Positions 1-64,000 of a DNA stretch of 64,000 nucleotides are shown here, piece after piece. The translations under genes were made by a program, and so were the position numbers. This stretch comes from Terriglobales bacterium (lineage in GTDB: Bacteria > Acidobacteriota > Terriglobia > Terriglobales > Acidobacteriaceae): assembly GCA_035573675.1 (NCBI GenBank), contig DATMAB010000027.1, positions 248,001 through 312,000 on the forward strand, read 5' to 3'. Numbering within the stretch: the first letter of the stretch is position 1; each line of letters begins with the position of its first letter. A model generated the notes under the pieces. It was not told the DNA's origin, ran no database searches, and worked only from the letters and a program-made list of their open reading frames with translations.

Positions 1-1
1 G

Positions 2-79
2 GAGCGCCTGGAGGTATTCCGCCGCGTACGCGACCAGATCGCAGCGCGAATCCGGGAAGAACTGCTCCCGCAAGGCTGA
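2..79 (+). CDS. C-terminal end of a gene, probably arsenate reductase / low-molecular-weight phosphatase
   Basis: The window opens inside a gene. The frame from base 2 to the TGA at 77-79 reads as 25 residues, beginning ERLEVFRRVRDQIAARI. An amphipathic helix of the type ERLxxFRRVRDxIxxRI is typical of the C-terminus of thioredoxin-coupled ArsC/LMW-phosphatase-fold arsenate reductases. The catalytic part lies outside the window, so the family call rests on this short tail only. Confidence 0.45.
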   Translation, partial: ERLEVFRRVRDQIAARIREELLPQG

Positions 80-409
80 GCGCAGAGGTCGCAAAAGAAA
101 AAGCTCAGCCCCGGATGGACATGGATGCGCACGGATCAGGATCAACGTGACTGTTTGCAGTTCTTCGTTCACGGTTCATCGTTCGCTCTTCACAATTCGC
201 CCATTGCAAATCTCCGCTCGACGTTCCTACCTGCACCACTCTCGCGCTATTAACCCATTAGGGACTTGACGAATCCCCGGCGGTGCGTTCAATAGAGGCG
301 ACACTGACGAATCGATTCTGCGCTCGCGTTCCCCGGAGAAAAGTTTTTCGTGCTAGGATGCAGCGCGGTTTGAATTCATCCATCATCAGAAAGTTTCTTA
401 GGCTCGCAC
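80..409. other. Intergenic region upstream of dnaA
   Basis: This 330-base gap holds no convincing gene. Bases about 110-140 carry a degenerate 'cggatggacatggatgcgcacggat' type spacer repeat and bases 160-215 an iterated 'gttcacggttcatcgttcgctcttcac' type repeat, both found elsewhere in the window. A TTGACG hexamer at 266-271 could be a -35 element, but no good -10 follows at the right distance. I found no clear full-match DnaA box here. The dnaA promoter should lie in the right half. Confidence 0.5.
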
Positions 410-1783
410 ATGTCGCTCTCATCCGCCGCAGCCGCCGCCGCCAATCCATGGGCGCGCATCCTGGACCGGCTGCAACAGAAGGTCACGCGCCACTCCTATG
501 ACACCTGGCTGCGGCCCACGCGCTTCAGCCACACGCGCGGCAAGATCCTTGTTGTGCGCGTGCCCACGCCCGAATTCGCTCACCTGGGCGACAAGTACGG
601 CGACGTCATCCACGAAGCCATCGAGATGCTGGGCATGGACTATGAGGACGTGGAATTCGTCACGCCCGAGCAGGACCCGGCGGCGACTCCGGTGCGCCAG
701 GATGGCGGGTTTGCAGCCGTGGGCACCAGCGGCCGTGCCGTGCAGGGGCGCTTCGACTGGGACGGCGCCGCGCAGCTCAACCCGCGCTACACTTTCGACG
801 CCTTCGTCATCGGCGCCGGCAACCAGTTCGCGCACGCCGCGGCGCTGGCCGTGGCCGAGCGTCCCTCGCGCGCCTACAACCCGCTGTTCCTGTACGGCGG
901 CGTGGGCATGGGCAAGACCCACCTCATGCAGGCCATCGGGCACGAGATCAAGCGCCGGGAACCGCAGCGCTCCATCGGCTATCTCTCGAGCGAGAAGTTC
1001 ACCAACGAGGTGATCCACTCGCTGCGCTACGACAAGATGTCCAGCTTCCGCGACCGCTTCCGCAACATGGACGTGCTGCTCATCGACGACATCCAGTTCC
1101 TGGCGCAGAAGGAGCGGACGCAGGAGGAGTTCTTCCATACCTTCAACGCGCTGCACGAGGCGCAGAAGCAGATCGTGATCGCCAGCGACCGCCCGCCCAA
1201 GGAGCTGGCGGAGATCGAGGACCGGCTGCGCTCGCGCTTCGAGTGGGGATTGATCGCCGACATCCAGCCGCCCGACCTGGAAACCAAGGTCGCCATCCTG
1301 CAGAAGAAGGCGGAAGGGGAGCGCGTGCCTCTGCCCACCGACGTGGCCCTCTACATCGCCTCCAACATTCGCTCCAACGTGCGCGAGTTGGAAGGGGCGC
1401 TGATCCGGCTGATCGCCTACTCCTCGCTCACCGCTACGCCTCTGAACCTGCAGACGGCACAGCAGGTCCTGAAGAACATCATCGACGCGCAGACGCGCAA
1501 GGTGACCATCGAGGCCATCCAGAAGGCGGTGGCGGAACAGTTCGGCATGCGGGTGGTGGAAATCAAGGCGCGCAATAACTCGCGCGCTGTCGTCTATCCA
1601 CGGCAGATCGCCATGTACCTGGCCAAGCATCTGACGGAGTGCTCGCTGCCGGAAATCGGCCGCCAGTTCGGCGGCAAGCACCACACCACGGTCATGCATT
1701 CCGTGGACAAGATCGAGCACGTCCGCAAGACAGACAAGGATTTGAACAGGCTGCTTAACAAGCTGACCGAGACCCTGACTTAA
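410..1783 (+). CDS. dnaA: Chromosomal replication initiator protein DnaA
   Basis: This 457-residue protein is the AAA+ initiator that binds DnaA boxes at oriC and loads the helicase. Residues 12-90 form the N-terminal DnaB-interaction domain ([12 protein letters not shown]..). The linker is short. The Walker A motif GGVGMGKT lies at 163-170 and the Walker B LLIDDIQF is centred on D226-D227. The C-terminal box-binding helix-turn-helix carries the signature [15 protein letters not shown]. The ATG at 410 gives the normal family length. It is followed by dnaN 295 bases downstream, the usual origin-proximal order. Nothing essential is missing. Confidence 0.98.
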
Positions 1784-2078
1784 TGCGGCGCGGCCTTGAC
1801 CGGCTTTTCCACCCCGGCACCGTAATGACTGCTGTGGAATGCCTGTGGAAGACGTGGGAAAAGGCCGACCGCCGACCACGACATCTTGGGTTGTTCAGCC
1901 GGAAGAGCTCCGGACGGCCGTCCTCGACACATGAAGTTTGACCTGGAAGGTATAGGTTATAAGTCGTTTGGACTTGATTCCCACATTTCCCCAACGCCTG
2001 CTGCTACGGCTTTATGGGTCTAGGGTTTTGATGTAACGTAACGGAAGCAGTCCTAACGCCCCAAGGACAAACTGGACT
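1784..2078. other. dnaA-dnaN intergenic region with degenerate DnaA-box-like sites (candidate oriC part)
   Basis: Three sequences resemble the DnaA box TTATCCACA in one or other orientation: TTTTCCACC at 1805-1813, TGTGGAATG at 1833-1841 and TGTGGAAGA at 1844-1852. Each matches only 6 to 7 of 9 positions. A less GC-rich stretch around 1935-1995 follows. The position between dnaA and dnaN is a common origin site, but the boxes are weak, so this is a candidate only. The dnaN leader, with AAGGAC as ribosome site, is at the right end. Confidence 0.35.
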
Positions 2079-3197
2079 ATGGAGATATCCGTCAGCCGGT
2101 CGGATCTTCTGAAAGAACTTGCCACCACCCAGGGTGTGGTGGAGCGCAAGGCCACGATTCCCATCCTGTCGAACCTCTTGCTGGAAGCCGAGGGCGACAA
2201 GCTCTCCATCACGGCCACCGATCTCGACCTCAGCCTGCGCGTTTCGTGCCCGGCGAAAGTCAAGAAGGATGGAGCCTGTACCATCCCAGCGCGCAAGTTC
2301 CACGATTACGTGAAGCTGCTGCCGGAGGGAGACCTTTCACTGAAGCTGCTGGAGAACCACTGGGTGCAGCTCCGGCTTGGGCGCTCCAACACCAAGATGG
2401 TAGGCATGGCGCGCAGCAACTTCCCCAGCATGCCGCCGTTCCCGACGGCCGGGACCATCAAGCTGCCGGCGAAGGTCCTGCAGACGCTGATCGGCAAGAC
2501 GATTTTCGCCATCTCCAACGAGGAATCGCGATACACGCTGAACGGCGCGCTGATGGTGTTGAAGCCCGAGTCCATCACCATGGTGGCCACCGACGGGCAC
2601 CGCCTGGCGCACATCGAGAACACCGCGGCGAAGCCCGAGGGTTTGACCGGCGGAGAGATGCGCACGCTCATCCCCCGCAAGGCCATGAGCGAACTCAATA
2701 CTTTGCTGGCGGATACCGACGCCGAATCCGTGGAGTTCGCGCGTGACGAATCCACGCTGCACTTCCGCGTAGGCGGGCGCTTGCTGGCCTCCCGCCAGCT
2801 CACCGGCCAGTTCCCCAACTTCGAAGCCGTGCTGCCCAAGGACAACACCAAGGTCGTGCGCGTGGCCTGCGATGAGATCTCCGGCGCCATCCAGCGCGTG
2901 GCCCAGTTCGCCGACGAGCGCTCCGGCGCCATCCGCCTGCGCCTGGAGAAGAACGAGCTCAAAGTGTCGTCGTCGTCGATGGAAACCGGCGAATCCGAGG
3001 ATTCGCTCGAGACCAGCTACGCCGCCGAGCCCATCACGATCGGCTTCAATTCGCATTATCTGCTGGACTTCCTTAAGGCCGTTGGTTCCGGTGACGTCGC
3101 GCTCGAGTTCAAGGACGAACAATCCGCCGGCCAGCTCCGCCCCGCCGACGGCGATCCGTACAAGTACCGCTACATTGTGATGCCCATGCGGATTTGA
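2079..3197 (+). CDS. dnaN: DNA polymerase III beta subunit (sliding clamp)
   Basis: This 372-residue protein forms the ring-shaped processivity clamp of DNA polymerase III. It has the usual three-domain length. It starts MEISVSRSDLLKELATTQGVVERKATIPILSN, which is the family N-terminus, and ends with the conserved YRYIVMPMRI. The ATG at 2079 is preceded by AAGGAC at a suitable distance. It lies downstream of dnaA on the same strand and is followed almost immediately by a TonB-domain gene, with which it may be co-transcribed. Confidence 0.98.
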   Translation: MEISVSRSDLLKELATTQGVVERKATIPILSNLLLEAEGDKLSITATDLDLSLRVSCPAKVKKDGACTIPARKFHDYVKLLPEGDLSLKLLENHWVQLRLGRSNTKMVGMARSNFPSMPPFPTAGTIKLPAKVLQTLIGKTIFAISNEESRYTLNGALMVLKPESITMVATDGHRLAHIENTAAKPEGLTGGEMRTLIPRKAMSELNTLLADTDAESVEFARDESTLHFRVGGRLLASRQLTGQFPNFEAVLPKDNTKVVRVACDEISGAIQRVAQFADERSGAIRLRLEKNELKVSSSSMETGESEDSLETSYAAEPITIGFNSHYLLDFLKAVGSGDVALEFKDEQSAGQLRPADGDPYKYRYIVMPMRI

Positions 3198-3213
3198 GGT
3201 GCAGGCGAAAGCG

Positions 3214-4155
3214 ATGACCTACAAGTCGAAGCGCATTTGGGCCCCGGTTCTTGGGGCCCTTCTGGTTTCGGGCGCGCTGACGGGCGCTCAGGAAACGCCC
3301 GTTGAGAAACAGCCGAAGCGGATTCGTGTGTCGCAGGGGGTAGTGGAAGCAAACCTGCTCAAGAAAGTCGCGCCTACGTATCCGGAAGCTGCCAAAGCTG
3401 CTCGTGTTGAAGGCTTGGTAGTCCTGACAGTGATCATTACCGAAGGCGGAAAAATCCAGGAAGTGCGTTTGAGGTCGGGGGATCCCCTGTTAGCGCCCGC
3501 CGCAATGGAAGCTGTCAAGCAGTGGGCATACAAGCCTTACCTGTTGAATGGTGAACCGATTGAGGTCGAGACGACGATCACGGTCAGGTTCCAGCTTCGG
3601 AATCAGCCGCCTCTAGCGCCACAAGCTCTGCCACCAGAGGTCGCTGGCACCTTTACGGGCACTGTCTACCGCAATGACTTCTTCGGTTTCCAATGCGCCC
3701 TTCCTGCCGAGCTTGCAGTGAAGACGAATGAGTTGAAGGGAGGGCTGGGTGGCAGAACCGTGCTGTTGCACGCCTCGGCAGAACAGACCCAATTTCGGCC
3801 CGGCAAGAGCGTGACTCTCATGGCAGAGGATGCAAGGTACTACTGGGGCGAGAAATGGTCCGAGAAAACCGGCGCCGACTATGTTGCAAAGGTCACGCAA
3901 GCCCTCAAGGAAAGAGGCATCCTATCGTCGGGACTACCGACAGAGTTCAGGCTTGGCAAACTCGCCTTCCACCGTCAGAACTACACAACTGAGTCCCCAT
4001 TACGGCCCGTGCAAAGCGTCCTGGCGGCTGTCCATGAAGGGTATGTAATCACAGTCATCTTGATTGGTCCCGGCGAACATGACTTGGACTCCCTATTCAA
4101 TCTCTTCACCGAAGTAAAGGTAACATCGAAATCGCCAAGCAAGGCCAAAGACTAG
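3214..4155 (+). CDS. Exported protein with TonB C-terminal domain
   Basis: This 313-residue protein has a signal peptide or membrane anchor (KRIWAPVLGALLVSGALTGA) and then a TonB C-terminal fold at about residues 40-120. The latter is recognisable from APTYPEAAKAARVEGLVVLTVIITEGGKIQEVRL and the W-x-Y-K-P-Y motif. About 190 residues of unassigned sequence follow, so this is not a standard TonB with a proline-rich spacer. A GTG at 3199 would add five residues; ATG 3214 is preferred because it puts the charged n-region first. It starts just behind dnaN. Acidobacteriota carry many such proteins, and the partner is unknown. Confidence 0.75.
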   Translation: MTYKSKRIWAPVLGALLVSGALTGAQETPVEKQPKRIRVSQGVVEANLLKKVAPTYPEAAKAARVEGLVVLTVIITEGGKIQEVRLRSGDPLLAPAAMEAVKQWAYKPYLLNGEPIEVETTITVRFQLRNQPPLAPQALPPEVAGTFTGTVYRNDFFGFQCALPAELAVKTNELKGGLGGRTVLLHASAEQTQFRPGKSVTLMAEDARYYWGEKWSEKTGADYVAKVTQALKERGILSSGLPTEFRLGKLAFHRQNYTTESPLRPVQSVLAAVHEGYVITVILIGPGEHDLDSLFNLFTEVKVTSKSPSKAKD

Positions 4156-4181
4156 AGTGTCAGAATTCGGTCAGCGCACAC

Positions 4182-4709
4182 ATGGACCTCCGCTACCCTA
4201 TCGGTCCGTTTGATTGGAAGGGATCGGCGACCGCAGACGATCGCCTCCGCTCCATCGAGGCCATCGAGCGCGCCCCGGCGGCGCTGCGCTCGGCGCTTGT
4301 CGGTCTGAACGCCGAGCAGCTCGACACGCCCTATCGGCCCGGCGGATGGACCGTGCGGCAGGTGGCGCATCACGTTCCCGAGAGCCACATGAACGCCTAC
4401 ATCCGCTTCAAGCTGGCGCTCACCGAGGACCAGCCCACCATCAAGCCCTACGACGAGAACCTGTGGTCGCAGACGCCGGACGTCCGGCTGACGCCCATCG
4501 AGACCTCCCTTGCCATCCTGGAGGCGCTGCACCAGCGCTGGGTGATCCTGTTGCGCTCGCTCAAACCCGCCGACTTCGCCCGCACCTTCACCCATCCCCA
4601 GTACGGCAAGACCTTCCCGCTCGATTGGGCGCTGGCCATGTACGCGTGGCACGGCGCCCACCACACCGCGCACATCACGTCGCTGCGCGAGCGCATGGGG
4701 TGGAAGTAA
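4182..4709 (+). CDS. DinB-superfamily protein, YfiT-like putative metal-dependent hydrolase / thiol transferase
   Basis: This 175-residue protein looks like the YfiT/bacillithiol-transferase branch of the DinB fold. It starts MDLRYPIGPFDWKG, and has GGWTVRQVAHHVPESHMNAYIRFKLAL in helix 2 and WALAMYAWHGAHHTAHI near the end. The histidines in VAHHVPESH and WHGAHHTAH fit the His triad that binds a divalent metal. Family members conjugate low-molecular thiols or act as hydrolases, but the substrate here is unknown. No clear ribosome site precedes the ATG at 4182. Confidence 0.8.
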   Translation: MDLRYPIGPFDWKGSATADDRLRSIEAIERAPAALRSALVGLNAEQLDTPYRPGGWTVRQVAHHVPESHMNAYIRFKLALTEDQPTIKPYDENLWSQTPDVRLTPIETSLAILEALHQRWVILLRSLKPADFARTFTHPQYGKTFPLDWALAMYAWHGAHHTAHITSLRERMGWK

Positions 4710-4764
4710 AGGCACTCAACGCAGAGACCGCGGAGATCGCCGAGAACTACTCGCAAAGCAGAAA

Positions 4765-4783
4765 GCCGCCAAGACCTGGCGGC
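4765..4783. terminator. Hairpin between convergent genes
   Basis: GCCGCCA, a five-base loop AGACC, and TGGCGGC form a perfect 7-bp stem. It lies between the rightward DinB-fold gene and the leftward DUF1059 gene. An A-rich stretch lies on the left and a weak T-rich stretch on the right, so it could terminate from both sides. Confidence 0.4.
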
Positions 4784-4813
4784 TGGTTGGTAATTTGTCA
4801 GACGTTGCGAGCC

Positions 4814-5020
4814 CTACGCGGCTGCGGTTCTGCTCTCCGGCTCGTCCTTGAGCATGGAGCGGATCTGCTGGCGCAGTTCGGGTGTGTCCTGATGGCCGTG
4901 GCTACGGACGGCGTGCTGCACGGCCACTTCGATGACGTCCTCTTCCGAGCCCGAGATGGCGATGTCGCACGGCTTCTCGGCCGGGAAGTCGCGGCAGTCG
5001 ATGATTTTTCTTCCGGGCAT
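4814..5020 (-). CDS. DUF1059 family small protein
   Basis: This 68-residue protein begins MPGRKIIDCRDFPAEKPCD and contains the pattern of DUF1059 proteins: an N-terminal Cys-Asp segment, then SGSEEDVIEVAVQHAVRSHGH. Function is unknown. The start at 5020 is chosen because the complementary strand has GGAGG six bases upstream. A longer frame reaching 5089 lacks that support and is likely leader. It is transcribed towards the DinB-fold gene. The sequence to gyrB (5021-5274) holds the divergent promoter region. Confidence 0.75.
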   Translation of the reverse strand: MPGRKIIDCRDFPAEKPCDIAISGSEEDVIEVAVQHAVRSHGHQDTPELRQQIRSMLKDEPESRTAAA

Positions 5021-5202
5021 GACGACCTCCGGTGGAGTGGATTTCGGTGGAAAAGCATACTCCCGCTGGATGCGCCCTGGAAGGGGCAAGAGGCGCCTCG
5101 TATTCTCCTGAAAACACGCCGCTTCCAGCCCCCAGAAAACTGCCGCTCTGTGGTAAAATATCTCTGGCTTGGGCGATTACTAAGTTACTGAAATATCAAT
5201 AG

Positions 5203-7914
<2,712 letters not shown>

Positions 7915-7924
7915 ACGGGTGTTT

Positions 7925-8617
7925 ATGGAGCCATTTAATTGGACCTGTCCATTCTGCGATAGGGACACCACAATAACCGGTTCGAACTATCAAGATGATG
8001 CAGCGAACTTCGGCGTGGATAGTGCTGATGGCAAGCTAAGAACGCTTCTCGTTCGCATAGTTTGTCCTAACAAATCTTGCAGGAAATCCACACTCCAGCT
8101 CTTCACCTACGAGCTTAACGGAACATACGGGAACTATTCAGTTGGTGCCTTGCAGAAGAGTTGGACCTTGATTCCACCTTCTCAGGCCAAGGTCTTTCCC
8201 GATTATGTGCCGAAGCAGATTCAAGGCGATTACTTGGAGGCGTGCCTAATAAGGGACTTGAGCCCGAAAGCTTCTGCCACCTTAGCGCGTCGTTGTCTTC
8301 AAGGAATGATTCGCAATTTTTGGGACATCAAGAAGGCAAGGCTGGTTGATGAAGTCAATGAACTCAAGGACAAAGTCGATGGTTTGGTTTGGCAGGCGAT
8401 AGATGGACTCCGAAGAGTCGGGAACATCGGCGCGCACATGGAGGTCGACATAAACGTAATCGTCGACGTAGACGAGGGTGAGGCTGGCAAGTTAATCGGG
8501 CTCATTGAGCTCCTGATGAAAGAGTGGTACATCGCCCGACATGAGCGCGAGCAAAGGGTAAAGGAAGTAATCGCATTAGCCCAAACGAAGCAACAGGCAA
8601 AAGCTACAAAGCCCTAG
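7925..8617 (+). CDS. DUF4145 domain protein with N-terminal zinc-knuckle-like cysteines
   Basis: This 230-residue protein has CPFC at its start and CPNKSC about 40 residues later, a possible zinc site. A DUF4145-type helical domain follows, with LSPKASATLARRCLQGMIRNFWDI and GLRRVGNIGAHMEVD. Function is unknown. DUF4145 domains are often found next to restriction or other defence genes, but here the neighbours are gyrB and another unknown gene. The codons are visibly less GC-rich than gyrB, suggesting transfer. GTG at 7919 is an alternative start two codons upstream. Confidence 0.7.
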   Translation: MEPFNWTCPFCDRDTTITGSNYQDDAANFGVDSADGKLRTLLVRIVCPNKSCRKSTLQLFTYELNGTYGNYSVGALQKSWTLIPPSQAKVFPDYVPKQIQGDYLEACLIRDLSPKASATLARRCLQGMIRNFWDIKKARLVDEVNELKDKVDGLVWQAIDGLRRVGNIGAHMEVDINVIVDVDEGEAGKLIGLIELLMKEWYIARHEREQRVKEVIALAQTKQQAKATKP

Positions 8618-8633
8618 GGCTCAATATTCTGGT

Positions 8634-8665
8634 GAAGGGAAGACAGTCGCGGCAGCCTTCCCTTC
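8634..8665. terminator. Inverted repeat between convergent genes
   Basis: GAAGGGAAG at 8634-8642 and CTTCCCTTC at 8657-8665 form a perfect 9-bp stem with a 14-base loop. It lies between the DUF4145 gene and the oppositely oriented gene at 8693. There is no long T-run, so the terminator call is tentative. Confidence 0.4.
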
Positions 8666-8692
8666 CCCATCATGATGGTTCCGGGAATACCC

Positions 8693-9133
8693 CTAGGTGA
8701 TCTTGAAAGCCTTTCTCAATGGTGCAACCAGTTCGTCAGCGATCTCGTAAATCCAGGCGCCCGCAACGTCCTGATGACCGTCGTACCAATCCTTCGGCCC
8801 ACCTGCTGCTTTCATGTTTCGCGTGAGGGCCGAGCCGATTCCAGCGTAGTCGTGCTGCTTCTTCACACCGGAGATTCGGACGAGCTCGCTGAGCGGAATC
8901 TTCCCGCCCCTGCGGAGCCACTCTTCCATGACAGCTCGGAGCCGAGGCGTTCTGTAGACGAGGCCAGCAAACTTGGTCGCGATTCTCTCAACGGAGCTTG
9001 ATACTTGACTACCGAGCGTCGGCAACGAGATAGTGCCGGTCGGGGACCCGAAAGCGGCGACCATCCGCGACAGGGCCTGCATGATCTCCGGATCCGAACC
9101 ATCGTAGGCAAAGGTGAGTGTTAAGGTTGGCAT
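8693..9133 (-). CDS. Hypothetical protein, 146 residues
   Basis: I do not recognise this protein. It starts MPTLTLTFAYDGSDPEIMQAL. It has an alpha-helical middle (TPRLRAVMEEWLRRGGKIPLSELVRISGV) and a C-terminal half with WYDG and WIYEIADELV. No signal peptide or membrane segment is seen. The ATG at 9133 has AGGT on its strand about ten bases upstream, and the gene is preceded by an unusually AT-rich region with a palindrome. With the DUF4145 gene it forms a small accessory insertion between gyrB and the decarboxylase. Confidence 0.6.
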   Translation of the reverse strand: MPTLTLTFAYDGSDPEIMQALSRMVAAFGSPTGTISLPTLGSQVSSSVERIATKFAGLVYRTPRLRAVMEEWLRRGGKIPLSELVRISGVKKQHDYAGIGSALTRNMKAAGGPKDWYDGHQDVAGAWIYEIADELVAPLRKAFKIT

Positions 9134-9159
9134 AGGGTGCTACCTCCACTCAAATTGTA

Positions 9160-9176
9160 CACTAACTATTTTAGTG
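9160..9176. promoter_or_regulatory. Possible operator: CACTAA-N5-TTAGTG
   Basis: A perfect 6-bp inverted repeat with a 5-base spacer lies in an AT-rich stretch (9150-9225) upstream of the leftward hypothetical gene at 9133 and the rightward decarboxylase gene at 9304. TATAAT-like hexamers occur just to the right (cATATAATAg). It could be a regulator site or part of the promoter. Confidence 0.35.
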
Positions 9177-9303
9177 AGTGCATATAATAGATTAATAATA
9201 TGTTATTTGTATAACGCTGATGGCTGCTGGCCGCCGGTAAGGGGTAGTTTGGCTCAGCCCTCTCAAGGGGTTCCGCGCGGTATGTAGACTGCGAAATGCG
9301 AAC

Positions 9304-10659
9304 ATGGACAAGGAAACACTTCGCATCCTTCACGATGCCCTCGCCCGCTTGGACGCAGGCTTCGCCGAACTGCCCGCGTTAGAGACGGCCATTCCCGGGC
9401 GTGAGCGCATGGAAGAAGTCTTGGCCGCTACCGCCGACCGCCTGCACGACAACTTTCCTTACTTTCATCCGCTCTATGCCGGGCAGATGCTGAAGCCGCC
9501 GCATCCGGTGGCTCGGCTGGCCTACGCTCTGGCCATGTGGATCAATCCCAACAACCACGCCCTCGATGGCGGCCGCGCCAGCTCCGCCATGGAGAAGGAA
9601 GCCGTGGCCGAGATCGCCGCCATGTATGGATGGAAGACCTTCCTCGGGCATCTCTGCGGCGGCGGGACCATGGCGAATCTCGAAGCGCTGTGGGTGGCGG
9701 GACAGTTGCATCCCGGCAAGACGATTTTGGCTTCCGAGCAGGCGCACTACACGCATGGGAGGATCTCCAGCGTCCTGCAGCTCAAGTTCGAGAACGTCGC
9801 CTGCGATACGCTGGGGCGCATGGATGTGGGCGCACTGGAGAAGCGGCTGGCGCGCGGCGACATCGGCGCCGTCGTGGTCACCATGGGCACCACGCCCACG
9901 GGCGCGGTCGATCCGCTTCCTGCGATTCTCGCGCTGCGCGAAAAGCACGGCTTCCGCGTGCATGCCGACGCCGCCTATGGCGGCTACTTCACGCTGGCCG
10001 CGAACCTCGACGCGCCCGCGCGCCAGGCCTTTGAGCGCATCGGCGAGTGCGACTCCATCGTGGTCGATCCCCACAAGCACGGCCTGCAACCTTACGGCTG
10101 CGGCTGCGTGCTGTTCCGCGAGCCGGACGTCGTCCGCTTCTACAAGCACGAGTCGGGCGTTACCTACTTCAGCTCGGCGGAGCTGCACCTGGGCGAGATC
10201 AGCCTGGAGTGCTCGCGTCCGGGCGCTTCGGCCGTGGCGCTGTGGGCCACGCAGCGCCTGCTGCCGCTCGTCAAAGGCGGCGAGTTTGCCGCCGGCCTCG
10301 GCCGCTGCCGCCAGGCCGCGCTCGCGCTCCATCGCAAGCTAAAGGCTGACGCGGGCTGGATCGCCGCCTTCGAGCCCGAGCTGGATATCGTCATCTATGC
10401 CCCGCGCGCCGCGAGCGCGTCCGCCATCTCCCGCCTTTCGCACTGGACGTTCGACGAGGCCGCTCGCCGTGACCTCCACTTGGCTAAGGCGGAAGTGCCC
10501 GCGAAGTTCTTCCAGTCCTCGGCGCCCGAGGTGAAGTGGGACCGCGAGAGCGTCACCTGCCTGCGCTCCGTGCTGATGAAGCCCGAGCATCTCGACTGGC
10601 TCGACCGCATCTGGGAGATCCTCTCCGCGACGGCGGCGGCGCGCCCGGCGGAGCCGTAG
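9304..10659 (+). CDS. PLP-dependent group II decarboxylase family protein
   Basis: This 451-residue fold-type I PLP enzyme belongs to the glutamate/aromatic-amino-acid decarboxylase group. The N-terminal half has GRASSAMEKEAVAEIAAMYGW and the CGGGTMANLEALWVA segment that binds the PLP phosphate. HADAAYGGY holds the Asp that contacts the pyridine nitrogen. K258 in DPHKHGLQPYGCG is the Schiff-base lysine. The substrate cannot be read from sequence. The gene ends four bases before a methyltransferase gene, so the two are probably one operon. Confidence 0.85.
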   Translation: MDKETLRILHDALARLDAGFAELPALETAIPGRERMEEVLAATADRLHDNFPYFHPLYAGQMLKPPHPVARLAYALAMWINPNNHALDGGRASSAMEKEAVAEIAAMYGWKTFLGHLCGGGTMANLEALWVAGQLHPGKTILASEQAHYTHGRISSVLQLKFENVACDTLGRMDVGALEKRLARGDIGAVVVTMGTTPTGAVDPLPAILALREKHGFRVHADAAYGGYFTLAANLDAPARQAFERIGECDSIVVDPHKHGLQPYGCGCVLFREPDVVRFYKHESGVTYFSSAELHLGEISLECSRPGASAVALWATQRLLPLVKGGEFAAGLGRCRQAALALHRKLKADAGWIAAFEPELDIVIYAPRAASASAISRLSHWTFDEAARRDLHLAKAEVPAKFFQSSAPEVKWDRESVTCLRSVLMKPEHLDWLDRIWEILSATAAARPAEP

Positions 10660-10663
10660 ACGC

Positions 10664-11473
10664 ATGTCCGGCGACGAAGTCCGCGGCTGTCCGTTGTGCG
10701 GGCGCGACAATTCCGCCTGCCCGCGCTTGTCTTACGCCGCGCATCCCTGGGTGCTGCGCGAATGTGCCGGCTGCGGCCTGGTGTATCTGGAGAACCCGCC
10801 CCCCTACGAAGCTCTGGAAGCGGACCTCGCCTGGGAGAAGACCTGGGCCGCCGAACATGAACGCCGCTTGTCCGAGGAGCCGGTGTTCGGCCGCGTCGCG
10901 CAAGCCATCAACTGGATGCGCGCACACGTCCTACACCGCGACAAGCTCTCCGAGCTCATCCTGCGCTACGTGGCGCCCGGTCCCGTGCTCGACGTCGGCT
11001 GCGCCGATGGCCGTGCTCTCGACCGCTTGCCTGCCGGTTACATTCCCTTCGGCATCGAGGTCTCGCGCGAGCTGCACGCGCTGGCCGACGCCCGCTTCTC
11101 CCGCCGCGGCGGACGCGCCCTCCGCGCCGACGCCCTCTCCGGCATGCAGCAACTCAGTCATGCCTTCTTCGAAGGCATCGTCATGTGCTCGTTCCTGGAG
11201 CACGAGCGCCAGCCGCGCCAGGCGCTCGAGCGCGCCGCTCTGCTGCTCAAGCCCGGCGCGCGCCTCATCCTGAAAGTCCCCAACTTCGCCTGCTGGAACC
11301 GTGCCGTGCGTGGCGCGCGCTGGTGCGGTTTCCGCTCCCCGGACCACGTGAACTATTTCACGCCCAGGCTGCTCGCGCGCCTGGTCAGCGACTGCGGCCT
11401 GAAAGTGCGCCGCTTCGGCCCTTTCGACCGCTTCCCCACCAGCGACAACATGTGGCTGGTGGCGGAAAAGTGA
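10664..11473 (+). CDS. Class I SAM-dependent methyltransferase with N-terminal zinc ribbon
   Basis: This 269-residue protein starts with CPLCGRDN and, about 25 residues later, CAGCGLVYLENPPP, a zinc-ribbon pattern common in sugar and lipid C-methyltransferase-like enzymes. The SAM site is VLDVGCADGRALDRL. A later VMCSFLEHERQPRQALERAALLLKPGARLILKVPN is the usual motif II/III of the Methyltransf_23 group. The substrate is unknown. It lies four bases downstream of the decarboxylase stop. Confidence 0.85.
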   Translation: MSGDEVRGCPLCGRDNSACPRLSYAAHPWVLRECAGCGLVYLENPPPYEALEADLAWEKTWAAEHERRLSEEPVFGRVAQAINWMRAHVLHRDKLSELILRYVAPGPVLDVGCADGRALDRLPAGYIPFGIEVSRELHALADARFSRRGGRALRADALSGMQQLSHAFFEGIVMCSFLEHERQPRQALERAALLLKPGARLILKVPNFACWNRAVRGARWCGFRSPDHVNYFTPRLLARLVSDCGLKVRRFGPFDRFPTSDNMWLVAEK

Positions 11474-11615
11474 AGTCGCCGCCGCGGACTCAGCCACATA
11501 AGCGCGGATCTCAGTCTTGCCGCCATCCTTGGCGCTCCTTCGTGTCCCTGCCGGTCAAGAAAATGCTTGCAAGCCCCGCGCCCTCCACCGTTCTTCCCCT
11601 GTACGGGAGGAACGT

Positions 11616-14099
11616 ATGCGTCGCACGCTCTTGGCTCACCTGCTGATTCTGCTGGCTCTTACCGCCAGCGCCCTGGCCGGCAACCCGCCGGTCACCGAAG
11701 GCTCGCTCCGCATCATGGGCAAGGACGGCGTCACCGGCTTCTGCCCGCTCAAGCACACCGACGTCAAGGCCGAGATCTCCGGCTTCCTGGCGCGGGTGGA
11801 GGTGACGCAGGAGTTCTGGAATCCTTCGAAGGAAAAGATCGAGGCGGTCTACGTCTTCCCGCTCTCGCAACGTTCGGCCGTGGACGACATGACGCTCGAG
11901 GTCGGCGACCGCACCGTGCGCGGCATCATCAAGCGCCGCGAGGAGGCGCAAGCCATCTACGAAGCCGCGCGCGCCGCCGGCCACGTCGCCGCGCTGCTCG
12001 ACCAGGAGCGTCCCAACATCTTCACCCAGTCGGTGGCCAACATCATGCCCGGCGAGACGGTCAAAGTGACCATCCGCTACGTCGAATTCCTCAAGTACGA
12101 AGACGGCGCTTACGAGTTCTCTTTCCCCATGGTGGTCGGCCCGCGCTACATTCCCGGCTCCGTTGCAATTGGTAAGCAGAGCGGCGGCTGGGCGCCGGAC
12201 ACAGACAAGGTCCCCGACGCTTCGCGCATCACGCCGCCCGTGGCCGGCGTGCAGACGCCGGAGACGCGTGCCGGCCACGACGTCTCGCTCGAAGTCACGC
12301 TCGACGCCGGCGTGCCCATCCAGGATTTCCGCTCCACCTCGCACGCCATTCTCGCCGACCGCACCAGCGCCTCGAGCGCCGTGGTCCGCCTGAAGCAGCA
12401 GGCCGTCATCCCTAACAAGGATTTCATCCTGCGCTACGACGTTTCCGGCGGCCGCATCGAGGACGCCGTGCTCACTCACAAGACGCCCGCGGGCAAGACC
12501 AGCCTGCGCTCCACCGGCTTCTTCACCCTCATCCTGCAGCCGCCCGATCGCATCCCGGAATCCGACATCACGCCCAAGGAGATCGTGTTCGTGCTCGACA
12601 CCTCCGGTTCCATGTCCGGCTTCCCCATCGAGAAAGCGAAAGAAGCCATGAAGCTGGCGCTCGAGGGCTTGCACCCGAGCGACACCTTCAACCTCATCAC
12701 CTTCGCCGGGGACACCCAAATCTTGTTCCCCGAACCGGTTCCGGCCACACCTAGGAATCTTGCGCTGGCGCAGGAATTCCTCGCCGGCCGCTCAGGCTCG
12801 GGCGGCACGGAGATGATGAAGGCCATCCGCGCCGCGCTCGAGCCCTCGGACTCCCAGGAGCACGTGCGCGTGGTCTGCTTCATGACCGATGGCTACGTCG
12901 GCAACGACATGGAGATTGTCGCTGAAGTGCAGAAGCATCCCAACGCCCGCGTGTTCAGCTTCGGCATCGGCCAGAGCGTGAACCGCTTTCTGCTGGACAA
13001 GATGGCGGAAGTGAGCCGTGGCGAAGTGGAGTATGTCGGCCTGAACGACGATGGCTCCGCGGCCGCGCGCCGCTTCCACGAGCGCGTGCGCACCCCGCTC
13101 CTCACCGACCTTTCCATCGACTGGAACGGCTTGCCCGTGGCGGACATCTACCCTGCCCGCCTGCCCGATCTGTTCAGCGCCAAGCCGGTCATCGTCACCG
13201 GCCGCTACGGCGTGCCGGCCAGCGGCATCATCCGGCTGAAAGGCCGTCGCGCCGGCGAGGACTTCGTCCGCGAGATCAAGGTGAACCTGCCCGCCTCCGA
13301 AGCACGCCACGATGTGCTCGCGTCGCTATGGGCGCGTCAGAAGATCGACGACCTCATGGCCCGCGACTACGCCGGCATCCAGCAGGGCGTCGCCCGCAAG
13401 GACGTGAAGGAAGCGATCACCCAGCTCGGCCTCGACTTCCACCTCATGACCCAGTTCACCTCCTTCGTCGCCGTCGAGGAGATGACCGTCACCGAAGGCG
13501 GCCAGCCCCGCATCATCCAGGTGCCGGTGGAGATGCCGGAAGGCGTCAGCCCCGAGGGCGTCTTCGGCAAAGCGGGTGAGATGCAGGCGCAATACGCGCC
13601 CGCTTCCGCTCCGATGTCCGCCGTGAAAGCCATGCGCCCATCTGCCGGCGGCATCGCCTCGGGTTCGGGCGCTGGCGTAGGCAGTGGCGCAGTCAGCACC
13701 AGCCAGCCCGTCAACGGCCACATGGTTCGCGAATTGAAGGACGAAGAAGTCGACCGCCGCGCCGATATCCGCGTACACCGCCCGGCGACCTGGGAAGCGC
13801 GCCTCGATCCCGGCCTGCTGCGTATGGCCAATTGTTACGAGGCCGAAGTCACGCAGCCGACCCGCCGCGGCCAGTGCAAGCTCACCGGCGAAAGCAAGCT
13901 CGAGGTCGAGGTCTGGCTCTCCGAAAAGAGCGACGCCAGCCTGGCCAAGCTGCGCTCTCTGGGCTTCGAAGTCAAGCTCGACCCTAAGACCTCGAAGCTC
14001 ATCATCGGCCGCGTCACCGTTGCCAGGCTCGCCCAGCTCGCCCGGCTCGACGTGGTGCGCTACATCGCCCCGCACAAATCGGAGTCGGCTGCGAACTAA
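11616..14099 (+). CDS. Exported VIT and von Willebrand factor A domain protein
   Basis: This 827-residue protein has a clear signal peptide (MRRTLLAHLLILLALTASALAG). A VIT domain at about residues 25-150 is seen in VEVTQEFWNPSKEKIEAVYVFPL and RREEAQAIYEAARAAGHVAALLDQERPNIFTQSVANI. A vWA domain starts near residue 325 with an intact MIDAS motif DTSGSMSG. A Gly/Ser-rich linker and a C-terminal region of about 130 residues are unassigned. The ATG at 11616 is preceded by GGGAGG, so upstream in-frame sequence is leader. Such proteins are envelope proteins of unknown role. The neighbour is another exported protein. Confidence 0.85.
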   Translation: MRRTLLAHLLILLALTASALAGNPPVTEGSLRIMGKDGVTGFCPLKHTDVKAEISGFLARVEVTQEFWNPSKEKIEAVYVFPLSQRSAVDDMTLEVGDRTVRGIIKRREEAQAIYEAARAAGHVAALLDQERPNIFTQSVANIMPGETVKVTIRYVEFLKYEDGAYEFSFPMVVGPRYIPGSVAIGKQSGGWAPDTDKVPDASRITPPVAGVQTPETRAGHDVSLEVTLDAGVPIQDFRSTSHAILADRTSASSAVVRLKQQAVIPNKDFILRYDVSGGRIEDAVLTHKTPAGKTSLRSTGFFTLILQPPDRIPESDITPKEIVFVLDTSGSMSGFPIEKAKEAMKLALEGLHPSDTFNLITFAGDTQILFPEPVPATPRNLALAQEFLAGRSGSGGTEMMKAIRAALEPSDSQEHVRVVCFMTDGYVGNDMEIVAEVQKHPNARVFSFGIGQSVNRFLLDKMAEVSRGEVEYVGLNDDGSAAARRFHERVRTPLLTDLSIDWNGLPVADIYPARLPDLFSAKPVIVTGRYGVPASGIIRLKGRRAGEDFVREIKVNLPASEARHDVLASLWARQKIDDLMARDYAGIQQGVARKDVKEAITQLGLDFHLMTQFTSFVAVEEMTVTEGGQPRIIQVPVEMPEGVSPEGVFGKAGEMQAQYAPASAPMSAVKAMRPSAGGIASGSGAGVGSGAVSTSQPVNGHMVRELKDEEVDRRADIRVHRPATWEARLDPGLLRMANCYEAEVTQPTRRGQCKLTGESKLEVEVWLSEKSDASLAKLRSLGFEVKLDPKTSKLIIGRVTVARLAQLARLDVVRYIAPHKSESAAN

Positions 14100-14124
14100 G
14101 GCCTGATTTCACCACGGAGACACG

Positions 14125-14149
14125 GAGGCACGGAGAGATTCCGTGCCTC
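14125..14149 (+). terminator. Terminator formed by the dispersed 'cacggaggcacggag' repeat
   Basis: GAGGCACGGA, loop GAGAT, and TCCGTGCCTC form a perfect 10-bp stem followed by TTCTTCCTT. It lies 26 bases after the VIT/vWA gene. The left arm belongs to a dispersed repeat (caccacggagacacggaggcacgg) seen many times in the window. 'Ccttcgtgttccttcgtgtcctttgcggttaaa' follows at about 14167-14200. Confidence 0.65.
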
Positions 14150-14330
14150 TTCTTCCTTGCCGCCGAAGCCTTCGTGTTCCTTCGTGTCCTTTGCGGTTAA
14201 AGCCTTTCTTGCAAGTTTTTCTTCGACCTGCGTTCTAGGAATGAACGCAAGCCCGGGCCGGGAAAATTCAACCGTGCCTGCACCATCATTCCCGGCCGGG
14301 CTACCATGGAAGCTTTCGAGAGGAGCCTGT

Positions 14331-15842
14331 ATGCAACGCCTGCTCGCCCTGTTGTTTGCCGTCGTCGTGCTTGCGCCCGCCGCGCCGGCGGCCGACCCCG
14401 CGCTTACCATCTACAACCAGAACTTCGCCGTCGTGCGCCAGACCTTCCCGCTCGACCTGCGCGCCGGAGTGAACCAGGTCCGCTATGCGGAAACCACAGC
14501 GTTCCTCGAGCCTGACTCGGTCATCCTCCGCGATCCTTCCGGGCACGTCCGCCTGCAGATCCTGGAGCAGAACTACCGCAACGATCCCGTCTCGCAGGAA
14601 TTGCTGCTTTCCCTCTACGAAGGCAAGACCATCGACTTCCTCATCCAGCGCCAGGAGCGCCAGGAGATCGTCCAAGGCAAGATCATCCGTTCCGGCTACG
14701 TTCCGCACCGCGAGGCCTGGCAGCAGTACGGCCAGCCCTATTACCAGGCGCAGATGGCGTTCATGCAGGGCGGCGCGTCGCAGCCCATCATCGAGGTGGA
14801 AGGCAAGCTACGCTTCGGCCTGCCCGGCCAGCCGCTCTTCCCCGCGCTCGCCGATGACAACATCCTGAAGCCCGCGCTCGACTGGCGCATCGAGACCGAT
14901 CGCGACTCGCGTTTCGATGCCGAACTTTCCTACCTCACCGGCGGCATGCGCTGGGAGGCCGACTACAACCTGGTCGCGCCCGAGAAGGGCGACGTCCTCG
15001 ACCTGGTCGGCTGGGTCACTATCGACAATCAGACCGGCAAGACCTTCCAGAACGCCAAGATCAAGCTCATCGCCGGCGATGTCTCCAAGCTCCAGCCCGC
15101 CCAGGCCATGGAGGCGTACGACGCGGTCATGGCCCGCGCGGAAGTCGGTGGCATGCGCCCGGTTGTCACGGAGAAATCCTTCGATGAGTACCACCTCTAT
15201 ACGCTGTTGCGGCCCACCACCCTGCGCGACCGCGAGACCAAGCAGGTGGAGTTCGTGCGCTCGGCAGGCGTGAAGGCCGAGCGCCTCTACGTCTACGACG
15301 GCGCCTGGATCGATCCCAACCGTTACCGCGGCTGGAACATGGAGAACATCCGCCAGGACCGCGACTACGGCACCAAGTCCAATCCCAAGGTCTGGGTCAT
15401 GCAGGAGTTCAAGAACACCGAGGCCAACGGCCTCGGCATCCCCTTGCCCAAGGGCCGGCTGCGCTTCTACCGCCGCGACGATGACGGCCGCCTGGAGTTC
15501 ACCGGCGAGAACGTCATCGACCACACCCCCAAAGACGAAAAAGTGCGCGTCTACACCGGCAACGCGTTCGATGTCGTCGGCGAGCGCTCGCGCACCAACT
15601 TCCGCCTGGACTCCGTCAAGAACGAGTGGATGGACGAGAGCTTCGAGATCAAAGTCCGCAACCACAAAAAGGAGCCGGTCGAAGTCCGCGTGGTCGAGCA
15701 CCTCTACCGCTGGACCAACTGGGAAGTGCGCCTGGCCTCCCACAAGTGGAGCAAGATGGACGCCCAGACCATCGAGTTCCGCGTCACCCTCCCGCCCGAC
15801 GGCGAGCAGGTCATCACCTACACCGCGCACTACTGGTGGTAG
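14331..15842 (+). CDS. Exported DUF4139 domain protein
   Basis: This 503-residue protein starts with a signal peptide (MQRLLALLFAVVVLAPAAPA). DUF4139 features are seen throughout: YNQNFAVVRQTFPLDL, the strand-rich middle SYLTGGMRWEADYNLV followed by LVGWVTIDNQTGKTFQNAKIKLIAGDV, and the end PPDGEQVITYTAHYWW. The role is unknown; the fold is beta-rich and envelope-located. The ATG at 14331 has GAGAGGAG upstream. It is probably functionally paired with the preceding VIT/vWA protein, since both are exported and oriented alike, though a terminator lies between. Confidence 0.85.
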   Translation: MQRLLALLFAVVVLAPAAPAADPALTIYNQNFAVVRQTFPLDLRAGVNQVRYAETTAFLEPDSVILRDPSGHVRLQILEQNYRNDPVSQELLLSLYEGKTIDFLIQRQERQEIVQGKIIRSGYVPHREAWQQYGQPYYQAQMAFMQGGASQPIIEVEGKLRFGLPGQPLFPALADDNILKPALDWRIETDRDSRFDAELSYLTGGMRWEADYNLVAPEKGDVLDLVGWVTIDNQTGKTFQNAKIKLIAGDVSKLQPAQAMEAYDAVMARAEVGGMRPVVTEKSFDEYHLYTLLRPTTLRDRETKQVEFVRSAGVKAERLYVYDGAWIDPNRYRGWNMENIRQDRDYGTKSNPKVWVMQEFKNTEANGLGIPLPKGRLRFYRRDDDGRLEFTGENVIDHTPKDEKVRVYTGNAFDVVGERSRTNFRLDSVKNEWMDESFEIKVRNHKKEPVEVRVVEHLYRWTNWEVRLASHKWSKMDAQTIEFRVTLPPDGEQVITYTAHYWW

Positions 15843-15848
15843 GAATCT

Positions 15849-16040
15849 GGGAACCACAGAGGACACAGAGGAACACGGAGGCAAGAGATCCTCGGTGAAC
15901 ATCTGTGCCCTCTGTGGTTAAGGTTTCTCGAACCCAAATCTACAATCGTCAAACTCCCTGCCGTCATCCTGAGCGAGGTAGGGACCCGCGCGCATTCTCC
16001 AGCGCGGGAAACCCGAGCGAGGGACCTGGGTTTTTCACGG
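15849..16040. repeat. Composite dispersed repeats with long inverted repeat
   Basis: AACCACAGAGG at 15852-15862 pairs with CCTCTGTGGTT at 15909-15919, each arm being the start of an iterated 'cacagaggacacagagg' run. From 15960 comes a different dispersed element, 'gtcatcctgagcgaggtagggaccc...gggaaacccgagcgagggacctggg', also seen at 18445-18540 and 63935-64000. No gene is seen in 15843-16196. Confidence 0.75.
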
Positions 16041-16065
16041 CTTTTTTGTCATCCACAACAGTTGG

Positions 16066-16195
16066 GCTCGGTCAGTTCGCAGTTCACAGATCGCAGTTCG
16101 CAAATGTCTTTGTGTTCCTTCGTGTCCTTTGTGGTTGAGCTTTTTGTGGGGTTCAATCCGCGTCCATCCGCGTTGATCCGCGGCGAAAAGAACAC
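16066..16195. repeat. Composite dispersed repeats
   Basis: Three repeat types are joined end to end: 'cagttcgcagttcacagatcgcagttcgcaaatg', then 'ttccttcgtgtcctttgtggttgag', then 'ccgcgtccatccgcgttgatccgcggcg'. The first two recur in the same order at 17158-17225. Confidence 0.75.
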
Positions 16196-16196
16196 T

Positions 16197-17105
16197 TCAC
16201 GCCGCTTCCAGCGCCCCTCGGTCCCATCCTCCCAGGTTCGCGCCCGCTTCGTACGTACTCTGGCAGAACTCCAGCAGCGCTTTGCGCGGGTCCGCCGACT
16301 CCCGCACGGCGTCGTACATCAGCAGGAATTCCTTCATCCCGGCGTCGTAGAACGCTGCGGCTGGTTTCACTTTCTGCGCGGCGAAACCCGGTGGCTCCGG
16401 CGCGGCGTAGGCATAGAAGGCCGCGCCCTTGTAGCCCGCGCCCGGCCAGAAGCCCACGCTGATCACTTCGTGCGAGTATGCTTCGCGCGTGATGGCGTCC
16501 GCGCCCGGACGCTCCGGCGCCCGCCGCCCGGAAAATCGCGTCACCGCCAGGTCGAAGCTTCCCCAGAAGAAATGCACCGGGCTCGACTTGCCCAGGAACC
16601 CGGAGCGGAATTCCTGGAACACCGCATCCACCGACGCCAGAATGCGCCAAAAGCGCTGCGCGTACTCGCCGTCGTAGGAAGCATGCACAGTGTCTTGCGC
16701 GAAGGGAATGGGGTCGGGCACTTCATCCGGCTTGGCGTGGAGGCGCACCTCGATGCCCAGTTCCTTCAGCGTCGCCATCACCTCGCGATAGAAATCGGCC
16801 ACCGTCCGCGGCTCCAGCCTGATGTGCCGGACCTCGCCGTCGCTGGTCTCGATTGCCAGCCGGTGGTCGAGGAAGTCGAAGCGCATTTCCAGCAGGCGCG
16901 ACCCCTGCCGCATGGTGGAGGTCGTCAGCCCGCGCGGCGTCACGTACAGCGTGACGTGCCAGTAGTGGTTCACGCGCGGCGTCAGCGCCATCCGGATCTT
17001 GCCCACGATCTGCGTCCACAGGTGCAGCGTCGCGTAGGTGTCCTTCCACGCCTCCAGCGGCAGCGCCGGCCAGGGCTCCATGGCACTGCTTGGGATTGCG
17101 TTCAC
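16197..17105 (-). CDS. DUF5996 family protein
   Basis: This 302-residue protein matches the DUF5996 pattern: WPALPLEAWKDTYATLHLWTQIVGKIRMALTPRVNHYWHVTLYVTPRGLTTSTM near the start, then FDFLDHRLAIETSDG, SPVHFFWGSFDLAVTRFSGRRAP, and the SHEVISVGFWPG block. Function is unknown. Conserved His, Trp and Asp residues suggest an enzyme. The GTG start at 17105 is chosen because GGAGGT lies four bases upstream on its strand. An ATG eight codons downstream (17081) is the alternative. Confidence 0.8.
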   Translation of the reverse strand: MNAIPSSAMEPWPALPLEAWKDTYATLHLWTQIVGKIRMALTPRVNHYWHVTLYVTPRGLTTSTMRQGSRLLEMRFDFLDHRLAIETSDGEVRHIRLEPRTVADFYREVMATLKELGIEVRLHAKPDEVPDPIPFAQDTVHASYDGEYAQRFWRILASVDAVFQEFRSGFLGKSSPVHFFWGSFDLAVTRFSGRRAPERPGADAITREAYSHEVISVGFWPGAGYKGAAFYAYAAPEPPGFAAQKVKPAAAFYDAGMKEFLLMYDAVRESADPRKALLEFCQSTYEAGANLGGWDRGALEAA

Positions 17106-17157
17106 GCGACCTCCTCGGCCTTTCAACCGGAAATATTGCGGATTATAGAGGGTGATT

Positions 17158-17232
17158 CCAGTTCGCTGTTCACAGATCGCAGTTCGCGAATGTCTCGTGT
17201 GCCTTCGTGTCCTTTGTGGTTAAACTCTCTCG
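17158..17232. repeat. Dispersed repeat composite before the membrane protein gene
   Basis: 'cagttcgctgttcacagatcgcagttcgcgaatg' is followed by 'cgtgtgccttcgtgtcctttgtggttaaac'. The pair is nearly the same as at 16066-16140 and ends only a few bases before the start codon at 17236, leaving no normal ribosome site. Confidence 0.7.
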
Positions 17233-17235
17233 CTC

Positions 17236-18294
17236 ATGACTCGGCCGCGCCTCATCGCCCTGTGCTTCCTGTTTCTCTTCCTGGCCCAGGCGCTTTGGAT
17301 GGCCGCCCGGTCCCCGCTGGCCCCCGAAGAGGCCGCCGCCATCAGCGCCTCGCGCTCCCCCGTCGTGCGGCTGGCTACGCACGCAGACCTCCAGCTGGCG
17401 GTCAGGACGCTGCGCGACGATCCTTGGCTGCCTCGCCTGCCGTCCGTCGTCTTCGGCCTGCTGCTTGGCGGATCGCTCTGGTACGTCGCCCACCGCCTTT
17501 ACGGCAACCGCGGCGGATACATTGCGCTCGCTCTCTACTGCTTCTCGCCGCTCTCCATTCTCGCCGCCGCGCGCGTCGGCCCCGAAGCCCCGGCGACCTG
17601 GGGCTTGTACGGCACCGTCTTCTATGCCATCGCGCTTTCCCACACGCTCGACGCTCCGCCGCGCGACCGCCTGCTGCGCGCCTTGCTCTTCGGCCTCTCG
17701 CTGGGCCTGGCTGCGGCGGCGCTCTATCCCGCCGCGCTCGGCCTGCTGCCGGCACTGGCCTTCCTGTTCTACCTCGCGCCCCAGCGCCGCGCCGCGGCAC
17801 TCGCCTGGGCTGCTTTGAGTGTTGCGATTGCCGGCGGCCTCTTTGCTGTCGTGCATCGCTGGGCCGGTATGGATCTTCTAGCCTCGCTCCGGATCACCGA
17901 TTTCCCGGCTCTTCGTCCGCGCGTGGCTGCGGGTGGCATTCCCTGGCCCGCCGTCGTGCCCCTGCTCCTGGCTTCTCTCCCTGCCCTGCTCCTCTTCGGT
18001 CTCGCGCTCATCACCGTTTTGCGCTCACGCCGCTCGCGCTACTTCGGCAACCTCGCGCCGTTGGCCGTGGGACTACCGCTTGCGGTGCTGGGGCTCGCCA
18101 CGCCTTTCTACCTCAGCGTGCGCAATCTGGTGCTGGCCCTGCCTTTCCTGTGTCTGTTCGTCGCCGGCGTCTTCGCCGATCTGCTGGAAGAAGAGTTCGA
18201 AGGCCCGCCCGCGCGCCTGGCCCGCGCCGTCCTGCTCCCACTCCTCGCGCTCAACGCCGCCGCCGGCCTCTGGCTGCTACCGCGAGTCTCTTAG
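17236..18294 (+). CDS. Polytopic membrane protein, ArnT/PMT glycosyltransferase-like
   Basis: This 352-residue protein has about nine hydrophobic segments. The first is at residues 5-22. A short outside loop (RSPLAPEEAAAISASRSPVVRLATHADLQL) follows, then LPSVVFGLLLGGSLWYVAHRLYGNRGGYIALALYCFSPLSILAAARVGPEAPATW, which resembles GT-C glycosyltransferases of the ArnT/PMT type. The acidic first loop that binds the polyprenyl-phosphate sugar is reduced, and the total is shorter than usual (about 500). It may be a divergent or degenerate member. No Shine-Dalgarno is seen. Confidence 0.6.
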   Translation: MTRPRLIALCFLFLFLAQALWMAARSPLAPEEAAAISASRSPVVRLATHADLQLAVRTLRDDPWLPRLPSVVFGLLLGGSLWYVAHRLYGNRGGYIALALYCFSPLSILAAARVGPEAPATWGLYGTVFYAIALSHTLDAPPRDRLLRALLFGLSLGLAAAALYPAALGLLPALAFLFYLAPQRRAAALAWAALSVAIAGGLFAVVHRWAGMDLLASLRITDFPALRPRVAAGGIPWPAVVPLLLASLPALLLFGLALITVLRSRRSRYFGNLAPLAVGLPLAVLGLATPFYLSVRNLVLALPFLCLFVAGVFADLLEEEFEGPPARLARAVLLPLLALNAAAGLWLLPRVS

Positions 18295-18726
18295 TAGCTT
18301 CCCGGGGCATCAGTAGGGCCAGCGCCTCGCCGGCTGTAGCCCAGGCATCCTGCCCGGGACCGTAGAGACGTAGCTTGCTACGTCTCTATCCCGCCCTCGA
18401 CTCGTATCAGGGCACGGCTTCAGCCGTGCCGAAAGAGATCTATTCCTTCTGTTGTCATCCGAGCGAGCCCGCATGGCCCCGAGTCCGCGGGGCGGACGAG
18501 GGGGAAAGCAAGGGCGAGTCGAGGGACCTCGGGTTCGCTTTTCGGACCGTTCCCCTGGTCGGTAACGATTCCCCCGGGCCATGTGTTTCGCGGGCATCCT
18601 GCCGCGCGCCAGCTCGCAGTTCACAGATCGTAGATCGCAAATGGCCCTTCCATTTCGTCCCAGCCAATATCACCCGCCGCGCAACCCTCCCCGGTCTCTC
18701 GTGTTGTTGCCGATCAGAGGTGTCCT
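18295..18726. other. Intergenic region made of hairpins and dispersed repeats
   Basis: No gene is seen in these 432 bases. TAGAGACGTAGC at 18363-18374 and GCTACGTCTCTA at 18377-18388 form a perfect 12-bp hairpin with a TT loop. GGCACGGCT/AGCCGTGCC form a second at 18411-18430. A 'gtcatccgagcgag..cgagggacctcggg' element spans about 18445-18540, and 'cagttcacagatcgtagatcgcaaatg' lies at about 18616-18643. The hairpins could terminate the upstream gene. The ribosome site for the next gene (AGAGGTG) is at the right edge. Confidence 0.6.
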
Positions 18727-18996
18727 ATGCGCCGCTTTCTGCTCGTCGCGGTGGGCGCTCTGGCCCTGCTGCTTCCGGCCGATCTCGCTGCCGCCACCCG
18801 CGTCTACGTCGTCTCTCGCCCGGTGGTCCGCGTGAACAGCTTCGGACCCGGCTATGCATACGGGTATCGGGTCCTGCGTCCGCGTCCGGTTTTTCTGCGC
18901 GATGGCTATCGCTGCCACCGCCGCCACCGCCGCTACCACCGCCGTTTCTACCGCCAGCGTTTCGGCCCGGTCATCGTGGTGCCGCGCCTGTATTGA
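18727..18996 (+). CDS. Small exported His/Arg/Tyr-rich protein
   Basis: This 89-residue protein has a signal peptide (MRRFLLVAVGALALLLPADLAAA) followed by a basic, Tyr- and His-rich mature part of about 65 residues with YRCHRRHRRYHRRFYRQRF. I do not recognise a family. The histidine cluster suggests metal or polyanion binding, but that is speculation. AGAGGTG precedes the ATG. It is followed 27 bases later by another small exported protein on the same strand. Confidence 0.55.
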   Translation: MRRFLLVAVGALALLLPADLAAATRVYVVSRPVVRVNSFGPGYAYGYRVLRPRPVFLRDGYRCHRRHRRYHRRFYRQRFGPVIVVPRLY

Positions 18997-19023
18997 CCCC
19001 TCCGGCGGGAGTATGATGGAGCC

Positions 19024-19806
19024 ATGAGCCGCTGGTTCGGGGCCGTCTTGATGGCCGGTGTGGTCGCCGCCACCGCCGCCGCCCAGATCCACGGCGTACC
19101 CGCGTCGGTCACTTCCATGGGGACGGGCGCGACCTCCTTCACGCCCGGGATTCCGGCCAGCGTTACTTCCCTCGGACCCGCCGGATTCACCGGCGGCCGT
19201 ATCGTCCAGAAGTTCGACGTGCCGCATCGCCGTGTCCCGCGCTTCGCTACGCCCATCTTCTTTCCGTGGTTCACCAGCTACGAGCCCGCGCCGCAGCCGG
19301 TGGTGGTCGTGGTGGAGCAGCCGGCGCCGGTCGTGGTCATGCCGGAGCGCGAAAGCGAAAACCGCCCGCCGGAGCTCGTGATCCTGGAACGCGACGGTGA
19401 CCGCTACGTGCGCCGCAATTACTCGCGCGTCGAGTCTTCGGAAACTGAAGGCGAAGAAGAATACGCAGCCGCGCGCCCCAGCCGCCGCTCGCGCCCCGCC
19501 GTTTCCGATCGCGCTGCGCGTAAGAAGTCCGCGCCCGGGCTGCCCGAAGCCCCCCGGCCCGAGAGCGAAGAGCGCGCTCGCGAACTCCAGCCCGCCGTGC
19601 TGATCTTCCTCGACGGCACGCGCAGCGAGGTCTCCAATTTCGCCATCGTCGGCCCAGTGCTCTACGACCTCTCCGATCGCCGCTCGCGCAAGATCCAGCT
19701 CGCCGAACTCGACCTCCCCGCCACCATCGCCGCCAACGACGAGCGCGGCATCGCCTTCCGCCTGCCTCCCGCCTCCTCGCCCAACCAAGTCATCACACGG
19801 CCGTAA
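19024..19806 (+). CDS. Exported hypothetical protein with conserved C-terminal beta domain
   Basis: This 260-residue protein starts with a signal peptide (MSRWFGAVLMAGVVAATAAAQ). The next part is Gly/Ser/Pro-rich with two similar segments (GVPASVTSMGTGATSFTPG and GIPASVTSLGPAGFTGG). A low-complexity Arg/Glu/Ser linker follows. The C-terminus (PAVLIFLDGTRSEVSNFAIVGPVLYDLSDRRSRKIQLAELDLPATIAANDERG) has the look of a small beta domain that I associate with exported proteins of Acidobacteriota. The role is unknown. Confidence 0.6.
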   Translation: MSRWFGAVLMAGVVAATAAAQIHGVPASVTSMGTGATSFTPGIPASVTSLGPAGFTGGRIVQKFDVPHRRVPRFATPIFFPWFTSYEPAPQPVVVVVEQPAPVVVMPERESENRPPELVILERDGDRYVRRNYSRVESSETEGEEEYAAARPSRRSRPAVSDRAARKKSAPGLPEAPRPESEERARELQPAVLIFLDGTRSEVSNFAIVGPVLYDLSDRRSRKIQLAELDLPATIAANDERGIAFRLPPASSPNQVITRP

Positions 19807-20132
19807 GCACTCAGCCGTCAGCAATCAGCACTCAGCCGTCACAATGTTGCTTCTGCCCGTTCGGGTCCTGCCTCCCGCCAGCTTCCTTTTGTCATTTCCT
19901 GCCTCCTGCCGGCTGCCACCCGCCACCTGCTTTTTCGTGCTATAATTCACTTGGCTCATCTGGCGGTTAACACCCAGTAAATGCAAGCAGTTACGGAAAA
20001 TCACGGCGCTCCCGGAACCAGCCGCCGGCGGGCCTTCTTCCGCGTCGGTTTTTTGGCTGTTCACTGGGTACTGGGTACTAGGTACTGGGTACTTTTTCCT
20101 GAGAACTGAGAACCGAGAACTGAGAACTCATC
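19807..20132. repeat. Short-period dispersed repeats filling the gyrA upstream region
   Basis: The gap is mostly repeat: 'cactcagccgtcagcaatcagcactcagccgtc' at 19809-19841, Gly/Cys-codon-like 'cctgcctcccgccagcttcc..cctgcctcctgccggctgcc' at 19867-19930, 'tgggtactgggtactaggtactgggtact' at about 20064-20094, and 'gagaactgagaaccgagaactgagaactcatc' running into the gyrA ATG. A unique stretch at 19935-20060 probably holds the gyrA promoter (tgcTATAATtc, -10-like, at 19939-19946). Confidence 0.75.
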
Positions 20133-22793
20133 ATGTCTGACGAGCAGAACCCCACTCTTCCGTTCGATTCCGAGCGCGGCCAGCCGCCCGCCGCCGGCGG
20201 CCCCACCGGTCCCGGCGCCGCCAATCTCCTCCCCATCAACATCGAGGAGGAAATGCGCCGCAGCTATCTCGATTATTCAATGAGTGTGATCATCGGGCGG
20301 GCGCTGCCCGATGTGTACGACGGCCTGAAGCCGGTGCATCGCCGCGTGCTCTACGCCATGTATCAGGAGGGACTGCTCCACAACAAGCGCTACTCGAAGT
20401 GCGCCGGCGTAGTGGGCGAGACGCTGAAGCGCTACCACCCGCACAATCCGGAAGCGCTCTACGACGCGCTGGTCCGCATGGCGCAGGATTTCACCATGCG
20501 CTATCCGCTGGTGGACGGCCAGGGGAACTTCGGCTCGGTCGATGGCGACCCGCCCGCGGCCATGCGATACACCGAGTGCCGCATGACCCGCATCGCCGAG
20601 GAGCTGCTCGCCGATATCGACAAAGACACCGTCGACATGGTCCCGAATTACGACAACTCGACGGTCGAACCGACGGTACTTCCCACCAAGATCCCCAACC
20701 TGCTGGTGAACGGGGCCAGCGGCATCGCCGTCGGCATGGCCACTTCAATTCCTCCCCACAATCTGACGGAGATTGTGGACGCCACCATCCTGCTGGTGAA
20801 CAAGCCGGATGCGAGCCTGGGCGAAGTGCTGAAAATCGTGCAGGGGCCGGACTTCCCCACCGCCGGGTTCATTCACGGGCGCAGCGGCATCCACGAGGCG
20901 TACAAGACCGGGCGCGGGCGGTTCATGATGCGCGCCAAGTCGGGCATCGAGCGCATCGGCAAGGAGCGCGAGGCCATCGTGGTGACCGAGATCCCCTACC
21001 AGGTCAACAAGTCGAAGCTCATCGAGCGCATCGCGGAGCTGGTGAACGACAAGGTGGTGGACGACGTAGCCGACATTCGCGACGAGAGCGACCGCGACGG
21101 CATGCGCATCGTCATCGAGCTGAAGCGCGGCGCCGAGGCGCAGATCATCCTGAACCAGCTCTACAAGCACACCCAGATGCAGGAGTCGTTCTCGATGATC
21201 TTCCTGGCCGTGGTCAACGGCCAGCCCAAAGAGATGGGGCTGGTGGAGGCCATCCAGCACTTCATCGACCACCGCGTGGACGTGGTGCGCCGGCGCACCG
21301 TGTTCCTGCTGGCGCGGGCGCGTGAGCGCGAGCACATCCTCGAGGGCTACAAGATCGCGCTCGACAACCTGGACCTGATCATCAAGCTGATCCGTGGCAG
21401 CGCCTCGCGCCCGGAAGCCAAGCAGGCGCTGCTCGAAGCCAAGCTCAAGATCACCGACAAGGAGATCCTGGAGCACACCGGGCGCGGAGGCTCGCTCACC
21501 CCGCGGCAGGCGGACGCCATCCTGGAACTGCAGCTCTACCGTTTGACCAAGCTCTCGACCGACGAGATCCTCACCGAACTCAAGGAGGTGCGCGAGCGCA
21601 TCGCCGAGTACGAGTCGATCCTCGCGTCGGAGAAGAAGCTGCGCGGCGTGATCGTGAAAGAGCTGGAAGAAGTGAAGAAGAACTACGGCGACGCGCGCCG
21701 CACCGTCATCCAGGACGAGACCACGGAGATCACCATCGAAGACCTCATCGCCGATGAGCAGGTGGCGGTGACCGTCTCGCATTCCGGGTACCTGAAGCGC
21801 ACGCCGATTTCCACCTACCGGCAGCAGAAGCGCGGCGGCACGGGACGCATCGGCATGCGCACCCGCGACGAGGACTTCGTCGAGCAGCTCATCATCGCCT
21901 CGACGCACGCATATCTGCTGGTGTTCACCAACACCGGGCGCGTCTACTGGCTGAAGGTGTACGAGATTCCCGACGTGGGGCCGGCGGGCAAGGGCAAGGC
22001 CATCGCCAGCTTGGTTTCATTGCAGCCGGGGGAGAGCGTGCGCGCCATTCTGAACGTGCGCGATCTCGAGGAAGAAGGCAAGTATGTCTTCTTCGCCACT
22101 CGCAACGGCACGGTGAAGAAGACCGAGCTGAAGGACTTCTCGAACGTGATGTCGCGGGGCATCATCGCCATCGGCATCGACAAGGGCGACGAACTGGTGG
22201 CGGCGCGCCTGACCGACGGCAACCAGATCGTCTTCCTGGCCTCGCACGAAGGCATGGCCATCCGCTTCGAGGAGAGCGACGTGCGTCCCATGGGACGGCC
22301 CGCCTACGGCGTCCGCGGCATGGATCTTGAGAAGGGCGACTACATCGTGGGCATGGCCGTGACCCCGAAAGAAGAGCCTGCACCGGCCGGGAAGAAGAAC
22401 GGGAAAGCCAAAGCTGAGGCCGGCGCCGAAGGCGAGGCGCCGGAGACTGAAGAGCACTACACCATGATCCTCTCGGTGACGGAGAACGGTTACGGCAAGC
22501 GCACCGACGTGGGCGAGTACCGGCTGCAGTCGCGCGGCGGCAAGGGCGTGATCAACGTCAAGACCACGGCGCGCAACGGCAAGGTTTCCGCCATCATGCT
22601 GGTGAGCGAGACCTCGGAATGCATGGTCATCAGCCAGTTCGGCAAGATCATCCGGGTGCAGACCAAGGAGATCCGCGAGGCCGGCCGCTCGACGCAGGGC
22701 GTCCGCCTGCTGCAACTGGAACCCGGCGACAAGGTGGCCGCGGCGGTAGTCATCCCGCCGGAGGAACGGAACGGGAACGGATCAGTTCAGTGA
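20133..22793 (+). CDS. gyrA: DNA gyrase subunit A
   Basis: This 886-residue protein is the DNA-cleaving subunit of gyrase. It has the breakage-reunion domain ([40 protein letters not shown]), catalytic Tyr146 in [11 protein letters not shown], and the [11 protein letters not shown] loop. The C-terminal beta-pinwheel carries the gyrase box, seen as [11 protein letters not shown]. The quinolone region reads [17 protein letters not shown], where E. coli has GDS before A-V-Y-D (see findings). An Ala/Glu/Lys-rich insert lies at about residues 745-775. No Shine-Dalgarno precedes the ATG; an 'agaactgagaact' repeat does. It overlaps the next, convergent gene by seven bases. Confidence 0.97.
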
Positions 22794-23788
22794 GGGAGGC
22801 TTGGTGAGGGTGGTGCTTCAGGTTTGCCACCTGGGATTGCCTCGATTCGCGTACGCAGCTCATCTATTTGGTTCTGCGTTCGGATTGCCTGAGTAACGAG
22901 GACTCCGACCACCAGGAGAGCAATAGCAACTTGGACTGCAAGACGCCAGCGCCCGGGTGATCCAGACCTCACCCAGGCCGCCAGCGAAAGCCCGAGAGCA
23001 ATCGTGCAAATCCAGAATACACTCGGATCCCACCACGCAAACCCTGGCTTACCGGCGAGGAGCGTTACTGCAGCGAAAAGAAGGGCAATCACCCCGAATG
23101 TTATGGAGATGAATGTGTCGATTCGGCTCTGCATCATATTGATGCGGTCGATGAACACGGAAACAGATTGTTCTGCCAACGCACTCTTCAGGCGGTCGGG
23201 GCGATAGTCCTCGATGAGGATGCGGTCGGGCAGGTCGCCGGGCTTCCTTAAGTATCGCTGAGACTTCTCCGGGTGGAACTCCGTGGTCTTGGCAAAGTCG
23301 ATTACCGCTATAGGATCTCCGTGGTGGAGTACAACCTCCCTATCTGACAGGTTGTAGATTGGACAGAACAGGTGGCCAACCCATCCTGCGTCGACTTGAG
23401 GCCCTCCAAGCCATAGCAATCCGTCATACGCCTTGGAAACTTGGATGTTCCAGCGCCCTATGAGGAACGTGGGGAGGTTGATGACCTCTCTTGTCTTGAT
23501 GATAGCCACTCCGAAGGGTCTAATTCTGATTTCAGACTCACCCGCTTGGGAGATTCGATGAATTTGCCCGTTTATGGCAAATTCATCTCCTATCGTTAGC
23601 TTGTAGCACGCTGGCTTAAGCAGCTTCTCGCGGTCAAAGGGAGTGATGAGGTCGAACTCTTTGACGTAGTGCTCGATGGCGTCGTTGAGGAGGACTCCGG
23701 TTCCTGGGAATGTGTCTTGGTCGGGTCGCTTGGCGACAAGCGCTCTTAGCTGAGCCTCGAGTTTTTCGCGGCGGTCAGAAACCGGCAT
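22787..23788 (-). CDS. Membrane-anchored dCTP-deaminase/dUTPase-fold protein
   Basis: This 333-residue protein has an N-terminal dCTP deaminase/dUTPase-like beta fold (residues about 28-200): [22 protein letters not shown] and [34 protein letters not shown] align with GRSSLARLGL and IDPGWSG-x-LEFYN of Dcd. The deaminase Glu in LEFYN is Pro143 here, and the Arg-Ser-Ser motif is lost, so deamination is unlikely. Three membrane helices follow (about 226-246, 253-272, 283-300) and then a short coiled coil. It is the last gene of a four-gene leftward operon, eight bases after the synthetase. A sensor or effector role is inferred. Confidence 0.75.
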
Positions 23789-23796
23789 TTGGCCTT

Positions 23797-24891
23797 CTAC
23801 CCTGCAATCGCTGACATCCGGCCTAGGGCCGTAGATCTTGCAGACTCTGACTGGTCTAACACATCATCCAATCTTGGACCCTTACCTACGTATGAAATGG
23901 GAACATGAAAACTGTGCTGGAGATGAGTGAGAAAATTCTTTGCCTTTTGCGACAATGACCCCGCTTCGACAACCTCTCGGTTCGCAAAGTCCAGGTAGTC
24001 AAGGCAATTAACCGCGAGTCTGGTCGGCTGATTCGCGCGAATAGCAGAGGCAGCTGAATCCCATTCGAACCTCCCAATTCTGCGGAGTTTCTGAGTCACT
24101 GTTGTGAACTCGTTTATGGGATGCGGATAGCCACTTTCTCTTCGGACCGTTTCCCAATCAAGCTCGTCTACGAGCTTACCCGCTTGATTACCCGCAACGC
24201 GTATGGGAAAGGTCCGGAAAACCACAACAATCTCCGTGACGCGCAGTGGACTTAGGCCCACTTCGCTCAGAAATCCTGCAGCAGTAGTGTCACGTGACGT
24301 GGTCTTGGGATAGTGAGGCGAGTGGTAGAGCGATAACCCGAAGCCCTGTGTGCCTTCTACAAGCACCTTTCGGCCGCGATCTAGGGCCTCGTTGGCCTCT
24401 CCGGACACGTCGGTCAGCAGTCCCTTGAGCCACGGGTGCTGCTCAGCCGCATCGCGCGCCAGGCGAACATCGGCGCCGCGCAAAGCTCTCCTTGCAACGG
24501 CAGAGCCGACCCCGCAGAGAGTCGAGCTGAGACGCTCGCGAAGCTTGAGGCGGGCTTCGTTCTCCCTGTCGGATTCCTCGATGACCATGGCGTTGCGGTC
24601 GATACCGACGCGGTTTGCACCAAGGTCGAAGGCCTTCAGCTCGCTCCTTAGAACCTGCAAGTCAATCAACGCGCCGGCGGGAATGAGCAGGCGTGTCTCG
24701 CGGCGTATGTAGCCAGTAGGCAACTGACGCAGAACCTTTGTGGTTCCATCCGGAGCGACGAAAGAATGGCCGGAGTTGGGGCCACCGCAGCGGATGCAGA
24801 TGTCGATCTCTTCCTGGAGGGTGATGAAAGCCGAGATTTTGCCTTTGCCTTCGGAGCCGTACTGCCCGCCAACCACAACCCAGAGACTCAC
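23797..24891 (-). CDS. Short adenylosuccinate-synthetase family protein, PurZ-like (Ser at the catalytic Asp)
   Basis: This 364-residue enzyme belongs to the PurA/PurZ GTPase-like synthetases, and is shorter than bacterial PurA (about 430) but close to archaeal PurA and phage PurZ. The P-loop reads VVVGGQYGSEGKGK: Ser13 replaces the Asp of G-D-E-G-K-G-K that activates IMP. The partner His42 is kept in GGPNSGHS. VEGTQG (178-183), TTSRDTT (197-203) and FPIRVAG (228-234) are the other ligand loops. Phage PurZ, which joins aspartate to dGMP, also has Ser here as I recall. It starts with GTG overlapping the kinase stop by four bases (GTGA). The substrate is inferred, not shown. Confidence 0.8.
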   Translation of the reverse strand: MSLWVVVGGQYGSEGKGKISAFITLQEEIDICIRCGGPNSGHSFVAPDGTTKVLRQLPTGYIRRETRLLIPAGALIDLQVLRSELKAFDLGANRVGIDRNAMVIEESDRENEARLKLRERLSSTLCGVGSAVARRALRGADVRLARDAAEQHPWLKGLLTDVSGEANEALDRGRKVLVEGTQGFGLSLYHSPHYPKTTSRDTTAAGFLSEVGLSPLRVTEIVVVFRTFPIRVAGNQAGKLVDELDWETVRRESGYPHPINEFTTVTQKLRRIGRFEWDSAASAIRANQPTRLAVNCLDYLDFANREVVEAGSLSQKAKNFLTHLQHSFHVPISYVGKGPRLDDVLDQSESARSTALGRMSAIAG

Positions 24892-25445
24892 GCGAGCCCT
24901 CCTGAATGAATCTGCTGCAAGACGCCTTCTATGGTCGAGTACAGTTCGTCGAGTGGGCCCTGGTTCTGCAGCACAAAATCTGCGCTGGGCCTGAGCAATG
25001 GAATCTGCTGCTCCACCGGGTGAGAATCCGCCGCCTGGAAGTCAGCGAAGGTGGCGAAACCCCTCCTCGCCTGCAAGCGGCGCCATCGGGTCTCCGGCGG
25101 ACTGTCTATATACAGCAGATGGTAGTGCTCTGCAAAGCCGTCCCGCAGAGTGGTGTGGTCGAGGGAATGACGGAGGCCATCGACTGCGTAGCTACCCTCC
25201 TGCCCGATCTTCTGGACCAGACGGGCGTTAAGCTCGGCTTGCTTGCCTCCGGCCATTACTTCCCAACCGATCCCCTGCAGCTGGTTCTTGGCAGTGGGGT
25301 CCGCCGCCAGCCACTCGGCGAGAACCTGGCTATACCGCAAATAGTGGAACCCGTGGGCCGACTCCAGATACTTGCCTACCGAGGTCTTTCCTGCACCTAT
25401 GGGGCCCGTAATACCCAGGACAAGTCGCTCGGGCTGGCGGGACAT
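24888..25445 (-). CDS. P-loop kinase of the dNMP kinase / dephospho-CoA kinase type
   Basis: This 185-residue protein has a Walker A motif GPIGAGKTS at the start, a small helical lid, and YIDSPPETRWRRLQARRG as an Asp/Arg-containing lid segment like that of deoxynucleoside monophosphate kinases. It is encoded between the exonuclease (17-base gap) and the PurA/PurZ-like synthetase (4-base overlap), so it probably acts on a nucleotide made or consumed by that enzyme. Dephospho-CoA kinase is a fold alternative but would not fit the context. Confidence 0.7.
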   Translation of the reverse strand: MSRQPERLVLGITGPIGAGKTSVGKYLESAHGFHYLRYSQVLAEWLAADPTAKNQLQGIGWEVMAGGKQAELNARLVQKIGQEGSYAVDGLRHSLDHTTLRDGFAEHYHLLYIDSPPETRWRRLQARRGFATFADFQAADSHPVEQQIPLLRPSADFVLQNQGPLDELYSTIEGVLQQIHSGGLA

Positions 25446-25462
25446 GAGTGACGCATTGTAAT

Positions 25463-27025
25463 TCAGTGCGCCGCTTCGTGTCCGAGGGCGTCGAGCCCGG
25501 TGGACTTGAGAATCTCCGAGAGCTTGGGGTAGTTGATTTTGGGTGACCGGGGCACAATCAAGTAGTCCTCCGCCGGCGTTCCCAGAGCAATGAAGTCATC
25601 CGCCAGATAGAACAGCCCTACCAGCGCGGAGGTGATGGCGTCGACCTCGTCGTGACTGATCTTCTCCGTCAGGAACGACCCTTCAATACCCGCGCGGTGC
25701 AGACCCCATTTCAGCTCTTCCAGACTGGCGCCCTTCCTGGGGATGCCCAGCAGGTCCTGAGCGGCGCCTGGGTAGCTTTCAATCACGGTCAGGCCGGCCT
25801 CGCGCAATCTCTGCGCCAGACGCATCCCACGCGTCGTAAGGCCCTTCATCGTGGGCAGGAGACACCAGAAAACTGAGATGCCCATGCGCTTGAGGGCCAG
25901 CTCGCATTTCCGGTAAATCGGCGAGTCTCCGAGTTTATCCGGATCGACCACGCCTTCTGGGAAGGAGAGGGGCGAGTCGATAGAGACAAGGTCCGGCTTG
26001 GATTCGACGGTTGCCTTGACCAACTCATCATCCGTATGGAGCGGCCGGGTTGACACTGCTGCGCCTACCATAAGGGCCCATCCAGTTGCTCGCTTCGCGC
26101 TCCCCGTGAGGTCAATTCCGACAATCCGAGGACTAGCGGTGGCCGTTTTTCGCAGCAGTCCAGACACGAGGTTTGATTCAGCAGGCGGGGGGACAATCGC
26201 GCGAGTGGCGGTTGACTTGCGCGCACGGGGAAGCTCGGCCACGCCAGTGAAAACGGGCGCAATGGAGTGGTTAAGGAAAGTGGCAGTGTGCCGGGAGAGC
26301 TTGTCGTAAGCAATCTCGACGATTGCCTTCAAGTGCACGACGTCTTCGGTGTTGTACTGGATGAGCCGCTCCAGCGCAGACTGGTCGCCCCGCTGGTATC
26401 GGGCCCAGAGGACTGTGGCGTCGAAGCCGGACAGTTCCTCGACTTCTGCTGCGCGACGGATCCTTAGACGTTTTTCTACTTCCTTCAAGCCCCCTGTGTA
26501 CCCAAGCCGGCGCATGACCCAACGCAGGTCGATGTGGACGGGCGGAATCGCCATGTCTGGGAAGGCGAGCCTGAGGAAGCGAAGATCGAAACCGGAGCCG
26601 TTGAATGTGACCACCACAGAGTGCTTCTGAAGCTCTTTGGGAAGGTCGTCGAGGTTCTGGCCTTCCACGAACACTTTGTACTTGCGGCCATCGTATAGGC
26701 CCACAAGGGTGACACTGTCGAAAACCGTCGACATCCCCGTAGTTTCAATATCGAGATAGACACACTCGTCTGCGAACTCAGGAAACACCCGCCACGCCTC
26801 GCCTAGAGCTGTGAGGCGCTCGAAGAAACCGGCGTCCTTGCGACGAACAGCCTCCCAGGACTGAGGGATGTATTGGTCGAGCTTCTCCTGCAGGCGGGCG
26901 CCGACGAAACCAAAGCGCTTCTCGAAGCGGTCAGCGTCCTCCCAGGAGCGGATGCCGTGGCTCCAGAGGTCGCGCTCAGTGTGCTTGCCGATGCCCGGGA
27001 TGTGGATGAACGTCTGCCGGAGCAT
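25463..27025 (-). CDS. DEDD-type exonuclease (YprB-like) fused to a DUF429 RNase H-fold domain
   Basis: This 520-residue protein begins with a helix-hairpin-helix-like segment (FIHIPGIGKHTERDLWSHGI). A YprB-type RNase H-like exonuclease domain spans about residues 80-245, with acidic residues D92 and E94 (DIETTG), D147 (GFDLRF), D166 and D228, plus Y224 in YNTED (the DEDDy pattern). After a linker, residues about 300-500 match DUF429: VGIDLTGSAKRATGW, VSIDSPLSFPEGV, VIESYPGAAQDLLG and SHDEVDAITSA. It is the first gene of the leftward operon, with AAGGTGA before the ATG. It is probably a DNA- or RNA-degrading component. Confidence 0.75.
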   Translation of the reverse strand: MLRQTFIHIPGIGKHTERDLWSHGIRSWEDADRFEKRFGFVGARLQEKLDQYIPQSWEAVRRKDAGFFERLTALGEAWRVFPEFADECVYLDIETTGMSTVFDSVTLVGLYDGRKYKVFVEGQNLDDLPKELQKHSVVVTFNGSGFDLRFLRLAFPDMAIPPVHIDLRWVMRRLGYTGGLKEVEKRLRIRRAAEVEELSGFDATVLWARYQRGDQSALERLIQYNTEDVVHLKAIVEIAYDKLSRHTATFLNHSIAPVFTGVAELPRARKSTATRAIVPPPAESNLVSGLLRKTATASPRIVGIDLTGSAKRATGWALMVGAAVSTRPLHTDDELVKATVESKPDLVSIDSPLSFPEGVVDPDKLGDSPIYRKCELALKRMGISVFWCLLPTMKGLTTRGMRLAQRLREAGLTVIESYPGAAQDLLGIPRKGASLEELKWGLHRAGIEGSFLTEKISHDEVDAITSALVGLFYLADDFIALGTPAEDYLIVPRSPKINYPKLSEILKSTGLDALGHEAAH

Positions 27026-27055
27026 AGGTCACCTTTGGGGTTCTATCAGGGTAGA

Positions 27056-27088
27056 TTCTACTTGAATAGAAATTCTATTTAAATAGAA
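27056..27088. promoter_or_regulatory. Palindromic operator array and overlapping divergent promoters
   Basis: Four half-sites alternate: TTCTA (27056-27060), AATAGAA (27065-27071), TTCTATT (27073-27079) and AATAGAA (27082-27088). TTCTATTTAAATAGAA at 27073-27088 is a perfect 16-bp palindrome, and AATAGAA-A-TTCTATT is another with a one-base centre. TTGAAT (27062-27067) and TAGAAT (27084-27089), 16 bases apart, could drive the regulator. TAGAAT on the other strand could drive the operon. The site is AT-rich in a GC-rich genome and lies between divergent genes. Confidence 0.7.
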
Positions 27089-27127
27089 TTTATCCCTTGT
27101 TTTTCCACAGTGAAGCGGAGGTCTCCT

Positions 27128-27523
27128 GTGAAACGTGGAAGAATCCTGTCGCCCGGGGAAAGGCTCTTGAGGCAGCGAGTGTCAAGAGAGTTTCGAGAGA
27201 TAAAGACAGCCAAAGGCGCGAAGGCAGCGGCAGACGAGCTTGGCGTTTGCCTGGCCTCGTTCTACAAGTATGTGAGGGGTGACGATCTGCCTCGGTTCGA
27301 CGTTCTTAGGCGAGCTCATGAAATGTGGAACATCAACTTCGATCACATCGACTTCGAGGAGATTTTTCGGAAGTACAGAGGGGCGCAAGGCATTCGGGAG
27401 GAGAAGCAGTACGTTCTTCCGTTCATCGAAAACGTCCGCCAACAGGACGTCACGATTCTGCATGTAGCAGCCAGGCGGCCGAATGCGCTCGAACTCCGAG
27501 TAAGAATCAGATTTGCAAGCTAG
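27128..27523 (+). CDS. HTH (XRE-like) regulator of the divergent nucleotide operon
   Basis: This 131-residue protein has a helix-turn-helix at about residues 20-60 (FREIKTAKGAKAAADELGVCLASFYKYVRGDDLPRFDVLRRAHEMW), which resembles Cro/CI-type repressors. The rest (ENVRQQDVTILHVAARRPNALELRVRIRF) may sense a ligand or form dimers. The GTG at 27128 is chosen because GGAGG lies six bases upstream; a GTG at 27110 is the longer option. It is divergent from the four-gene operon, with a palindromic operator between them, so autoregulation and operon control are likely. Its stop overlaps the next, convergent gene. Confidence 0.7.
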   Translation: MKRGRILSPGERLLRQRVSREFREIKTAKGAKAAADELGVCLASFYKYVRGDDLPRFDVLRRAHEMWNINFDHIDFEEIFRKYRGAQGIREEKQYVLPFIENVRQQDVTILHVAARRPNALELRVRIRFAS

Positions 27524-28035
27524 GTCGACCCGTCGGGCGATGTCGCTGCCGGCGGCAGCCACGACTTCTTGTAGCGTTCCGGATGGGCAATCCCCTTGCC
27601 CTGAGATTCACGCTTCGCCCCCAACAGATGCCAGGCTTCCCGGTAGCGTTCGGTGCGGCTGGAACTCTTGGGCACGTGGGGGAAGAGCTTGACTTCGTTG
27701 GTGGGAAGGGTGTGGGCGGGGATGATGTACCAGGCGTCGTAGGGGACAACCCAGGCGGCGAGGAAGTCGATGTCGTCAGGGGTGAACGACCGCGTATCGC
27801 CCTGGAGGCGGCAGCCGATGCGGAAACAGCGTGAGTTGGGAACGTTGGTGGAGCGGACCTGGACGCGCACCAGTCGCTTGCGGCGGCGGTTTGGGCCGCG
27901 GTCCACGATGGCGTCGTAGGCGCAACTATCGCCGAAGGGCTGGGAGACGGCCAGGCCACGGGAGAGCGCCTGGAAGAGGAAGGCGCATTCGGCGCGCTCG
28001 CCGACGAGTTTGGGGTTGCGGGAGGGACGGGACAT
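27520..28035 (-). CDS. PD-(D/E)XK nuclease-like protein, copy 1
   Basis: This 171-residue protein resembles the PDDEXK_5 type (intron-endonuclease-like). E13/E16 lie in KLVGERAE, D41 in AYDAIVD, and Q59-V-R61 in RVQVRST; the usual K of the (D/E)XK or QXK motif is Arg here. Residues 9-45 are identical to the gene at 34709. The C-terminus (WHLLGAKRESQGKGIAHPERYKKSW) is shared with a broken copy at 34471-34690. The stop codon overlaps that of the regulator. Whether it still cuts DNA is uncertain because of the Lys-to-Arg change. Confidence 0.6.
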   Translation of the reverse strand: MSRPSRNPKLVGERAECAFLFQALSRGLAVSQPFGDSCAYDAIVDRGPNRRRKRLVRVQVRSTNVPNSRCFRIGCRLQGDTRSFTPDDIDFLAAWVVPYDAWYIIPAHTLPTNEVKLFPHVPKSSSRTERYREAWHLLGAKRESQGKGIAHPERYKKSWLPPAATSPDGST

Positions 28036-28514
28036 GGGGAGGTCGCTTTCTGCTTGAAAACCAGTGGTCAGTGCCTGGTGGTCAATGCCTGGTTCGAGCT
28101 AGGAGTGCCGAGGTGCGAGGCGGCGTGCTACGGGGAGTTGCGGATCGGATTGGATTCTGAAGGCTATTTCATCAGGGATAAGAATAGCATATGTGGAGGC
28201 GAATGTAAAGCGAAAAAGCAGCCCGCAGCCAGCGGCGCTCAGGCAGCAGGAAAGGCAAGATCCACCACGGAGACACAGAGGCACCCTTCGGCTGCGCTCA
28301 GGGCAGGTTCGAGAATAATTCGTGCCTTTGTTTCTCGCCGCGGATGAACGCGGAAGGACGCGGATCCGAGAAGCAGCCGACAGCTAGCGGGGGGGGGCAG
28401 GCGGCAGGAAAGGCAAAATCCACCACGGAGACACCCTTCGGCTGCGCTCAGGGCAGGCTCCGAGAATCCGTGCCTTTTGTTTTCACCGCGGATGCACGTG
28501 ACACACTACGAAAA
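28036..28514. repeat. Duplicated leader of the PD-(D/E)XK gene plus dispersed repeats
   Basis: Bases 28036-28260 (from 'tcgctttctgcttgaaaaccag' through 'gaatgtaaagcgaaaaagcag') recur almost unchanged at about 35148-35335 next to the second copy of the gene. Beyond, 'caccacggagacacagaggcac' and 'cggatgaacgcggaaggacgcggat' repeats occur. The element 'cccttcggctgcgctcagggcagg' appears twice (about 28286-28309 and 28434-28457), each time inside the loop of a 'cacgg..gtgcc' hairpin. No gene is seen. Confidence 0.7.
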
Positions 28515-28673
28515 TTACCGTGCCTTGACGCCTTCGCACTTGTTCATGGCGGCCAAGTAGTACGTACCATCAGTGCAGACGGTGCCTTTGACCTGGTGTT
28601 TCACGGTCATCAGAGGCAGGACTGGCTCCAGCGCAAAACTCATAAGTAGAAGAATCCACCACACAAGGGACAT
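28515..28673 (-). CDS. Small putative exported or membrane peptide
   Basis: This 52-residue reading frame starts MSLVWWILLLMSFALEPVLPLM, a strong hydrophobic segment, followed by TVKHQVKGTVCTDGTYYLAAMNKCEGVKAR with two cysteines. A purine-rich AGGAGG lies directly before the start, closer than usual. I do not recognise it. It lies downstream of the secreted protein gene at 28762 on the same strand and may be co-transcribed. Confidence 0.4.
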   Translation of the reverse strand: MSLVWWILLLMSFALEPVLPLMTVKHQVKGTVCTDGTYYLAAMNKCEGVKAR

Positions 28674-28761
28674 GCCTCCTTTTCTGTCGCGCCGTTTGTT
28701 CGAGCCGCGGAGCAAGATCCGGCAAGGTCGCGACGAGGTTCTCGATTGCGTTCGCCTGCTC

Positions 28762-29391
28762 CTACTCCGTAATGGTCAGTTCGAACGGCGCCTCCAGGGT
28801 GCCCACTTCCTGCGGCGTGCACTTCCCTCTGGCGGGACATGACAGGAGCCTGGCCGTGCTCGCGCCGGAGAGCATGTCCGCGGAGCTGATGGTCCACTGC
28901 CTTGCGCCCGGGGTATCGCTGACCATGGTGATGGCGCCGCCGCTGCAGGTGGCGCAGCCTTCGGCCTGATACCTGGTTCCAAACTGGAGGAAGTAGCGGG
29001 TGTTGGTAGCAGCGTCGACGAAGTTGAACTGAATCTTGTCCGCAGAGATGGAGTCTTCCGCCACCATCTCCAGCAGATTCAGCGGGTCGCCTTCCACGCC
29101 CAGGTTGCCGGTGGCGACCGCGGCGTGGCCGATCAGGTCGGTCAAGTCGTACACAACGTTGTGATCGAACGCGATGAGCAGCTTGCCATCACAACTGACG
29201 GAACCGCCGAGGTAGGAGCCGGTCCCTTGCACCTTGTCGCCAACATTGTTGCTGAAGGCCGCCGCAACGGCCACCTGGCAGGTCTTGCCCTTTTTCTGCG
29301 CCAGCAGGGGCGTCTGTGCAAGCGGGGCCGCAAGCATCAGCAACAGCAGCAGCGCCGCGAGTGACATTCTTTTGCGAGCCGTGAGCTTCAT
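28762..29391 (-). CDS. Exported hypothetical protein with four or more cysteines
   Basis: This 209-residue protein has a signal peptide (KLTARKRMSLAALLLLLMLAAPLAQTPLLA), then a beta-rich mature part with CQVAV, CDGKL, a CATCSGG motif and CPARGKC. It ends EAPFELTITE. The end resembles MPFKLTISAP of the exported protein at 38753, which suggests one family of small exported beta proteins. GAGGA precedes the ATG at 29391. Function is unknown. The divergent neighbour is the first winged-helix/TPR gene. Confidence 0.6.
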   Translation of the reverse strand: MKLTARKRMSLAALLLLLMLAAPLAQTPLLAQKKGKTCQVAVAAAFSNNVGDKVQGTGSYLGGSVSCDGKLLIAFDHNVVYDLTDLIGHAAVATGNLGVEGDPLNLLEMVAEDSISADKIQFNFVDAATNTRYFLQFGTRYQAEGCATCSGGAITMVSDTPGARQWTISSADMLSGASTARLLSCPARGKCTPQEVGTLEAPFELTITE

Positions 29392-29644
29392 GGAATCCTC
29401 CACGCTTTTGAACTGCGCCCTGGCCGGTCCAAGCATTCCTCCCAGGACGAGTGGCCATTACTGCCCGGGCAGCACAGGGAAGTCTTTAGGAGCCGATTAG
29501 TTTTTCCTCAAGAAGCGCTTGGGAGCTGCATCTCGATACAGCGGCGGGAGTTAGGGGGCACTGACCGCCGCTTGGCCAAGTTCACAGAGCGGCCAGAGGG
29601 AGAGAATTTTCCGGTGCGTGCCGGTCCGGGCAGGCGTAGAATTG

Positions 29645-29656
29645 GGACAATTGTCC
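29645..29656. promoter_or_regulatory. Perfect 12-bp palindrome GGACAATTGTCC before winged-helix/TPR gene 1
   Basis: The palindrome lies 19 bases upstream of the ATG at 29676 in a block (ggcgtagaattgggacaattgtccggcccgggggacctt) that is repeated before the second gene. It could be the binding site of the encoded winged-helix protein. Confidence 0.45.
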
Positions 29657-29675
29657 GGCCCGGGGGACCTTCCAT

Positions 29676-31976
29676 ATGGCTCGTGAAGGGCCCAGCTACA
29701 ACTTCGACCGTTTCACCGTAGATACGGCCGAGCGCACCCTGCGCTGCAACGGCGACGTCCTGGCTGTGCCTCCCAAGGTCTTTGACACGCTGGCGGTGCT
29801 GGTGGAGAACGCCGGGCGGGTGGTGGAAAAGGAAGAACTGCTCCAGCGGGTGTGGCCGGACACCTTCGTGGAAGAGGGCAACCTCGCGCAGAACATCTTC
29901 ACGATACGGCGGCTGTTGGGAGACGACCGGAACGGGCACCGCTACATCGAGACCGTGCCCAAGCGCGGGTATCGCTTCGTAGCGGAGGTGCGGCCCGCTA
30001 TCGCAAGTGGGACCAGGCAGAGGGCTGAGGCCGCACGTACGTTTCCTCGCACCCGCCGGCGGTGGCTGGTCGCAGGGGCCGCGCTCGCCGTTTTCGCACT
30101 GGCGGCGGGCGCTTTGCTCTGGCAGTCGTGGCCACCGGCGCTCGACTTTCCCAATCGCGGCTGGGTGCTGATAGCCAAGTTCGAGAACCGGACGGGCGAG
30201 GCGATCTTCGATGACACGGTGGAGTACGCCCTGGAGCGCGAGCTGAGCAACTCACGCTTGGTCAACGTGCTGCCTCCGCCCCGAGTGCAGGACATCCTGG
30301 CGCTGATGCGCCGGGCGCCCGATACGCGCCTAGATACAGAAATGGCGCGCGATGTTGCCCTGCGCGACGGCGAGGTTCCGGTGGTGATTACAGGGCGCGT
30401 GGACAAACTGGGAAACCGCTACCAGCTCAATGTGGCACTCGTGGAAGCGGCCACGGGAGTCACCCTGGCGGCGTTGGCGGAAGAGGCGGCCAATCAGGAG
30501 GCCGTCCTGGATGCCACCCGTACACTGGCCCGGCGCGTCCGTGAGGAGTTGGGCGAACAACTGCCACAAGTCTCGGCACCGACGCGACTGGAAAAGGCGA
30601 CTACGCCTTCGTTACGCGCACTTCAGTTCTTCTCGCAGGGAATGCGCCTGGTGGACCTGCGAAAATGGAACGCCGCCATCCCGCTTCTCGAGCAGGCGCT
30701 GACCGAGGACGCAGACTTCGCCTCGGCCCACATTTATCTGGCCCATTGCTATTCGAACGTGCGGAAGGACAAAGAGGCAGCGCCACACTATCAAGAGGCT
30801 TTTCGGCTGGCTAAGACCACCAGCGACCGAGAGCGCTACTTCATTGTGGGGAGCTACTACGACCGGTTCGTCGCGGATCACGGCAAGGCCCTTGAGGCGT
30901 ATGAAGTACTGGTCCGCCTCTATCCGGACGATTTCTGGGGCGTGAACAACCTGGCGAACAAATACTGGTACCTGGGTAGACTCGACGAAGCCCTTCCCTA
31001 CTCTCTGCGGAGGGCCGATCTCCGCCCGCATGACTTAGCAAGTGTCTTTGGAGCTTGGGATTCGCTGAGGCGCTCCGGCCGAGACCCTGCCCGGGCCGAG
31101 GCCTTGTTCCACAAGGCTCAAGTACTCAGTCGGAACCCGGACGCGTTCCCCAATCCCCAGCTGTGGGTTCGCGTGAGGGTCGCCGGTGCCCGGCACCGGG
31201 CAGGCCTCGGGGACTACCGCGGTGCACTGCAGGAGCTGGAAGGGCTTCGGCGCAGCCTTCCCTCCTATACAGGTCCTCGCCGAGAAGCGCTGACCGACTG
31301 GCTGGCCGCCCAGTTTGTCCATCTCGGGCAATTGCGCGCCGCGGAGGAACTTTACTCCGCACTCCAGGATGAGTCCGACAGACATGTAGGGCTGGCGTGG
31401 GTGGCAGAGGAACGAGGCGATATGACCGCTCTGCGCTTCCATCTCCGTCGTCGATTTGCTCTCGGAAGCGTTGGCATCGACCCAGAGATCGTCCGGCAAG
31501 CGGTGCTAGCCGGATTGCTGGCCGAGGCTACCGCACAGACTCCCGACGAGCGCATGCAGAACTTGTGGGCGCCGCGGTATGTACGGCTGCAACGTGCCCA
31601 CATCGCGACCGCCCAAGGGAAGAGTTCGGAGGCCATCCATCTATTTACCGAGCTTCACCAGGACGCAACGGCCAACCGGAATGATATTGCTCTAGCGGTT
31701 GGGGTCGCGTTGGCTGGCGCACTGGAGCGGCGCGGGGAGCCGGCTGCCGCGGCGGAGGTTATCAGCCGGGCCCTCGCCGCCGATTCCTGGCCGGAGCGCG
31801 TGGCAGAAGTGCGGCAGGCGAAATTCGAGCTCGCACGCATCTATCGCAAGCTGGGGCGCGAGGCGGAGGCGAGCGCGCTGGAAGCCGAGATACGGCAATC
31901 GCTGGCGGTCGCCGAGGCCGACCATTCCATGCTGCTGGCGCTGGAGCGAAACCGGCAGATACGGGCTGCGCGGTAG
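29676..31976 (+). CDS. CadC-like winged-helix/TPR membrane regulator, tandem copy 1
   Basis: This 766-residue protein starts with an OmpR/PhoB-type winged helix (residues about 5-105: YNFDRFTVDTAERTLRCNGDVLAVPPKVFDTLAVLVENAGRVVEKEELLQRVWPDTFVEEGNLAQNIFTIRRLLGDD). A single membrane helix lies at about 128-148, then a TolB/FlgO-like domain (RGWVLIAKFENRTGEAIFDDTVEYALERELSNS), and then about 400 residues of TPR-like helices. This is the layout of one-component membrane-bound regulators of the CadC/ToxR kind. It shares nearly identical ends with the gene at 32097. The signal sensed is unknown. Confidence 0.85.
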   Translation: MAREGPSYNFDRFTVDTAERTLRCNGDVLAVPPKVFDTLAVLVENAGRVVEKEELLQRVWPDTFVEEGNLAQNIFTIRRLLGDDRNGHRYIETVPKRGYRFVAEVRPAIASGTRQRAEAARTFPRTRRRWLVAGAALAVFALAAGALLWQSWPPALDFPNRGWVLIAKFENRTGEAIFDDTVEYALERELSNSRLVNVLPPPRVQDILALMRRAPDTRLDTEMARDVALRDGEVPVVITGRVDKLGNRYQLNVALVEAATGVTLAALAEEAANQEAVLDATRTLARRVREELGEQLPQVSAPTRLEKATTPSLRALQFFSQGMRLVDLRKWNAAIPLLEQALTEDADFASAHIYLAHCYSNVRKDKEAAPHYQEAFRLAKTTSDRERYFIVGSYYDRFVADHGKALEAYEVLVRLYPDDFWGVNNLANKYWYLGRLDEALPYSLRRADLRPHDLASVFGAWDSLRRSGRDPARAEALFHKAQVLSRNPDAFPNPQLWVRVRVAGARHRAGLGDYRGALQELEGLRRSLPSYTGPRREALTDWLAAQFVHLGQLRAAEELYSALQDESDRHVGLAWVAEERGDMTALRFHLRRRFALGSVGIDPEIVRQAVLAGLLAEATAQTPDERMQNLWAPRYVRLQRAHIATAQGKSSEAIHLFTELHQDATANRNDIALAVGVALAGALERRGEPAAAAEVISRALAADSWPERVAEVRQAKFELARIYRKLGREAEASALEAEIRQSLAVAEADHSMLLALERNRQIRAAR

Positions 31977-32064
31977 GAAAGGCAGCCGACCTGCCATTCC
32001 GCCGCTCCTGGCGGCTTCGATAGAGATTTCTTAGGGGTTTGCTGGGCTAGCAGGCGTAGAATCG

Positions 32065-32076
32065 GGGCAATTGTCC
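32065..32076. promoter_or_regulatory. Near-palindrome GGGCAATTGTCC before winged-helix/TPR gene 2
   Basis: This is the counterpart of the site at 29645 with one mismatch in the symmetry. It lies at the same distance from the start codon and within the same duplicated leader. Confidence 0.4.
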
Positions 32077-32096
32077 GGCCCGGGGGACCTTCCAAA

Positions 32097-34394
32097 GTGG
32101 CTCGCGAGGGACCCAGCTACAACTTCGACCGTTTCACCGTAGATACGGCCGAGCGCACCCTGCGCTGCAACGGCGACGTCCTGGCTGTGCCTCCCAAAGT
32201 CTTTGACACGCTGGCGGTGCTGGTGGAGAACGCCGGGCGGGTGGTGGAAAAGGAAGAACTGCTCCAGCGGGTGTGGCCGGACACGTTCGTGGAAGAGGGC
32301 AACCTCGCGCAGAACATCTTCACGATACGGCGTGTTCTGGGAGACGACCGGAACGGGCACCGCTACATCGAGACCGTGCCCAAGCGCGGGTATCGTTTCG
32401 TGGCGGAGGTGCGGCCCGCTACCGCAAGTGGGACCAGGCAGGCGGCGGAGGGCGCACGTACGTTCCCTGGCACCCGCCGGCGATGGCTGGTCGCAGGGGC
32501 CGCGCTCGCCATTGTGGCCCTTGCGGCTGGGGTGTACACCTGGCGCTCACGCCCTCCGGCGCTCGACTTTCCCAATCGCGGCTGGGTGCTGATAGCCAAG
32601 TTCGAGAACCGCACGGGCGAGGCGATTTTCGATGACACGGTGGAGTACGCCCTGGAGCGCGAGCTGAGCAACTCGCGATTCGTGAACCTGGTGCCGCCGG
32701 AGCGAGTTCAGGACGCGTTCCGGCTGATGAAGAAGGCGTCCGACACGCGCCTGGACGCTCCGCTCGCGCGCGAGGTGGCGGTGCGCGACAGCAACGTCCA
32801 GATGGTGCTGACCGGCCGCACCGAAAAGCTGGGCGCCAGCTACGCGCTCAGCGCATCTCTGGTCCAACCCTCCAGCGGGGCCGTGCTCCGGTCGTTCCGC
32901 GAGGAGGCCGCGGACCTCAATGCCGTGCTGGCCGCTGTGAACCGGCTGTCCCGCCGAGTGCGGGAAAGCCTGGGCGAAGAAGCCGCACAATTCCGACAGA
33001 ACACGCCGGCACTGGAAAAGGCAACGACGCCTTCCCTGCGCGCCCTGCAGCTGTATTCGCGAGGCATGGCCCTTCTGAACCAGAGAGAATGCAACGCCGC
33101 CGCCCAGCTCTTCGAGCAGGCGCTGGCCGAGGACGCTGACTTCGCCTCGGCCCACATCTATCTGGCCCATTGCTACTCGAACGTGGGAAAGGACAAGGAG
33201 GCAGCGCCCCATTATCAAGAGGCTCTCCGGCTGGCCGAGACCACCACAGACCGTGAGCGGTATTTCATCGTGGGCAGTTACCACGACCGATTCACGCAGG
33301 ACTACGAAAAGGCGATCCAGGCGTATGAAGTCCTGGTGCGGGAGTATCCGGACCACTACTGGGGTGTGAACAACCTGGCGTTGACATACTCGTACCTGGG
33401 CAGGCTGGAGGAAGCCGTTCCCTATTTTGTTCGCCGGGCCGAGCTTCGTCCCCACGACTTGTGGAGCGTGTACTGGGCCTACTATGAGGTACGGCGTTCC
33501 GGGCGGGCTCCTGCCAAGGCTGAGGCACTGCTGCGCAAGGCGCAAATGCTGAGTCAGAGCCCAGACGCTTCGCCGCCCGACTATTGGGCAGCCATCACCC
33601 TGCACGGCGCGCGGCGCCGGATGCGGCTTGGAGACTACCAAGGAGCGCTCCAGGAGATGGAGCGCGTCCGAAGGGACTTTCCCTCCTACACAGCTCCTCG
33701 GCGTGAGGCACTGACCAAGCATCTAGCCATCTATTTTCTCTATCTGGGCCGGATGCGTGCCGCAAATGAGCAGTACGCGACGCTCCAGGACGAAGCTGAG
33801 AAACATGGGGGTCTGGCGTGGCTGGCGGAGGAACGAGGGGACATGAGGGCGGTGCGCTTCCATCTGCGCCGCCAACTGGCCCTGGGAGCCGATGGCAGTG
33901 ACCCCTTCACACTGCTGCAATTGGTACGGGCCGGGCTGCTGGCCGAGGCTGCCGCGCGGCTGCCCGACGATCGGATACGGGAATATCCGCCTCGCTTCAT
34001 TCGCCTGGCGCGTGCTCACATCGCGATCGGCCAGGGCAGGATTCTGGAGGCCCTGGATTTGCTCACCAAACTTCACGGCTCCATGACGGCCAACCGGGAC
34101 GTATTTGCCTGCACGGCCGCCATCCCGCTGGCTGAGATCCTGGAGCGACGCGGGGACCTGGCGGGTGCGGCCAACGTTCTCAGCCAGGCGCTCGAAGCCA
34201 ATCAGGCCCCTGTGATCGTGACAGATTTCCGGAAGGCGAAGTTGCAGCTAGCGCGCCTCTATCGCAAGCTGGGGCGCGAGGCGGAGGCGAGCGCGCTGGA
34301 AGCCGAGATCCGGCAATCCCTGGCGGTCGCCGATGCCGACCATCCCATGCTGCTGGCGCTGGAGCGTGACCAGCAGATACGGGCTGCGCGGTAG
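32097..34394 (+). CDS. CadC-like winged-helix/TPR membrane regulator, tandem copy 2
   Basis: This 765-residue paralogue of the preceding gene starts with GTG. The winged helix is almost identical to that of copy 1, and the membrane helix and the start of the TolB-like domain are also close. The region after about residue 195 and the TPR part differ clearly. The last about 45 residues (YRKLGREAEASALEAEIRQSLAVADADHPMLLALERDQQIRAAR) are again nearly identical. DNA recognition is therefore probably shared, while the sensing part has diverged. The gap between the copies is 120 bases. Confidence 0.85.
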   Translation: MAREGPSYNFDRFTVDTAERTLRCNGDVLAVPPKVFDTLAVLVENAGRVVEKEELLQRVWPDTFVEEGNLAQNIFTIRRVLGDDRNGHRYIETVPKRGYRFVAEVRPATASGTRQAAEGARTFPGTRRRWLVAGAALAIVALAAGVYTWRSRPPALDFPNRGWVLIAKFENRTGEAIFDDTVEYALERELSNSRFVNLVPPERVQDAFRLMKKASDTRLDAPLAREVAVRDSNVQMVLTGRTEKLGASYALSASLVQPSSGAVLRSFREEAADLNAVLAAVNRLSRRVRESLGEEAAQFRQNTPALEKATTPSLRALQLYSRGMALLNQRECNAAAQLFEQALAEDADFASAHIYLAHCYSNVGKDKEAAPHYQEALRLAETTTDRERYFIVGSYHDRFTQDYEKAIQAYEVLVREYPDHYWGVNNLALTYSYLGRLEEAVPYFVRRAELRPHDLWSVYWAYYEVRRSGRAPAKAEALLRKAQMLSQSPDASPPDYWAAITLHGARRRMRLGDYQGALQEMERVRRDFPSYTAPRREALTKHLAIYFLYLGRMRAANEQYATLQDEAEKHGGLAWLAEERGDMRAVRFHLRRQLALGADGSDPFTLLQLVRAGLLAEAAARLPDDRIREYPPRFIRLARAHIAIGQGRILEALDLLTKLHGSMTANRDVFACTAAIPLAEILERRGDLAGAANVLSQALEANQAPVIVTDFRKAKLQLARLYRKLGREAEASALEAEIRQSLAVADADHPMLLALERDQQIRAAR

Positions 34395-34470
34395 CAAAAG
34401 CAGCCATCAGTCATCAGCCGTCAGCACTCAGCCACACCCGTGCCTCCCCAGAGACGCGAGTGGCGGACCG

Positions 34471-34690
34471 CCAACTTTTCTTGTAGCGTTCCGGGTGAGC
34501 GATCTCGCCCTCGCGCTTACCGCGCGGGCCGCCCCAAAGATGCCAGGCTTCCAGAACCGCTTTCCGTCTTGCGCTCTTCGCCTTCCGTAAGCAGATCCCA
34601 GCGTTCGCGCCAAGTCTCGAAGCGGCCATGGCTGTTCTCGACATGAGGAGCGAACCAGAGCCAGTGGTGGCGGCGGAGGAGCCGGGCAGA
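34471..34690 (-). pseudogene. Broken remnant of a third PD-(D/E)XK-like gene
   Basis: On the minus strand, bases about 34690-34585 read WLWFAPHVENSHGRFETWRERWDLLTEGEE, which matches the tail of the gene at 34709 (SLVFWPHVEKSRGRWEKYKEAWHLLTAEG). In another frame, 34551-34471 read EAWHLWGGPRGKREGEIAHPERYKKSW, matching the tail of the gene at 27520. No start or N-terminal domain is present. It therefore looks like joined and frameshifted C-terminal remnants. A 'cagccatcagtcatcagccgtcagcactcag' repeat fills 34398-34435. Confidence 0.6.
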
Positions 34691-34708
34691 AACCCAGCCG
34701 TCCAGCTC

Positions 34709-35140
34709 TCAGCCTTCAGCCGTCAGCAAGTGCCAGGCCTCCTTGTACTTTTCCCAGCGGCCTCGGCTCTTCTCAACATGCGGCCAGAACACTAGGGATC
34801 CGCAATCCAGGATTCTGGCCGGAATCAGGTACCAAGTGTTTCGGGGCACGATCCACACGGCAAGCAACTCAATGTCGGCCTCTGTGTAGTTCTCCTGCTT
34901 GTTCCGGCCATGGGAAGCGCTCACTTGAAAGCCACGATGTGTGCCGTAGTGCATCCTTGTCGACCGGACCTGGACGCGGAAGAGGCGCTTGCCGTTATCC
35001 ACGATAGCGTCGTAGGCGCAGCTATCGCCGAAGGGCTGGGAGACGGCGAGGCCGCGGGAGAGCGCCTGGAAGAGGAAGGCGCATTCGGCGCGCTCGCCGA
35101 CGAGTTTGGGGTTGCGGACGGGGCGGGAGGGACGGGACAT
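34709..35140 (-). CDS. PD-(D/E)XK nuclease-like protein, copy 2
   Basis: This 143-residue protein has the same N-terminal domain as the gene at 27520: RNPKLVGERAECAFLFQALSRGLAVSQPFGDSCAYDAIVD, then FRVQVRST with Arg instead of the catalytic Lys. The middle differs (YTEADIELLAVWIVPRNTWYLIPARIL) but has the same pattern of Trp/Tyr residues. It lacks the last about 30 residues of copy 1. The upstream leader is also duplicated. The two copies and the remnant flank the winged-helix/TPR pair. Confidence 0.6.
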   Translation of the reverse strand: MSRPSRPVRNPKLVGERAECAFLFQALSRGLAVSQPFGDSCAYDAIVDNGKRLFRVQVRSTRMHYGTHRGFQVSASHGRNKQENYTEADIELLAVWIVPRNTWYLIPARILDCGSLVFWPHVEKSRGRWEKYKEAWHLLTAEG

Positions 35141-35475
35141 GGGTGGCTCGCTTTCTGCTTGAAAACCAGCGGCCAGTGGGTATTGGCTGGTTCGAGCTTA
35201 GGAGTGCCGAGGTGCGAGGCGGCGTGCTGCGGAGGCTGCGGGTCGGATTGGATTCTTGCGGCTATTTCATCAGAGACAAGAATAGCATGTATGGGAGGCG
35301 AATGTAAAGCGAAAAAGCAGCGGGCAGCCAGCGGCTGGCAGGCGGCAGGGAAGGCATTTTCGCGGCGGATTCACGTGGATAAACGCGGATCGCAGAAGCA
35401 GCTGGCAGGCGGCAGGACATGCAAATCCACCACGGAGACACGGAGGCACGGTTCGGCTGCGCTCAGGGCAGATTG
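35141..35475. repeat. Duplicated leader and dispersed repeats
   Basis: Bases about 35148-35335 duplicate the leader of PD-(D/E)XK copy 1. They are followed by 'cggattcacgtggataaacgcggat', 'ggcaggcggcaggacatgc', 'caccacggagacacggaggcacgg' and 'ttcggctgcgctcagggcag'. No gene is seen. Confidence 0.7.
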
Positions 35476-37590
35476 CTATTTCGCCAGCGTTTCTTCCACC
35501 ACGTGCTTGCCGCCCTTTTCCACGGTGACGAGCTTCTTGACGGGCTGGTAGCCTTCGCGGCTGACGACGATCTCGTACGTCCCGGGGTTGAGGTAGAAGT
35601 CGACGGGCGTGTTCTTGCCCAGGGCCTGGCCGTTGACGGTGACCTGGGCGCCCTTGGGATTGGTGCGCACGGTGACGCGTCCGGAATTTTCCGGCTTGCC
35701 GCCGAAGATGCCGCCGAAGCGGCCGGCGACCTTGATGTTCTCGGTGCTGCCGGTGAGCTTGAGGGTGGGCGCGAACTGGGCCGATTGTCCGGGCGAAAGC
35801 TGCATGGTCTCAGAGGCGTCGTGGTAGCCCTGTTTGCGCACGGTGACGGTGTGGCTGCCCTTGGCCACGATGAGCTGCGCGGGCGTGACCTTGCCGGTGG
35901 CTGTGCCGTCGAGCAGGATGGCGGCGCCAGCCGGGTCGCTGGAGACCGAGACGGTGGCGGCCAGTTCGGTGAGGCCTACAGCCACGGAGGCCTTCTGCCC
36001 GGCGGCTACCTCGATGGTGCGGGTGACGGCGGTGTGGCCGGCCTTGCTGATGGTGATGGTGTGGGAGCCGGCATCGAGCGAGGCGGTGTGCGGCGTGACT
36101 CCGGCAGGCCTGCCGTCAATCAGGATTTCGGCGCCGGGCGGATTGGAATCAATCGAGACGTCACCGGTCACGATGACCGGTGCGGCGGGCGCGGGCGGCG
36201 GCTGCTTGGCCTTGGCTTTGCCGGCGGCGGGACGCGGCTCGGCCGTGGCCGGTTCCGGTTCGGGAGCGGGCGTGGCCGGCTCCGGCTTGGCCAGCGAAGC
36301 CGCGGCAGGAGCAGGTGCGGCGGCTGCGGCCGGCTGCTCCGCAGCGGGTTTGCGCAGGAGCACGGCGGCGAGAATGGCGACCACGACCAGCGCGCCGATA
36401 GCGCCGCCCATGATGTAAATGAGCCTGTTGTTCGGCCCGGCTTGGGGCGCGGGCGCTGTAGGCGCAGCCGCAGCTTTGGCGGTGACAATCTGCGGAGCAG
36501 GCTTAGGCGCGGCGGGTGGCCGCTCGGGTTTGGGCGCAGCCGCGGCGGGCGGAGGCGGTGTGGCCGGCTTTGCTGGCGGGGGCGCAGCAGAGGCCTCGGG
36601 CTTCGCCGCTTTGGCCGGTGCTCCTGCGGCCGGCACCGGCGGCGCGTACATGACGACGGTTTCGCGGGGCGGCTCGGCCGGTGCGGGCGCCGCGGGCTTG
36701 GGTCGTGGTTCGGCAGGGAGTGCCGCGGCGGACGCAGGTTTCGGCGCCGGTTCCGCAGGCTTGGCTTCAGGAGGCTTGGCGGCCTGGGGCGCGGTCTGGA
36801 GCTGGCGGTAGTTTTCGAGGTCGCGAACCAGATCGGCGCCGGAGGCATAGCGGTCCGCGGGCGCCTTGGCCAGCGCCTTCATCACAATCCAACTGATGTT
36901 GGGATGGACGTCCTTGTCCACTTCGTGGGGCGCGGGCGGATTTTCTTCGATGATCTTGCGACGGACCTCTTCGGCAGTGTCGCCGGGGAAGGCCTTCCAC
37001 CCGGTGAGCATCTGGTAGAGGATGGCGCCCCAACTGAAAAGATTGGAGCGGGCGGTGAGGGGCTCGCCGCGGGCCTCCTCTGGCGAGACGTAGTAGAGCG
37101 CCTCAGTGAGTTCGCTGCCCGAGTGGCGGCGGGGAAAGCCGAAGTCCATGATCTTGGCGGTGCCGTCCCACTCCAGCACGATGTTGCCGGGGCGCAGCTC
37201 GGGATGGATGACGCCCTTGGAGTGCGCGTGGTCGAGCCCGGAGCAGACCTGCCGGCTGAGATCGGTGACCTCGGACCAGGTGAGCGGCTCGCCCTTTTCG
37301 AGCGACTTCGAGAGCTTGACGCCCTCGACGAATTCCAGGGCGACATAGAACAGGCCGCTGGCTTCGCCGCCGCCCAGGACGCTGGCGATGTTGGGGCTGT
37401 CCAGCGCGCTGGCGGCGCGGGCGGCGGCGCGGAAGGCTTCCGCGCCTTCCTGCGCGGCGGGCGCATCCACGCGCATGGTGCGCAAAGCGACCGTGCGGCC
37501 CTTGAGGTCGGCCGCCTTGTAGACTGAGCCGCCTTCCCAAGTGGCTAGCTCCGCCAGGATGGCGAACGGCCCGATGCGGTCATGTGCCAT
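35476..37590 (-). CDS. Membrane pseudokinase (Ser/Thr kinase fold) with three PEGA domains
   Basis: This 704-residue protein has a kinase fold at residues about 5-265, but key residues are changed. The VAIK Lys is Arg37 (VALRTM). HRDxK is HPELR, with Glu131 for the catalytic Asp and Arg133 for Lys. The F-helix Asp is Asn in ARSNLFSWG. N136 and DFG (149-151) remain. A Pro/Ala-rich linker, one membrane helix (LIYIMGGAIGALVVVAILAAVLL), another Pro/Ala stretch and three PEGA domains follow (VSIDSNPPGAEILIDG.., VSVSSDPAGAAILLDG.., VTVRTNPKGAQVTVNG..). It is probably inactive as a kinase and may be a cell-surface scaffold. Confidence 0.8.
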   Translation of the reverse strand: MAHDRIGPFAILAELATWEGGSVYKAADLKGRTVALRTMRVDAPAAQEGAEAFRAAARAASALDSPNIASVLGGGEASGLFYVALEFVEGVKLSKSLEKGEPLTWSEVTDLSRQVCSGLDHAHSKGVIHPELRPGNIVLEWDGTAKIMDFGFPRRHSGSELTEALYYVSPEEARGEPLTARSNLFSWGAILYQMLTGWKAFPGDTAEEVRRKIIEENPPAPHEVDKDVHPNISWIVMKALAKAPADRYASGADLVRDLENYRQLQTAPQAAKPPEAKPAEPAPKPASAAALPAEPRPKPAAPAPAEPPRETVVMYAPPVPAAGAPAKAAKPEASAAPPPAKPATPPPPAAAAPKPERPPAAPKPAPQIVTAKAAAAPTAPAPQAGPNNRLIYIMGGAIGALVVVAILAAVLLRKPAAEQPAAAAAPAPAAASLAKPEPATPAPEPEPATAEPRPAAGKAKAKQPPPAPAAPVIVTGDVSIDSNPPGAEILIDGRPAGVTPHTASLDAGSHTITISKAGHTAVTRTIEVAAGQKASVAVGLTELAATVSVSSDPAGAAILLDGTATGKVTPAQLIVAKGSHTVTVRKQGYHDASETMQLSPGQSAQFAPTLKLTGSTENIKVAGRFGGIFGGKPENSGRVTVRTNPKGAQVTVNGQALGKNTPVDFYLNPGTYEIVVSREGYQPVKKLVTVEKGGKHVVEETLAK

Positions 37591-37867
37591 GGCACAACTC
37601 CATCGCTACTTTACAAGAATGGCGCGCCACGCGGGAGGGTACCAAGCGGCAGAAGGTGCGGTCCTGCCAGAGGAAACTCTAACCAAGCTGGCGGACGGAC
37701 GCCAGCGGAAAGCACCAAGCGGCGGTTACGGAGGATGTAGACCTGCCGAGACTGGCTTGACCGGCGCAGAGCCGGGGCGTAGGCTGGCGCGGCTCGACCG
37801 GAAAAGTGAGGTGCGGGTCTTTACAAATAAGCGTTGGCTTAGTGCCAGGCCGGAGGAGGGCGGGAAG

Positions 37868-38428
37868 ATGGTTCCTTTGACGGAGTTGTGGCTGCCGATC
37901 GTGCTCTCGGCGGTGATTGTGTTCATCGCCAGTTCGATCATTCACATGGTGCTGCTCATCCACAAGAGTGACTACAAGCGACTGCCGAACGAGGAGAAGC
38001 TGCTCGAGGCCATGCGCAGCGAGACTCTGCCGACGGGCTTGTACCACTTTCCGCATGCCGCCAGCATGAAGGAATGCGGCTCGCCGGAGATGGTGGAGAA
38101 GTTCAAGAAGGGGCCCGTGGGCCTGCTCACCGTCATGCCTTCGGGCGCGCCGACGATGGGAAAGTTCCTGGGCTTGTGGTTCGTCTATTGCCTGTTGGTG
38201 GGATTCTTCACCGCCTACCTGGCAGGACGGACGCTGGCTCCGGGCACGCACTACCTGGCGGTGTTCCGGGTGGCGGGCACGGCGGCGTTCATGAGCTACG
38301 GCCTGGCCAGCTTCGTCGATTCGGTGTGGAAGGGGCAGCCCTGGAGCAACACCATCAAGCACATGATCGACGGGCTCATCTACGGGCTGCTCACCGCAGG
38401 GACGTTCGGCTGGCTGTGGCCGAGGTAA
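37868..38428 (+). CDS. Conserved membrane protein of unknown function
   Basis: This 186-residue protein has an N-terminal membrane helix (TELWLPIVLSAVIVFIASSIIHMVLLI), a soluble segment (HKSDYKRLPNEEKLLEAMRSETLPTGLYHFPHAASMKECGSPEMVEKFKKGPVGLLTVMP) and then three more helices, ending IYGLLTAGTFGWLWPR. This layout recurs in hypothetical membrane proteins of soil bacteria. Function is unknown. The ATG is preceded by GGAGGAGGGCGGGAAG. The 277-base gap to the divergent pseudokinase gene should contain both promoters. Confidence 0.65.
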   Translation: MVPLTELWLPIVLSAVIVFIASSIIHMVLLIHKSDYKRLPNEEKLLEAMRSETLPTGLYHFPHAASMKECGSPEMVEKFKKGPVGLLTVMPSGAPTMGKFLGLWFVYCLLVGFFTAYLAGRTLAPGTHYLAVFRVAGTAAFMSYGLASFVDSVWKGQPWSNTIKHMIDGLIYGLLTAGTFGWLWPR

Positions 38429-38752
38429 AGCGGCACTCAGCCGTAGGTCTTCAGCCATGAGCTAAGCCTGGGCGATCTGGGACGGGAAGTTGACCCAGGT
38501 TCGCGCTGGGAGGCTCCTCGCTTTTCGCCCTTGAGAAGCCTCCGGAGCGGCGAGAACTTTGCTATAGCGGTCCGCCTGCACATCTCGCTTTCGCGTCTCC
38601 CGTAAGGAGGGTAACCCTTCCCCGGTTACCCGAACCCCACGGAAGTGCCATTGTGACCAGTGCGTTACGGCCCTATTCTGAAATCCCCAGTGGTTCGGTG
38701 TCTCTTCCCCCTTACAGCGACGCCATTGCGGGACTATTCCCAGGGAGGAAAC
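38429..38752. other. Leader region with strong hairpin
   Basis: No gene is recognised in these 324 bases. GGGTAACC at 38609-38616 and GGTTACCC at 38624-38631 form a perfect 8-bp stem with a CTTCCCC loop, and no T-run follows. Bases 38465-38560 are unusual (gggacgggaagttgacccaggttcgcgctgggaggctcc) and may fold. It could be a structured leader of the exported protein gene. I could not match it to a known riboswitch. Confidence 0.4.
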
Positions 38753-39463
38753 ATGAAGCGGGTAAGCAAACTCGGATGGGTAGCGCTGGCACTGGTGGCG
38801 CTGGCAGCCACGGCCTTTGCGGGCAAGGCGCTGGTGCTGAAGGCGGATCTGACCGAGACCTGTTCGAACTGCCGGACCGATGTCAGCAACGAGACGCCGG
38901 GTCCGTACAGCGTACGCAATGACATTCCGGGGGGCTACTTGCCGGGCAACGGCGTGAAGTCGCAGATCCTGACGCACAGCGCGGTGTACACGCTGGACAC
39001 CATGAGCACACTGGTCAACGGCGTGGTGGGTGCGGGGACGCGCTACGTCCGCATGCACTTCTACTCGCCGGTGGAAGGCCAGTTCCCCGGGCATGTGCTG
39101 CCTCCGTGCTGGCAGGGCGATTACGATCAGGAGCAGGCGGTGAACTGGTCGATCTTCTCTGACAATTCCATGTTCTTCGACAACATGACCATAGGCCAGT
39201 CCTATCCGGGGCGGGCGCGCATGGACTTTAACGTGCGCAACGGGGTGTGCGACCGGCAGATCTACCGCTACTACCTCTTGTGGCCGAGCGTGTGCATCAA
39301 GCGGACCGGAGCGACGTCATGGGAAGCCACTTCCGGCGCCTGCGAAACAAGCACGGTCAATTACGGCGAAGCCAACCTGCGCGGCCAGGGCGGACAAAGA
39401 AAGGAAACCATCAACTACGGCGACTGGCGCATGCCCTTCAAGCTGACCATCAGCGCGCCGTAA
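38753..39463 (+). CDS. Exported Cys-containing hypothetical protein
   Basis: This 236-residue protein has a signal peptide (KRVSKLGWVALALVALAATAFA). The mature part carries CSNCRTD near its start, then aromatic beta-like segments (YVRMHFYSPVEGQFPGHVLPPCWQGDYDQEQAVNWSIF), and ends NYGDWRMPFKLTISAP. That ending resembles the protein at 28762 (APFELTITE). Function is unknown. GGGAGGA precedes the ATG at 38753. A strong bidirectional terminator follows the stop. Confidence 0.65.
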   Translation: MKRVSKLGWVALALVALAATAFAGKALVLKADLTETCSNCRTDVSNETPGPYSVRNDIPGGYLPGNGVKSQILTHSAVYTLDTMSTLVNGVVGAGTRYVRMHFYSPVEGQFPGHVLPPCWQGDYDQEQAVNWSIFSDNSMFFDNMTIGQSYPGRARMDFNVRNGVCDRQIYRYYLLWPSVCIKRTGATSWEATSGACETSTVNYGEANLRGQGGQRKETINYGDWRMPFKLTISAP

Positions 39464-39495
39464 AGAAGCACTCAGCAGTCAGGCAAGACCAAACA

Positions 39496-39522
39496 AAGCA
39501 CGGAGCAACAAGCTCCGTGCTT
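39496..39522. terminator. Strong bidirectional Rho-independent terminator
   Basis: AAGCACGGAGC, loop AACAA, and GCTCCGTGCTT form an 11-bp stem followed by TTCTTCTT. On the left side there is an A-rich tract (accaaacaaag) serving the other strand. It lies between the exported protein gene and the convergent LysE gene. Confidence 0.85.
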
Positions 39523-39586
39523 TTCTTCTTGGTCCTGTCGCCTAGTGTGCTGTTTCCGCCGACTGCTGACAGCTGAGTGCCGAGTG

Positions 39587-40213
39587 CTATTTCCGGCTCC
39601 AAGCCAGGCGAAGGCCCAGGCCAAGGAAGACGGTGCCGGTGAACCAGCGTTGCCAACGGGCAAGGCGCGGGCTGCGGCGCAGCAGATCGCCCAGGCGCCC
39701 GCCGGCGGCGGCGACAGCCAGGTTCACTAGCGTGCCCCCGACATCGAAGACCATCCCCAGAAACAGGATCTGAAAGGCGACCGAGCCGCGGCGCGCGTCC
39801 ACGAACTGCGGCAGGAAGGCGAGGAAGAACAGCGCCACTTTGGGGTTCAGGACGTTGGTCACCACGCCCTGCCAGAAGATGCTGCGGAGGCTGGCGGGTT
39901 CCAGGGCTTCGGTCTCGAGGCTGCCGTTGCGGAGCGCCAGCAGGCGCACGCCGAGGCAGATGAGATAGGCGGCGCCGGCGTAACGGACTGCGTCGAAGGC
40001 CGCGGCGGAAGAAGCCAGCAGCGCCGCCAACCCGACGGCGGCAGCGACGATGTGCACCAGGCAGCCGACGAAGATCCCCACCGCGGAGACCACGCCTGCC
40101 TTGCGTCCCTGGCCCACGCTGCGGCCGATGACATAGAGCATGTCCGGCCCGGGAGTGACGTTAAGCAGGAGCGCCGCGGCCAGAAACGTCAGAAAAGCGG
40201 TTTGGTCAGGCAT
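39587..40213 (-). CDS. LysE/RhtB family amino-acid exporter
   Basis: This 208-residue inner-membrane protein has about six helices. It starts MPDQTAFLTFLAAALLLNVTPGPDMLYVIGRSVGQGRKAGVVSAVGIFVG, where TPGPD..YV..RS..QG is the LysE/RhtB signature. GVVTNVLNPKVALFFLAFLPQFV is the second hallmark. Substrates in the family are amino acids such as lysine, homoserine or threonine; the exact one is not readable. It stands alone and converges on the exported-protein gene. Confidence 0.9.
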   Translation of the reverse strand: MPDQTAFLTFLAAALLLNVTPGPDMLYVIGRSVGQGRKAGVVSAVGIFVGCLVHIVAAAVGLAALLASSAAAFDAVRYAGAAYLICLGVRLLALRNGSLETEALEPASLRSIFWQGVVTNVLNPKVALFFLAFLPQFVDARRGSVAFQILFLGMVFDVGGTLVNLAVAAAGGRLGDLLRRSPRLARWQRWFTGTVFLGLGLRLAWSRK

Positions 40214-40416
40214 GGGCTAAAGATGCGCCCCGGTGGCAGGTGTTGCGGGAAAAGACGGCCAGCCGCGGCTGAACCCGGATAAGCACGGATGATTCTATCC
40301 GGTCGCCAACCGCCCCGTTCTCTTGCCAAAGGCGAGTAGGGCGCGGAGTGTGAATGAGCATTCATTTCCTGGGAAAAAACGCGAGACCCGATGCCGGCCC
40401 GCTCCGTCCAATAGCC

Positions 40417-40791
40417 ATGCCCATACAAACTGTGAACCTGGCGGAGAAGTTCGGCCGTTTTTCCGAGCCATGGCAGCCCAAGATCGCGGGCGAGATCAAC
40501 GACACTTACGTGAAGCTGGTGAAGTTCACGGGCGAGTTCGTGTGGCACCACCACGAACAGGAAGACGAGATGTTCCTGGTGGTGAAGGGTGTTATGCGCA
40601 TGAAGCTGCGCGACCCCAAGGAGCGCGAACTGGTGGTGCGCCCGGGCGAGTTCGTCATCATTCCGCACGGCACCGAGCATTGCCCGGTGGCCGACGAGGA
40701 GGCGCACGTGGTGCTGTTCGAGCCCAAGACCACGCTCAATACCGGCAATGTCCGCAACGAGCGCACGCTGCCGGAACTGAAACGTGTGTGA
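40417..40791 (+). CDS. Cupin domain protein
   Basis: This 124-residue protein is a single cupin barrel: FVWHHHEQEDEMFLVVKGVMRMKL holds the HxH...E metal motif, and PGEFVIIPHGTEHCPVADEEAHVVLFEP holds the second His. It probably binds a divalent metal; the substrate is unknown. The start MPIQTVNLAEKFGRF is chosen because homologues begin near it. An ATG at 40354, with GGAG seven bases before it, would add 21 residues and is a real alternative. Confidence 0.8.
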   Translation: MPIQTVNLAEKFGRFSEPWQPKIAGEINDTYVKLVKFTGEFVWHHHEQEDEMFLVVKGVMRMKLRDPKERELVVRPGEFVIIPHGTEHCPVADEEAHVVLFEPKTTLNTGNVRNERTLPELKRV

Positions 40792-40794
40792 AGA

Positions 40795-40876
40795 GCAGCA
40801 CTCAGCAGTCAGCTTGAAGCAGGCGAGCAGTGGCTGAGTGCTGAATGCTGAGTGCTGAGTGCTGAGTGCTTCTTTT
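40795..40876. repeat. Iterated 'gcactcagcagtcag / gctgagtgctgaatgctgagtgct' repeat
   Basis: A short-period repeat (agtgctgagtgctgagtgctgagtgc) lies between the cupin gene and the convergent small gene. It starts three bases after the cupin stop codon. Its left half is complementary to its right half, so it can fold. Confidence 0.7.
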
Positions 40877-40878
40877 TC

Positions 40879-41049
40879 TCATCCAGCAGGCGAAACCGAC
40901 TTCATCCAGCGCAGCTCGTCCAGCTTGTGACACACCTCTTCGAGGAACTTGGCGACCTTTTCCGGTTCCTCCAGCTTGCCGCCGCTGGAACGGATGGTCT
41001 CCTTGGTGATATCGACCGCCATGGTCAGCACTTCCGGCGCAATGGGCAT
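40879..41049 (-). CDS. Small conserved hypothetical protein, 56 residues
   Basis: The protein is MPIAPEVLTMAVDITKETIRS followed by a charged helical part (KLEEPEKVAKFLEEVCHKLDELRWMKS). It is predicted to be two helices with no signal peptide. I do not know its function. The start at 41049 is chosen because GGAGGAGA lies upstream on its strand at about 7-10 bases. A longer frame to 41151 lacks such a site. Confidence 0.6.
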   Translation of the reverse strand: MPIAPEVLTMAVDITKETIRSSGGKLEEPEKVAKFLEEVCHKLDELRWMKSVSPAG

Positions 41050-41252
41050 GGGTGGCTCTCCTCCGAATGAGCGGGAAATATGGCGTAGAGGCGTGCGGGT
41101 GTCAAATCGTCGGAAGCAATAAGCGATTATCCGTAAGCTGAGAGCAAGCACGTTGAAGCGTCAGCGCCGAAATCCACCCGGGAGGCCCGGATGCGGGTTG
41201 TACACTGGTCGCGCAGGGCGTTCTTGAAGAGGGCTTCGCAGGAGCGACAGGA

Positions 41253-42734
41253 ATGGTAAGCCGGCAAGTCGTGATTGCGTCGGGTCTGGCCGGAGATGCA
41301 GGGCCTGCTCATGATGCCGATCTTTCCGCGCTCACGCTATCGCAAGCGTCGCAACTCGTGCAGGGCAAGAAGATTTCCCCGGTCGAGCTGACCGAGGCCT
41401 GCCTCCACCGAATCGACCGGCTCGATCCCACGCTCAACGCCTTCATCACAGTGACGGCGGACTCCGCACTGGCCGAGGCCCGCGCCGCAGAAGCGGAGAT
41501 CCAACGCGGACGTTGGAAAGGGCCACTGCATGGCATCCCGCTTGCCCTCAAGGACCTGGTGGACACGGCCGGTGTACGCACCACCGCAGGCAGCGGCGTG
41601 TTCAAGGACAGAGTCCCCTCTGCGGATGCGGAGGTTGTGCGCCGGCTGAAGGCGGCCGGGGCGGTGCTGCTGGGCAAGCTGAACCTGCACGAGTTCGCGT
41701 ACGGCGGAAGCTCGGCAATCAGTGGTTTCGGTCCGGTTCGGAATCCCTGGGCACGCGACTACAGCACGGGCGGTTCTTCGGGCGGGTCGGCAGCGGCGGT
41801 GGCGGCTGGCCTGTGCTATGGCGCCATCGGCTCCGATACAGGAGGCTCCATCCGCCAGCCGGCGGGTTACTGCGGCATCGTCGGACTCAAGCCGACCTAT
41901 GGACTGGTGAGCACGCGGGGCGTCGTACCTCTCTCCTGGTCTCTCGACCACGTGGGACCGATGACGCGCACAGTGAAAGACGCTGCCATGCTGCTCCAGG
42001 TGATTGCGGGTTACGATCCGCAAGAGCCGACCAGCATCGAACTGCCCGGTCGCGATTACGCTGGAGCTGTGACTGGCAAGACTGCTTCGCTCCGGCTGGG
42101 CATTCCGCGGGCCTACTTCTACGAGGGACTCGACCCCGAGATCGAAGCGGCGATGGAAGAGGGCTTGTCGACGCTGAAAAAGCTCACCGCGAGTCAGCGC
42201 GATATCGCCCCGCTGGCCAGCGACGGAACCTATGCCTCCATCCTGGATGCGTACACGACGGTATTCCTCGCGGAAGCGTACGCGTACCACCGGGAGTTCG
42301 CTGCGAAGACGCCGGAGCTCTACCAGGAAGCGACGCTCGGGAGAATCCGCGCCGGAGCCGACATCGCAACACCCGCATATATCGAGAGCCGTCGCCAACT
42401 CGACCAGATCCGGCGCTCGGTTTCGCAGGTGTTCGACACCGTGGACCTGCTGGTGACTCCGACCGCTCCTGTGCCTCCGTTCGCGATCGCCGACCTGTTG
42501 GGCGACATGAACGCGATTCGCGGTAAGGAGCTTCTGATGCTGCGCAACACGCGGCCCGTCAACCTGCTGGGGCTGCCCGCGGTCTCGGTCCCGTGCGGCT
42601 TCACGCGCGTGGGGTTACCCATCGGCATGCAGATCATCGGTCCGTCGGGAGGGGAAGAAACGGTGCTACGCCTGGCCCACGCCTACGAGCAGGCCACGGA
42701 GTGGCACAAGCGGCGGCCGGCGGACGACGTTTGA
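41253..42734 (+). CDS. Amidase signature family enzyme (GatA-like)
   Basis: This 493-residue hydrolase has the Ser-cisSer-Lys triad. The Lys is in PLALKDLVDTAGVRTTAGS, the cis-Ser and catalytic Ser in TGGSSGGSAAAVAAGL and SDTGGSIRQPAGYCGIVGLKPTYG. It resembles GatA of glutamyl-tRNA amidotransferase, but no gatB or gatC is near, so a stand-alone amidase is equally likely. It starts at ATG 41253 after GGAGCGACAGGA. The first about 25 residues are not part of the domain. Confidence 0.85.
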   Translation: MVSRQVVIASGLAGDAGPAHDADLSALTLSQASQLVQGKKISPVELTEACLHRIDRLDPTLNAFITVTADSALAEARAAEAEIQRGRWKGPLHGIPLALKDLVDTAGVRTTAGSGVFKDRVPSADAEVVRRLKAAGAVLLGKLNLHEFAYGGSSAISGFGPVRNPWARDYSTGGSSGGSAAAVAAGLCYGAIGSDTGGSIRQPAGYCGIVGLKPTYGLVSTRGVVPLSWSLDHVGPMTRTVKDAAMLLQVIAGYDPQEPTSIELPGRDYAGAVTGKTASLRLGIPRAYFYEGLDPEIEAAMEEGLSTLKKLTASQRDIAPLASDGTYASILDAYTTVFLAEAYAYHREFAAKTPELYQEATLGRIRAGADIATPAYIESRRQLDQIRRSVSQVFDTVDLLVTPTAPVPPFAIADLLGDMNAIRGKELLMLRNTRPVNLLGLPAVSVPCGFTRVGLPIGMQIIGPSGGEETVLRLAHAYEQATEWHKRRPADDV

Positions 42735-42831
42735 CCGATTCGCTGCCTTCTTCAGTACCTCAAGCAGCTCTTATTCGCGCCCTTCAGCCGCTTTGACTAG
42801 AATGGTCGCATCTTTCCTCCCGGGGGCTTAG

Positions 42832-43464
42832 ATGGCGTTGATCCAGTTCACTCGCAACCACAACGACCACTCGACCGACAAAGGCTACCAGTTCGAGTTT
42901 TTCTGCGACCGCTGCGGCAACGGGTTCACCAGCGAATTCAAGGCTTCGGCCACGGGGATGGCGGCCAGCGCGCTTCGCGCCGCCGGAGGGCTTTTCGGGG
43001 GTGTCCTGGGTTCGGCCGGGTCGAGCGCCTACGAGATCCAGCGCGCCGTCCAGGGTCCGGCGCACGACAAGGCCTATCGCGAAGCCATCGACGAGGCAAA
43101 GCCCAATTTCCGGCAATGTCCCAAGTGTTCGAAGTGGGTCTGCAAAGCGACCTGCTGGAACCAGAAACGCTCGCTCTGTTACGAGTGTGCACCCGACATC
43201 GATACTGAACTCGCCGCCGCCCAGGTGCAGGCTACGGTGGAGCAATTGAAGGAGAAGGTCCGCCAGCAGGACATGACCAAGGGCATCGATGCGACCCGCG
43301 AAGCCGTGGCGTATTGCCCGGAGTGCGGAGCCCATACCCAGGGCGCGAAGTTCTGTCCGCAATGCGGGAAGCCACTGCGCCCCAAGAACGAGTGTTCGAA
43401 ATGTGGCACGAAGTTCGAAGCGGGCACGAAGTTCTGCCCGGAGTGCGGGAACAAGATAGCGTAG
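42832..43464 (+). CDS. Zinc-ribbon protein
   Basis: This 210-residue protein contains several zinc-binding cysteine pairs: CDRCG near residue 25, CPKCSKWVC and CYEC in the middle, and at the end CPECGAHTQGAKFCPQCGKPL and CSKCGTKFEAGTKFCPECGNKIA, two double zinc ribbons. A Gly/Ala-rich segment (ASALRAAGGLFGGVLGSAGSSA) lies at about residues 43-65 and may be a glycine-zipper membrane segment. Function is unknown. Confidence 0.75.
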   Translation: MALIQFTRNHNDHSTDKGYQFEFFCDRCGNGFTSEFKASATGMAASALRAAGGLFGGVLGSAGSSAYEIQRAVQGPAHDKAYREAIDEAKPNFRQCPKCSKWVCKATCWNQKRSLCYECAPDIDTELAAAQVQATVEQLKEKVRQQDMTKGIDATREAVAYCPECGAHTQGAKFCPQCGKPLRPKNECSKCGTKFEAGTKFCPECGNKIA

Positions 43465-43641
43465 CCATGCTTGGACGTTAGAGGAATTGGCGGGATTATG
43501 GGCACCATGCGCATCGGCCGCAGATTCCTCTTGCATAGTGGTATCGTTCCGGGCTGGTCCTAGCCACTTCTCATCCTCGCCCGTGGCCGGGATTCTCTAT
43601 CGTCCACTACGAGGATGTATGAACTGCAGGAGGTCGCAACA

Positions 43642-44091
43642 GTGGGGGAAAACAAGACCAAGTCAACCAACGCCAGCGTGAGCGCCTACATCGCCTCGCG
43701 CGCCAAGAATGAAGAGCAAAAGGCGGACAGCAAGGCGCTGATGTCCCTCTTCAAGAAGATCACAAAGCAGCCGCCCAAGATGTGGGGCCCGAGCATCGTC
43801 GGCTACGGCTCGTATCGCTACACCTACGAGAGCGGACGATCTGGGGAGATATTCCTGGCCGGCTTTGCGATTCGCGGCCCGGCGTTCGTGGTCTATGTCA
43901 ATGCGAAAGGAGCAGCGCAGAAGGCGTTGCTGGCCAAGCTGGGCAAGCACTCGATGGGCAAGTCATGCCTCTACTTCAAGCGGCTGGCCGATCTTGACAA
44001 GGCTGTGCTCGAGAAGCTTATTTCGAACTCGATTGCCGCCGTGAAAGAGCAGTATGCCGGCACGGGCGCCGCGGGAAAGAGAGGCGCATGA
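43642..44091 (+). CDS. DUF1801 domain protein
   Basis: This 149-residue protein has the DUF1801/YdhG-like fold: SVSAYIASRAKNEEQKADSKALMSLFKKITKQPPKMWGPSIVGYGSYRYTYESGRSGEIFLAGFAIRG, then a final LADLDKAVLEKLISNSIAAVKEQYA. Family members include the putative iron chaperone Fra/YdhG type; the role here is unknown. GTG at 43642 is chosen for its AGGAGG at 43628-43633. An ATG at 43615 would add nine residues. Confidence 0.8.
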   Translation: MGENKTKSTNASVSAYIASRAKNEEQKADSKALMSLFKKITKQPPKMWGPSIVGYGSYRYTYESGRSGEIFLAGFAIRGPAFVVYVNAKGAAQKALLAKLGKHSMGKSCLYFKRLADLDKAVLEKLISNSIAAVKEQYAGTGAAGKRGA

Positions 44092-44126
44092 ATCAAACTG
44101 CCCCACTACCTTACCGGCGGGTCCGT

Positions 44127-44156
44127 TTGACCGCCGCCCCGCAAGCACGTTAGAAT
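44127..44156 (+). promoter_or_regulatory. Likely sigma-70 promoter of rplU
   Basis: TTGACC at 44127-44132 and TAGAAT at 44151-44156 are separated by 18 bases. They lie about 115 bases upstream of the rplU start, leaving a leader that could carry autoregulation. Confidence 0.55.
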
Positions 44157-44269
44157 CAAATGGTTTGCCGGTAGTGCCAATCCCTCTAAGCAAGCGCCCG
44201 TCCCGCATCTGAGGGGCGGAGAGGCGATTCCAGCGCATCCCATCGGGGACGTTCAACGGAGGAAGCATC

Positions 44270-44812
44270 ATGTACGCGGTCATTCGTGCGGGCGGGAAAC
44301 AGTATCGGGTAGCGCCCGGCGACGTCATCCGGGTGGAGCGGGCGGGCCACAAGAACGGCCGGCTGGAGTTCGACGTGCTCGCCGTCTCGGCGGCCGAGGG
44401 CCAGATTTCGCGCGGCAACGGCGCCAGCGTGGTGGGCCAGGTAGTGGAAGAGGGCCGCGGCGCCAAGGTCATGGTCTTCCACTACAAGCGCAAGAAGCAA
44501 TACAAGAAGTTGGCCGGACATCGGCAGCCGTTCACGGCGGTGCGCATCACCGAGATCGCGTTCGAAGGGCAGAAGTTCACCGCGCCCGAGCTTCCGGAAA
44601 AGAAAGTGAAGGCTCCGAAACCCAAGCCGGAAACGGTTCCGGCGGTGGAAGCGGAAGCCACTCCGGCTGCGAAGAAAGCCGAGCACAAGGCGAAAGCCAA
44701 GAAGGAAGCCAAGCCCAAGGCCGAAGCGCACGAGAAGAAGGCCGCCGCGCCCAAGGCAGCCGCAAAGCACAAGGCGTCCAAGCCGGCGGACAAAGGTAAG
44801 AAGAAGAAGTAA
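44270..44812 (+). CDS. rplU: 50S ribosomal protein L21 with long basic tail
   Basis: Residues 1-103 are a complete L21 (MYAVIRAGGKQYRVAPGDVIRVE ... YKRKKQYKKLAGHRQPFTAVRITEI). About 75 further residues rich in Lys, Ala, Pro and Glu follow (KKVKAPKPKPETVPAVEAE ... KKKK), which most L21 proteins (about 103) lack. The tail is probably disordered and may bind rRNA. GGAGG precedes the ATG. It heads the conserved rplU-rpmA-obg cluster. Confidence 0.95.
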   Translation: MYAVIRAGGKQYRVAPGDVIRVERAGHKNGRLEFDVLAVSAAEGQISRGNGASVVGQVVEEGRGAKVMVFHYKRKKQYKKLAGHRQPFTAVRITEIAFEGQKFTAPELPEKKVKAPKPKPETVPAVEAEATPAAKKAEHKAKAKKEAKPKAEAHEKKAAAPKAAAKHKASKPADKGKKKK

Positions 44813-44822
44813 GTTGCCCTCA

Positions 44823-44884
44823 GGGGCTGAAGCCCCGGTCTATTGGGTGGCGCTTGACGGCGCGGCTAGAAGCCGCGCCCTTTC
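44823..44884 (+). terminator. Double hairpin after rplU
   Basis: GGGGCT/AGCCCC at 44823-44836 is followed by GGCGCGGC-TAGAA-GCCGCGCC at 44859-44879 and CTTTC. The pair has the look of a dispersed element (a similar GGCACGGCTTCAGCCGTGCC lies at 18411). It may attenuate between rplU and rpmA. Confidence 0.5.
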
Positions 44885-44894
44885 AAAGACGGGT

Positions 44895-44931
44895 TTTCTG
44901 AGAACGGACAACTGAGAACTGAGAACTAGCC
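44895..44931. repeat. 'gaactgagaactgagaact' repeat in place of the rpmA ribosome site
   Basis: The repeat 'tctgagaacggacaactgagaactgagaactagcc' directly precedes the rpmA ATG. The same unit precedes gyrA (20100-20132) and rlmH (49498-49535). Confidence 0.7.
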
Positions 44932-45204
44932 ATGGCACACAAAAAGGGACTGGGAAGTTCACGGAACGGCCGCGATTCCAACTCGCAGCGGCTGGGTGTG
45001 AAGGCGTTCGGCGGGCAACTGGTGTCCGGCGGCACCATCATCGTGCGGCAGCGGGGCACGCGCATCAAGCCGGGGCTGAACGTGGGCCGCGGCAAGGACG
45101 ATACCCTGTTCGCCAAGATCACCGGGGTCATCAAGTTCCAGGACAAAGGCTCGATGGGGCGCTACGTCACGGTGGTCCCGGTGGATGAGCCGGCCAAGGC
45201 GTAG
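44932..45204 (+). CDS. rpmA: 50S ribosomal protein L27
   Basis: This 90-residue protein is a full L27: [65 protein letters not shown]. The N-terminal tail that reaches the peptidyl-transferase centre is present from residue 2, without the cleavable extension seen in some phyla. It lies 119 bases after rplU. No Shine-Dalgarno is seen. A terminator follows. Confidence 0.97.
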
Positions 45205-45225
45205 GGTTTCGCCACAGAGACACAG

Positions 45226-45252
45226 AGGCACAGAGAAATCTGTGCCTTTTTT
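45226..45252 (+). terminator. Rho-independent terminator after rpmA
   Basis: AGGCACAGA, loop GAAA, and TCTGTGCCT form a perfect stem followed by TTTTTGC. The left arm is the dispersed repeat 'gccacagagacacagaggcacag', showing that this repeat family serves as terminator. Confidence 0.8.
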
Positions 45253-45520
45253 GCTTTTCAAGAGCAGCCACGGATTCACACGGATGAACACGGAATTGCT
45301 CGCTTCCGCCACCGTGCTGGGCTACTTTCGGCGCGCCCCTATGGGGCTTGCGCGACCTCGCATTGCGAGGTCGCGGATGACAAGCTAGTGGGAGAGCAGG
45401 GTCGGCACGAGTGAACCGTGCTCTGATACAAATCAAGCTGTGGCATTCAAGAGTCCATGTTCTCCGTGCCTCTGTGTCTCCGTGGTGAACTGGCCACTGA
45501 CCACTAGCCACTGACCACTG
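45253..45520. repeat. Dispersed repeats upstream of obg
   Basis: 'cacggattcacacggatgaacacggaatt' at about 45268-45297 is followed by unique sequence. 'gttctccgtgcctctgtgtctccgtggtgaa' at 45459-45489 and 'ctggccactgaccactagccactgaccactg' then run up to the obg ATG at 45521. No ribosome site is seen. Confidence 0.7.
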
Positions 45521-46579
45521 ATGTTCATCGACGAAGCCAAAATCCGGGTGAAAGCGGGCGACGGAGGCAACGGCTGCGTGGCCTTCCGGCGGGAGAAGTT
45601 CGTGCCCCGCGGCGGGCCTTCGGGCGGCGATGGCGGCAAGGGCGGCGACGTCTATCTGGAATCCTCCGAGCGCCACAACACGCTGGTGCACTTCCGCTTC
45701 AATCCGGAATACAAAGCCGAACGCGGGCGGCACGGCGAAGGCTCGAACAAAACCGGTCGCGACGGAGCCGACATCGTGCTGAAAGTGCCGGTGGGTACCG
45801 TCGTCTACGACGAGGACACGGGCGAGCGCGTGCACGACTTCGCACGCGCCGACGAGCGCATCTGCATCGCCCGCGGCGGACGCGGCGGGCGCGGCAATGC
45901 CCGCTTCGCCACTTCGACCCACCAGGCGCCGCGCGAGTCCGAGCCCGGGCGTCCCGGAGAAGAGCGCCATCTGCGCCTGGAGCTGAAGCTGCTGGCGGAC
46001 GTGGGGCTGGTGGGCTATCCCAACGTGGGCAAGTCCACGCTGATCTCGCGCATCTCGGCGGCGCGGCCCAAGATCGCCGACTACCCGTTCACCACCCTCC
46101 AGCCCAACCTGGGCGTGGTGGCGGTGGGCGAGGCGGCGGAAATGTTCAGCTTCGTGGTCGCTGATATTCCCGGGCTCATCGAAGGTGCGCACGCAGGCGC
46201 CGGCCTGGGCACGCAGTTCCTGAAGCACATCGAGCGCACGCGCCTGCTGGTGCACCTGGTGGACGTGAGCGAGGCGAGCGGCCGCCCCGATCCGGTGGAA
46301 GATTTCAACGTCATCATGAACGAGCTGGAGAGCTTCGGCGCGGGCCTGGAGCGGAAGCCCATGATGGTGGTGGCGTCGAAGCTGGACATCGCCGACCGCA
46401 AGTCACGCGACTCGAAGCTCGCCCGCCTGCGCCGCCACGCCCGGAAGCTCAAGCTCGAGTTCCATGCCATTTCCGCCGTGGCCGGCGAAGGGATCGACGA
46501 GCTCAAGTATGCGATGGCCGAGCGTGTGCGCCGGTTGCGCTCCCGGGTGACGGCTCTCGCCGCGGATTCACGCGGATAG
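45521..46579 (+). CDS. obg: GTPase Obg/CgtA
   Basis: This 352-residue essential GTPase acts in late 50S assembly. The glycine-rich Obg fold covers residues 1-158 ([46 protein letters not shown]). The G domain has [11 protein letters not shown] (G1), [12 protein letters not shown] (G2), [10 protein letters not shown] (G3) and ASKLDIA (G4). The C-terminal OCT domain is absent, as in many bacteria. The last residues ADSRG and the stop codon come from a dispersed repeat. It is in the conserved rplU-rpmA-obg-nadD-rsfS order. Confidence 0.96.
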
Positions 46580-46629
46580 ACGCGGATTCTCTGTGTTCCT
46601 CCGTGTCCTCTGTGGTTAAACTCACGACA
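46561..46629. repeat. Dispersed repeats overlapping the obg stop
   Basis: 'cgcggattcacgcggatagacgcggatt' begins inside obg and contains its TAG stop. 'ctctgtgttcctccgtgtcctctgtggttaaa' follows and ends nine bases before the nadD GTG. Confidence 0.75.
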
Positions 46630-47280
46630 GTGCGAATTGCCCTTTTCGGCGGGACGTTTGACCCGGTGCACCGCGGACACTTGGCGGTTGCGCGCGCGGC
46701 CATTCGGCGCTATCGGCTGGACCGGGTGCTGTTCGCGCCCGCTGACCTGCCGCCGCACAAACTCAAGCGTCCGCTCACGCCTTTTTTCCATCGCCTGGCG
46801 ATGCTGGCGCTGGCGGTTTCCGGAGAAGGCCGTTTCGTGGTCTCGGCGGTGGATGCGGCCGGCAAGCGCACGCGCGCCAGCTACTCCATCGAGACGGTAC
46901 GCCGGCTGAAGCGGCGCCTGGGCAAGCGCGACCGCCTGTTCTTCCTCATCGGCATGGATGCCTTCAAGGACATCGCCACCTGGTACCGGCCGGAGGCGCT
47001 GCTCAAAGAGTGCGACTTCATCGTCGCCAGCCGGCCGGGATTCTCGTTGAAAGACGCGTTCGACGCTTTACCCCTCCGCCTGAAGCCCAAGGCGATCGTC
47101 GATCGCAAGCGCCACGCTATCGCGTTGGGAAAGACCACGGTGTACCTGATGGGCGGCGTGCGCGTGCCCGTCTCCGCCACTGAGGTGCGGGCGGCGGCGC
47201 GGCGGGGGAAGTCGCTCGCGACGCTGGTGCCGGCGCGCGTTGCGGCGTACATCCGCCGGGCCGGTCTTTACAAACGTTAG
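46630..47280 (+). CDS. nadD: Nicotinate-nucleotide adenylyltransferase
   Basis: This 216-residue enzyme adenylates nicotinate mononucleotide in NAD synthesis. It shows RIALFGGTFDPVHRGHLAVARAA (the H-x-G-H nucleotidyltransferase motif), PPHKLKRPLTP and the C-terminal VPVSATEVRAAARRG, the ISSTxIR equivalent. The GTG at 46630 is used because upstream in-frame bases are dispersed repeat. It lies between obg and rsfS as in many bacteria. Confidence 0.93.
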   Translation: MRIALFGGTFDPVHRGHLAVARAAIRRYRLDRVLFAPADLPPHKLKRPLTPFFHRLAMLALAVSGEGRFVVSAVDAAGKRTRASYSIETVRRLKRRLGKRDRLFFLIGMDAFKDIATWYRPEALLKECDFIVASRPGFSLKDAFDALPLRLKPKAIVDRKRHAIALGKTTVYLMGGVRVPVSATEVRAAARRGKSLATLVPARVAAYIRRAGLYKR

Positions 47281-47425
47281 CCACGGATTTGCACGGATAA
47301 ACACGGATTCCAGAAGCTCACCACTGAGGTCACCCTTCGGCCTCGCTCAGGGCGGGCTCCGGCAACGCGAAGGACCAGCCCTGGTGGAGTTTGCATCCGT
47401 GTAATCCGTGTTCATCCGTGGCAAG
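47281..47425. repeat. Dispersed repeats between nadD and rsfS
   Basis: 'cacggatttgcacggataaacacggatt' at 47283-47310, 'cacccttcggcctcgctcagggcgggctc' at 47331-47359, and the inverted 'ccgtgtaatccgtgttcatccgtggc' at 47397-47422. The outer elements are inverted copies and can form a long stem. Confidence 0.7.
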
Positions 47426-47497
47426 GCACTTCTCGCTGACGCGCGGCCACGCCGTCCAGTCGCTCACGCTATACTGGTCACGCCCACATATACACGA

Positions 47498-47935
47498 ATG
47501 AGCACCGCGCAGATCCGCCGCCAGGTCGCCCAAGCCATCGCCGCCTGCCAATCGAAGAAAGCTGAAAACCTCACCGTGCTGCAGATGGACGCTGCGGCGT
47601 CGGCCTTCACCGACTATTTCGTTTTGTGCACGGGGCTGAACCCGCGCCAGATCCAGGCCATCTCGGACGAAGTGGAAGAAAAGCTGGAGAAAGCGGGGCT
47701 GCGGCCCACGCACGTCGAGGGCTACCACCAGGCCGAGTGGGTGCTGCTGGACTACGTGGACTTCGTGGTGCACGTGTTCAGCGAGCGGGCGCGCAACTAC
47801 TACGACCTGGAGCGGCTGTGGAAGTCGGCGCGGCGGCTGGACCCGGCGACGCTGAAGGTCGCTGTGCCGCGGGCTCGTACCGGGGCGCGTCGTGCGGCGA
47901 AGCCGCGCAAAACGGTAAGCCGCCGGAGGCGCTGA
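47498..47935 (+). CDS. rsfS: Ribosomal silencing factor RsfS
   Basis: This 145-residue protein binds L14 and blocks subunit joining when nutrients fail. The family core is present: KAENLTVLQMDAAASAFTDYFVLCTGLNPRQIQAISDEVEEKLEK ... VEGYHQAEWVLLDYVDFVVHVFSERARNYYDLERLW. A basic C-terminal tail of about 30 residues follows. ATG 47498 begins MSTAQIRRQV. It lies downstream of nadD and five bases before the next gene. Confidence 0.95.
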   Translation: MSTAQIRRQVAQAIAACQSKKAENLTVLQMDAAASAFTDYFVLCTGLNPRQIQAISDEVEEKLEKAGLRPTHVEGYHQAEWVLLDYVDFVVHVFSERARNYYDLERLWKSARRLDPATLKVAVPRARTGARRAAKPRKTVSRRRR

Positions 47936-47940
47936 TCGCC

Positions 47941-48888
47941 ATGCCGCGCGACGGCAGGAGCGCCGGCGCTTCGGAGATCCTGCACACCTGGATCGCCGCC
48001 GATCCGAAATCCGTACGCCTGCTGGAGCAGGTGAAGCGCGTGGCGGCGAGTTCCTCCACCGTCCTCATCCGCGGCGAGAGCGGCACAGGCAAGGACCTGC
48101 TGGCCACGCTGCTGCACTATCTTTCTGCGGGGCGCGCGGAGCCCCTGGTGAAGATCGATTGCGCCAGCCTGCCGCCGGAGCTGGTGGAGAGCGAACTGTT
48201 CGGCTACGAGCGCGGAGCTTTCACCGGGGCCACGCAGATGAAGCGCGGGCGGCTGGAAATGGCCGGCGCCGGCAGCATCGTGCTCGATGAAGTGGCGGCG
48301 CTGCCGCTGGCCGTGCAGGCCAAGATCCTGCGGGCCGTGGAGGAAAAACGCTGCGAGCGCCTCGGCGGCGACCGCCCCCTCCGCCTCGCCGCCCGTATCA
48401 TCGCGCTTACCAGCGCCGACTTGGAGCATGCCGTCGCGCGGCACAGCTTCCGCGAAGACCTGTTCTACCGCTTGAACGTGATCCCGCTGGTTATTCCGCC
48501 GTTGCGCGAGCGGCCGGCGGACATCCGTCCGCTCGCTCTGCATTTCCTGAAGGCGCTGGCCGAGACCCATCGCCGTGCCGGGATGCGCCTGGCACCGGCG
48601 ACCCTGCACACCTTCGAACGGTATAGCTTCCCCGGCAACGTGCGCGAGTTGCGCAACCTGATCGAGCGCGCGGTGGTCTATGGAACTGCTCCCGAGATTC
48701 AGCCGGAAGATCTGCCTGCCACCGTGCGCGAAGGCCGGGAGCGCCGCATGACGCTCGCAGAGATGGAGCGCGCCTATATCGCGGAAGTCTTGGACGCGGT
48801 GCGAGGGAAAAAGTCGAAGGCGGCGGAGATCCTGGGCATCAGCCGGAAGACTCTGTTGGAAAAGCGGAAGAAGTACGGGCTGGATTGA
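47941..48888 (+). CDS. Sigma-54 interaction AAA+ activator without receiver domain
   Basis: This 315-residue protein is an enhancer-binding-protein core. It has Walker A GESGTGKD, the sigma-54 contact loop GAFTGA (in GYERGAFTGATQ), Walker B GSIVLDEVAALP, and FREDLFYRLNVIPLVIPPLRERPADI. The C-terminal Fis-type helix-turn-helix is present (KSKAAEILGISRKTLLEKRKKYGLD). There is no N-terminal receiver, PAS or GAF domain; only about 20 residues precede the AAA+ domain. It is likely controlled by its level or by a partner. It follows rsfS by five bases. Confidence 0.9.
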   Translation: MPRDGRSAGASEILHTWIAADPKSVRLLEQVKRVAASSSTVLIRGESGTGKDLLATLLHYLSAGRAEPLVKIDCASLPPELVESELFGYERGAFTGATQMKRGRLEMAGAGSIVLDEVAALPLAVQAKILRAVEEKRCERLGGDRPLRLAARIIALTSADLEHAVARHSFREDLFYRLNVIPLVIPPLRERPADIRPLALHFLKALAETHRRAGMRLAPATLHTFERYSFPGNVRELRNLIERAVVYGTAPEIQPEDLPATVREGRERRMTLAEMERAYIAEVLDAVRGKKSKAAEILGISRKTLLEKRKKYGLD

Positions 48889-48894
48889 AACTGC

Positions 48895-48985
48895 TTGGCC
48901 GCGAATCAACGCGGATGACACGGATCTTATTTCGTGGATGATCTCATCAATCTCCGTGCCTCCGTGTCTCCGTGGTGAGGTGTTG
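48895..48985. repeat. Dispersed repeats between convergent genes
   Basis: 'ggccgcgaatcaacgcggatgacacggatc' is followed by 'tctccgtgcctccgtgtctccgtggtgag'. The second unit lies partly inside the leftward gene ending at 48947 and encodes its last residues. Confidence 0.7.
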
Positions 48986-49411
48986 CTTCGCCTCCCACGG
49001 CCCCAGCGTGCGGATATAAGCGTCCACGGTCTCGAGCTGAGCGAGCTCGATGCGGCAGCCGGCTTGCTCGGAGATTTCCTGCAACGCAGTCTCGAGCGCT
49101 ACCGTGTGCAGCGAGTCGAACAGCGATTCATCCACCACGCTGCCTTCCCACAGACGGTCGTCCGGCCGCAGCAGTGTGCGCGGCACGCCGGTGGCCCGCT
49201 CCAGGTCCTCCAGCAGCTTGAACACGACTTCTTTTGGCAGCCCGGAACTCTGGTAGTAGGTCGCGAAGAAGGCTTCCGGCGATAACGGGGAGCGTCGCCG
49301 GATGCCCGCCGTGCGGCGCCGCTGCGCCACGAGGTTCCACAGCCAGGCGCCGGAGATGGCCAGCGGCACCACCACCATGACCACCAGCCCGACCTTGAGC
49401 AGGGTCTCCAT
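48947..49411 (-). CDS. Membrane-anchored hypothetical protein with acyl-carrier-like helical domain
   Basis: This 154-residue protein has an N-terminal membrane helix (METLLKVGLVVMVVVPLAISGAWLWNLVA) and then SPEAFFATYYQSSGLPKEVVFKLLEDLERATGVPRTLLRPDDRLWEGSVVDESLFDSLHTVALETALQEISEQAG. The latter has the helix pattern and L-x-P-x-D-x-L segment of acyl-carrier-like/DUF1493 proteins. That assignment is tentative. The last residues (LTTETRRHGD) and the TGA are encoded by a dispersed repeat. The start at 49411 is the first Met before the helix. Confidence 0.6.
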   Translation of the reverse strand: METLLKVGLVVMVVVPLAISGAWLWNLVAQRRRTAGIRRRSPLSPEAFFATYYQSSGLPKEVVFKLLEDLERATGVPRTLLRPDDRLWEGSVVDESLFDSLHTVALETALQEISEQAGCRIELAQLETVDAYIRTLGPWEAKQHLTTETRRHGD

Positions 49412-49497
49412 GGGCGATTTCGGGAGAGGCTCGATTTTACGCGGCCGCGCGGCTCTGCGTCTTGGCAAGCCGGGCTGGTAGCATAGTGCGTCTCCCA

Positions 49498-49535
49498 AAG
49501 ACTGAGAACTGAGAACCGGGAACTGAGAACTGCGT
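49498..49535. repeat. 'gactgagaactgagaaccgggaactgagaact' repeat before rlmH
   Basis: The repeat runs to three bases before the rlmH GTG, and no ribosome site is visible. It is the same family as before gyrA and rpmA. Confidence 0.7.
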
Positions 49536-49982
49536 GTGAAGCTCCACATCGCCTGGATCGGGAAGACGAAAGAAAGCGCCATCCGCGCGCTGACCGAGGA
49601 GTATCTGAAGCGGCTGGGACGCTACACGCCCACCGAGCCCCATGAGCTGGCCGACGAAGCCGCGCTGCTCAAGCTGGTGGAAAAATCCAGCGGGCGCACA
49701 CGGCCGACGTTCGTGGTGCTGGACGAGAAAGGGCGGCAGTTCACCTCCCAGGACTTCGCCGACCTGCTGCGCGACCAGCAGCAGCGCGGCGCCCAGAACC
49801 TGATCTTCGCCGTCGGCCCGGCCGACGGGTTCGCTCACAACACGCGCCACGTCGCCGACCTCGTGGTCTCCTTCGGCAAGATCACCCTGGCACACGAACT
49901 GGCGCGCGTCGTCCTGCTCGAACAACTCTACCGGGGATTTACAATCCTGCATGGGCATCCGTACCACAGAAGCAGTGGCTAG
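49536..49982 (+). CDS. rlmH: 23S rRNA pseudouridine1915-N3 methyltransferase
   Basis: This 148-residue SPOUT methyltransferase has the family's parts: KLHIAWIGKTKESAIRALTEEYLKRLGRYTP, VVLDEKGRQFTSQDFADLL, LIFAVGPADGF (the knot glycine loop) and the end LEQLYRGFTILHGHPYHR. It methylates the pseudouridine at position 1915 of 23S rRNA. It starts with GTG. The last SSG and the TAG stop fall in an 'agtggctagtggtcagtggccagtgg' repeat. Confidence 0.95.
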   Translation: MKLHIAWIGKTKESAIRALTEEYLKRLGRYTPTEPHELADEAALLKLVEKSSGRTRPTFVVLDEKGRQFTSQDFADLLRDQQQRGAQNLIFAVGPADGFAHNTRHVADLVVSFGKITLAHELARVVLLEQLYRGFTILHGHPYHRSSG

Positions 49983-50052
49983 TGGTCAGTGGCCAGTGGC
50001 AGGCAAAATCCTCTCGAAAAACGAAAAACGAGAAACGGGAAACGAGGAACCG
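49974..50052. repeat. Two repeat families joined at the rlmH-cobO junction
   Basis: 'agtggctagtggtcagtggccagtggc' begins within rlmH and supplies its stop. 'cgaaaaacgaaaaacgagaaacgggaaacgaggaac' follows and ends just before the cobO ATG at 50058. Confidence 0.7.
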
Positions 50053-50057
50053 GCGTC

Positions 50058-50594
50058 ATGGCTGACGTTCGCCGCGGTCTGATCATCGTGCATACCGGTC
50101 CCGGCAAGGGCAAGACCACCGCCGCCATGGGGACCGCCTTGCGTGCCGTCGGCCAGGGCATGAAAGTCCTGATGCTGCAGTTTCTGAAGGGCTCGTGGCA
50201 CTACGGCGAGCTGGATGCCGTGCAGGCCTTCGGCGACAAGTTCGTGATGAAGCAGATGGGCCGTGGCTTTGTGAAGGTGGGTGGCGCCGAGCCTGACCCG
50301 GAAGACGTGCGCATGGTGGCCGAGGCCTGGGCGGAGGCGGAGAAGGCCATTCTCTCGGGCGACTGGGATTTGGTGATCCTGGACGAGATCAACTACGCCA
50401 TCAGCTACGGCATGCTCGACCCGGCAAAAGTCGTGGAAACACTGAAAAAGAAGCCGGAGATGGTGCACGTCATCTTGACGGGGCGTAACGCGCATCCGAC
50501 AATCGTCGAGCTGGCCGACACCGTCACCGAGATGCGCCAGGTCAAGCATGCCTACGAGAAGGGCGTGATGGCGCAGCGGGGCATAGAATACTGA
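50058..50594 (+). CDS. cobO: Cob(I)yrinic acid a,c-diamide adenosyltransferase
   Basis: This 178-residue CobA/BtuR-type enzyme adds the adenosyl group to cobalt in corrinoid synthesis or salvage. It has the P-loop GPGKGKTTAAMGTALRAVGQGMKVLMLQFLKGSWHYGEL, DLVILDEINYAISYGML (Walker B) and LTGRNAHPTIVELADTVTEMRQVKHAYEKGVMAQRGIEY, the family C-terminus. No other cobalamin genes or B12 riboswitch are in the window, so it may serve salvage. Confidence 0.93.
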   Translation: MADVRRGLIIVHTGPGKGKTTAAMGTALRAVGQGMKVLMLQFLKGSWHYGELDAVQAFGDKFVMKQMGRGFVKVGGAEPDPEDVRMVAEAWAEAEKAILSGDWDLVILDEINYAISYGMLDPAKVVETLKKKPEMVHVILTGRNAHPTIVELADTVTEMRQVKHAYEKGVMAQRGIEY

Positions 50595-50772
50595 GTACCG
50601 AGTGGCAAGTTGCGGGTACAGAGTTCGCGGTGACGGCTTTGCTTTTGCAGTTTAATGGCAACTAACCACTGACCCCTGGCAACCGCCGGCTATTGAGTAC
50701 GGATTTCATGGTGCAGAGTTTGCTTTTGCAGTTACTGACAACTAGCCACTGACCACTGGCAACTGTCTTTCG
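50595..50772. repeat. 'aactaaccactgacccctggcaac' repeats upstream of accD
   Basis: Two copies, at about 50659-50685 and 50727-50763 (gacaactagccactgaccactggcaactg), flank a partly duplicated segment ('gtacggatttcatggtgcagagtttgcttttgcagtt' against 'gtacagagttcgcggtgacggctttgcttttgcagtt'). The second copy ends nine bases before the accD ATG. No gene is seen. Confidence 0.7.
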
Positions 50773-51633
<861 letters not shown>

Positions 51634-51746
51634 TAATTGGCAATTCGCTACAGCGATAAGCAATAAGCGGCAAGCGATAAGCAATCAGGCTCTCATCCGC
51701 TAAAATCACCCCTGGCAACTAACCGCTGGCCACTGACCACTGCTTC
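51634..51746. repeat. Repeat-filled accD-folC spacer
   Basis: 'cgataagcaataagcggcaagcgataagcaatca' at 51654-51687 is followed by 'ggcaactaaccgctggccactgaccactgcttc' directly before the folC ATG. A short unique piece (51688-51713) may hold a -10 (taaaat). Confidence 0.7.
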
Positions 51747-53102
51747 ATGTCCTACGCCGCTGCCGTTGAACGCCTGCTCGCCCTCGGCCACGAACTGCAC
51801 GCCACGCCCTCACACAAGTTCGACCTCGGGAACATGCGGGTGCTGCTGGAGGCGCTCGCTCATCCTGAGCGCAAGTTCTCCAGTGTGCTGATCGCCGGCA
51901 CCAACGGCAAGGGCTCGACGGCGGCCACGCTTGCCTCGATCCTCGAAGTCGCAGGCCACCGCACCGGCCTTTACACCTCGCCGCACCTGCTGCGCGTGAA
52001 CGAACGTATTCGCGTGATGGGCGAAGAGATTTCGGACGACGAGTTTGCCAAGGCGCACGAACGAGTCGAGGAAGCCGCGCAGAAGCTGGTAACGGCGGGC
52101 TCCCTGCCCTGGCATCCCAGCTTCTTTGAGATGCTGACGGCCATGGCTTTCGAGCACTTCGCCAGGACCGGCGTGCGGCTGGCCGTGCTCGAAGTCGGCA
52201 TGGGCGGGCGGCTGGACGCCACCAATGTAGTCGAGCCCGTCCTCAGCGTCATCACGGACATCGCGCTCGACCACCAGAAGTTCCTCGGCAACACCATCGC
52301 CGAGATCGCGCGCGAGAAGGCGGGCATCATCCGCCCGGGCGGCGTGGTGGTGACGCTGCCGCAGCATCCGGAAGCGAATGACGTGCTGGGCAATACCATC
52401 CTGGAGCGCGACGCCCGTGGCGTGAACGCGGTGCCCTACGTGCCACCGGTTTCGCCGGGATCGGAACTGGAAACTCGCAACTGGAAACGGGAAACTGATT
52501 TTCGCTCGCATTATCCCCTTGAAGTTCTCGGCTCGACCATCACCGTCGATTCCCCTCTCGCCGGCCGCCACCAGCTTCGCAACTTGGCGCTGGCCATCGC
52601 GGCCGCAGTTGAACTCAATGCACAAGGCTTTGCGCTGACCGCGCGTGACGTCGAGCGCGGCATCCGCGAAACCCGCTGGCGGGGCCGCCTGGAGATGCTG
52701 CCCGCCGCGGCAGGCCGCCCGGCAGTGCTGCTGGACGCCGCCCACAACCCGGCCGGGGCCTGGGCGCTGCGGGCAGCGCTTTCAGAGCTGGCGGGTGAGC
52801 AGCCGGTCACGCTGGTCTTTGCGGCCATGCGGGACAAGGCCATCGGCGAGATGGCCGAGATCCTGTTCCCCGTGGCTGCCCATGTTGTCGCCACGCGCGC
52901 GCAAAACCCGCGTTCGGCCACGCCCGATGAGGTGCGCGCCGCCGCGGCGCGCCTGGGCCAGGAGATTGCCGCCGAACCCGACGTCCCCGCTGCCCTGCGC
53001 CGCGCTTTTCAGTTCGCCGGACCGGATGGGCTGGTCGTCGTGGCCGGCTCCATTTACATTATCGGCGAAGCGATAGAGACCATTGAATCAGTCAATCAGT
53101 GA
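51747..53102 (+). CDS. folC: Bifunctional folylpolyglutamate / dihydrofolate synthase
   Basis: This 451-residue Mur-ligase-fold enzyme adds glutamate to folates. It has the ATP loop IAGTNGKGSTAATLASIL, TGLYTSPHLLRVNERI, LEVGMGGRLDATNVV, ITDIALDHQKFLG and the C-terminal LLDAAHNPAGAWALRAAL. Residues about 239-251 (ELETRNWKRETDF) are encoded by an in-frame dispersed repeat. The end ESVNQ and the stop lie in another repeat. It follows accD by 113 bases. Confidence 0.95.
   Translation: MSYAAAVERLLALGHELHATPSHKFDLGNMRVLLEALAHPERKFSSVLIAGTNGKGSTAATLASILEVAGHRTGLYTSPHLLRVNERIRVMGEEISDDEFAKAHERVEEAAQKLVTAGSLPWHPSFFEMLTAMAFEHFARTGVRLAVLEVGMGGRLDATNVVEPVLSVITDIALDHQKFLGNTIAEIAREKAGIIRPGGVVVTLPQHPEANDVLGNTILERDARGVNAVPYVPPVSPGSELETRNWKRETDFRSHYPLEVLGSTITVDSPLAGRHQLRNLALAIAAAVELNAQGFALTARDVERGIRETRWRGRLEMLPAAAGRPAVLLDAAHNPAGAWALRAALSELAGEQPVTLVFAAMRDKAIGEMAEILFPVAAHVVATRAQNPRSATPDEVRAAAARLGQEIAAEPDVPAALRRAFQFAGPDGLVVVAGSIYIIGEAIETIESVNQ
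52463..52500 (+). repeat. Dispersed repeat in frame inside folC
   Basis: 'ggaactggaaactcgcaactggaaacgggaaactgatt' has the same period and words as the intergenic 'gaaaacgagaaacgggaaacgagg' at 50020-50050. It adds about 12 hydrophilic residues to FolC without breaking the frame. Confidence 0.65.
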
Positions 53103-53185
53103 ATCAGTGGAAAACCGTTGGGTCTTAGACGACCGGGTTGCTTTTCAATGATTCAATGACCAAATGATTCAATGATTCAATCGAT
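53085..53185. repeat. 'aatcagtcaatcagtgaatcagtgg / caatgattcaatgaccaaatgattcaatgattcaat' repeat
   Basis: The short-period repeat starts within the last codons of folC, supplies its TGA, and continues in two blocks up to eight bases before the acyltransferase start codon. Confidence 0.75.
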
Positions 53186-53193
53186 CCACTTCC

Positions 53194-53997
53194 GTGGCCA
53201 AGCGAACCAACAAGCTCCGACACACTTTAAGTCTTCTACGCTCCATCCTCATCCTCAACAATCTGATCTATCTCTACACCGTTATTCTCGGCACACTTTC
53301 GCTTCTTTCCTCGCTTTTCGACTCGAGCGGCCGCGTGCAGCACTGGTTCGCGCGCACCTGGTCGTGGCTCATCCTGAAGACGGCCATGTGCCCGGTGACG
53401 GTCGAGGGTCTGGACAAGATCGATACTTCCAAGCCCTACATGTACGCGGTCAACCATCTTTCGGCGCTGGACATCCCCGTGGTGTACGCTCACCTGCCCT
53501 TCCAGTTCCGCATCATGGCCAAGGAGGAATTGTTCCACTACCCGTTCATGGGTTGGCATCTGCGGCGCTCCGGCCAGGTTTCCATCGACCGCTCGAACGC
53601 GCTGGCTTCCATGCGGAGCCTGAACCGCGCCGCCGAGACGCTGAAGGCCGGCATGCCGCTGGTGGTCTATCCCGAGGGCGGGCGCTCGGCCTCGGGCCAA
53701 ATCATCCCCTTCCTGGGGGGCGTCTTCTACGCCGCCATCAAGGCGCAGGCGGACGTGGTTCCCATCGCCTTAGTCGGCACTTACGAGGCGCTCCCGATGG
53801 ACACCTTCCACATCATGCCGCGGCGTCTGTTGATGCTGGTGGGCGAACCCATCTCCACCGCCGGCCTGGTGCCGCGCGACATGGACGCCCTCGCCCTCAA
53901 AGTGCAAAAGGCGGTTGAAGACCTATACTATTCGTGCGCGGAAGTTCCCGATCCGCGTGTTCAACCTTCGGAAGCGGTCGCCCCGCGAAGTGGCTGA
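53194..53997 (+). CDS. plsC: 1-acyl-sn-glycerol-3-phosphate acyltransferase family protein
   Basis: This 267-residue membrane-associated enzyme has the PlsC motifs. NHLSALDIPVV contains NHxxxxD, RIMAKEELFHYPFMGWHLRRSGQVSIDRS is the GxxxIxR block, VVYPEGGRS holds EGxRS, and VVPIALVGTYEALP is the last motif. One or two N-terminal hydrophobic helices (LLRSILILNNLIYLYTVILGTLSLLSSL) anchor it. It starts with GTG; no ribosome site is visible. It probably makes phosphatidic acid, although other acyl acceptors are possible. Confidence 0.88.
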   Translation: MAKRTNKLRHTLSLLRSILILNNLIYLYTVILGTLSLLSSLFDSSGRVQHWFARTWSWLILKTAMCPVTVEGLDKIDTSKPYMYAVNHLSALDIPVVYAHLPFQFRIMAKEELFHYPFMGWHLRRSGQVSIDRSNALASMRSLNRAAETLKAGMPLVVYPEGGRSASGQIIPFLGGVFYAAIKAQADVVPIALVGTYEALPMDTFHIMPRRLLMLVGEPISTAGLVPRDMDALALKVQKAVEDLYYSCAEVPDPRVQPSEAVAPRSG

Positions 53998-54028
53998 ATG
54001 CTACATGCTGATTGCTGACTGCTGATTC
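53985..54028. repeat. 'gtggctgaatgctacatgctgattgctgactgctgatt' repeat
   Basis: It overlaps the acyltransferase stop codon (SG, TGA) and ends before the next ATG at 54032. It is the same 'gctgagtgctgaatgctg' family as at 40795-40876. Confidence 0.65.
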
Positions 54029-54031
54029 TTC

Positions 54032-54859
54032 ATGAAGCCTCGCATCGCCATCCCTGTTCCCCACTCCTCCGACAAGGACTACGACGACCGCGCCTTGCCG
54101 CAGTACAAGAAAGCCGTCGAGCAGGCCGGAGGCGAGGTCGAGGTCATCCCCCTGGACAAGAGCCAGGAAGAAGTCGCGCAACTGCTGAAGCGCTGCGACG
54201 GCGTGCTGCTGCCGGGCAGCTCCGCCGACCTCGACCCGCAGAAGTACAGCGCCAGGCGCGACCCGCACACCAATCCCGCCGACCCGGCGCGCGACGCCGT
54301 CGACGAGCTGCTGCTGCAGGATGTGCACAACATGCGCAAGCCGCTGCTGGGCATCTGCTATGGCCTGCAGGCGCTGAACGTCTGGCGCACCGGGACCCTG
54401 GTGCAGCACATCCAGAGCAGCGTGAAGCACGATGCCGGGCGGAGAGTGAAAAAAGCCCACACCGTGAGCGTCGCACCCGACTCACGGCTGGCCAAGATCC
54501 TTTCCGACGCCCCGAATACCGAGCTCTATCCCTCGCCCGACTTTACCGCCATGCAGTTCAAAGTGAATTCCAGCCATCACCAGGCGGTGAAGAAGACAGG
54601 CAGCGGCCTGCGGGTTTCCGCGCGCTGCCCTGACGACAGCATCGTCGAAGCCGTGGAGGGCACTGAGCCCGACCACTGGCTCATCGGTGTGCAGTGGCAC
54701 CCGGAGCGCACCGCCGACGAGGATCCTTGCTCCCGGGCCTTGTTCACTGCATTGGTGGAAGCCGCCCGCGAATGGCACGAAAGTCCCCGCGCCCAGGGTG
54801 AACCGGAGGGCCTGCCACCGTCGAAATTTGCCAGGCCCGCCAAAGGCAAGGTCAAGTAG
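54032..54859 (+). CDS. Gamma-glutamyl-gamma-aminobutyrate hydrolase-like class I amidotransferase
   Basis: This 275-residue protein resembles PuuD. It has GVLLPGSSADLDPQKYSARRDPHTNPADPARDAVDELLLQ, the nucleophile elbow LLGICYGLQALNVW, and the His-Glu pair in GVQWHPERTADED. It would cleave gamma-glutamyl amides. No putrescine genes are adjacent, so the substrate is open. It lies downstream of the acyltransferase on the same strand. Confidence 0.85.
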   Translation: MKPRIAIPVPHSSDKDYDDRALPQYKKAVEQAGGEVEVIPLDKSQEEVAQLLKRCDGVLLPGSSADLDPQKYSARRDPHTNPADPARDAVDELLLQDVHNMRKPLLGICYGLQALNVWRTGTLVQHIQSSVKHDAGRRVKKAHTVSVAPDSRLAKILSDAPNTELYPSPDFTAMQFKVNSSHHQAVKKTGSGLRVSARCPDDSIVEAVEGTEPDHWLIGVQWHPERTADEDPCSRALFTALVEAAREWHESPRAQGEPEGLPPSKFARPAKGKVK

Positions 54860-54889
54860 CAGACCACATTGCCTGCCGCCCTCAATCTG

Positions 54890-54925
54890 TCCCTGTGCCC
54901 TCGGTGTCCTCTGTGGTTAAACTAG
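54890..54925. repeat. 'ctgtgccctcggtgtcctctgtggttaaac' repeat before the SDR gene
   Basis: This is a member of the 'gtgttccttcgtgtcctttgtggttaa' family, ending 11 bases before the start codon at 54935. Confidence 0.65.
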
Positions 54926-54934
54926 AAGATTCCC

Positions 54935-55702
54935 ATGGTCCCGCTAAGCCTGGAAGGCAAGGTCGCGCTGATTACCGGGGGCTCGCGCGGCATCGGCGCG
55001 GCCACCGTCCGGATGTTCGTCCAGGCGGGGGCCCGGGTGATGTTCAACTACCAGCGAGCGCGCGCCGCTGCCGAGGCGCTGGTGAAAGAATGCGGTGCGG
55101 AGCGCTGCTCCGCCCTGCAGAGCGATCTGGCAAGCGAAGGCCCGGCCAAGGCGCTGGTCGAAGCAACGGTTGCCCGCTTCGGCCGGCTCGACATCCTGGT
55201 GGCCAACCACGGCATTTGGCCGCATGAGGACATCCCCATCGAGCAAATGACCGAGGAGCACTGGAAGCGCACTTTCGCCGTGAACCTGGAGAGCGTCTTC
55301 GGCCTGGTGAAGCACGCCGTGGCCCAGATGAAGCGGCAGGGCAAAGGCGGGCACATCGTGCTGGTCAGTTCCACTTCAGGCCAGCGCGGCGAGGCCTTCC
55401 ACGTGGACTACTCCGCCACCAAGGGCGCGCTCATCAGCCTGACCAAGGGGCTCTCCACCGAGCTTGCGCCCCACGGCATCCTGGTGAATAGCGTGGCGCC
55501 CGGCTGGGTGGCCACGGAGATGGTCGCGCCCACCCTGGCCGACCCCAAGTCGCGCGAGTGGGTGCTGGCCGCGCAGCCTCTGCGACGGCTGGCTACCCCG
55601 GAAGAGGTCGCCGGACCCATCCTGTTCCTGTGCACCGAGCACGCCGGCTATATCACCGGCGAGATTCTCAACATCAACGGAGGGTCGGTGCTGGTGGGAT
55701 GA
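54935..55702 (+). CDS. Short-chain dehydrogenase/reductase, FabG-like
   Basis: This 255-residue Rossmann enzyme has ITGGSRGIGAATVRMF (TGxxxGIG cofactor loop), ILVANHGIWP in place of NNAG, and the catalytic SSTSGQRGEAFHVDYSATKGALISLTKGLSTELAPHGILVNSVAPGWVATEM (Ser, Tyr, Lys). The end YITGEILNINGGSVLVG is that of FabG-type enzymes. It is probably NADP-dependent, with unknown substrate. No acyl carrier gene is adjacent, so a housekeeping FabG role is not assumed. Confidence 0.88.
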   Translation: MVPLSLEGKVALITGGSRGIGAATVRMFVQAGARVMFNYQRARAAAEALVKECGAERCSALQSDLASEGPAKALVEATVARFGRLDILVANHGIWPHEDIPIEQMTEEHWKRTFAVNLESVFGLVKHAVAQMKRQGKGGHIVLVSSTSGQRGEAFHVDYSATKGALISLTKGLSTELAPHGILVNSVAPGWVATEMVAPTLADPKSREWVLAAQPLRRLATPEEVAGPILFLCTEHAGYITGEILNINGGSVLVG

Positions 55703-55743
55703 GGCAGCGGCACAGCCAAAGTCTGCGTCCTACAGTCTGTCAC

Positions 55744-56580
55744 ATGCTCGTCGGCTCCCCAATTCGTCTGCTGCTGGTGATGGCCCTCACGGCCACGCTG
55801 GCCGCGGCCCGGCAGCAGGCTGTGCCGCCCGCTTCCGCCCCGACCTCGGCCAACTCCGCGGCGGCCGCCAACACGCAAAAGGCGCGTGCGGTTCTGGACC
55901 GCGCCCTCCAGGCGCTGGGCGGCAAGGCTTTCCTCGAATTCACCGACCGCGTGCAGCACGGCCGCACCAGCCGCTTCTACCGCGGCCGGCCGGTGGGCGT
56001 GGGCGGCGACTTCCGCCGCATCTGGAAGTGGCCCGGCAAGGAGCGCTACGAGTTCTTCAAGGGCGCCGAATGGGTGGTCATCTTCAACGGCGACGAAGGC
56101 TTCGACATCACCTACCACGGCACTCGCCACGTCGATCCGCCCGACCTTGAGGAGCACATCCGCCGCCGCGACCGCTCGCTCGACTATGTCTTCCGCCTCT
56201 GGCTAAGCGACCCCAAAACACTGCTGTTCCACGAAGGCACGGTCATCGTGGACCGCAACCCGGCCGATAAAGTCACACTCGTCAACCCCAGGAATCAGGA
56301 CGTCAGCCTGTTCTTCGACGCCCAAACCGGACTGCCCGTCCGCCTTTCCTACACCTATCGCGACCCGCACACGCGCGAGAAAATCGAAGAGGGTGAGATT
56401 TTCGCCAACTACAAATCCATCCAGGGCATCCAGACGCCCATGCGCGTGCAGCGTACGCGCGACGGAGAGATGACCCGCCAGTACTTCTACGACAGCGTCA
56501 CCTACAACACCGGCGTCGCGGACTCCCAGTTCGCCGCCAAAGTTACGTACGAGGCGCCAAAGACCTACCCACCCCGCTAG
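55744..56580 (+). CDS. Exported hypothetical protein, LolA-like fold possible
   Basis: This 278-residue protein has a signal peptide (IRLLLVMALTATLAAA). The mature part begins TQKARAVLDRALQALGGKAFLEFTDRVQHGRTSRFYRG and continues with a beta pattern: RRIWKWPGKERYEFFKGAEWVVIFNGDEGFDIT ... VSLFFDAQTGLPVRLSYTYRDP ... GEIFANYKSIQGIQTPMRVQRTRDGEM. This is the pattern of LolA/LolB-like or outer-membrane-lipoprotein-sorting proteins common in Acidobacteriota. ATG 55744 is taken as start. Function is unknown. Confidence 0.7.
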   Translation: MLVGSPIRLLLVMALTATLAAARQQAVPPASAPTSANSAAAANTQKARAVLDRALQALGGKAFLEFTDRVQHGRTSRFYRGRPVGVGGDFRRIWKWPGKERYEFFKGAEWVVIFNGDEGFDITYHGTRHVDPPDLEEHIRRRDRSLDYVFRLWLSDPKTLLFHEGTVIVDRNPADKVTLVNPRNQDVSLFFDAQTGLPVRLSYTYRDPHTREKIEEGEIFANYKSIQGIQTPMRVQRTRDGEMTRQYFYDSVTYNTGVADSQFAAKVTYEAPKTYPPR

Positions 56581-56617
56581 GGACAAAGCCGGGAAGTTGC
56601 GCCCCGAAAACCACGAA

Positions 56618-56637
56618 CTGTGGCAAATCTGCCACAG
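56618..56637. promoter_or_regulatory. Perfect hairpin/palindrome CTGTGGCA-N4-TGCCACAG upstream of lpxC
   Basis: An 8-bp stem with an AATC loop lies 61 bases before the lpxC start. No T-run follows, so an operator is as likely as a terminator for the preceding gene. Confidence 0.4.
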
Positions 56638-56698
56638 ACGCAAGCTCTCGGAAAGTGCTCTAATCCATTGAGCAGTAGTCGCCTGGCAGCCTCTGCCT

Positions 56699-57607
56699 TT
56701 GCTTTTCGAGCAGACAATCCGTGAGCCCGTGGGATGTCGCGGCGTCGGACTACACTCCGGCGCGCAGGTCGACCTGCGTATCCTGCCGGCGCCCGCGGGT
56801 GCTGGTGTCGTCTTCCGGCGCATGGACCTGGACGGCTTCGAAGTCGAAGCCACTGGGCGCAACGTGGCCCGCGTCAGTTACGCCACCAGCCTGATGAAAA
56901 AAGGCGTCTTCATCTCCACCACCGAACACCTGCTTTCGGCGTTCATCGGCATGGGCCTGGATAACGCCATCGTCGAGCTGGACAACCTCGAGCTTCCTAT
57001 CCTGGATGGCAGCGCGCTGCCGTTCGTGGAGATGGTGCGCCGCGCCGGGCTCAAGCGCCAGCGCCGCAAACGCAGCTACCTGCGTGTCCGCAAAGAGATC
57101 GAGCTGCGCGACGGCGACAAGTTCATCGCCGTCTATCCTGCCGACCGCTATTCCGTTTCCTACCGCATCAACTTCCCACATCCTCTCATTGGCCGGGAGT
57201 TTTTCGAAGTCGCTCTGGGAGGGGTGGGAATGGACGCGGCCGCCGAAAGCGAGGCCTACAGCCGCGAGATCGCACCGGCCCGCACCTTCGGCTTCCGCCA
57301 CGAGGAAAAGGCCATGCGCAACATGGGCCTCATTCGCGGCGCCACGGTCGAGAACTGCATCGTGCTCACCCGCGAGGGTGTGGAAAACGGTCCGCTGCGC
57401 TTCCCCGACGAATTCGTCCGACACAAAGTGCTGGATCTGATCGGCGACCTGGCCCTGGTGGGACGCCGCATCATCGGGCGCGTGGTGGCCGACCGCGCCG
57501 GCCATGCCATGCACACCGCCCTGGTTTCGCTCTTCCTCCGCGACCGCTCGCTCTGGGAGGAGGTCACCTGGGACGAAGTGGCCCAACCCGCCGCGGTGCT
57601 GGCCTGA
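56699..57607 (+). CDS. lpxC: UDP-3-O-acyl-N-acetylglucosamine deacetylase
   Basis: This 302-residue zinc enzyme performs the first committed step of lipid A synthesis. Zinc ligands lie in STTEHLLSAFIGMGLDNA, HKVLDLIGDLAL and, with the final catalytic His, in DRAGHAMHTALV. TIREPVGCRGVGLHSGAQV is the family N-terminus. The start is a TTG at 56699; no ATG or GTG lies at a suitable place. It shows that the organism makes LPS. It ends close to a 'gctgaaggctgagggctgagtg' repeat (57630-57652). Confidence 0.95.
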   Translation: MLFEQTIREPVGCRGVGLHSGAQVDLRILPAPAGAGVVFRRMDLDGFEVEATGRNVARVSYATSLMKKGVFISTTEHLLSAFIGMGLDNAIVELDNLELPILDGSALPFVEMVRRAGLKRQRRKRSYLRVRKEIELRDGDKFIAVYPADRYSVSYRINFPHPLIGREFFEVALGGVGMDAAAESEAYSREIAPARTFGFRHEEKAMRNMGLIRGATVENCIVLTREGVENGPLRFPDEFVRHKVLDLIGDLALVGRRIIGRVVADRAGHAMHTALVSLFLRDRSLWEEVTWDEVAQPAAVLA

Positions 57608-57657
57608 AAGTCTTTGCTGGATCCTGATTGCTGAAGGCTGAGGGCTGAGTGTGGAGG

Positions 57658-58377
57658 TCAGCACGCCCGGCGCGTAGCGTCCACGAAAAACTGCGGCGCT
57701 TCCGGCGCGGTCTTCTCCTCCAGCCAGCGGCGATACTGCAGACGCGACATCTGCAGGATCTCTAGGAAGCGGACGCCCGCCCGGCCCTGCCGGTCGCTCC
57801 ATGCCACCTCGCCGCGGGCCTCGACCGGCGTTCTTTTTCCCGGCAAGTCGAAGCGGATCTCCAGCCGGCTGCCCGCCGGGATGGGGTCCACGGTCTCCAG
57901 CAGCATGCCTTCTTCGCTCAGGTTGGCGGCGCGCGCATAGACGGCGTGCGCCCCCGGCAGCGTCAGCGAAACGGCCAGATCCACGGGGTAGCGGTCGTAG
58001 CGCCGCCGCTCCCGCTGCGCCAGCCCTGCCGCCGTGCGCAGGCTGCGCGTCGTGCGTTCCCGGCACAGCGGCTTGTCAAGCACGAAGTTGGCGCCCATGC
58101 GGAAGGCGGTTCCCACGCTGGTAAGCCCGTTCAGGATGGCGAAGCGGATCGCCCGCCGGTTGCCCGCCGCATGCCGCAACTCCATCAGGAGGTCGGCGGC
58201 GCCATCCATGTCATCGCAATCCACCACCACCGCGTCGAAGCGCTCCCGCTCCAGCAGGCGGGCCGCCTGGCGCAGCGAAGTGCAGACTTCCACCTCAGCG
58301 CGCACTTCGGCCAGCATTTGCCGCATCGGTCCCAGAACCTGGGGATCGCGGCTCAACAGGAGGGCATGGAGGGCCAT
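57658..58377 (-). CDS. Receiver-like and PilZ domain protein
   Basis: This 239-residue protein has a receiver-like domain at residues about 1-118 (MALHALLLSRDPQVLGPMRQML; VVVDCDDMDG with the phospho-acceptor region; FVLDKPL with the conserved Lys). A PilZ domain for cyclic di-GMP follows (RRRYDRYPVDLAVSLTLPG, with the RxxxR part, and NLSEEGMLLE, the D/NxSxxG part). The start at 58377 is chosen by alignment with its paralogue; a TTG at 58443 is possible. It is downstream of the receiver-only paralogue and the diguanylate cyclase. Confidence 0.75.
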   Translation of the reverse strand: MALHALLLSRDPQVLGPMRQMLAEVRAEVEVCTSLRQAARLLERERFDAVVVDCDDMDGAADLLMELRHAAGNRRAIRFAILNGLTSVGTAFRMGANFVLDKPLCRERTTRSLRTAAGLAQRERRRYDRYPVDLAVSLTLPGAHAVYARAANLSEEGMLLETVDPIPAGSRLEIRFDLPGKRTPVEARGEVAWSDRQGRAGVRFLEILQMSRLQYRRWLEEKTAPEAPQFFVDATRRAC

Positions 58378-58461
58378 GTTCTGAAGGTAGAGGTCCGCGT
58401 CAAAGTCGCCCAGATAACTTCGGTAACTCCGCGCCGCAGCCAACTGCTAACTGCTGCCTTT

Positions 58462-58848
58462 CTACGCTGTCGCTTCCGCCCGCGCCCGGATGAGGCTGCC
58501 GGCGGCACGCAGGGTGCGGGCACCACGCTCCGTGCTGATGGGCTTGTCCAGCACAAAGTGGGCTCCCATGCGGAATGCGGCCCCGCCTTTCGCGCTCCCG
58601 CTCAGGATGGCGAACACGATGGCGCGCCCATTCACCGGGTGCTGCCGCAACCGCTTCAGGAACTCCTCTGCGGCATGGAGGTCGTCGCAGTCCAGCAGGA
58701 TGGCGTGGAACTTCCGGCTGGCCAGCAGGTCCTGGGCGGCGGGATGGCTGGGCGAGACGTCCAGCCGCATGTCCGCGTCGCGCAGCAGCCGCCGTAGCAC
58801 GCTTTCCACACGCGGATCGTTAGTCACCAGGAGAGAGTCTGGTTGCAT
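58462..58848 (-). CDS. Receiver-like protein, paralogue without PilZ
   Basis: This 128-residue protein is the receiver half of the gene at 57658: MQPDSLLVTNDPRVESVLRRLL, AILLDCDDLHAAEEFLKRLRQHP, FRMGAHFVLDKPISTERGARTL. It ends with RARAEATA where the paralogue continues into PilZ. The two probably arose by tandem duplication. The N-terminal acidic pair is reduced to one Asp (NDP), so phosphorylation is doubtful. Confidence 0.7.
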   Translation of the reverse strand: MQPDSLLVTNDPRVESVLRRLLRDADMRLDVSPSHPAAQDLLASRKFHAILLDCDDLHAAEEFLKRLRQHPVNGRAIVFAILSGSAKGGAAFRMGAHFVLDKPISTERGARTLRAAGSLIRARAEATA

Positions 58849-58958
58849 AACGTTGTTCACTCTAGCCGGGCCACCCTCGCCTCGCCAGATACCCAAAGTT
58901 ACCCTGCCCTGTTACCGCCGGTTACCACGCCATTGCAGAGTCCAGCATTCTCTTAGCG

Positions 58959-59750
58959 TTAGCTCACCCGCTGGGCCTTGTGCCGGTACATTTGCTGATC
59001 CGCCGCCTCGACTGTGACCTCGACCGGTCTTCCGCGTAAGTACTCCGCCAAGCCGCAACTCAGGCTCATGCGATAGCCATCGTGGCCGTGGGTTTCGTTC
59101 CAGGCCCTCACCGCCGCATGCACGCGCTCGACCACCCGCTCGCTCTCCCGCAGCCCGGTTTCCCACAGCAGGGCCAGGAACTCGTCTCCGCCGTAGCGGA
59201 TGATCGTGTCGGAGTTGCGCAAGGTGCGGCGCAGGACGTGCGCCACCTCGGCCAGCAACCGGTCCCCGGCTTGATGTCCCAAACGGGTATTGACCCGCTT
59301 GAACTCGTCCACGTCCATCATCAGCAGGGTCAGGGGATCGCCGCTGCGCTCCAACCGGCTCAGTTCCCGGGGCAGGACGTGCGTCAGGTAATGACGGCTG
59401 AAGGTTTCCGTCAGGGCGTCGGTGAGCGACGCCCACTGCAATGCCTCGTTACGCAGTACCTGGTCGATCAGTTCCTCGCGGGCCTTCCGCACGCGCAAGT
59501 GCTGCTGCATGACGTACACGTTCGCCAGAATCACCAGCGCGATGAATCCGAACAGCAGTTGCGGCAGGTAGCGCCCGTCGGCGCGCAGCATCCCCAGGTT
59601 CCAGGCCAGATTGGGAAGGATGATGCCCACCACGCCCGCCGCCACCACCAGCAACAGCAGGAGCGCGATTCCCCACAATTGGACATCGCGCGCCTCCAGG
59701 CCTTGGATCCGGCGCCGCAGGTCGGAAGCGCCCGCCGCCTCTGTCGTCAT
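58959..59750 (-). CDS. Membrane diguanylate cyclase (GGDEF)
   Basis: This 263-residue protein has two N-terminal membrane helices (LWGIALLLLLVVAAGVVGIILP and LLFGFIALVILANVYVM), a helical linker (VRKAREELIDQVLRNEALQWASLTDALTETFSRHYL) and a GGDEF domain with the active site RYGGDEFLALL. An RxxD inhibitory site (RNSD) lies five residues before it. It should make cyclic di-GMP with product feedback. It lies upstream of the PilZ protein on the same strand, a likely target. The ATG at 59750 is preceded by a purine-rich stretch. Confidence 0.9.
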   Translation of the reverse strand: MTTEAAGASDLRRRIQGLEARDVQLWGIALLLLLVVAAGVVGIILPNLAWNLGMLRADGRYLPQLLFGFIALVILANVYVMQQHLRVRKAREELIDQVLRNEALQWASLTDALTETFSRHYLTHVLPRELSRLERSGDPLTLLMMDVDEFKRVNTRLGHQAGDRLLAEVAHVLRRTLRNSDTIIRYGGDEFLALLWETGLRESERVVERVHAAVRAWNETHGHDGYRMSLSCGLAEYLRGRPVEVTVEAADQQMYRHKAQRVS

Positions 59751-59978
59751 CCTGCCCTTGATGATAAGTGCGCGGCGCCGTTTCGGGTCCTCCCCGCACA
59801 ACCGGCCGGACCTCCCCCGGCCCGATTTGGGATCGCAGAAGAGAACGGGAAACGGCCGGACCCGACGGTGGCTATGTCTGTGCCGCGCCTCTCGGCGCAG
59901 GCGTGGGATGAGTCGGCGAGGCGGCGAGGACCAATCCATCCTCGCTCCCCGGCCGTAATAGAAGGCGGGAGGTTACAG

Positions 59979-60803
59979 GTGCCGCACGGATTCGATCTCG
60001 AAAAATATCTCCGCAACACCCGGAAGGTCGACGTCAGCGACCTCGACTGGGCCGCCGTCCCCGAGCATCCGCTCTCGGCTGAGGAACGCCGCTGCCTGAC
60101 CTACATGATGGATATCGAATCGCACACCATCGTCTATCTGAAGGGCATCCTGAACACCTGTGCCATCCGCGACCCGGAGACCACCGCGTTCCTGAATTGC
60201 TGGGCCTATGAGGAGTTCTTCCACGGCCACACCATCCGCCGCTTTCTGGAAGCGGCCGGCGCGCGCTTCTCCCCCACCCGCGCGGCGGAAGTGCAAGGCA
60301 AGGCTTCTTTCTATGAGTGGCTCAAGGACCTGGGCGCATCTCTGGCGTGCCAGCTTACCGACCACTTCCACGCCGCCTACCTCACCTACGGCGCGATTTC
60401 CGAGCTGACCACGCTCGAAGGCTACGGCGTCGTGGCCCGCCGCACGCGGCACCCCGTCCTGCGCGCATTGGTGCTGCGCCTGGCCAAAGACGAACGGCGC
60501 CACTTTTCCTTCTACTACAACAAGGCGCGCGAGCAGCTCGCGGCGCGCAACGCGCAGCGGCTCACTTCCTGGGTCATCCGCAACTTCTGGCTGCCTGTGG
60601 GTGGTGGTGTAAAGCCGGAGACCGAAGTGGATTGGATGATGCACTACGTGCTCGGCGATGAAGCCGGACACACCGTCGCTGCCCGCATCGATTCCACCAT
60701 CGCCCGCCTGCCCGGCCTGGAATGGTTCGACCGCATCTCCCGCAGCCGCGCCGATGTCTTGCGCCAGCTGGGCGCAGCCCAGGCGCTTCCTGCGTTGGCC
60801 TGA
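59979..60803 (+). CDS. Ferritin-like di-iron protein
   Basis: This 274-residue protein is all-helical with di-iron-type motifs: SHTIVYLKGILNTCAIRDPETTAFLNCWAYEEFFHGHTIRRFLEAAG (E-E-x-x-H) and, later, RLAKDERRHFSFYYNKAREQL (D-E-x-R-H). Near the C-terminus, MHYVLGDEAGHTVAARID may add another ligand. It resembles acyl-ACP desaturase/ferritin-like proteins; substrate and reaction are unknown. The GTG at 59979 has GGGAGG six bases upstream. It is divergent from the diguanylate cyclase. Confidence 0.75.
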   Translation: MPHGFDLEKYLRNTRKVDVSDLDWAAVPEHPLSAEERRCLTYMMDIESHTIVYLKGILNTCAIRDPETTAFLNCWAYEEFFHGHTIRRFLEAAGARFSPTRAAEVQGKASFYEWLKDLGASLACQLTDHFHAAYLTYGAISELTTLEGYGVVARRTRHPVLRALVLRLAKDERRHFSFYYNKAREQLAARNAQRLTSWVIRNFWLPVGGGVKPETEVDWMMHYVLGDEAGHTVAARIDSTIARLPGLEWFDRISRSRADVLRQLGAAQALPALA

Positions 60804-60838
60804 TTTCGGCTCGCAGCGCCGGCGTCTCGTCGGCTGCA

Positions 60839-60860
60839 GCGGCGGCATCCCTGCCGCCGC
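60839..60860. terminator. Hairpin between convergent genes
   Basis: GCGGCGGCA, loop TCCC, and TGCCGCCGC form a perfect 9-bp stem between the ferritin-like gene and the leftward yceI gene. No T-run is present. The element looks like another dispersed hairpin (ggctgcagcggcggcatccctgccgccgcaa). Confidence 0.45.
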
Positions 60861-60909
60861 AACTCATAGTCACCGGGCAGGCTAACCCTTCTTGAAACCA
60901 GCCTATCCC

Positions 60910-61515
60910 TTACCCCTTCTTGATCATCTCCAGATCGATGGTGATCTCGACCGTCTCGCCCACCACCAGGCCGCCGGCGTCGAAGGTCTTGTCCCAGCTC
61001 ACTCCGTAGTCGAAGCGGTTGATCTTGGTCCTGGCGGTTGCCCCCCGCCGCGTGTTGCCCCACGGGTCTTTGATCTCAGGTGTCGGGCCCTCCACTTCGA
61101 GCACCACCGGCTTGGTCACCCCGCGGATGGTCAGGTCGCCCGTCACCCGAAGCTTGCCTTCCCCCGCCTTCTCCACTTTCGTGGACTGGAACGTCATGGT
61201 GGGGAAATTGGCCACGTCGAGGAAATCCGCGCTCTTCAGGTGCGCGTCGCGCTTGGGCTCGCGCGTATCGATGGTGGTGGTGTCGATGGTAGCCTCGACG
61301 CGCGATTTCGTGATGTCTTTCTCATCCAGATACACGGTGCCGGTCACGTTGTGAAAGTTCCCGCGCACCGTGCTGATGAGCAGGTGGCGCGCCGAAAACT
61401 GCGCGCTCGAATGCTGCGTGTCGATCTGAAAGGTCGCGGTCTGGGCCGCCGCCGCTGGGCTCAGCGCCACCACTGCGGCGAGGAGGAGGAAGATTGTACG
61501 TTGCAGTCGCTTCAT
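60910..61515 (-). CDS. YceI family periplasmic protein
   Basis: This 201-residue lipocalin-like protein has a signal peptide (KRLQRTIFLLLAAVVALSPAAAA) and the YceI pattern FQIDTQHSSAQFSARHLLISTVRGNFHNVTGTVYLDE, then HLKSADFLDVANFPTMTFQSTKVEK and LTIRGVTKPVVLEVEG. Family members bind isoprenoid-like lipids. It lies 19 bases after the marR gene and is likely controlled by it. Confidence 0.93.
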   Translation of the reverse strand: MKRLQRTIFLLLAAVVALSPAAAAQTATFQIDTQHSSAQFSARHLLISTVRGNFHNVTGTVYLDEKDITKSRVEATIDTTTIDTREPKRDAHLKSADFLDVANFPTMTFQSTKVEKAGEGKLRVTGDLTIRGVTKPVVLEVEGPTPEIKDPWGNTRRGATARTKINRFDYGVSWDKTFDAGGLVVGETVEITIDLEMIKKG

Positions 61516-61534
61516 GGATTCTTAGACTCCTTGT

Positions 61535-62032
61535 TTAATCTCGACGTGAGCCGTTGCTACGACCGGTCCCGATGGCGCGGGCCTTTTCCAGCAGCCCGAT
61601 CAGCCGGCGCAGCTCCGTCCGCTTCATGTGTCCGAGCTGCCGCCGGTGCGCTTCCAGCACCGGCCCGTCCAGCCTCTTCAGGATGCGCAACCCCGCCGCG
61701 CTGATACGCACGGTGACCACGCGCCGGTCCCTTCCGTCCCGCGCGCGTTGCGCCAGGCCGCGCTTTTCCAGGCGGTCCAGGAGGCGCGTGACGTCCGGGT
61801 CGCGCGTGACCATGCGCGCCGCGATCTCACTGCACGCCAGCCCCGCCTTCCCTGCCCCGCGCAGGATGCGCAGTACGTTGTACTGCGCTCCCGAAAGGCC
61901 TTCCCGCTTCAGGGTTCCCACCTCCGCCCGCGCCAGCACGTCGGCCGTGCGCTTCAGGTTGAGGTAGGCTTCTTCCTCCAGCGCCTGGAACGGCTTGGTC
62001 TGCAGGATCTCGCGTTGCAGTCTGCCTGCCAT
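61535..62032 (-). CDS. MarR family transcriptional regulator
   Basis: This 165-residue protein has a MarR winged helix: LSGAQYNVLRILRGAGKAGLACSEIAARMVTRDPDVTRLLDRLEKRGLAQRARDGRDRRVVTVRISAAGLRIL. The D-x-R-D-R-R-V wing is clear. It is first in a two-gene operon with yceI. A perfect 20-bp palindrome lies 12 bases upstream of the ATG. Autorepression and control of yceI are likely. A TTG at 62056 would place the operator inside the gene and is not preferred. Confidence 0.9.
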   Translation of the reverse strand: MAGRLQREILQTKPFQALEEEAYLNLKRTADVLARAEVGTLKREGLSGAQYNVLRILRGAGKAGLACSEIAARMVTRDPDVTRLLDRLEKRGLAQRARDGRDRRVVTVRISAAGLRILKRLDGPVLEAHRRQLGHMKRTELRRLIGLLEKARAIGTGRSNGSRRD

Positions 62033-62043
62033 CAAGGAGCATA

Positions 62044-62063
62044 ATAGTCGTTGCAACGACTAT
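62044..62063. promoter_or_regulatory. MarR operator, perfect 20-bp palindrome
   Basis: ATAGTCGTTGCAACGACTAT is a perfect 20-bp palindrome centred on TTGCAA, a common core of MarR-family operators. It lies directly upstream of the marR start codon. Confidence 0.8.
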
Positions 62064-62179
62064 CGTCAAGAGGAATAGATGCTGGACGGGCGCCCAGGAT
62101 TCAGGACTTGGATGGGAAAGGGACTCAGCCCTGCGTTACAACGGGCTCCAATGTGGGCTCTAGGCCTGGTGAGGAAGTA

Positions 62180-62215
62180 TTGGCTGACCACCAGCCGCTA
62201 ACCACTCACCACGGC
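62180..62215. repeat. 'ggctgaccaccagccgctaaccactcacc' repeat overlapping the end of the DedA-rhodanese gene
   Basis: It belongs to the 'cactgaccactggcaactaacc' family. Read on the minus strand it supplies the final Ser-Gly and TAG of the extended DedA-rhodanese frame. Confidence 0.6.
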
Positions 62216-63175
62216 TTTTTCCGCCGGCCGTATCGCCACCAGGTCGAAGTGTTCCAGCTCGTACCCGGCGGTCACCCAGGCGTCGAAGCCGCCCTCCAGC
62301 GGCCGGACACGGCTGAATCCGTGATCCATCAGCATGCGCGCCACACGGGCGGCCGAGGCCTCGTTCGGTCAAGTGCAGTAGAGGATGATCTCCCGATCTG
62401 CGGGCAGTTCCGGCACCTTGCGTTCCAGTTCGGTCGCATCCAGCAGCAGCGCCCCCGGGATGCGCCGCGGATCGCCCCGCCGCGCCGCGGGCGAGCGCAC
62501 GTCCACCACCACCGGCGCCTTCCCTTCCGCGATCAGGCGGTTCAATTCTTCCACCCCGATGCGTGCCAGCCGCAACTCGTTGTAGAACCGCTTCCGCTCC
62601 CGCCACTTCACGAAGATGAACACCCCCAGCGCCGCGCCCACAATCACCAGCGCCCATCCTCCCAGGCTTTCCAGGTAGGTGATCACGCGGTCGATGGCGT
62701 CATGGAAGATCATTCCCAGCCCGATGCCCAACCCCGCCCAGATCACTGCGCCCATTCCGTCGTAGATGAGGAACGCCGCTGCTCCCAGCCGGGTTGCGCC
62801 GGCCACCGGCGGCGCCACCGTCGAGAATCCCGGAACGAACTTGGCCACGATCAGCGAGCGCGCGCCCCAGCGCTCAAACAATGACTCCGTCTGCCGCACG
62901 CACGAAACCGGCGAGAGCGACACGCGGCACAGCGCGCTCAGCACCCGATGCCCGTGGTACCGCCCCAGTCCATACCATGCCGTATCCGCGATCAGGCAGG
63001 CCAGCACCGCGGCCGCCAACAGTTCCGGCCCCGAGTGCAGCCCCATGCCCACGAGCGCGCCCGCCACCAGCAGCGTCGGGAACGCCGGAATCGGCAGCCC
63101 GAACTGCTCCCCCAGCACGTTCAGGAATACGAACGGCAGCCCATACTGCGCCACTTTGGAGGAAAGGTCGGTCAC
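62198..63175 (-). CDS. DedA membrane protein fused to rhodanese domain, probable selenoprotein (in-frame UGA)
   Basis: The frame runs 325 codons with a single UGA at 62371-62369 (codon 269). Residues 1-205 are a DedA/SNARE-associated membrane domain (LPIPAFPTLLVAGALVG, IADTAWYGLGRYHGHRVL, FVPGFSTVAPPVAGATRLG). A rhodanese domain follows (APVVVDVRSPAARRGDPRRIPGALLLDATELE). The UGA stands in L-Y-C-T-[UGA]-P-N-E, where homologues have a second Cys. After it the rhodanese fold continues intact (ASAARVARMLMDHGFSRVRPLEGGFDAW) to TAG. Selenocysteine insertion is the best reading; a recent nonsense mutation is the alternative. It starts with GTG. If UGA stops translation, the product ends at residue 268. 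Confidence 0.75.
62338..62353 (-). promoter_or_regulatory. Candidate bacterial SECIS hairpin downstream of the UGA
   Basis: In the mRNA, bases 16-31 after the UGA can form a short hairpin: CGCC, loop CGUGU, GGCG, with a further G-C pair past a bulged C. The apical loop carries GU and lies 22-26 bases after the UGA, within the distance known for bacterial SECIS elements. It is judged by eye only. Confidence 0.4.
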
Positions 63176-63403
63176 GCTTCTGCTCTCTCAGGCTCCTCTC
63201 ATGAGATGGCGTACCCGCCGAAAAGACGCAACCGCCGATGGCCGACCGGCAAACCGCTGGCCACGGATTGACACAGATGACCACGGATCACCGGTAATCT
63301 ACCCTTCGTGCAACCTTCGTGTCCGAAGCCTGCCCTGAGCATCGCCGAAGGGTGGTGCAGTTTTGTTTTTTTGGAATCCGCCCCAATCCGCGTTCCTTCG
63401 TGG
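63176..63403. repeat. Spacer with dispersed repeats between folK and the DedA gene
   Basis: 'gccacggattgacacagatgaccacggatc' lies at 63259-63288. It is followed by 'cccttcgtgcaaccttcgtgtccg', the inverted element 'cctgccctgagcatcgccgaagggtgg' at about 63329-63355, and 'cgcgttccttcgtggc' at 63388-63403. No gene is seen. The DedA promoter should lie within 63180-63250. Confidence 0.6.
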
Positions 63404-63889
63404 CTACTCGATTTTCCGCACTTTGGCATCGCCCGCCGGCAGCGTGTCCCGCAGCTCTTTCACCGTGCGTCCCAGCACCGGATGCCTCGCCTCCGGCGCG
63501 ATCTCCGCCAGCGGCTCCAGCACGAACCTGCGCGCGTGCATCGCCGGATGCGGGATCACCAGCTCGCCCGTATCCACCACCGCTTCCCCGAACAGCACAA
63601 TGTCGATATCCAGCGTCCGCGGGCCCTTCGCCACCGCTCGCCGCCGCCCCGCTTCCTGCTCGATCATGCGGATTCGTGCCAGGAACTGCTTCGGCATCAG
63701 TTCCGTTTCCAGCGCCACGGCACAGTTCAGGAACCAATCCTGGCGCGTGTATTCGACGGGCTCGGTCTCGTACAACGCGGAGACCGCTCGGATCTCGCCC
63801 AGTTCCCCCAGCCGCCTTATCGCTTGTTCCAAATACTCGCGCCGCTCCCCCACATTCGACCCCAGCGAAAGATAGACCAGCTTCTTCAC
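63404..63889 (-). CDS. folK: 2-amino-4-hydroxy-6-hydroxymethyldihydropteridine pyrophosphokinase
   Basis: This 161-residue HPPK transfers pyrophosphate to the pterin in folate synthesis. The signatures are YLSLGSNVGERREYLEQAI, VSALYETEPV, FLNCAVALETELMPKQFLARI, GPRTLDIDIVLFG and the end-block LVIPHPAMHARRFVLEPLAEIAPEARHP. The GTG at 63889 gives the normal N-terminus (KKLVYLSLGSN); a TTG at 63919 would add ten residues. folC lies 10 kb away, so folate genes are scattered. Confidence 0.95.
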   Translation of the reverse strand: MKKLVYLSLGSNVGERREYLEQAIRRLGELGEIRAVSALYETEPVEYTRQDWFLNCAVALETELMPKQFLARIRMIEQEAGRRRAVAKGPRTLDIDIVLFGEAVVDTGELVIPHPAMHARRFVLEPLAEIAPEARHPVLGRTVKELRDTLPAGDAKVRKIE

Positions 63890-63934
63890 GATGGGAATCG
63901 TAGCAGCGCCTGATGACAAACTTCTATCTTTGAG

Positions 63935-64000
63935 GCCGTCATCCTGAACGAGGGAGGGCTCCCAAGCGTTCTCACCAGCTTGGGAAACCCGAGTGAAGGA
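63935..64000. repeat. 'gtcatcctgaacgagggagggctcc...gggaaacccgagtgaagga' element
   Basis: This is the same dispersed element as at 15960-16035 and about 18445-18540, continuing past the window end. Confidence 0.65.

Follow-up and report, generated by a model that had tools for sequence, protein, structure and literature searches.

PurZ is the key enzyme of the Z-genome phages, where it makes the DNA letter Z. Within the window, a 64,000-nucleotide stretch of an acidobacterial genome, one gene encodes a homologue of adenylosuccinate synthetase (PurA) with serine at the position of the catalytic aspartate. What does a PurZ-like enzyme do in a bacterium, and which genes accompany it?

A PurA homologue without the catalytic aspartate

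A sequence-only reading of the locus had pointed out the Ser-for-Asp replacement, which we confirmed. The open reading frame fits 23797-24891 exactly but is on the minus strand, with a GTG start, the plus strand across this interval was full of stops, and the product carries the P-loop GGQYGSEGKGK together with both GGPNSGHS and TTSRDTT, as described. The match to Pfam PF00709 (E 9.7e-42) showed a genuine PurA-superfamily protein, and there were further matches to PHROG 1211, "2-aminooxy adenylosuccinate synthetase" (E 4.3e-64), to archaeal PurA (2d7u/5k7x; E 2e-65), and to PurZ0 (7vf6; E 6e-35). Among solved structures, the highest identity was to archaeal PurA (39-40%).

We compared 21 cellular proteins of this type, the window protein included, from Acidobacteriota and from Rhizobiales/Methylobacterium. 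The catalytic-Asp position held Ser in 18, Gly in 3 (L004-L006), and Asp in none, with the flanking G-x-E-G-K-G and the His kept in all 21, so the loss of Asp is neither a sequencing error nor a lone substitution. Since three relatives have Gly, the common property is the loss of Asp, which suits a pocket opened up to take the 2-amino group of (d)GMP rather than a catalytic Ser. A neighboring residue does not supply the Asp, as no relative in the alignment has a new Asp beside the P-loop. The source genome, which is 99% complete, has a second, canonical purA with the Asp-bearing P-loop GAQWGDEGKGK (E 1.3e-179; G000:C11:14708-15961), a gene that the earlier reading had proposed to look for.

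That reading also held that a chromosomal gene of this kind would widen the PurZ family beyond phages. This stands for bacterial chromosomes and plasmids but not for non-phage members as such, four archaeal PurZ-like sequences with Ser or Gly having been reported earlier (PMC12884076). The novelty is therefore in the bacterial members and their gene context. The same survey, with at most two sequences per phylum, reported no bacterial PurZ-like member (PMC12884076), and our literature search found no report of one, although an earlier mention in work on nucleotide-centric conflict systems is possible. Viral contigs scanned with the window protein and a kinase-PurZ fusion gave no relatives, in a scan that reaches close relatives only. 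Two loci (L039 and L040) that matched the Ser P-loop pattern in DNA were discarded, as their translations had no PurA features. The large Flavobacterium phage MaF61 encodes a very divergent, 447-aa Ser-type PurZ homologue in which Leu occupies the Arg303 position and Ile replaces the 2'-contact Val.

Placement in the family and predicted chemistry

A maximum-likelihood tree (LG+C20, 39 proteins) contained one split, with support of 100/99, between 30 Ser/Gly proteins and 9 Asp proteins. The Asp side consists of bacterial PurA, Pyrococcus PurA, and a rhizobial enzyme from a 7-deazapurine cluster, and the Ser/Gly side consists of all phage PurZ and PurZ0 proteins in the set and the cellular groups A, B, and C. 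The branching order within the Ser/Gly side was not fixed (AU p range 0.16-0.35); grouping all phage enzymes in a single clade was not rejected (AU p 0.157), nor was doing so for all cellular enzymes (0.224). Two further active-site positions follow the split. PI-RV is found in every Ser/Gly protein, including 21/21 cellular ones, where PurA has xT-RV, and Arg303 is absent from 18/21 cellular proteins, with Lys in 16, as in phiVC8 and in the window protein. The earlier suggestion of a PurZ-type rather than a PurA-type protein is borne out by the split and these two positions, and by its sequence the window protein groups with the Ser/Gly (PurZ) enzymes. The tree position and the co-varying sites indicate that the PurZ clade reaches bacterial chromosomes and plasmids. 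The window protein has Ser at Asp13 and scored below the PurA thresholds (188.8 of 395.55 bits for TIGR00184 and 304.3 of 368 bits for PRK04293). It also scored 221 bits against the NCBIfam PurZ model NF038379, whose cut-off is 300, which argues for a new lineage of the PurZ clade outside the curated phage-type family.

In the S-2L structure, the equivalent Ser adjoins the 2-amino group of dGMP, and in PurA, Arg303 contacts the 2'-OH, so its change removes the ribose contact (PMC8342488). Ser is present in all 147 phage PurZ proteins (PMC12884076). In the guanine-donor site, 21/21 cellular proteins retain the Asp, as do the two PurZ0 proteins examined; phiVC8 has Asn. The Ser beside the 2-amino group, the change of Arg303, and the kept donor-site Asp together predict dGMP as the acceptor and GTP as the probable donor, and the enzyme likely converts dGMP to N6-succino-2-amino-dAMP (dSMP). 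The original PurZ0 paper reportedly describes a preference of PurZ0 for GTP. This preference is worded the opposite way round in PMC12884076, and given the conflicting accounts, the donor is the least sure part of the predicted chemistry. Both AlphaFold models were of low confidence (pLDDT 54 and 47), and fold searches with them confirmed only the PurA and Dcd/Dut folds.

The operon, its relatives, and their surroundings

The operon on the minus strand consists, from 5' to 3', of genes for an RNase_H_2/DUF429 protein, a kinase, PurZ, and a Dcd-like protein with predicted transmembrane (TM) helices (Dcd-TM), with spacings of 17, -4, and 8 bp (Table 1). The divergent small gene upstream of it is kept in most acidobacterial loci of the same architecture (type A). 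The window also holds repeated, related PDDEXK_5-type proteins or fragments.

Table 1. Positions of the features discussed, in the window unless a locus (L) is given
Feature	Position	Strand	Remark
gyrA, flank, outside module	20133..22793	plus	tail to tail with operon
Dcd-TM: dCTP-deaminase/dUTPase-fold domain and ~3 predicted TM helices (~residues 221-306), 333 aa	22787..23788	minus	Pro in place of the deaminase Glu
PurZ-type adenylosuccinate synthetase homologue, 364 aa, P-loop GQYGSEGKGK	23797..24891	minus	ORF, profile, tree, active-site positions
P-loop (deoxy)nucleotide-kinase-like protein, 185 aa (GPIGAGKTS)	24888..25445	minus	4-bp overlap with purZ start
HHH + RNase_H_2 + DUF429 protein, 520 aa, first gene of operon	25463..27025	minus	domain matches
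Divergent small protein, possible HTH regulator	27110..27523	plus	weak Pfam matches only
PDDEXK_5-type proteins or fragments	27520-28035, 34414-34644, 34709-35140		
MaF61 PurZ homologue	L037 3968-5311		
Dcd-like proteins without PurZ	L089 6769-7425, L090 1-657, L088 6986-7972		
~456-aa protein	L030 9730-11106		
Peptidase-macro protein	L053 7264-8646		
Fragment similar to the peptidase-macro protein	L052 7617-8171		
DDE transposase-like ORF	L055 10113-10700		
Type-A purZ remnant	L060 7959-8366		genome G055
7-Deazapurine cluster	L034 7375-15715		R. leguminosarum plasmids
Defence neighbors, type B/C			SIR2-HerA L030; RdrA/RdrB L031; GajAB L033; GajA L062
Defence neighbors, type B/C			KwaB L064; DrmD/DrmMI L053; PD-T4-6 + capP L054; HmaA L052

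In the window the kinase has a gene of its own; on rhizobial plasmids and in other acidobacteria it forms one protein with PurZ. The separate and fused kinase domains matched each other in a profile comparison (probability 98.8, E 4.6e-17), and the window kinase matched the PADLOC dCTPase model (1.3e-15).

The N-terminal ~170 residues of Dcd-TM match dCTP deaminase/dUTPase in sequence (8y1w; E 5.9e-14) and in a fold search. Ser111, Arg115, and Glu138 of E. coli Dcd appear to be replaced by Val, Tyr, and Pro, and the region was also aligned independently to a solved structure. Pro at the catalytic Glu138 position was found in 9/9 Dcd-TM copies, and hydropathy predicted one to three TM helices in 8/9. 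With the deaminase residues lost and TM helices predicted, Dcd-TM is less likely to be a deaminase than an output protein that sits in the membrane and binds a ligand; it is a candidate sensor or effector. Three Dcd-like proteins without PurZ (L088-L090) also lack the deaminase Glu, two of them with a C-terminal hydrophobic helix, and proteins of this type may form a broader family of candidate outputs that bind nucleotides. Genomes G545 and G643 encode shorter Dcd-like membrane proteins in the absence of PurZ, so this pairing of domains also occurs outside the module.

We counted occurrence within 399 genomes of the class and a plasmid collection. Matches at E<1e-20 were present in 10 of the class genomes; that in G556 was a PurA with Asp. 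The full-length RNase-H/DUF429 gene was present in 4/399 genomes, as was the Pro-type Dcd-TM gene, in each case among the 5 with type-A PurZ (Fisher 4.8e-9 for each with PurZ, a value that is indicative only as the genomes are related). Architecture A, that of the window, is kept in L004-L008, L048, L049, and also L057, with L006, L007, and L057 cut by contig ends (L006 before Dcd-TM); at L050 it occurs without the RNase-H/DUF429 gene and the kinase. In architecture B, the kinase is fused to PurZ and followed by DUF7002, at 13 loci in all, 8 on Rhizobiales plasmids (7 Rhizobiaceae, 1 Methylobacterium) and 5 in acidobacteria. On the plasmids it is accompanied by a YfbR-like HD gene and a gene of unknown family, whose ~456-aa product is kept beside all rhizobial copies (L030 and orthologues). 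Architecture C, in Sinorhizobium medicae, consists of HD, PurZ, and Dcd-TM and links A and B. The gene after PurZ varies, being Dcd-TM in acidobacteria and S. medicae and DUF7002 after kinase-PurZ elsewhere. The kinase is absent from L050 and L029 and so is not essential to the module.

A PDB profile search with DUF7002 gave no convincing relative. We considered an ADP-ribosyltransferase for DUF7002, a hint taken from a capP/DarG-like upstream protein, and set it aside as no such structure appeared in the profile search. In that protein (L053), a capP-like M78 peptidase is joined to a DarG-like macro part; its gene immediately precedes those for kinase-PurZ and DUF7002, and a comparable fragment is present in L052.

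The operon was acquired horizontally and is of foreign origin. Congener G001 has a gyrA that is 92% identical in DNA, its match to the window stops at the gyrA stop codon (window 22791), and the operon was not found anywhere in its genome. The operon has a G+C content of 0.54-0.61, versus 0.64 in gyrA. The L004 copy also lies behind gyrA, and relatives are found on plasmids, most of them conjugative. At L055, a DDE transposase-like ORF interrupts the kinase-PurZ gene, a natural knock-out, and genome G055 retains a 135-aa type-A purZ remnant (65% identity) where congener G215 has the full operon. The transposase split and the G055 fragment indicate that the module is both gained and lost.

We compared hand-picked large neighbors at the 14 type-B/C loci with 4 control stretches of the same plasmids, as a descriptive comparison. 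Clear matches to named defence systems (Gabija, RADAR, SIR2-HerA, Kiwa, DISARM, Hma, and PD-T4-6) lay beside 8/14 loci, and the controls gave one clear match, AbiEii. Two other loci (L063 and L029) had helicase-level matches only, and no named system was found near L032, L051, L055, or L061. Ten large proteins from the flanks of seven type-A loci gave no clear defence match and one weak LeoA match, and the case for defence therefore comes from architectures B and C. The gene set around PurZ, its foreign character, and the defence-island context of its relatives make a conflict system a likelier function than Z-DNA, and a defence role of the module is probable.

Candidate functions and comparison with known systems

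The reading that we prefer, and hold to be an even call, is a horizontally acquired, undescribed, probably anti-phage module based on nucleotides. In the first step, the PurZ-type enzyme would very probably attach Asp to a purine nucleotide that bears a 2-amino group, dGMP being the likeliest, with GTP as the probable donor; the host lyase PurB could convert the resulting dSMP to dZMP. In the second step, the adjacent or fused P-loop kinase may phosphorylate the product or supply the substrate. In the third step, an exchangeable output protein would bind the unusual deoxynucleotide and then harm the infected cell, the putative output being here the dCTP-deaminase-fold domain, without deaminase residues, on its membrane anchor and elsewhere DUF7002. 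dGMP rises when phages digest host DNA, which makes it a plausible trigger. A constant PurZ, usually with the kinase, and a variable output gene form a pattern typical of signal-based immunity, and we infer a signaling step. Kongming offers a precedent, with dITP as an immune signal made with a kinase's help (PMC12948488). More tentatively, and with less than even confidence, we propose a new immunity class with a 2-amino-(succino)adenine deoxynucleotide as the signal, a cellular PurZ, and exchangeable outputs, in which phage PurZ would share ancestry with immune enzymes.

It is possible, if somewhat doubtful, that the module instead attacks the nucleotide pool, with PurZ and the kinase draining dGMP/dGTP or making dZTP that poisons or mis-marks phage DNA and the last gene encoding a nucleotide or DNA enzyme. 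PurZ would consume dGMP, and the kinase could push its product to dZDP; folds of nucleotide enzymes occur both in the last protein (dCTP deaminase/dUTPase) and in the YfbR-like HD proteins encoded next to the rhizobial copies, and anti-phage dCTP deaminases, part of whose sequence resembles the kinase, act on dNTP pools. However, the Dcd domain has Pro for the catalytic Glu in 9/9 copies and predicted TM helices in 8/9, and the last gene changes while PurZ stays, a better fit to a signal with exchangeable outputs.

It is unlikely that this is a DNA-modification or metabolic module with which the host, in the manner of Z phages, produces 2-aminoadenine nucleotides destined for its own DNA or for that of a mobile element. 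PurZ clade membership agrees with such a role, DNA is a possible substrate of the RNase-H/DUF429 protein, and the HD (YfbR-like) genes are reminiscent of DatZ, but profile searches of the operon genes found no match to DpoZ or to DatZ/MazZ or DutZ/DmtZ companions, and the occurrence is very patchy. The HD proteins were rejected as DatZ, with a match to phiVC8 DatZ of only 12-15 bits. Biosynthesis of a small molecule, such as a nucleoside antibiotic, by an enzyme acting on an unusual purine is more improbable still. It is prompted by a distinct PurA-like gene on rhizobial plasmids, in the 7-deazapurine cluster with folE, purB, queC, and queE, but that enzyme keeps Asp and groups with PurA, and the window operon has no such genes. 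The cluster (L034) also encodes a 6-carboxytetrahydropterin synthase, an IMP-dehydrogenase-like protein, a phosphoribosyltransferase, and a nitrile hydratase subunit and looks like a 7-deazaadenine-type pathway. We give least credence to an ordinary PurA paralogue that acts on IMP with another residue as the base, which the top structural identity to archaeal PurA would fit but which the missing new Asp beside the P-loop, the three co-varying positions, the tree side shared with PurZ, and the canonical purA all oppose.

Deep bacterial PurZ lineages, found in mobile operons with a kinase and exchangeable output proteins and often beside known immune systems, suggest a role for unusual purine deoxynucleotides in bacteria-phage conflict. 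With the parts list, two questions can be tested directly, namely how PurZ originated and whether an immune system of this kind exists. If the immune-signal reading is true, the PurZ enzymes of phage Z-DNA share ancestry with cellular immune enzymes.

Like PurZ/PurZ0 of the Z-genome phages (phiVC8, S-2L, Archimedes; PDB 6fm1, 7odx, 7vf6), the window protein has Ser for Asp, the kept His, PI-RV, Lys for Arg303, and a short, archaeal-like length, and it falls on the same side of the tree. Unlike phage PurZ, the bacterial proteins are encoded on chromosomes and plasmids, form deep lineages of their own, and share an operon with a kinase and a membrane Dcd-like protein. With the archaeal PurZ-like sequences (PMC12884076) they have in common a cellular origin and Ser or Gly at the same position. 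The last gene shares the fold of its N-terminal domain with dCTP deaminase/dUTPase (Dcd, Dut; PDB 2v9x, 8y1w) but has lost the Ser111, Arg115, and Glu138 equivalents and is predicted to be membrane anchored. The kinase resembles part of the AvcD-type anti-phage dCTP deaminases, although it has no deaminase domain and is separate or fused to PurZ. If our proposal is right, the module would resemble Kongming (KomABC, as described in PMC12948488) in deriving an unusual deoxynucleotide from a purine-converting enzyme and a deoxynucleotide kinase, and it would differ in using a PurZ ligase instead of KomA, a kinase of its own where Kongming's comes from the phage, and other output proteins.

Follow-up and report, generated by a model that had tools for sequence, protein, structure and literature searches.

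Sequence comparison assigns a degenerate PEGA receptor kinase of Terriglobales to an early branch of a pseudokinase clade

The window, the whole stretch of 64,000 nucleotides of Terriglobales DNA analysed here, carries on its minus strand the gene of a protein, P0001, in which a kinase-fold domain, a membrane helix and three PEGA domains follow one another. The features of this gene and of its divergent neighbour are given below in window coordinates, with the basis of each in brackets.

35476..37590, minus strand: PEGA receptor pseudokinase gene P0001, 704 amino acids (ATG start, open reading frame)
36796..37590, minus strand: kinase-fold domain, residues 1-265 (Pfam Pkinase 20-248; AlphaFold model)
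37528..37545, minus strand: degenerate Gly-rich loop ATWEGG, residues 16-21 (alignment to HRD kinases)
37498..37503, minus strand: residues 30-31, corresponding to PknB Leu33, with P0001 shorter by one residue (alignment)
37480..37482, minus strand: Arg37 replacing the VAIK lysine (alignment)
37423..37425, minus strand: Ala56 replacing the alphaC glutamate (alignment)
37372..37374, minus strand: Gly73, the place of PknB Asp76 on the dimer surface (alignment)
37183..37206, minus strand: catalytic loop HPELRPGN, residues 129-136, with Asn136 kept (alignment)
37138..37146, minus strand: DFG kept, residues 149-151 (alignment)
37042..37044, minus strand: Asn183 replacing the F-helix aspartate (alignment)
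36421..36795, minus strand: Ala/Pro-rich cytoplasmic linker, residues 266-390 (sequence)
36352..36420, minus strand: membrane helix, about residues 391-413 (hydropathy peak 393-411)
35968..36165, minus strand: PEGA domain 1 (Pfam; genome coordinates converted)
35758..35955, minus strand: PEGA domain 2 (Pfam; genome coordinates converted)
35689..35763, minus strand: clade-specific linker between PEGA 2 and PEGA 3, residues 610-634, with GSTENIK (clade sequence pattern)
35479..35682, minus strand: PEGA domain 3, conserved in the clade (Pfam; genome coordinates converted)
37868..38428, plus strand: small membrane protein of unknown family, divergent neighbour (start inferred from the copy in genome G025)

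The divergent neighbour has no Pfam match and adjoins the pseudokinase gene in the congener G025 too, and on the flank towards rplU and obg the gene order is common to both genomes, the window having some additional genes. An open frame of 702 amino acids lies antisense to the pseudokinase gene (35419-37527, plus strand), and similar antisense frames are found at relatives; it most likely results from GC-rich codons and is not a gene. Two tandem genes on the plus strand (29676-31976 and 32097-34394) encode proteins of 766 and 765 amino acids with nearly identical starts, the second of them with an OmpR-type DNA-binding domain and TPRs according to Pfam, and this pair is a recent tandem duplication. 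Related small proteins encoded on the minus strand flank the pair (27520-28035 and 34709-35140, the second matching the PDDEXK_5 nuclease) and may indicate that this segment is mobile or rearranged. At 25463-27025 on the minus strand one chain combines an RNase_H_2 domain with a weak DUF429 match below the cut-off.

The kinase domain of P0001 was recognized by Pfam Pkinase (PF00069) with 102.6 bits against a cut-off of 31.7, and the PEGA part as three stretches with 167.4 bits for the protein. A single strong hydrophobic stretch was found, with its hydropathy peak at residues 393-411, and the linker at 266-390 evolves fast, with 63% identity to the G025 protein. Pfam and hydropathy agree with the intact layout of kinase, membrane helix and three PEGA domains described in the initial annotation. 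Its term "secreted-surface pseudokinase" had to be given up, since prediction puts the kinase-fold domain in the cytoplasm and leaves the PEGA part alone outside. The AlphaFold model of the kinase part has a pLDDT of 92.3 and aligns best in the PDB with Stk1, PknB and PknA (Z 31.4-30.5, rmsd 2.1-2.4 over 248-263 residues for the first seven matches); as modelled, the kinase fold of P0001 is intact. Neither MviN nor EssB appears in the 50 matches listed, which excludes nothing. For the PEGA part a model with a pLDDT of 90.5 and a pTM of 0.63 was obtained, which resembles carboxypeptidase TTR-like domains (Z 9.0-9.7 over 67-68 residues) as well as other small beta-sandwiches in the PDB and gives no hint of a ligand; a profile search of solved structures with this part yielded no match at E 0.01.

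Alignment to HRD kinases showed which catalytic residues P0001 has lost. The VAIK lysine is Arg37, the alphaC glutamate is Ala56, and HRDxK reads H129 P130 E131 L132 R133, the arginine, aspartate and lysine of the motif being replaced by Pro130, Glu131 and Arg133, respectively. The F-helix aspartate is Asn183, and the first two glycines of the Gly-rich loop are lost (A16 T W18 E G G21), while Asn136, the DFG at 149-151 and the SPE at 169-171 are retained. The residue set of an active Ser/Thr kinase is broken at Arg37, Ala56 and Glu131, and by its sequence P0001 classifies as a pseudokinase. For ATP sensing, a role considered in the initial annotation, P0001 would have Asn136 and Asp149 left, the lysine, the alphaC glutamate and two glycines being gone. 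All four losses named in the initial annotation (Arg37, Glu131, Arg133, and Asn183) are present in the alignment, as are the DFG and the loop asparagine it had reported as remaining; its list was incomplete in that Ala56, the two loop glycines and Pro130 had been missed.

Between P0001 and the G025 copy dN/dS, by the Nei-Gojobori method, amounts to 0.11 in the kinase domain, 0.12 in the PEGA part and 0.16 over the whole gene, and the corresponding values against the more distant G080 copy are 0.38, 0.49 and 0.45. The 22 positions compared carry identical amino acids in P0001 and G025. These comparisons indicate that the window's pseudokinase gene is under purifying selection, and decay of the gene was ruled out by the dN/dS of 0.11-0.16 together with the identity of the altered residues in G025. 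In genome G003 the pseudokinase gene (L056:8288-10393, minus strand) is interrupted by an in-frame TAA and is being lost, and in G076 it is in pieces, so that the gene is dispensable in places.

The initial annotation treated a single protein; judged from sequence, P0001 is an early-branching member of a whole clade of PEGA pseudokinases found in one Terriglobales family (Acidobacteriota). A survey of relatives, as that annotation had proposed, showed the HRD aspartate to be absent clade-wide: none of 82 distinct pseudokinase sequences has it, versus 15 of 15 active PEGA paralogues, which keep all catalytic residues read (Lys, Glu, HRD Asp, Asn, DFG Asp). Two loci with no readable motif (L056 and L168) were left out of the residue, dimer-surface and neighbour counts and are included in the 100 reading frames used for the linker below. 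The lineage names of the clade loci, for the best 80 of 126, are Terriglobales, Terriglobia and Acidobacteria; these loci were chosen by two peptide patterns, and the share of any subgroup in them is not its prevalence. Searches of the class (399 genomes, E 1e-90) and of the phylum (396 genomes, E 1e-80) returned three and four matches outside the family, respectively, all of them HRD kinases, and at these cut-offs no score like those of the large subgroup described next was met outside the family; early-branching pseudokinases score no more than about 290-330 bits per half with the profile, and cases of this type outside the family could be missed.

The ATP site appears to have been dismantled along two opposite routes. 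The large subgroup, termed SLEP after its loop HxSLEP(A/S)K, comprises 74 of the 82 distinct pseudokinases. Lysine and alphaC glutamate are each kept in 73 of the 74, the loop asparagine is kept in none and the DFG aspartate in two. Among the eight non-SLEP pseudokinases the asparagine is kept in all and the DFG aspartate in seven, the lysine in three and the glutamate in four. Read from sequence, SLEP proteins retain the Lys-Glu pair and are, for the most part, without the metal ligands, and the window's line is the reverse, with asparagine and DFG present and lysine and glutamate lost. P0001 lies outside the SLEP subgroup, with its loop HPELRPGN and with no juxtamembrane motif of the SLEP type; two further early-branching pseudokinases have the loops HHFLNPSN and HHALHPDN (G050 and G032), both with the clade linker. 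New residues have become fixed in the SLEP subgroup (Glu133, Lys136, Trp141, and Ser153, each shared by all or almost all of the 74), and 68 of the 74 and none of the eight non-SLEP members carry the juxtamembrane motif SFSExxELPPLKE. This motif often follows VDPMM, and it sits in an otherwise variable cytoplasmic linker (for example L112:8995-11565). It is likely a docking site, and together with the fixed residues it suggests new binding functions.

The sequence of P0001 is compatible with weak or unusual activity, as Glu131 and Arg37 are conservative replacements and Asn136 and DFG remain. Such residual or altered catalysis, with ATP and metal held by Asn136 and Asp149 and a slow phosphorylation or another transfer as outcome, finds a parallel in the DYD pseudokinases, which have arginine for the lysine, lack the alphaC glutamate and were modelled with ATP (PMC12599244). 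It is nevertheless very improbable, given that the lysine, the alphaC glutamate, the catalytic aspartate, its lysine and two glycines are all changed together in P0001 and that the HRD aspartate is gone from the rest of the clade too.

A single origin of the clade pseudokinases is supported by two trees and a sequence pattern. A tree of the last 330 residues, which excludes the kinase domain, separated 33 pseudokinase from 15 active rows with 100/99 and joined P0001 with G025, G080 and G060, again with 100/99; one pseudokinase row there has no kinase part, one is interrupted, and the bootstrap values were not yet fully stable. The kinase-domain tree placed all 27 HRD rows, among them non-PEGA kinases, on one side of a branch with 100/98, a result for which the long branches call for caution. 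The pattern of the linker between PEGA 2 and PEGA 3 was found in 100 of 100 pseudokinase reading frames and in none of 15 active ones; it was written after the sequences had been seen, and the 100 frames include duplicates of a locus fetched twice. In genome G018 two active PEGA kinases stand in tandem (L058:7172-8935 and 9011-11245, minus strand), possibly a picture of how the duplication began.

Active kinases were also sought in the genome of P0001, which has 3.16 Mb, is 99% complete and contains 22 Pkinase matches. Twenty of these keep the lysine, the alphaC glutamate, the HRD aspartate, the asparagine, the DFG/DWG aspartate and the F-helix aspartate; the remaining two are a 107 amino acid N-lobe fragment (L022) and the degenerate P0001. 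The fragment (C27:322271-322540) just precedes an intact kinase gene at the place of L015. P0001 is the only PEGA-bearing kinase found, as the other two PEGA places of the genome lie in frames of 257 and 1223 amino acids away from Pkinase matches; comparison of PEGA and Pkinase matches thus revealed no active PEGA kinase in this genome. In G025 the active-kinase profile gave one match, the pseudokinase itself, and, at the threshold used, no active PEGA kinase. A partner kinase encoded close by was considered and rejected: among the reading frames listed around P0001 none is a kinase, and the nearest Pkinase matches on the contig (243528-244298 and 315981-316742) are outside the window.

In 100 genomes sampled in the family, a SLEP-clade pseudokinase was present in 30, another pseudokinase in 11 and an active PEGA kinase in 19. 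The tally was compiled by reading loci; the 30 include G005 (motif HKRLHPAN) and four genomes whose loci were read in part or in pieces (G009, G057, G073, and G076), and G074 was omitted. The active PEGA kinase accompanied none of the 30 SLEP-clade pseudokinases versus eight of the 11 others (Fisher p 0.0006, kinship ignored), where absence means that no match covering PEGA columns reached E 1e-100, in a sample that includes incomplete genomes.

Residues at the pairing surface were compared as well. Arg10 of PknB has a role at the dimer surface. Titles of PknB structures and passages of PMC8541300 show that the L33D and D76A variants served in studies of dimerization. In the alignment Asp76 corresponds to Gly73 of P0001 and Leu33 stands next to Gly31, so that the places of Arg10, Leu33 and Asp76 are taken by Pro8, a shortened loop and Gly73, a combination different from the PknB-type set. 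All 15 active PEGA kinases, and none of the 82 pseudokinases, combine arginine, a hydrophobic residue and aspartate at these places; singly, the pseudokinases keep the arginine in 44, the hydrophobic residue in two and the aspartate in no case. As a control served the 20 intact kinases of the same genome: all 20 have a hydrophobic residue at the Leu33 place and only 10 an aspartate at the Asp76 place, the alignment of L016 being loose in this region. A missing aspartate alone is therefore weak evidence, and it is the Leu33 place which carries the weight of the argument.

These findings bear on the explanation that P0001 pairs in the membrane with an active Hanks kinase whose activity it tunes; the active PEGA paralogue would be the ancestral partner, and the partner here would be one of the 20 other kinases. 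Mixed receptors are conceivable, as the PEGA parts are homologous, and an active PEGA kinase is present in the eight of 11 genomes with a non-SLEP pseudokinase mentioned above. Such a role is still unlikely: the absence of the complete three-residue set from all 82 pseudokinases argues against pairing of the PknB type, and the active PEGA kinase is absent from the genome of P0001 and, at the threshold used, from 30 of 30 SLEP-clade genomes.

The gene neighbourhoods differ between the branches. Divergent from SLEP genes there is an ABC operon encoding MacB_PCD/FtsX permeases, an adaptor of the HlyD/RND type and an ATPase, identified with Pfam on one example of each gene. Of the 45 distinct SLEP loci whose upstream flank covers 7 kb or more, 35 have this operon and ten lack it; it occurs at none of 12 active loci and at one of six non-SLEP pseudokinase loci. 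At L118 and L120 the nearest permease-like frame begins about 500 bases from the pseudokinase start, and at L114 and L152 other genes lie between the two. A stand-alone gene for a cNMP-binding protein directly follows the SLEP gene at 12 of 57 loci (for example L092:8128-8592, minus strand). A gene combining FHA, GAF and adenylate/guanylate cyclase domains follows the active PEGA kinase at eight of 15 loci (for example L083:11012-12646, plus strand) and the SLEP gene at none of 57. Active kinase and cyclase could possibly form a pathway from kinase to cyclic nucleotide, and the cNMP-binding gene at SLEP loci along with the cyclase at active kinases hints at cyclic-nucleotide signalling around both branches. 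Among the neighbours of the window's gene neither the exporter operon nor the cNMP-binding gene nor the FHA-GAF-cyclase gene was found. The proposal that this gene works with a MacB-type ABC exporter was rejected, as no such operon is present at the locus. Compared with the genome of P0001, the permease had no close relative (best E 1.3e-9); ten of 11 matches begin at residue 239 or later, and one spans residues 10-385 (1.5e-7). From the FHA-GAF-cyclase only the cyclase part was well matched there, apart from a weak match of residues 16-329 (E 1.1e-9).

The distribution of the operon, present at most SLEP loci and at no active one, would fit a role in regulating or assembling an export machine, SLEP proteins serving a MacB-type exporter and P0001 another transporter; EssB, described in PMC12599244 as a membrane pseudokinase of a secretion system, offers a precedent. 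With no operon at the window's gene, only one at the six non-SLEP loci, and weak permease matches in its own genome, this assignment is decidedly unlikely, and neighbourhood is not interaction.

The preferred reading is that P0001 is probably, if by no means securely, a noncatalytic single-pass membrane receptor which signals by protein contact and is possibly gated by nucleotide. Layout, residue losses, common ancestry and purifying selection are what the sequence shows directly. Signalling by contact is favoured because the HRD aspartate is lost clade-wide, the gene is under purifying selection, the predicted fold is intact, and single origin and linker are shared; the residues and juxtamembrane motif fixed in SLEP proteins, the loss of the dimer surface and the analogy with MviN and EssB would point the same way. 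A PEGA receptor Ser/Thr kinase would have been duplicated within one Terriglobales family, and the copy would have lost the catalytic aspartate and the PknB-type dimer-surface residues before taking the two routes, one keeping Lys-Glu without the metal ligands, the other Asn136 and Asp149 without Lys-Glu. P0001 would then be unable to transfer phosphate in the usual way. Its PEGA part may read a signal outside, which kinase-fold domain and linker may pass on by protein contacts, the kinase-fold domain acting as a scaffold or docking platform and possibly being phosphorylated by one of the 20 intact kinases. In the window's line binding of a metal-nucleotide could serve as a switch. The interpretation in the initial annotation of a pseudokinase by sequence with a likely noncatalytic role thus stands with its layout, and its surface placement does not; of the active kinase partner it proposed to look for, no PEGA-bearing candidate was found in the genome.

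A wider proposal joins these elements: duplication of a PEGA receptor kinase in one Terriglobales family yielded a purely contact-signalling receptor in which catalysis and pairing surface were lost together, SLEP proteins, as sensors of a MacB-type exporter, persisted beyond their active sister, and the window's line remained a metal-nucleotide switch. This combination is speculative and, taken as a whole, rather doubtful. If true, two opposite dismantlings of one ATP site would coexist in one orthologous receptor family. The clade forms a natural series, from the active sister through early pseudokinases keeping the metal site to a large derived group in which a new motif has become fixed and an operon is a candidate partner, and it makes testable whether a receptor can signal via a kinase fold when neither phosphate transfer nor pairing of the PknB type takes place.

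A literature search by title and start of abstract found no paper on a PEGA pseudokinase clade, and 'PEGA' and 'serine threonine protein kinase' were not met together. PMC12599244 reviews seven bacterial pseudokinase families and describes bacterial pseudokinases as predicted in large number, few of them with a function; its main text does not contain the stems Acidobacteri and PEGA, and the 2025 atlas of 42 families it cites (reference 72) may already hold sequences of the clade.

Closest to P0001 are the active PEGA receptor Ser/Thr kinases of the same family (HRD(V/I)KPAN), which share the layout of kinase, membrane helix and PEGA and are the sister group in both trees; unlike the clade, all 15 have the catalytic and dimer-surface residues, and they lack the clade linker between PEGA 2 and PEGA 3. 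Receptor kinases of the PknB/Stk1 type resemble P0001 in kinase fold and single-pass layout but carry PASTA instead of PEGA outside, and PknB retains its catalytic residues; the NCBIfam PASTA-kinase model matches only residues 22-288 of P0001. The DYD pseudokinases share with P0001 the arginine at the beta3 lysine, the missing alphaC glutamate, the loop asparagine and membrane association, but they belong to actinobacteria and firmicutes and have the DYD motif (PMC12599244), whereas P0001 keeps DFG, has glutamate for the HRD aspartate and has its relatives in Acidobacteriota. The MviN pseudokinase (ActPs3) and EssB/YukC are, according to PMC12599244, membrane proteins with a cytoplasmic pseudokinase domain which acts by binding, MviN and EssB doing so by recruitment; they differ from P0001 in lineage and domain make-up, and ActPs3 has large deletions and has lost DFG. 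The family described here appears to be new, and it is of a kind, the noncatalytic pseudokinase, that is already known.
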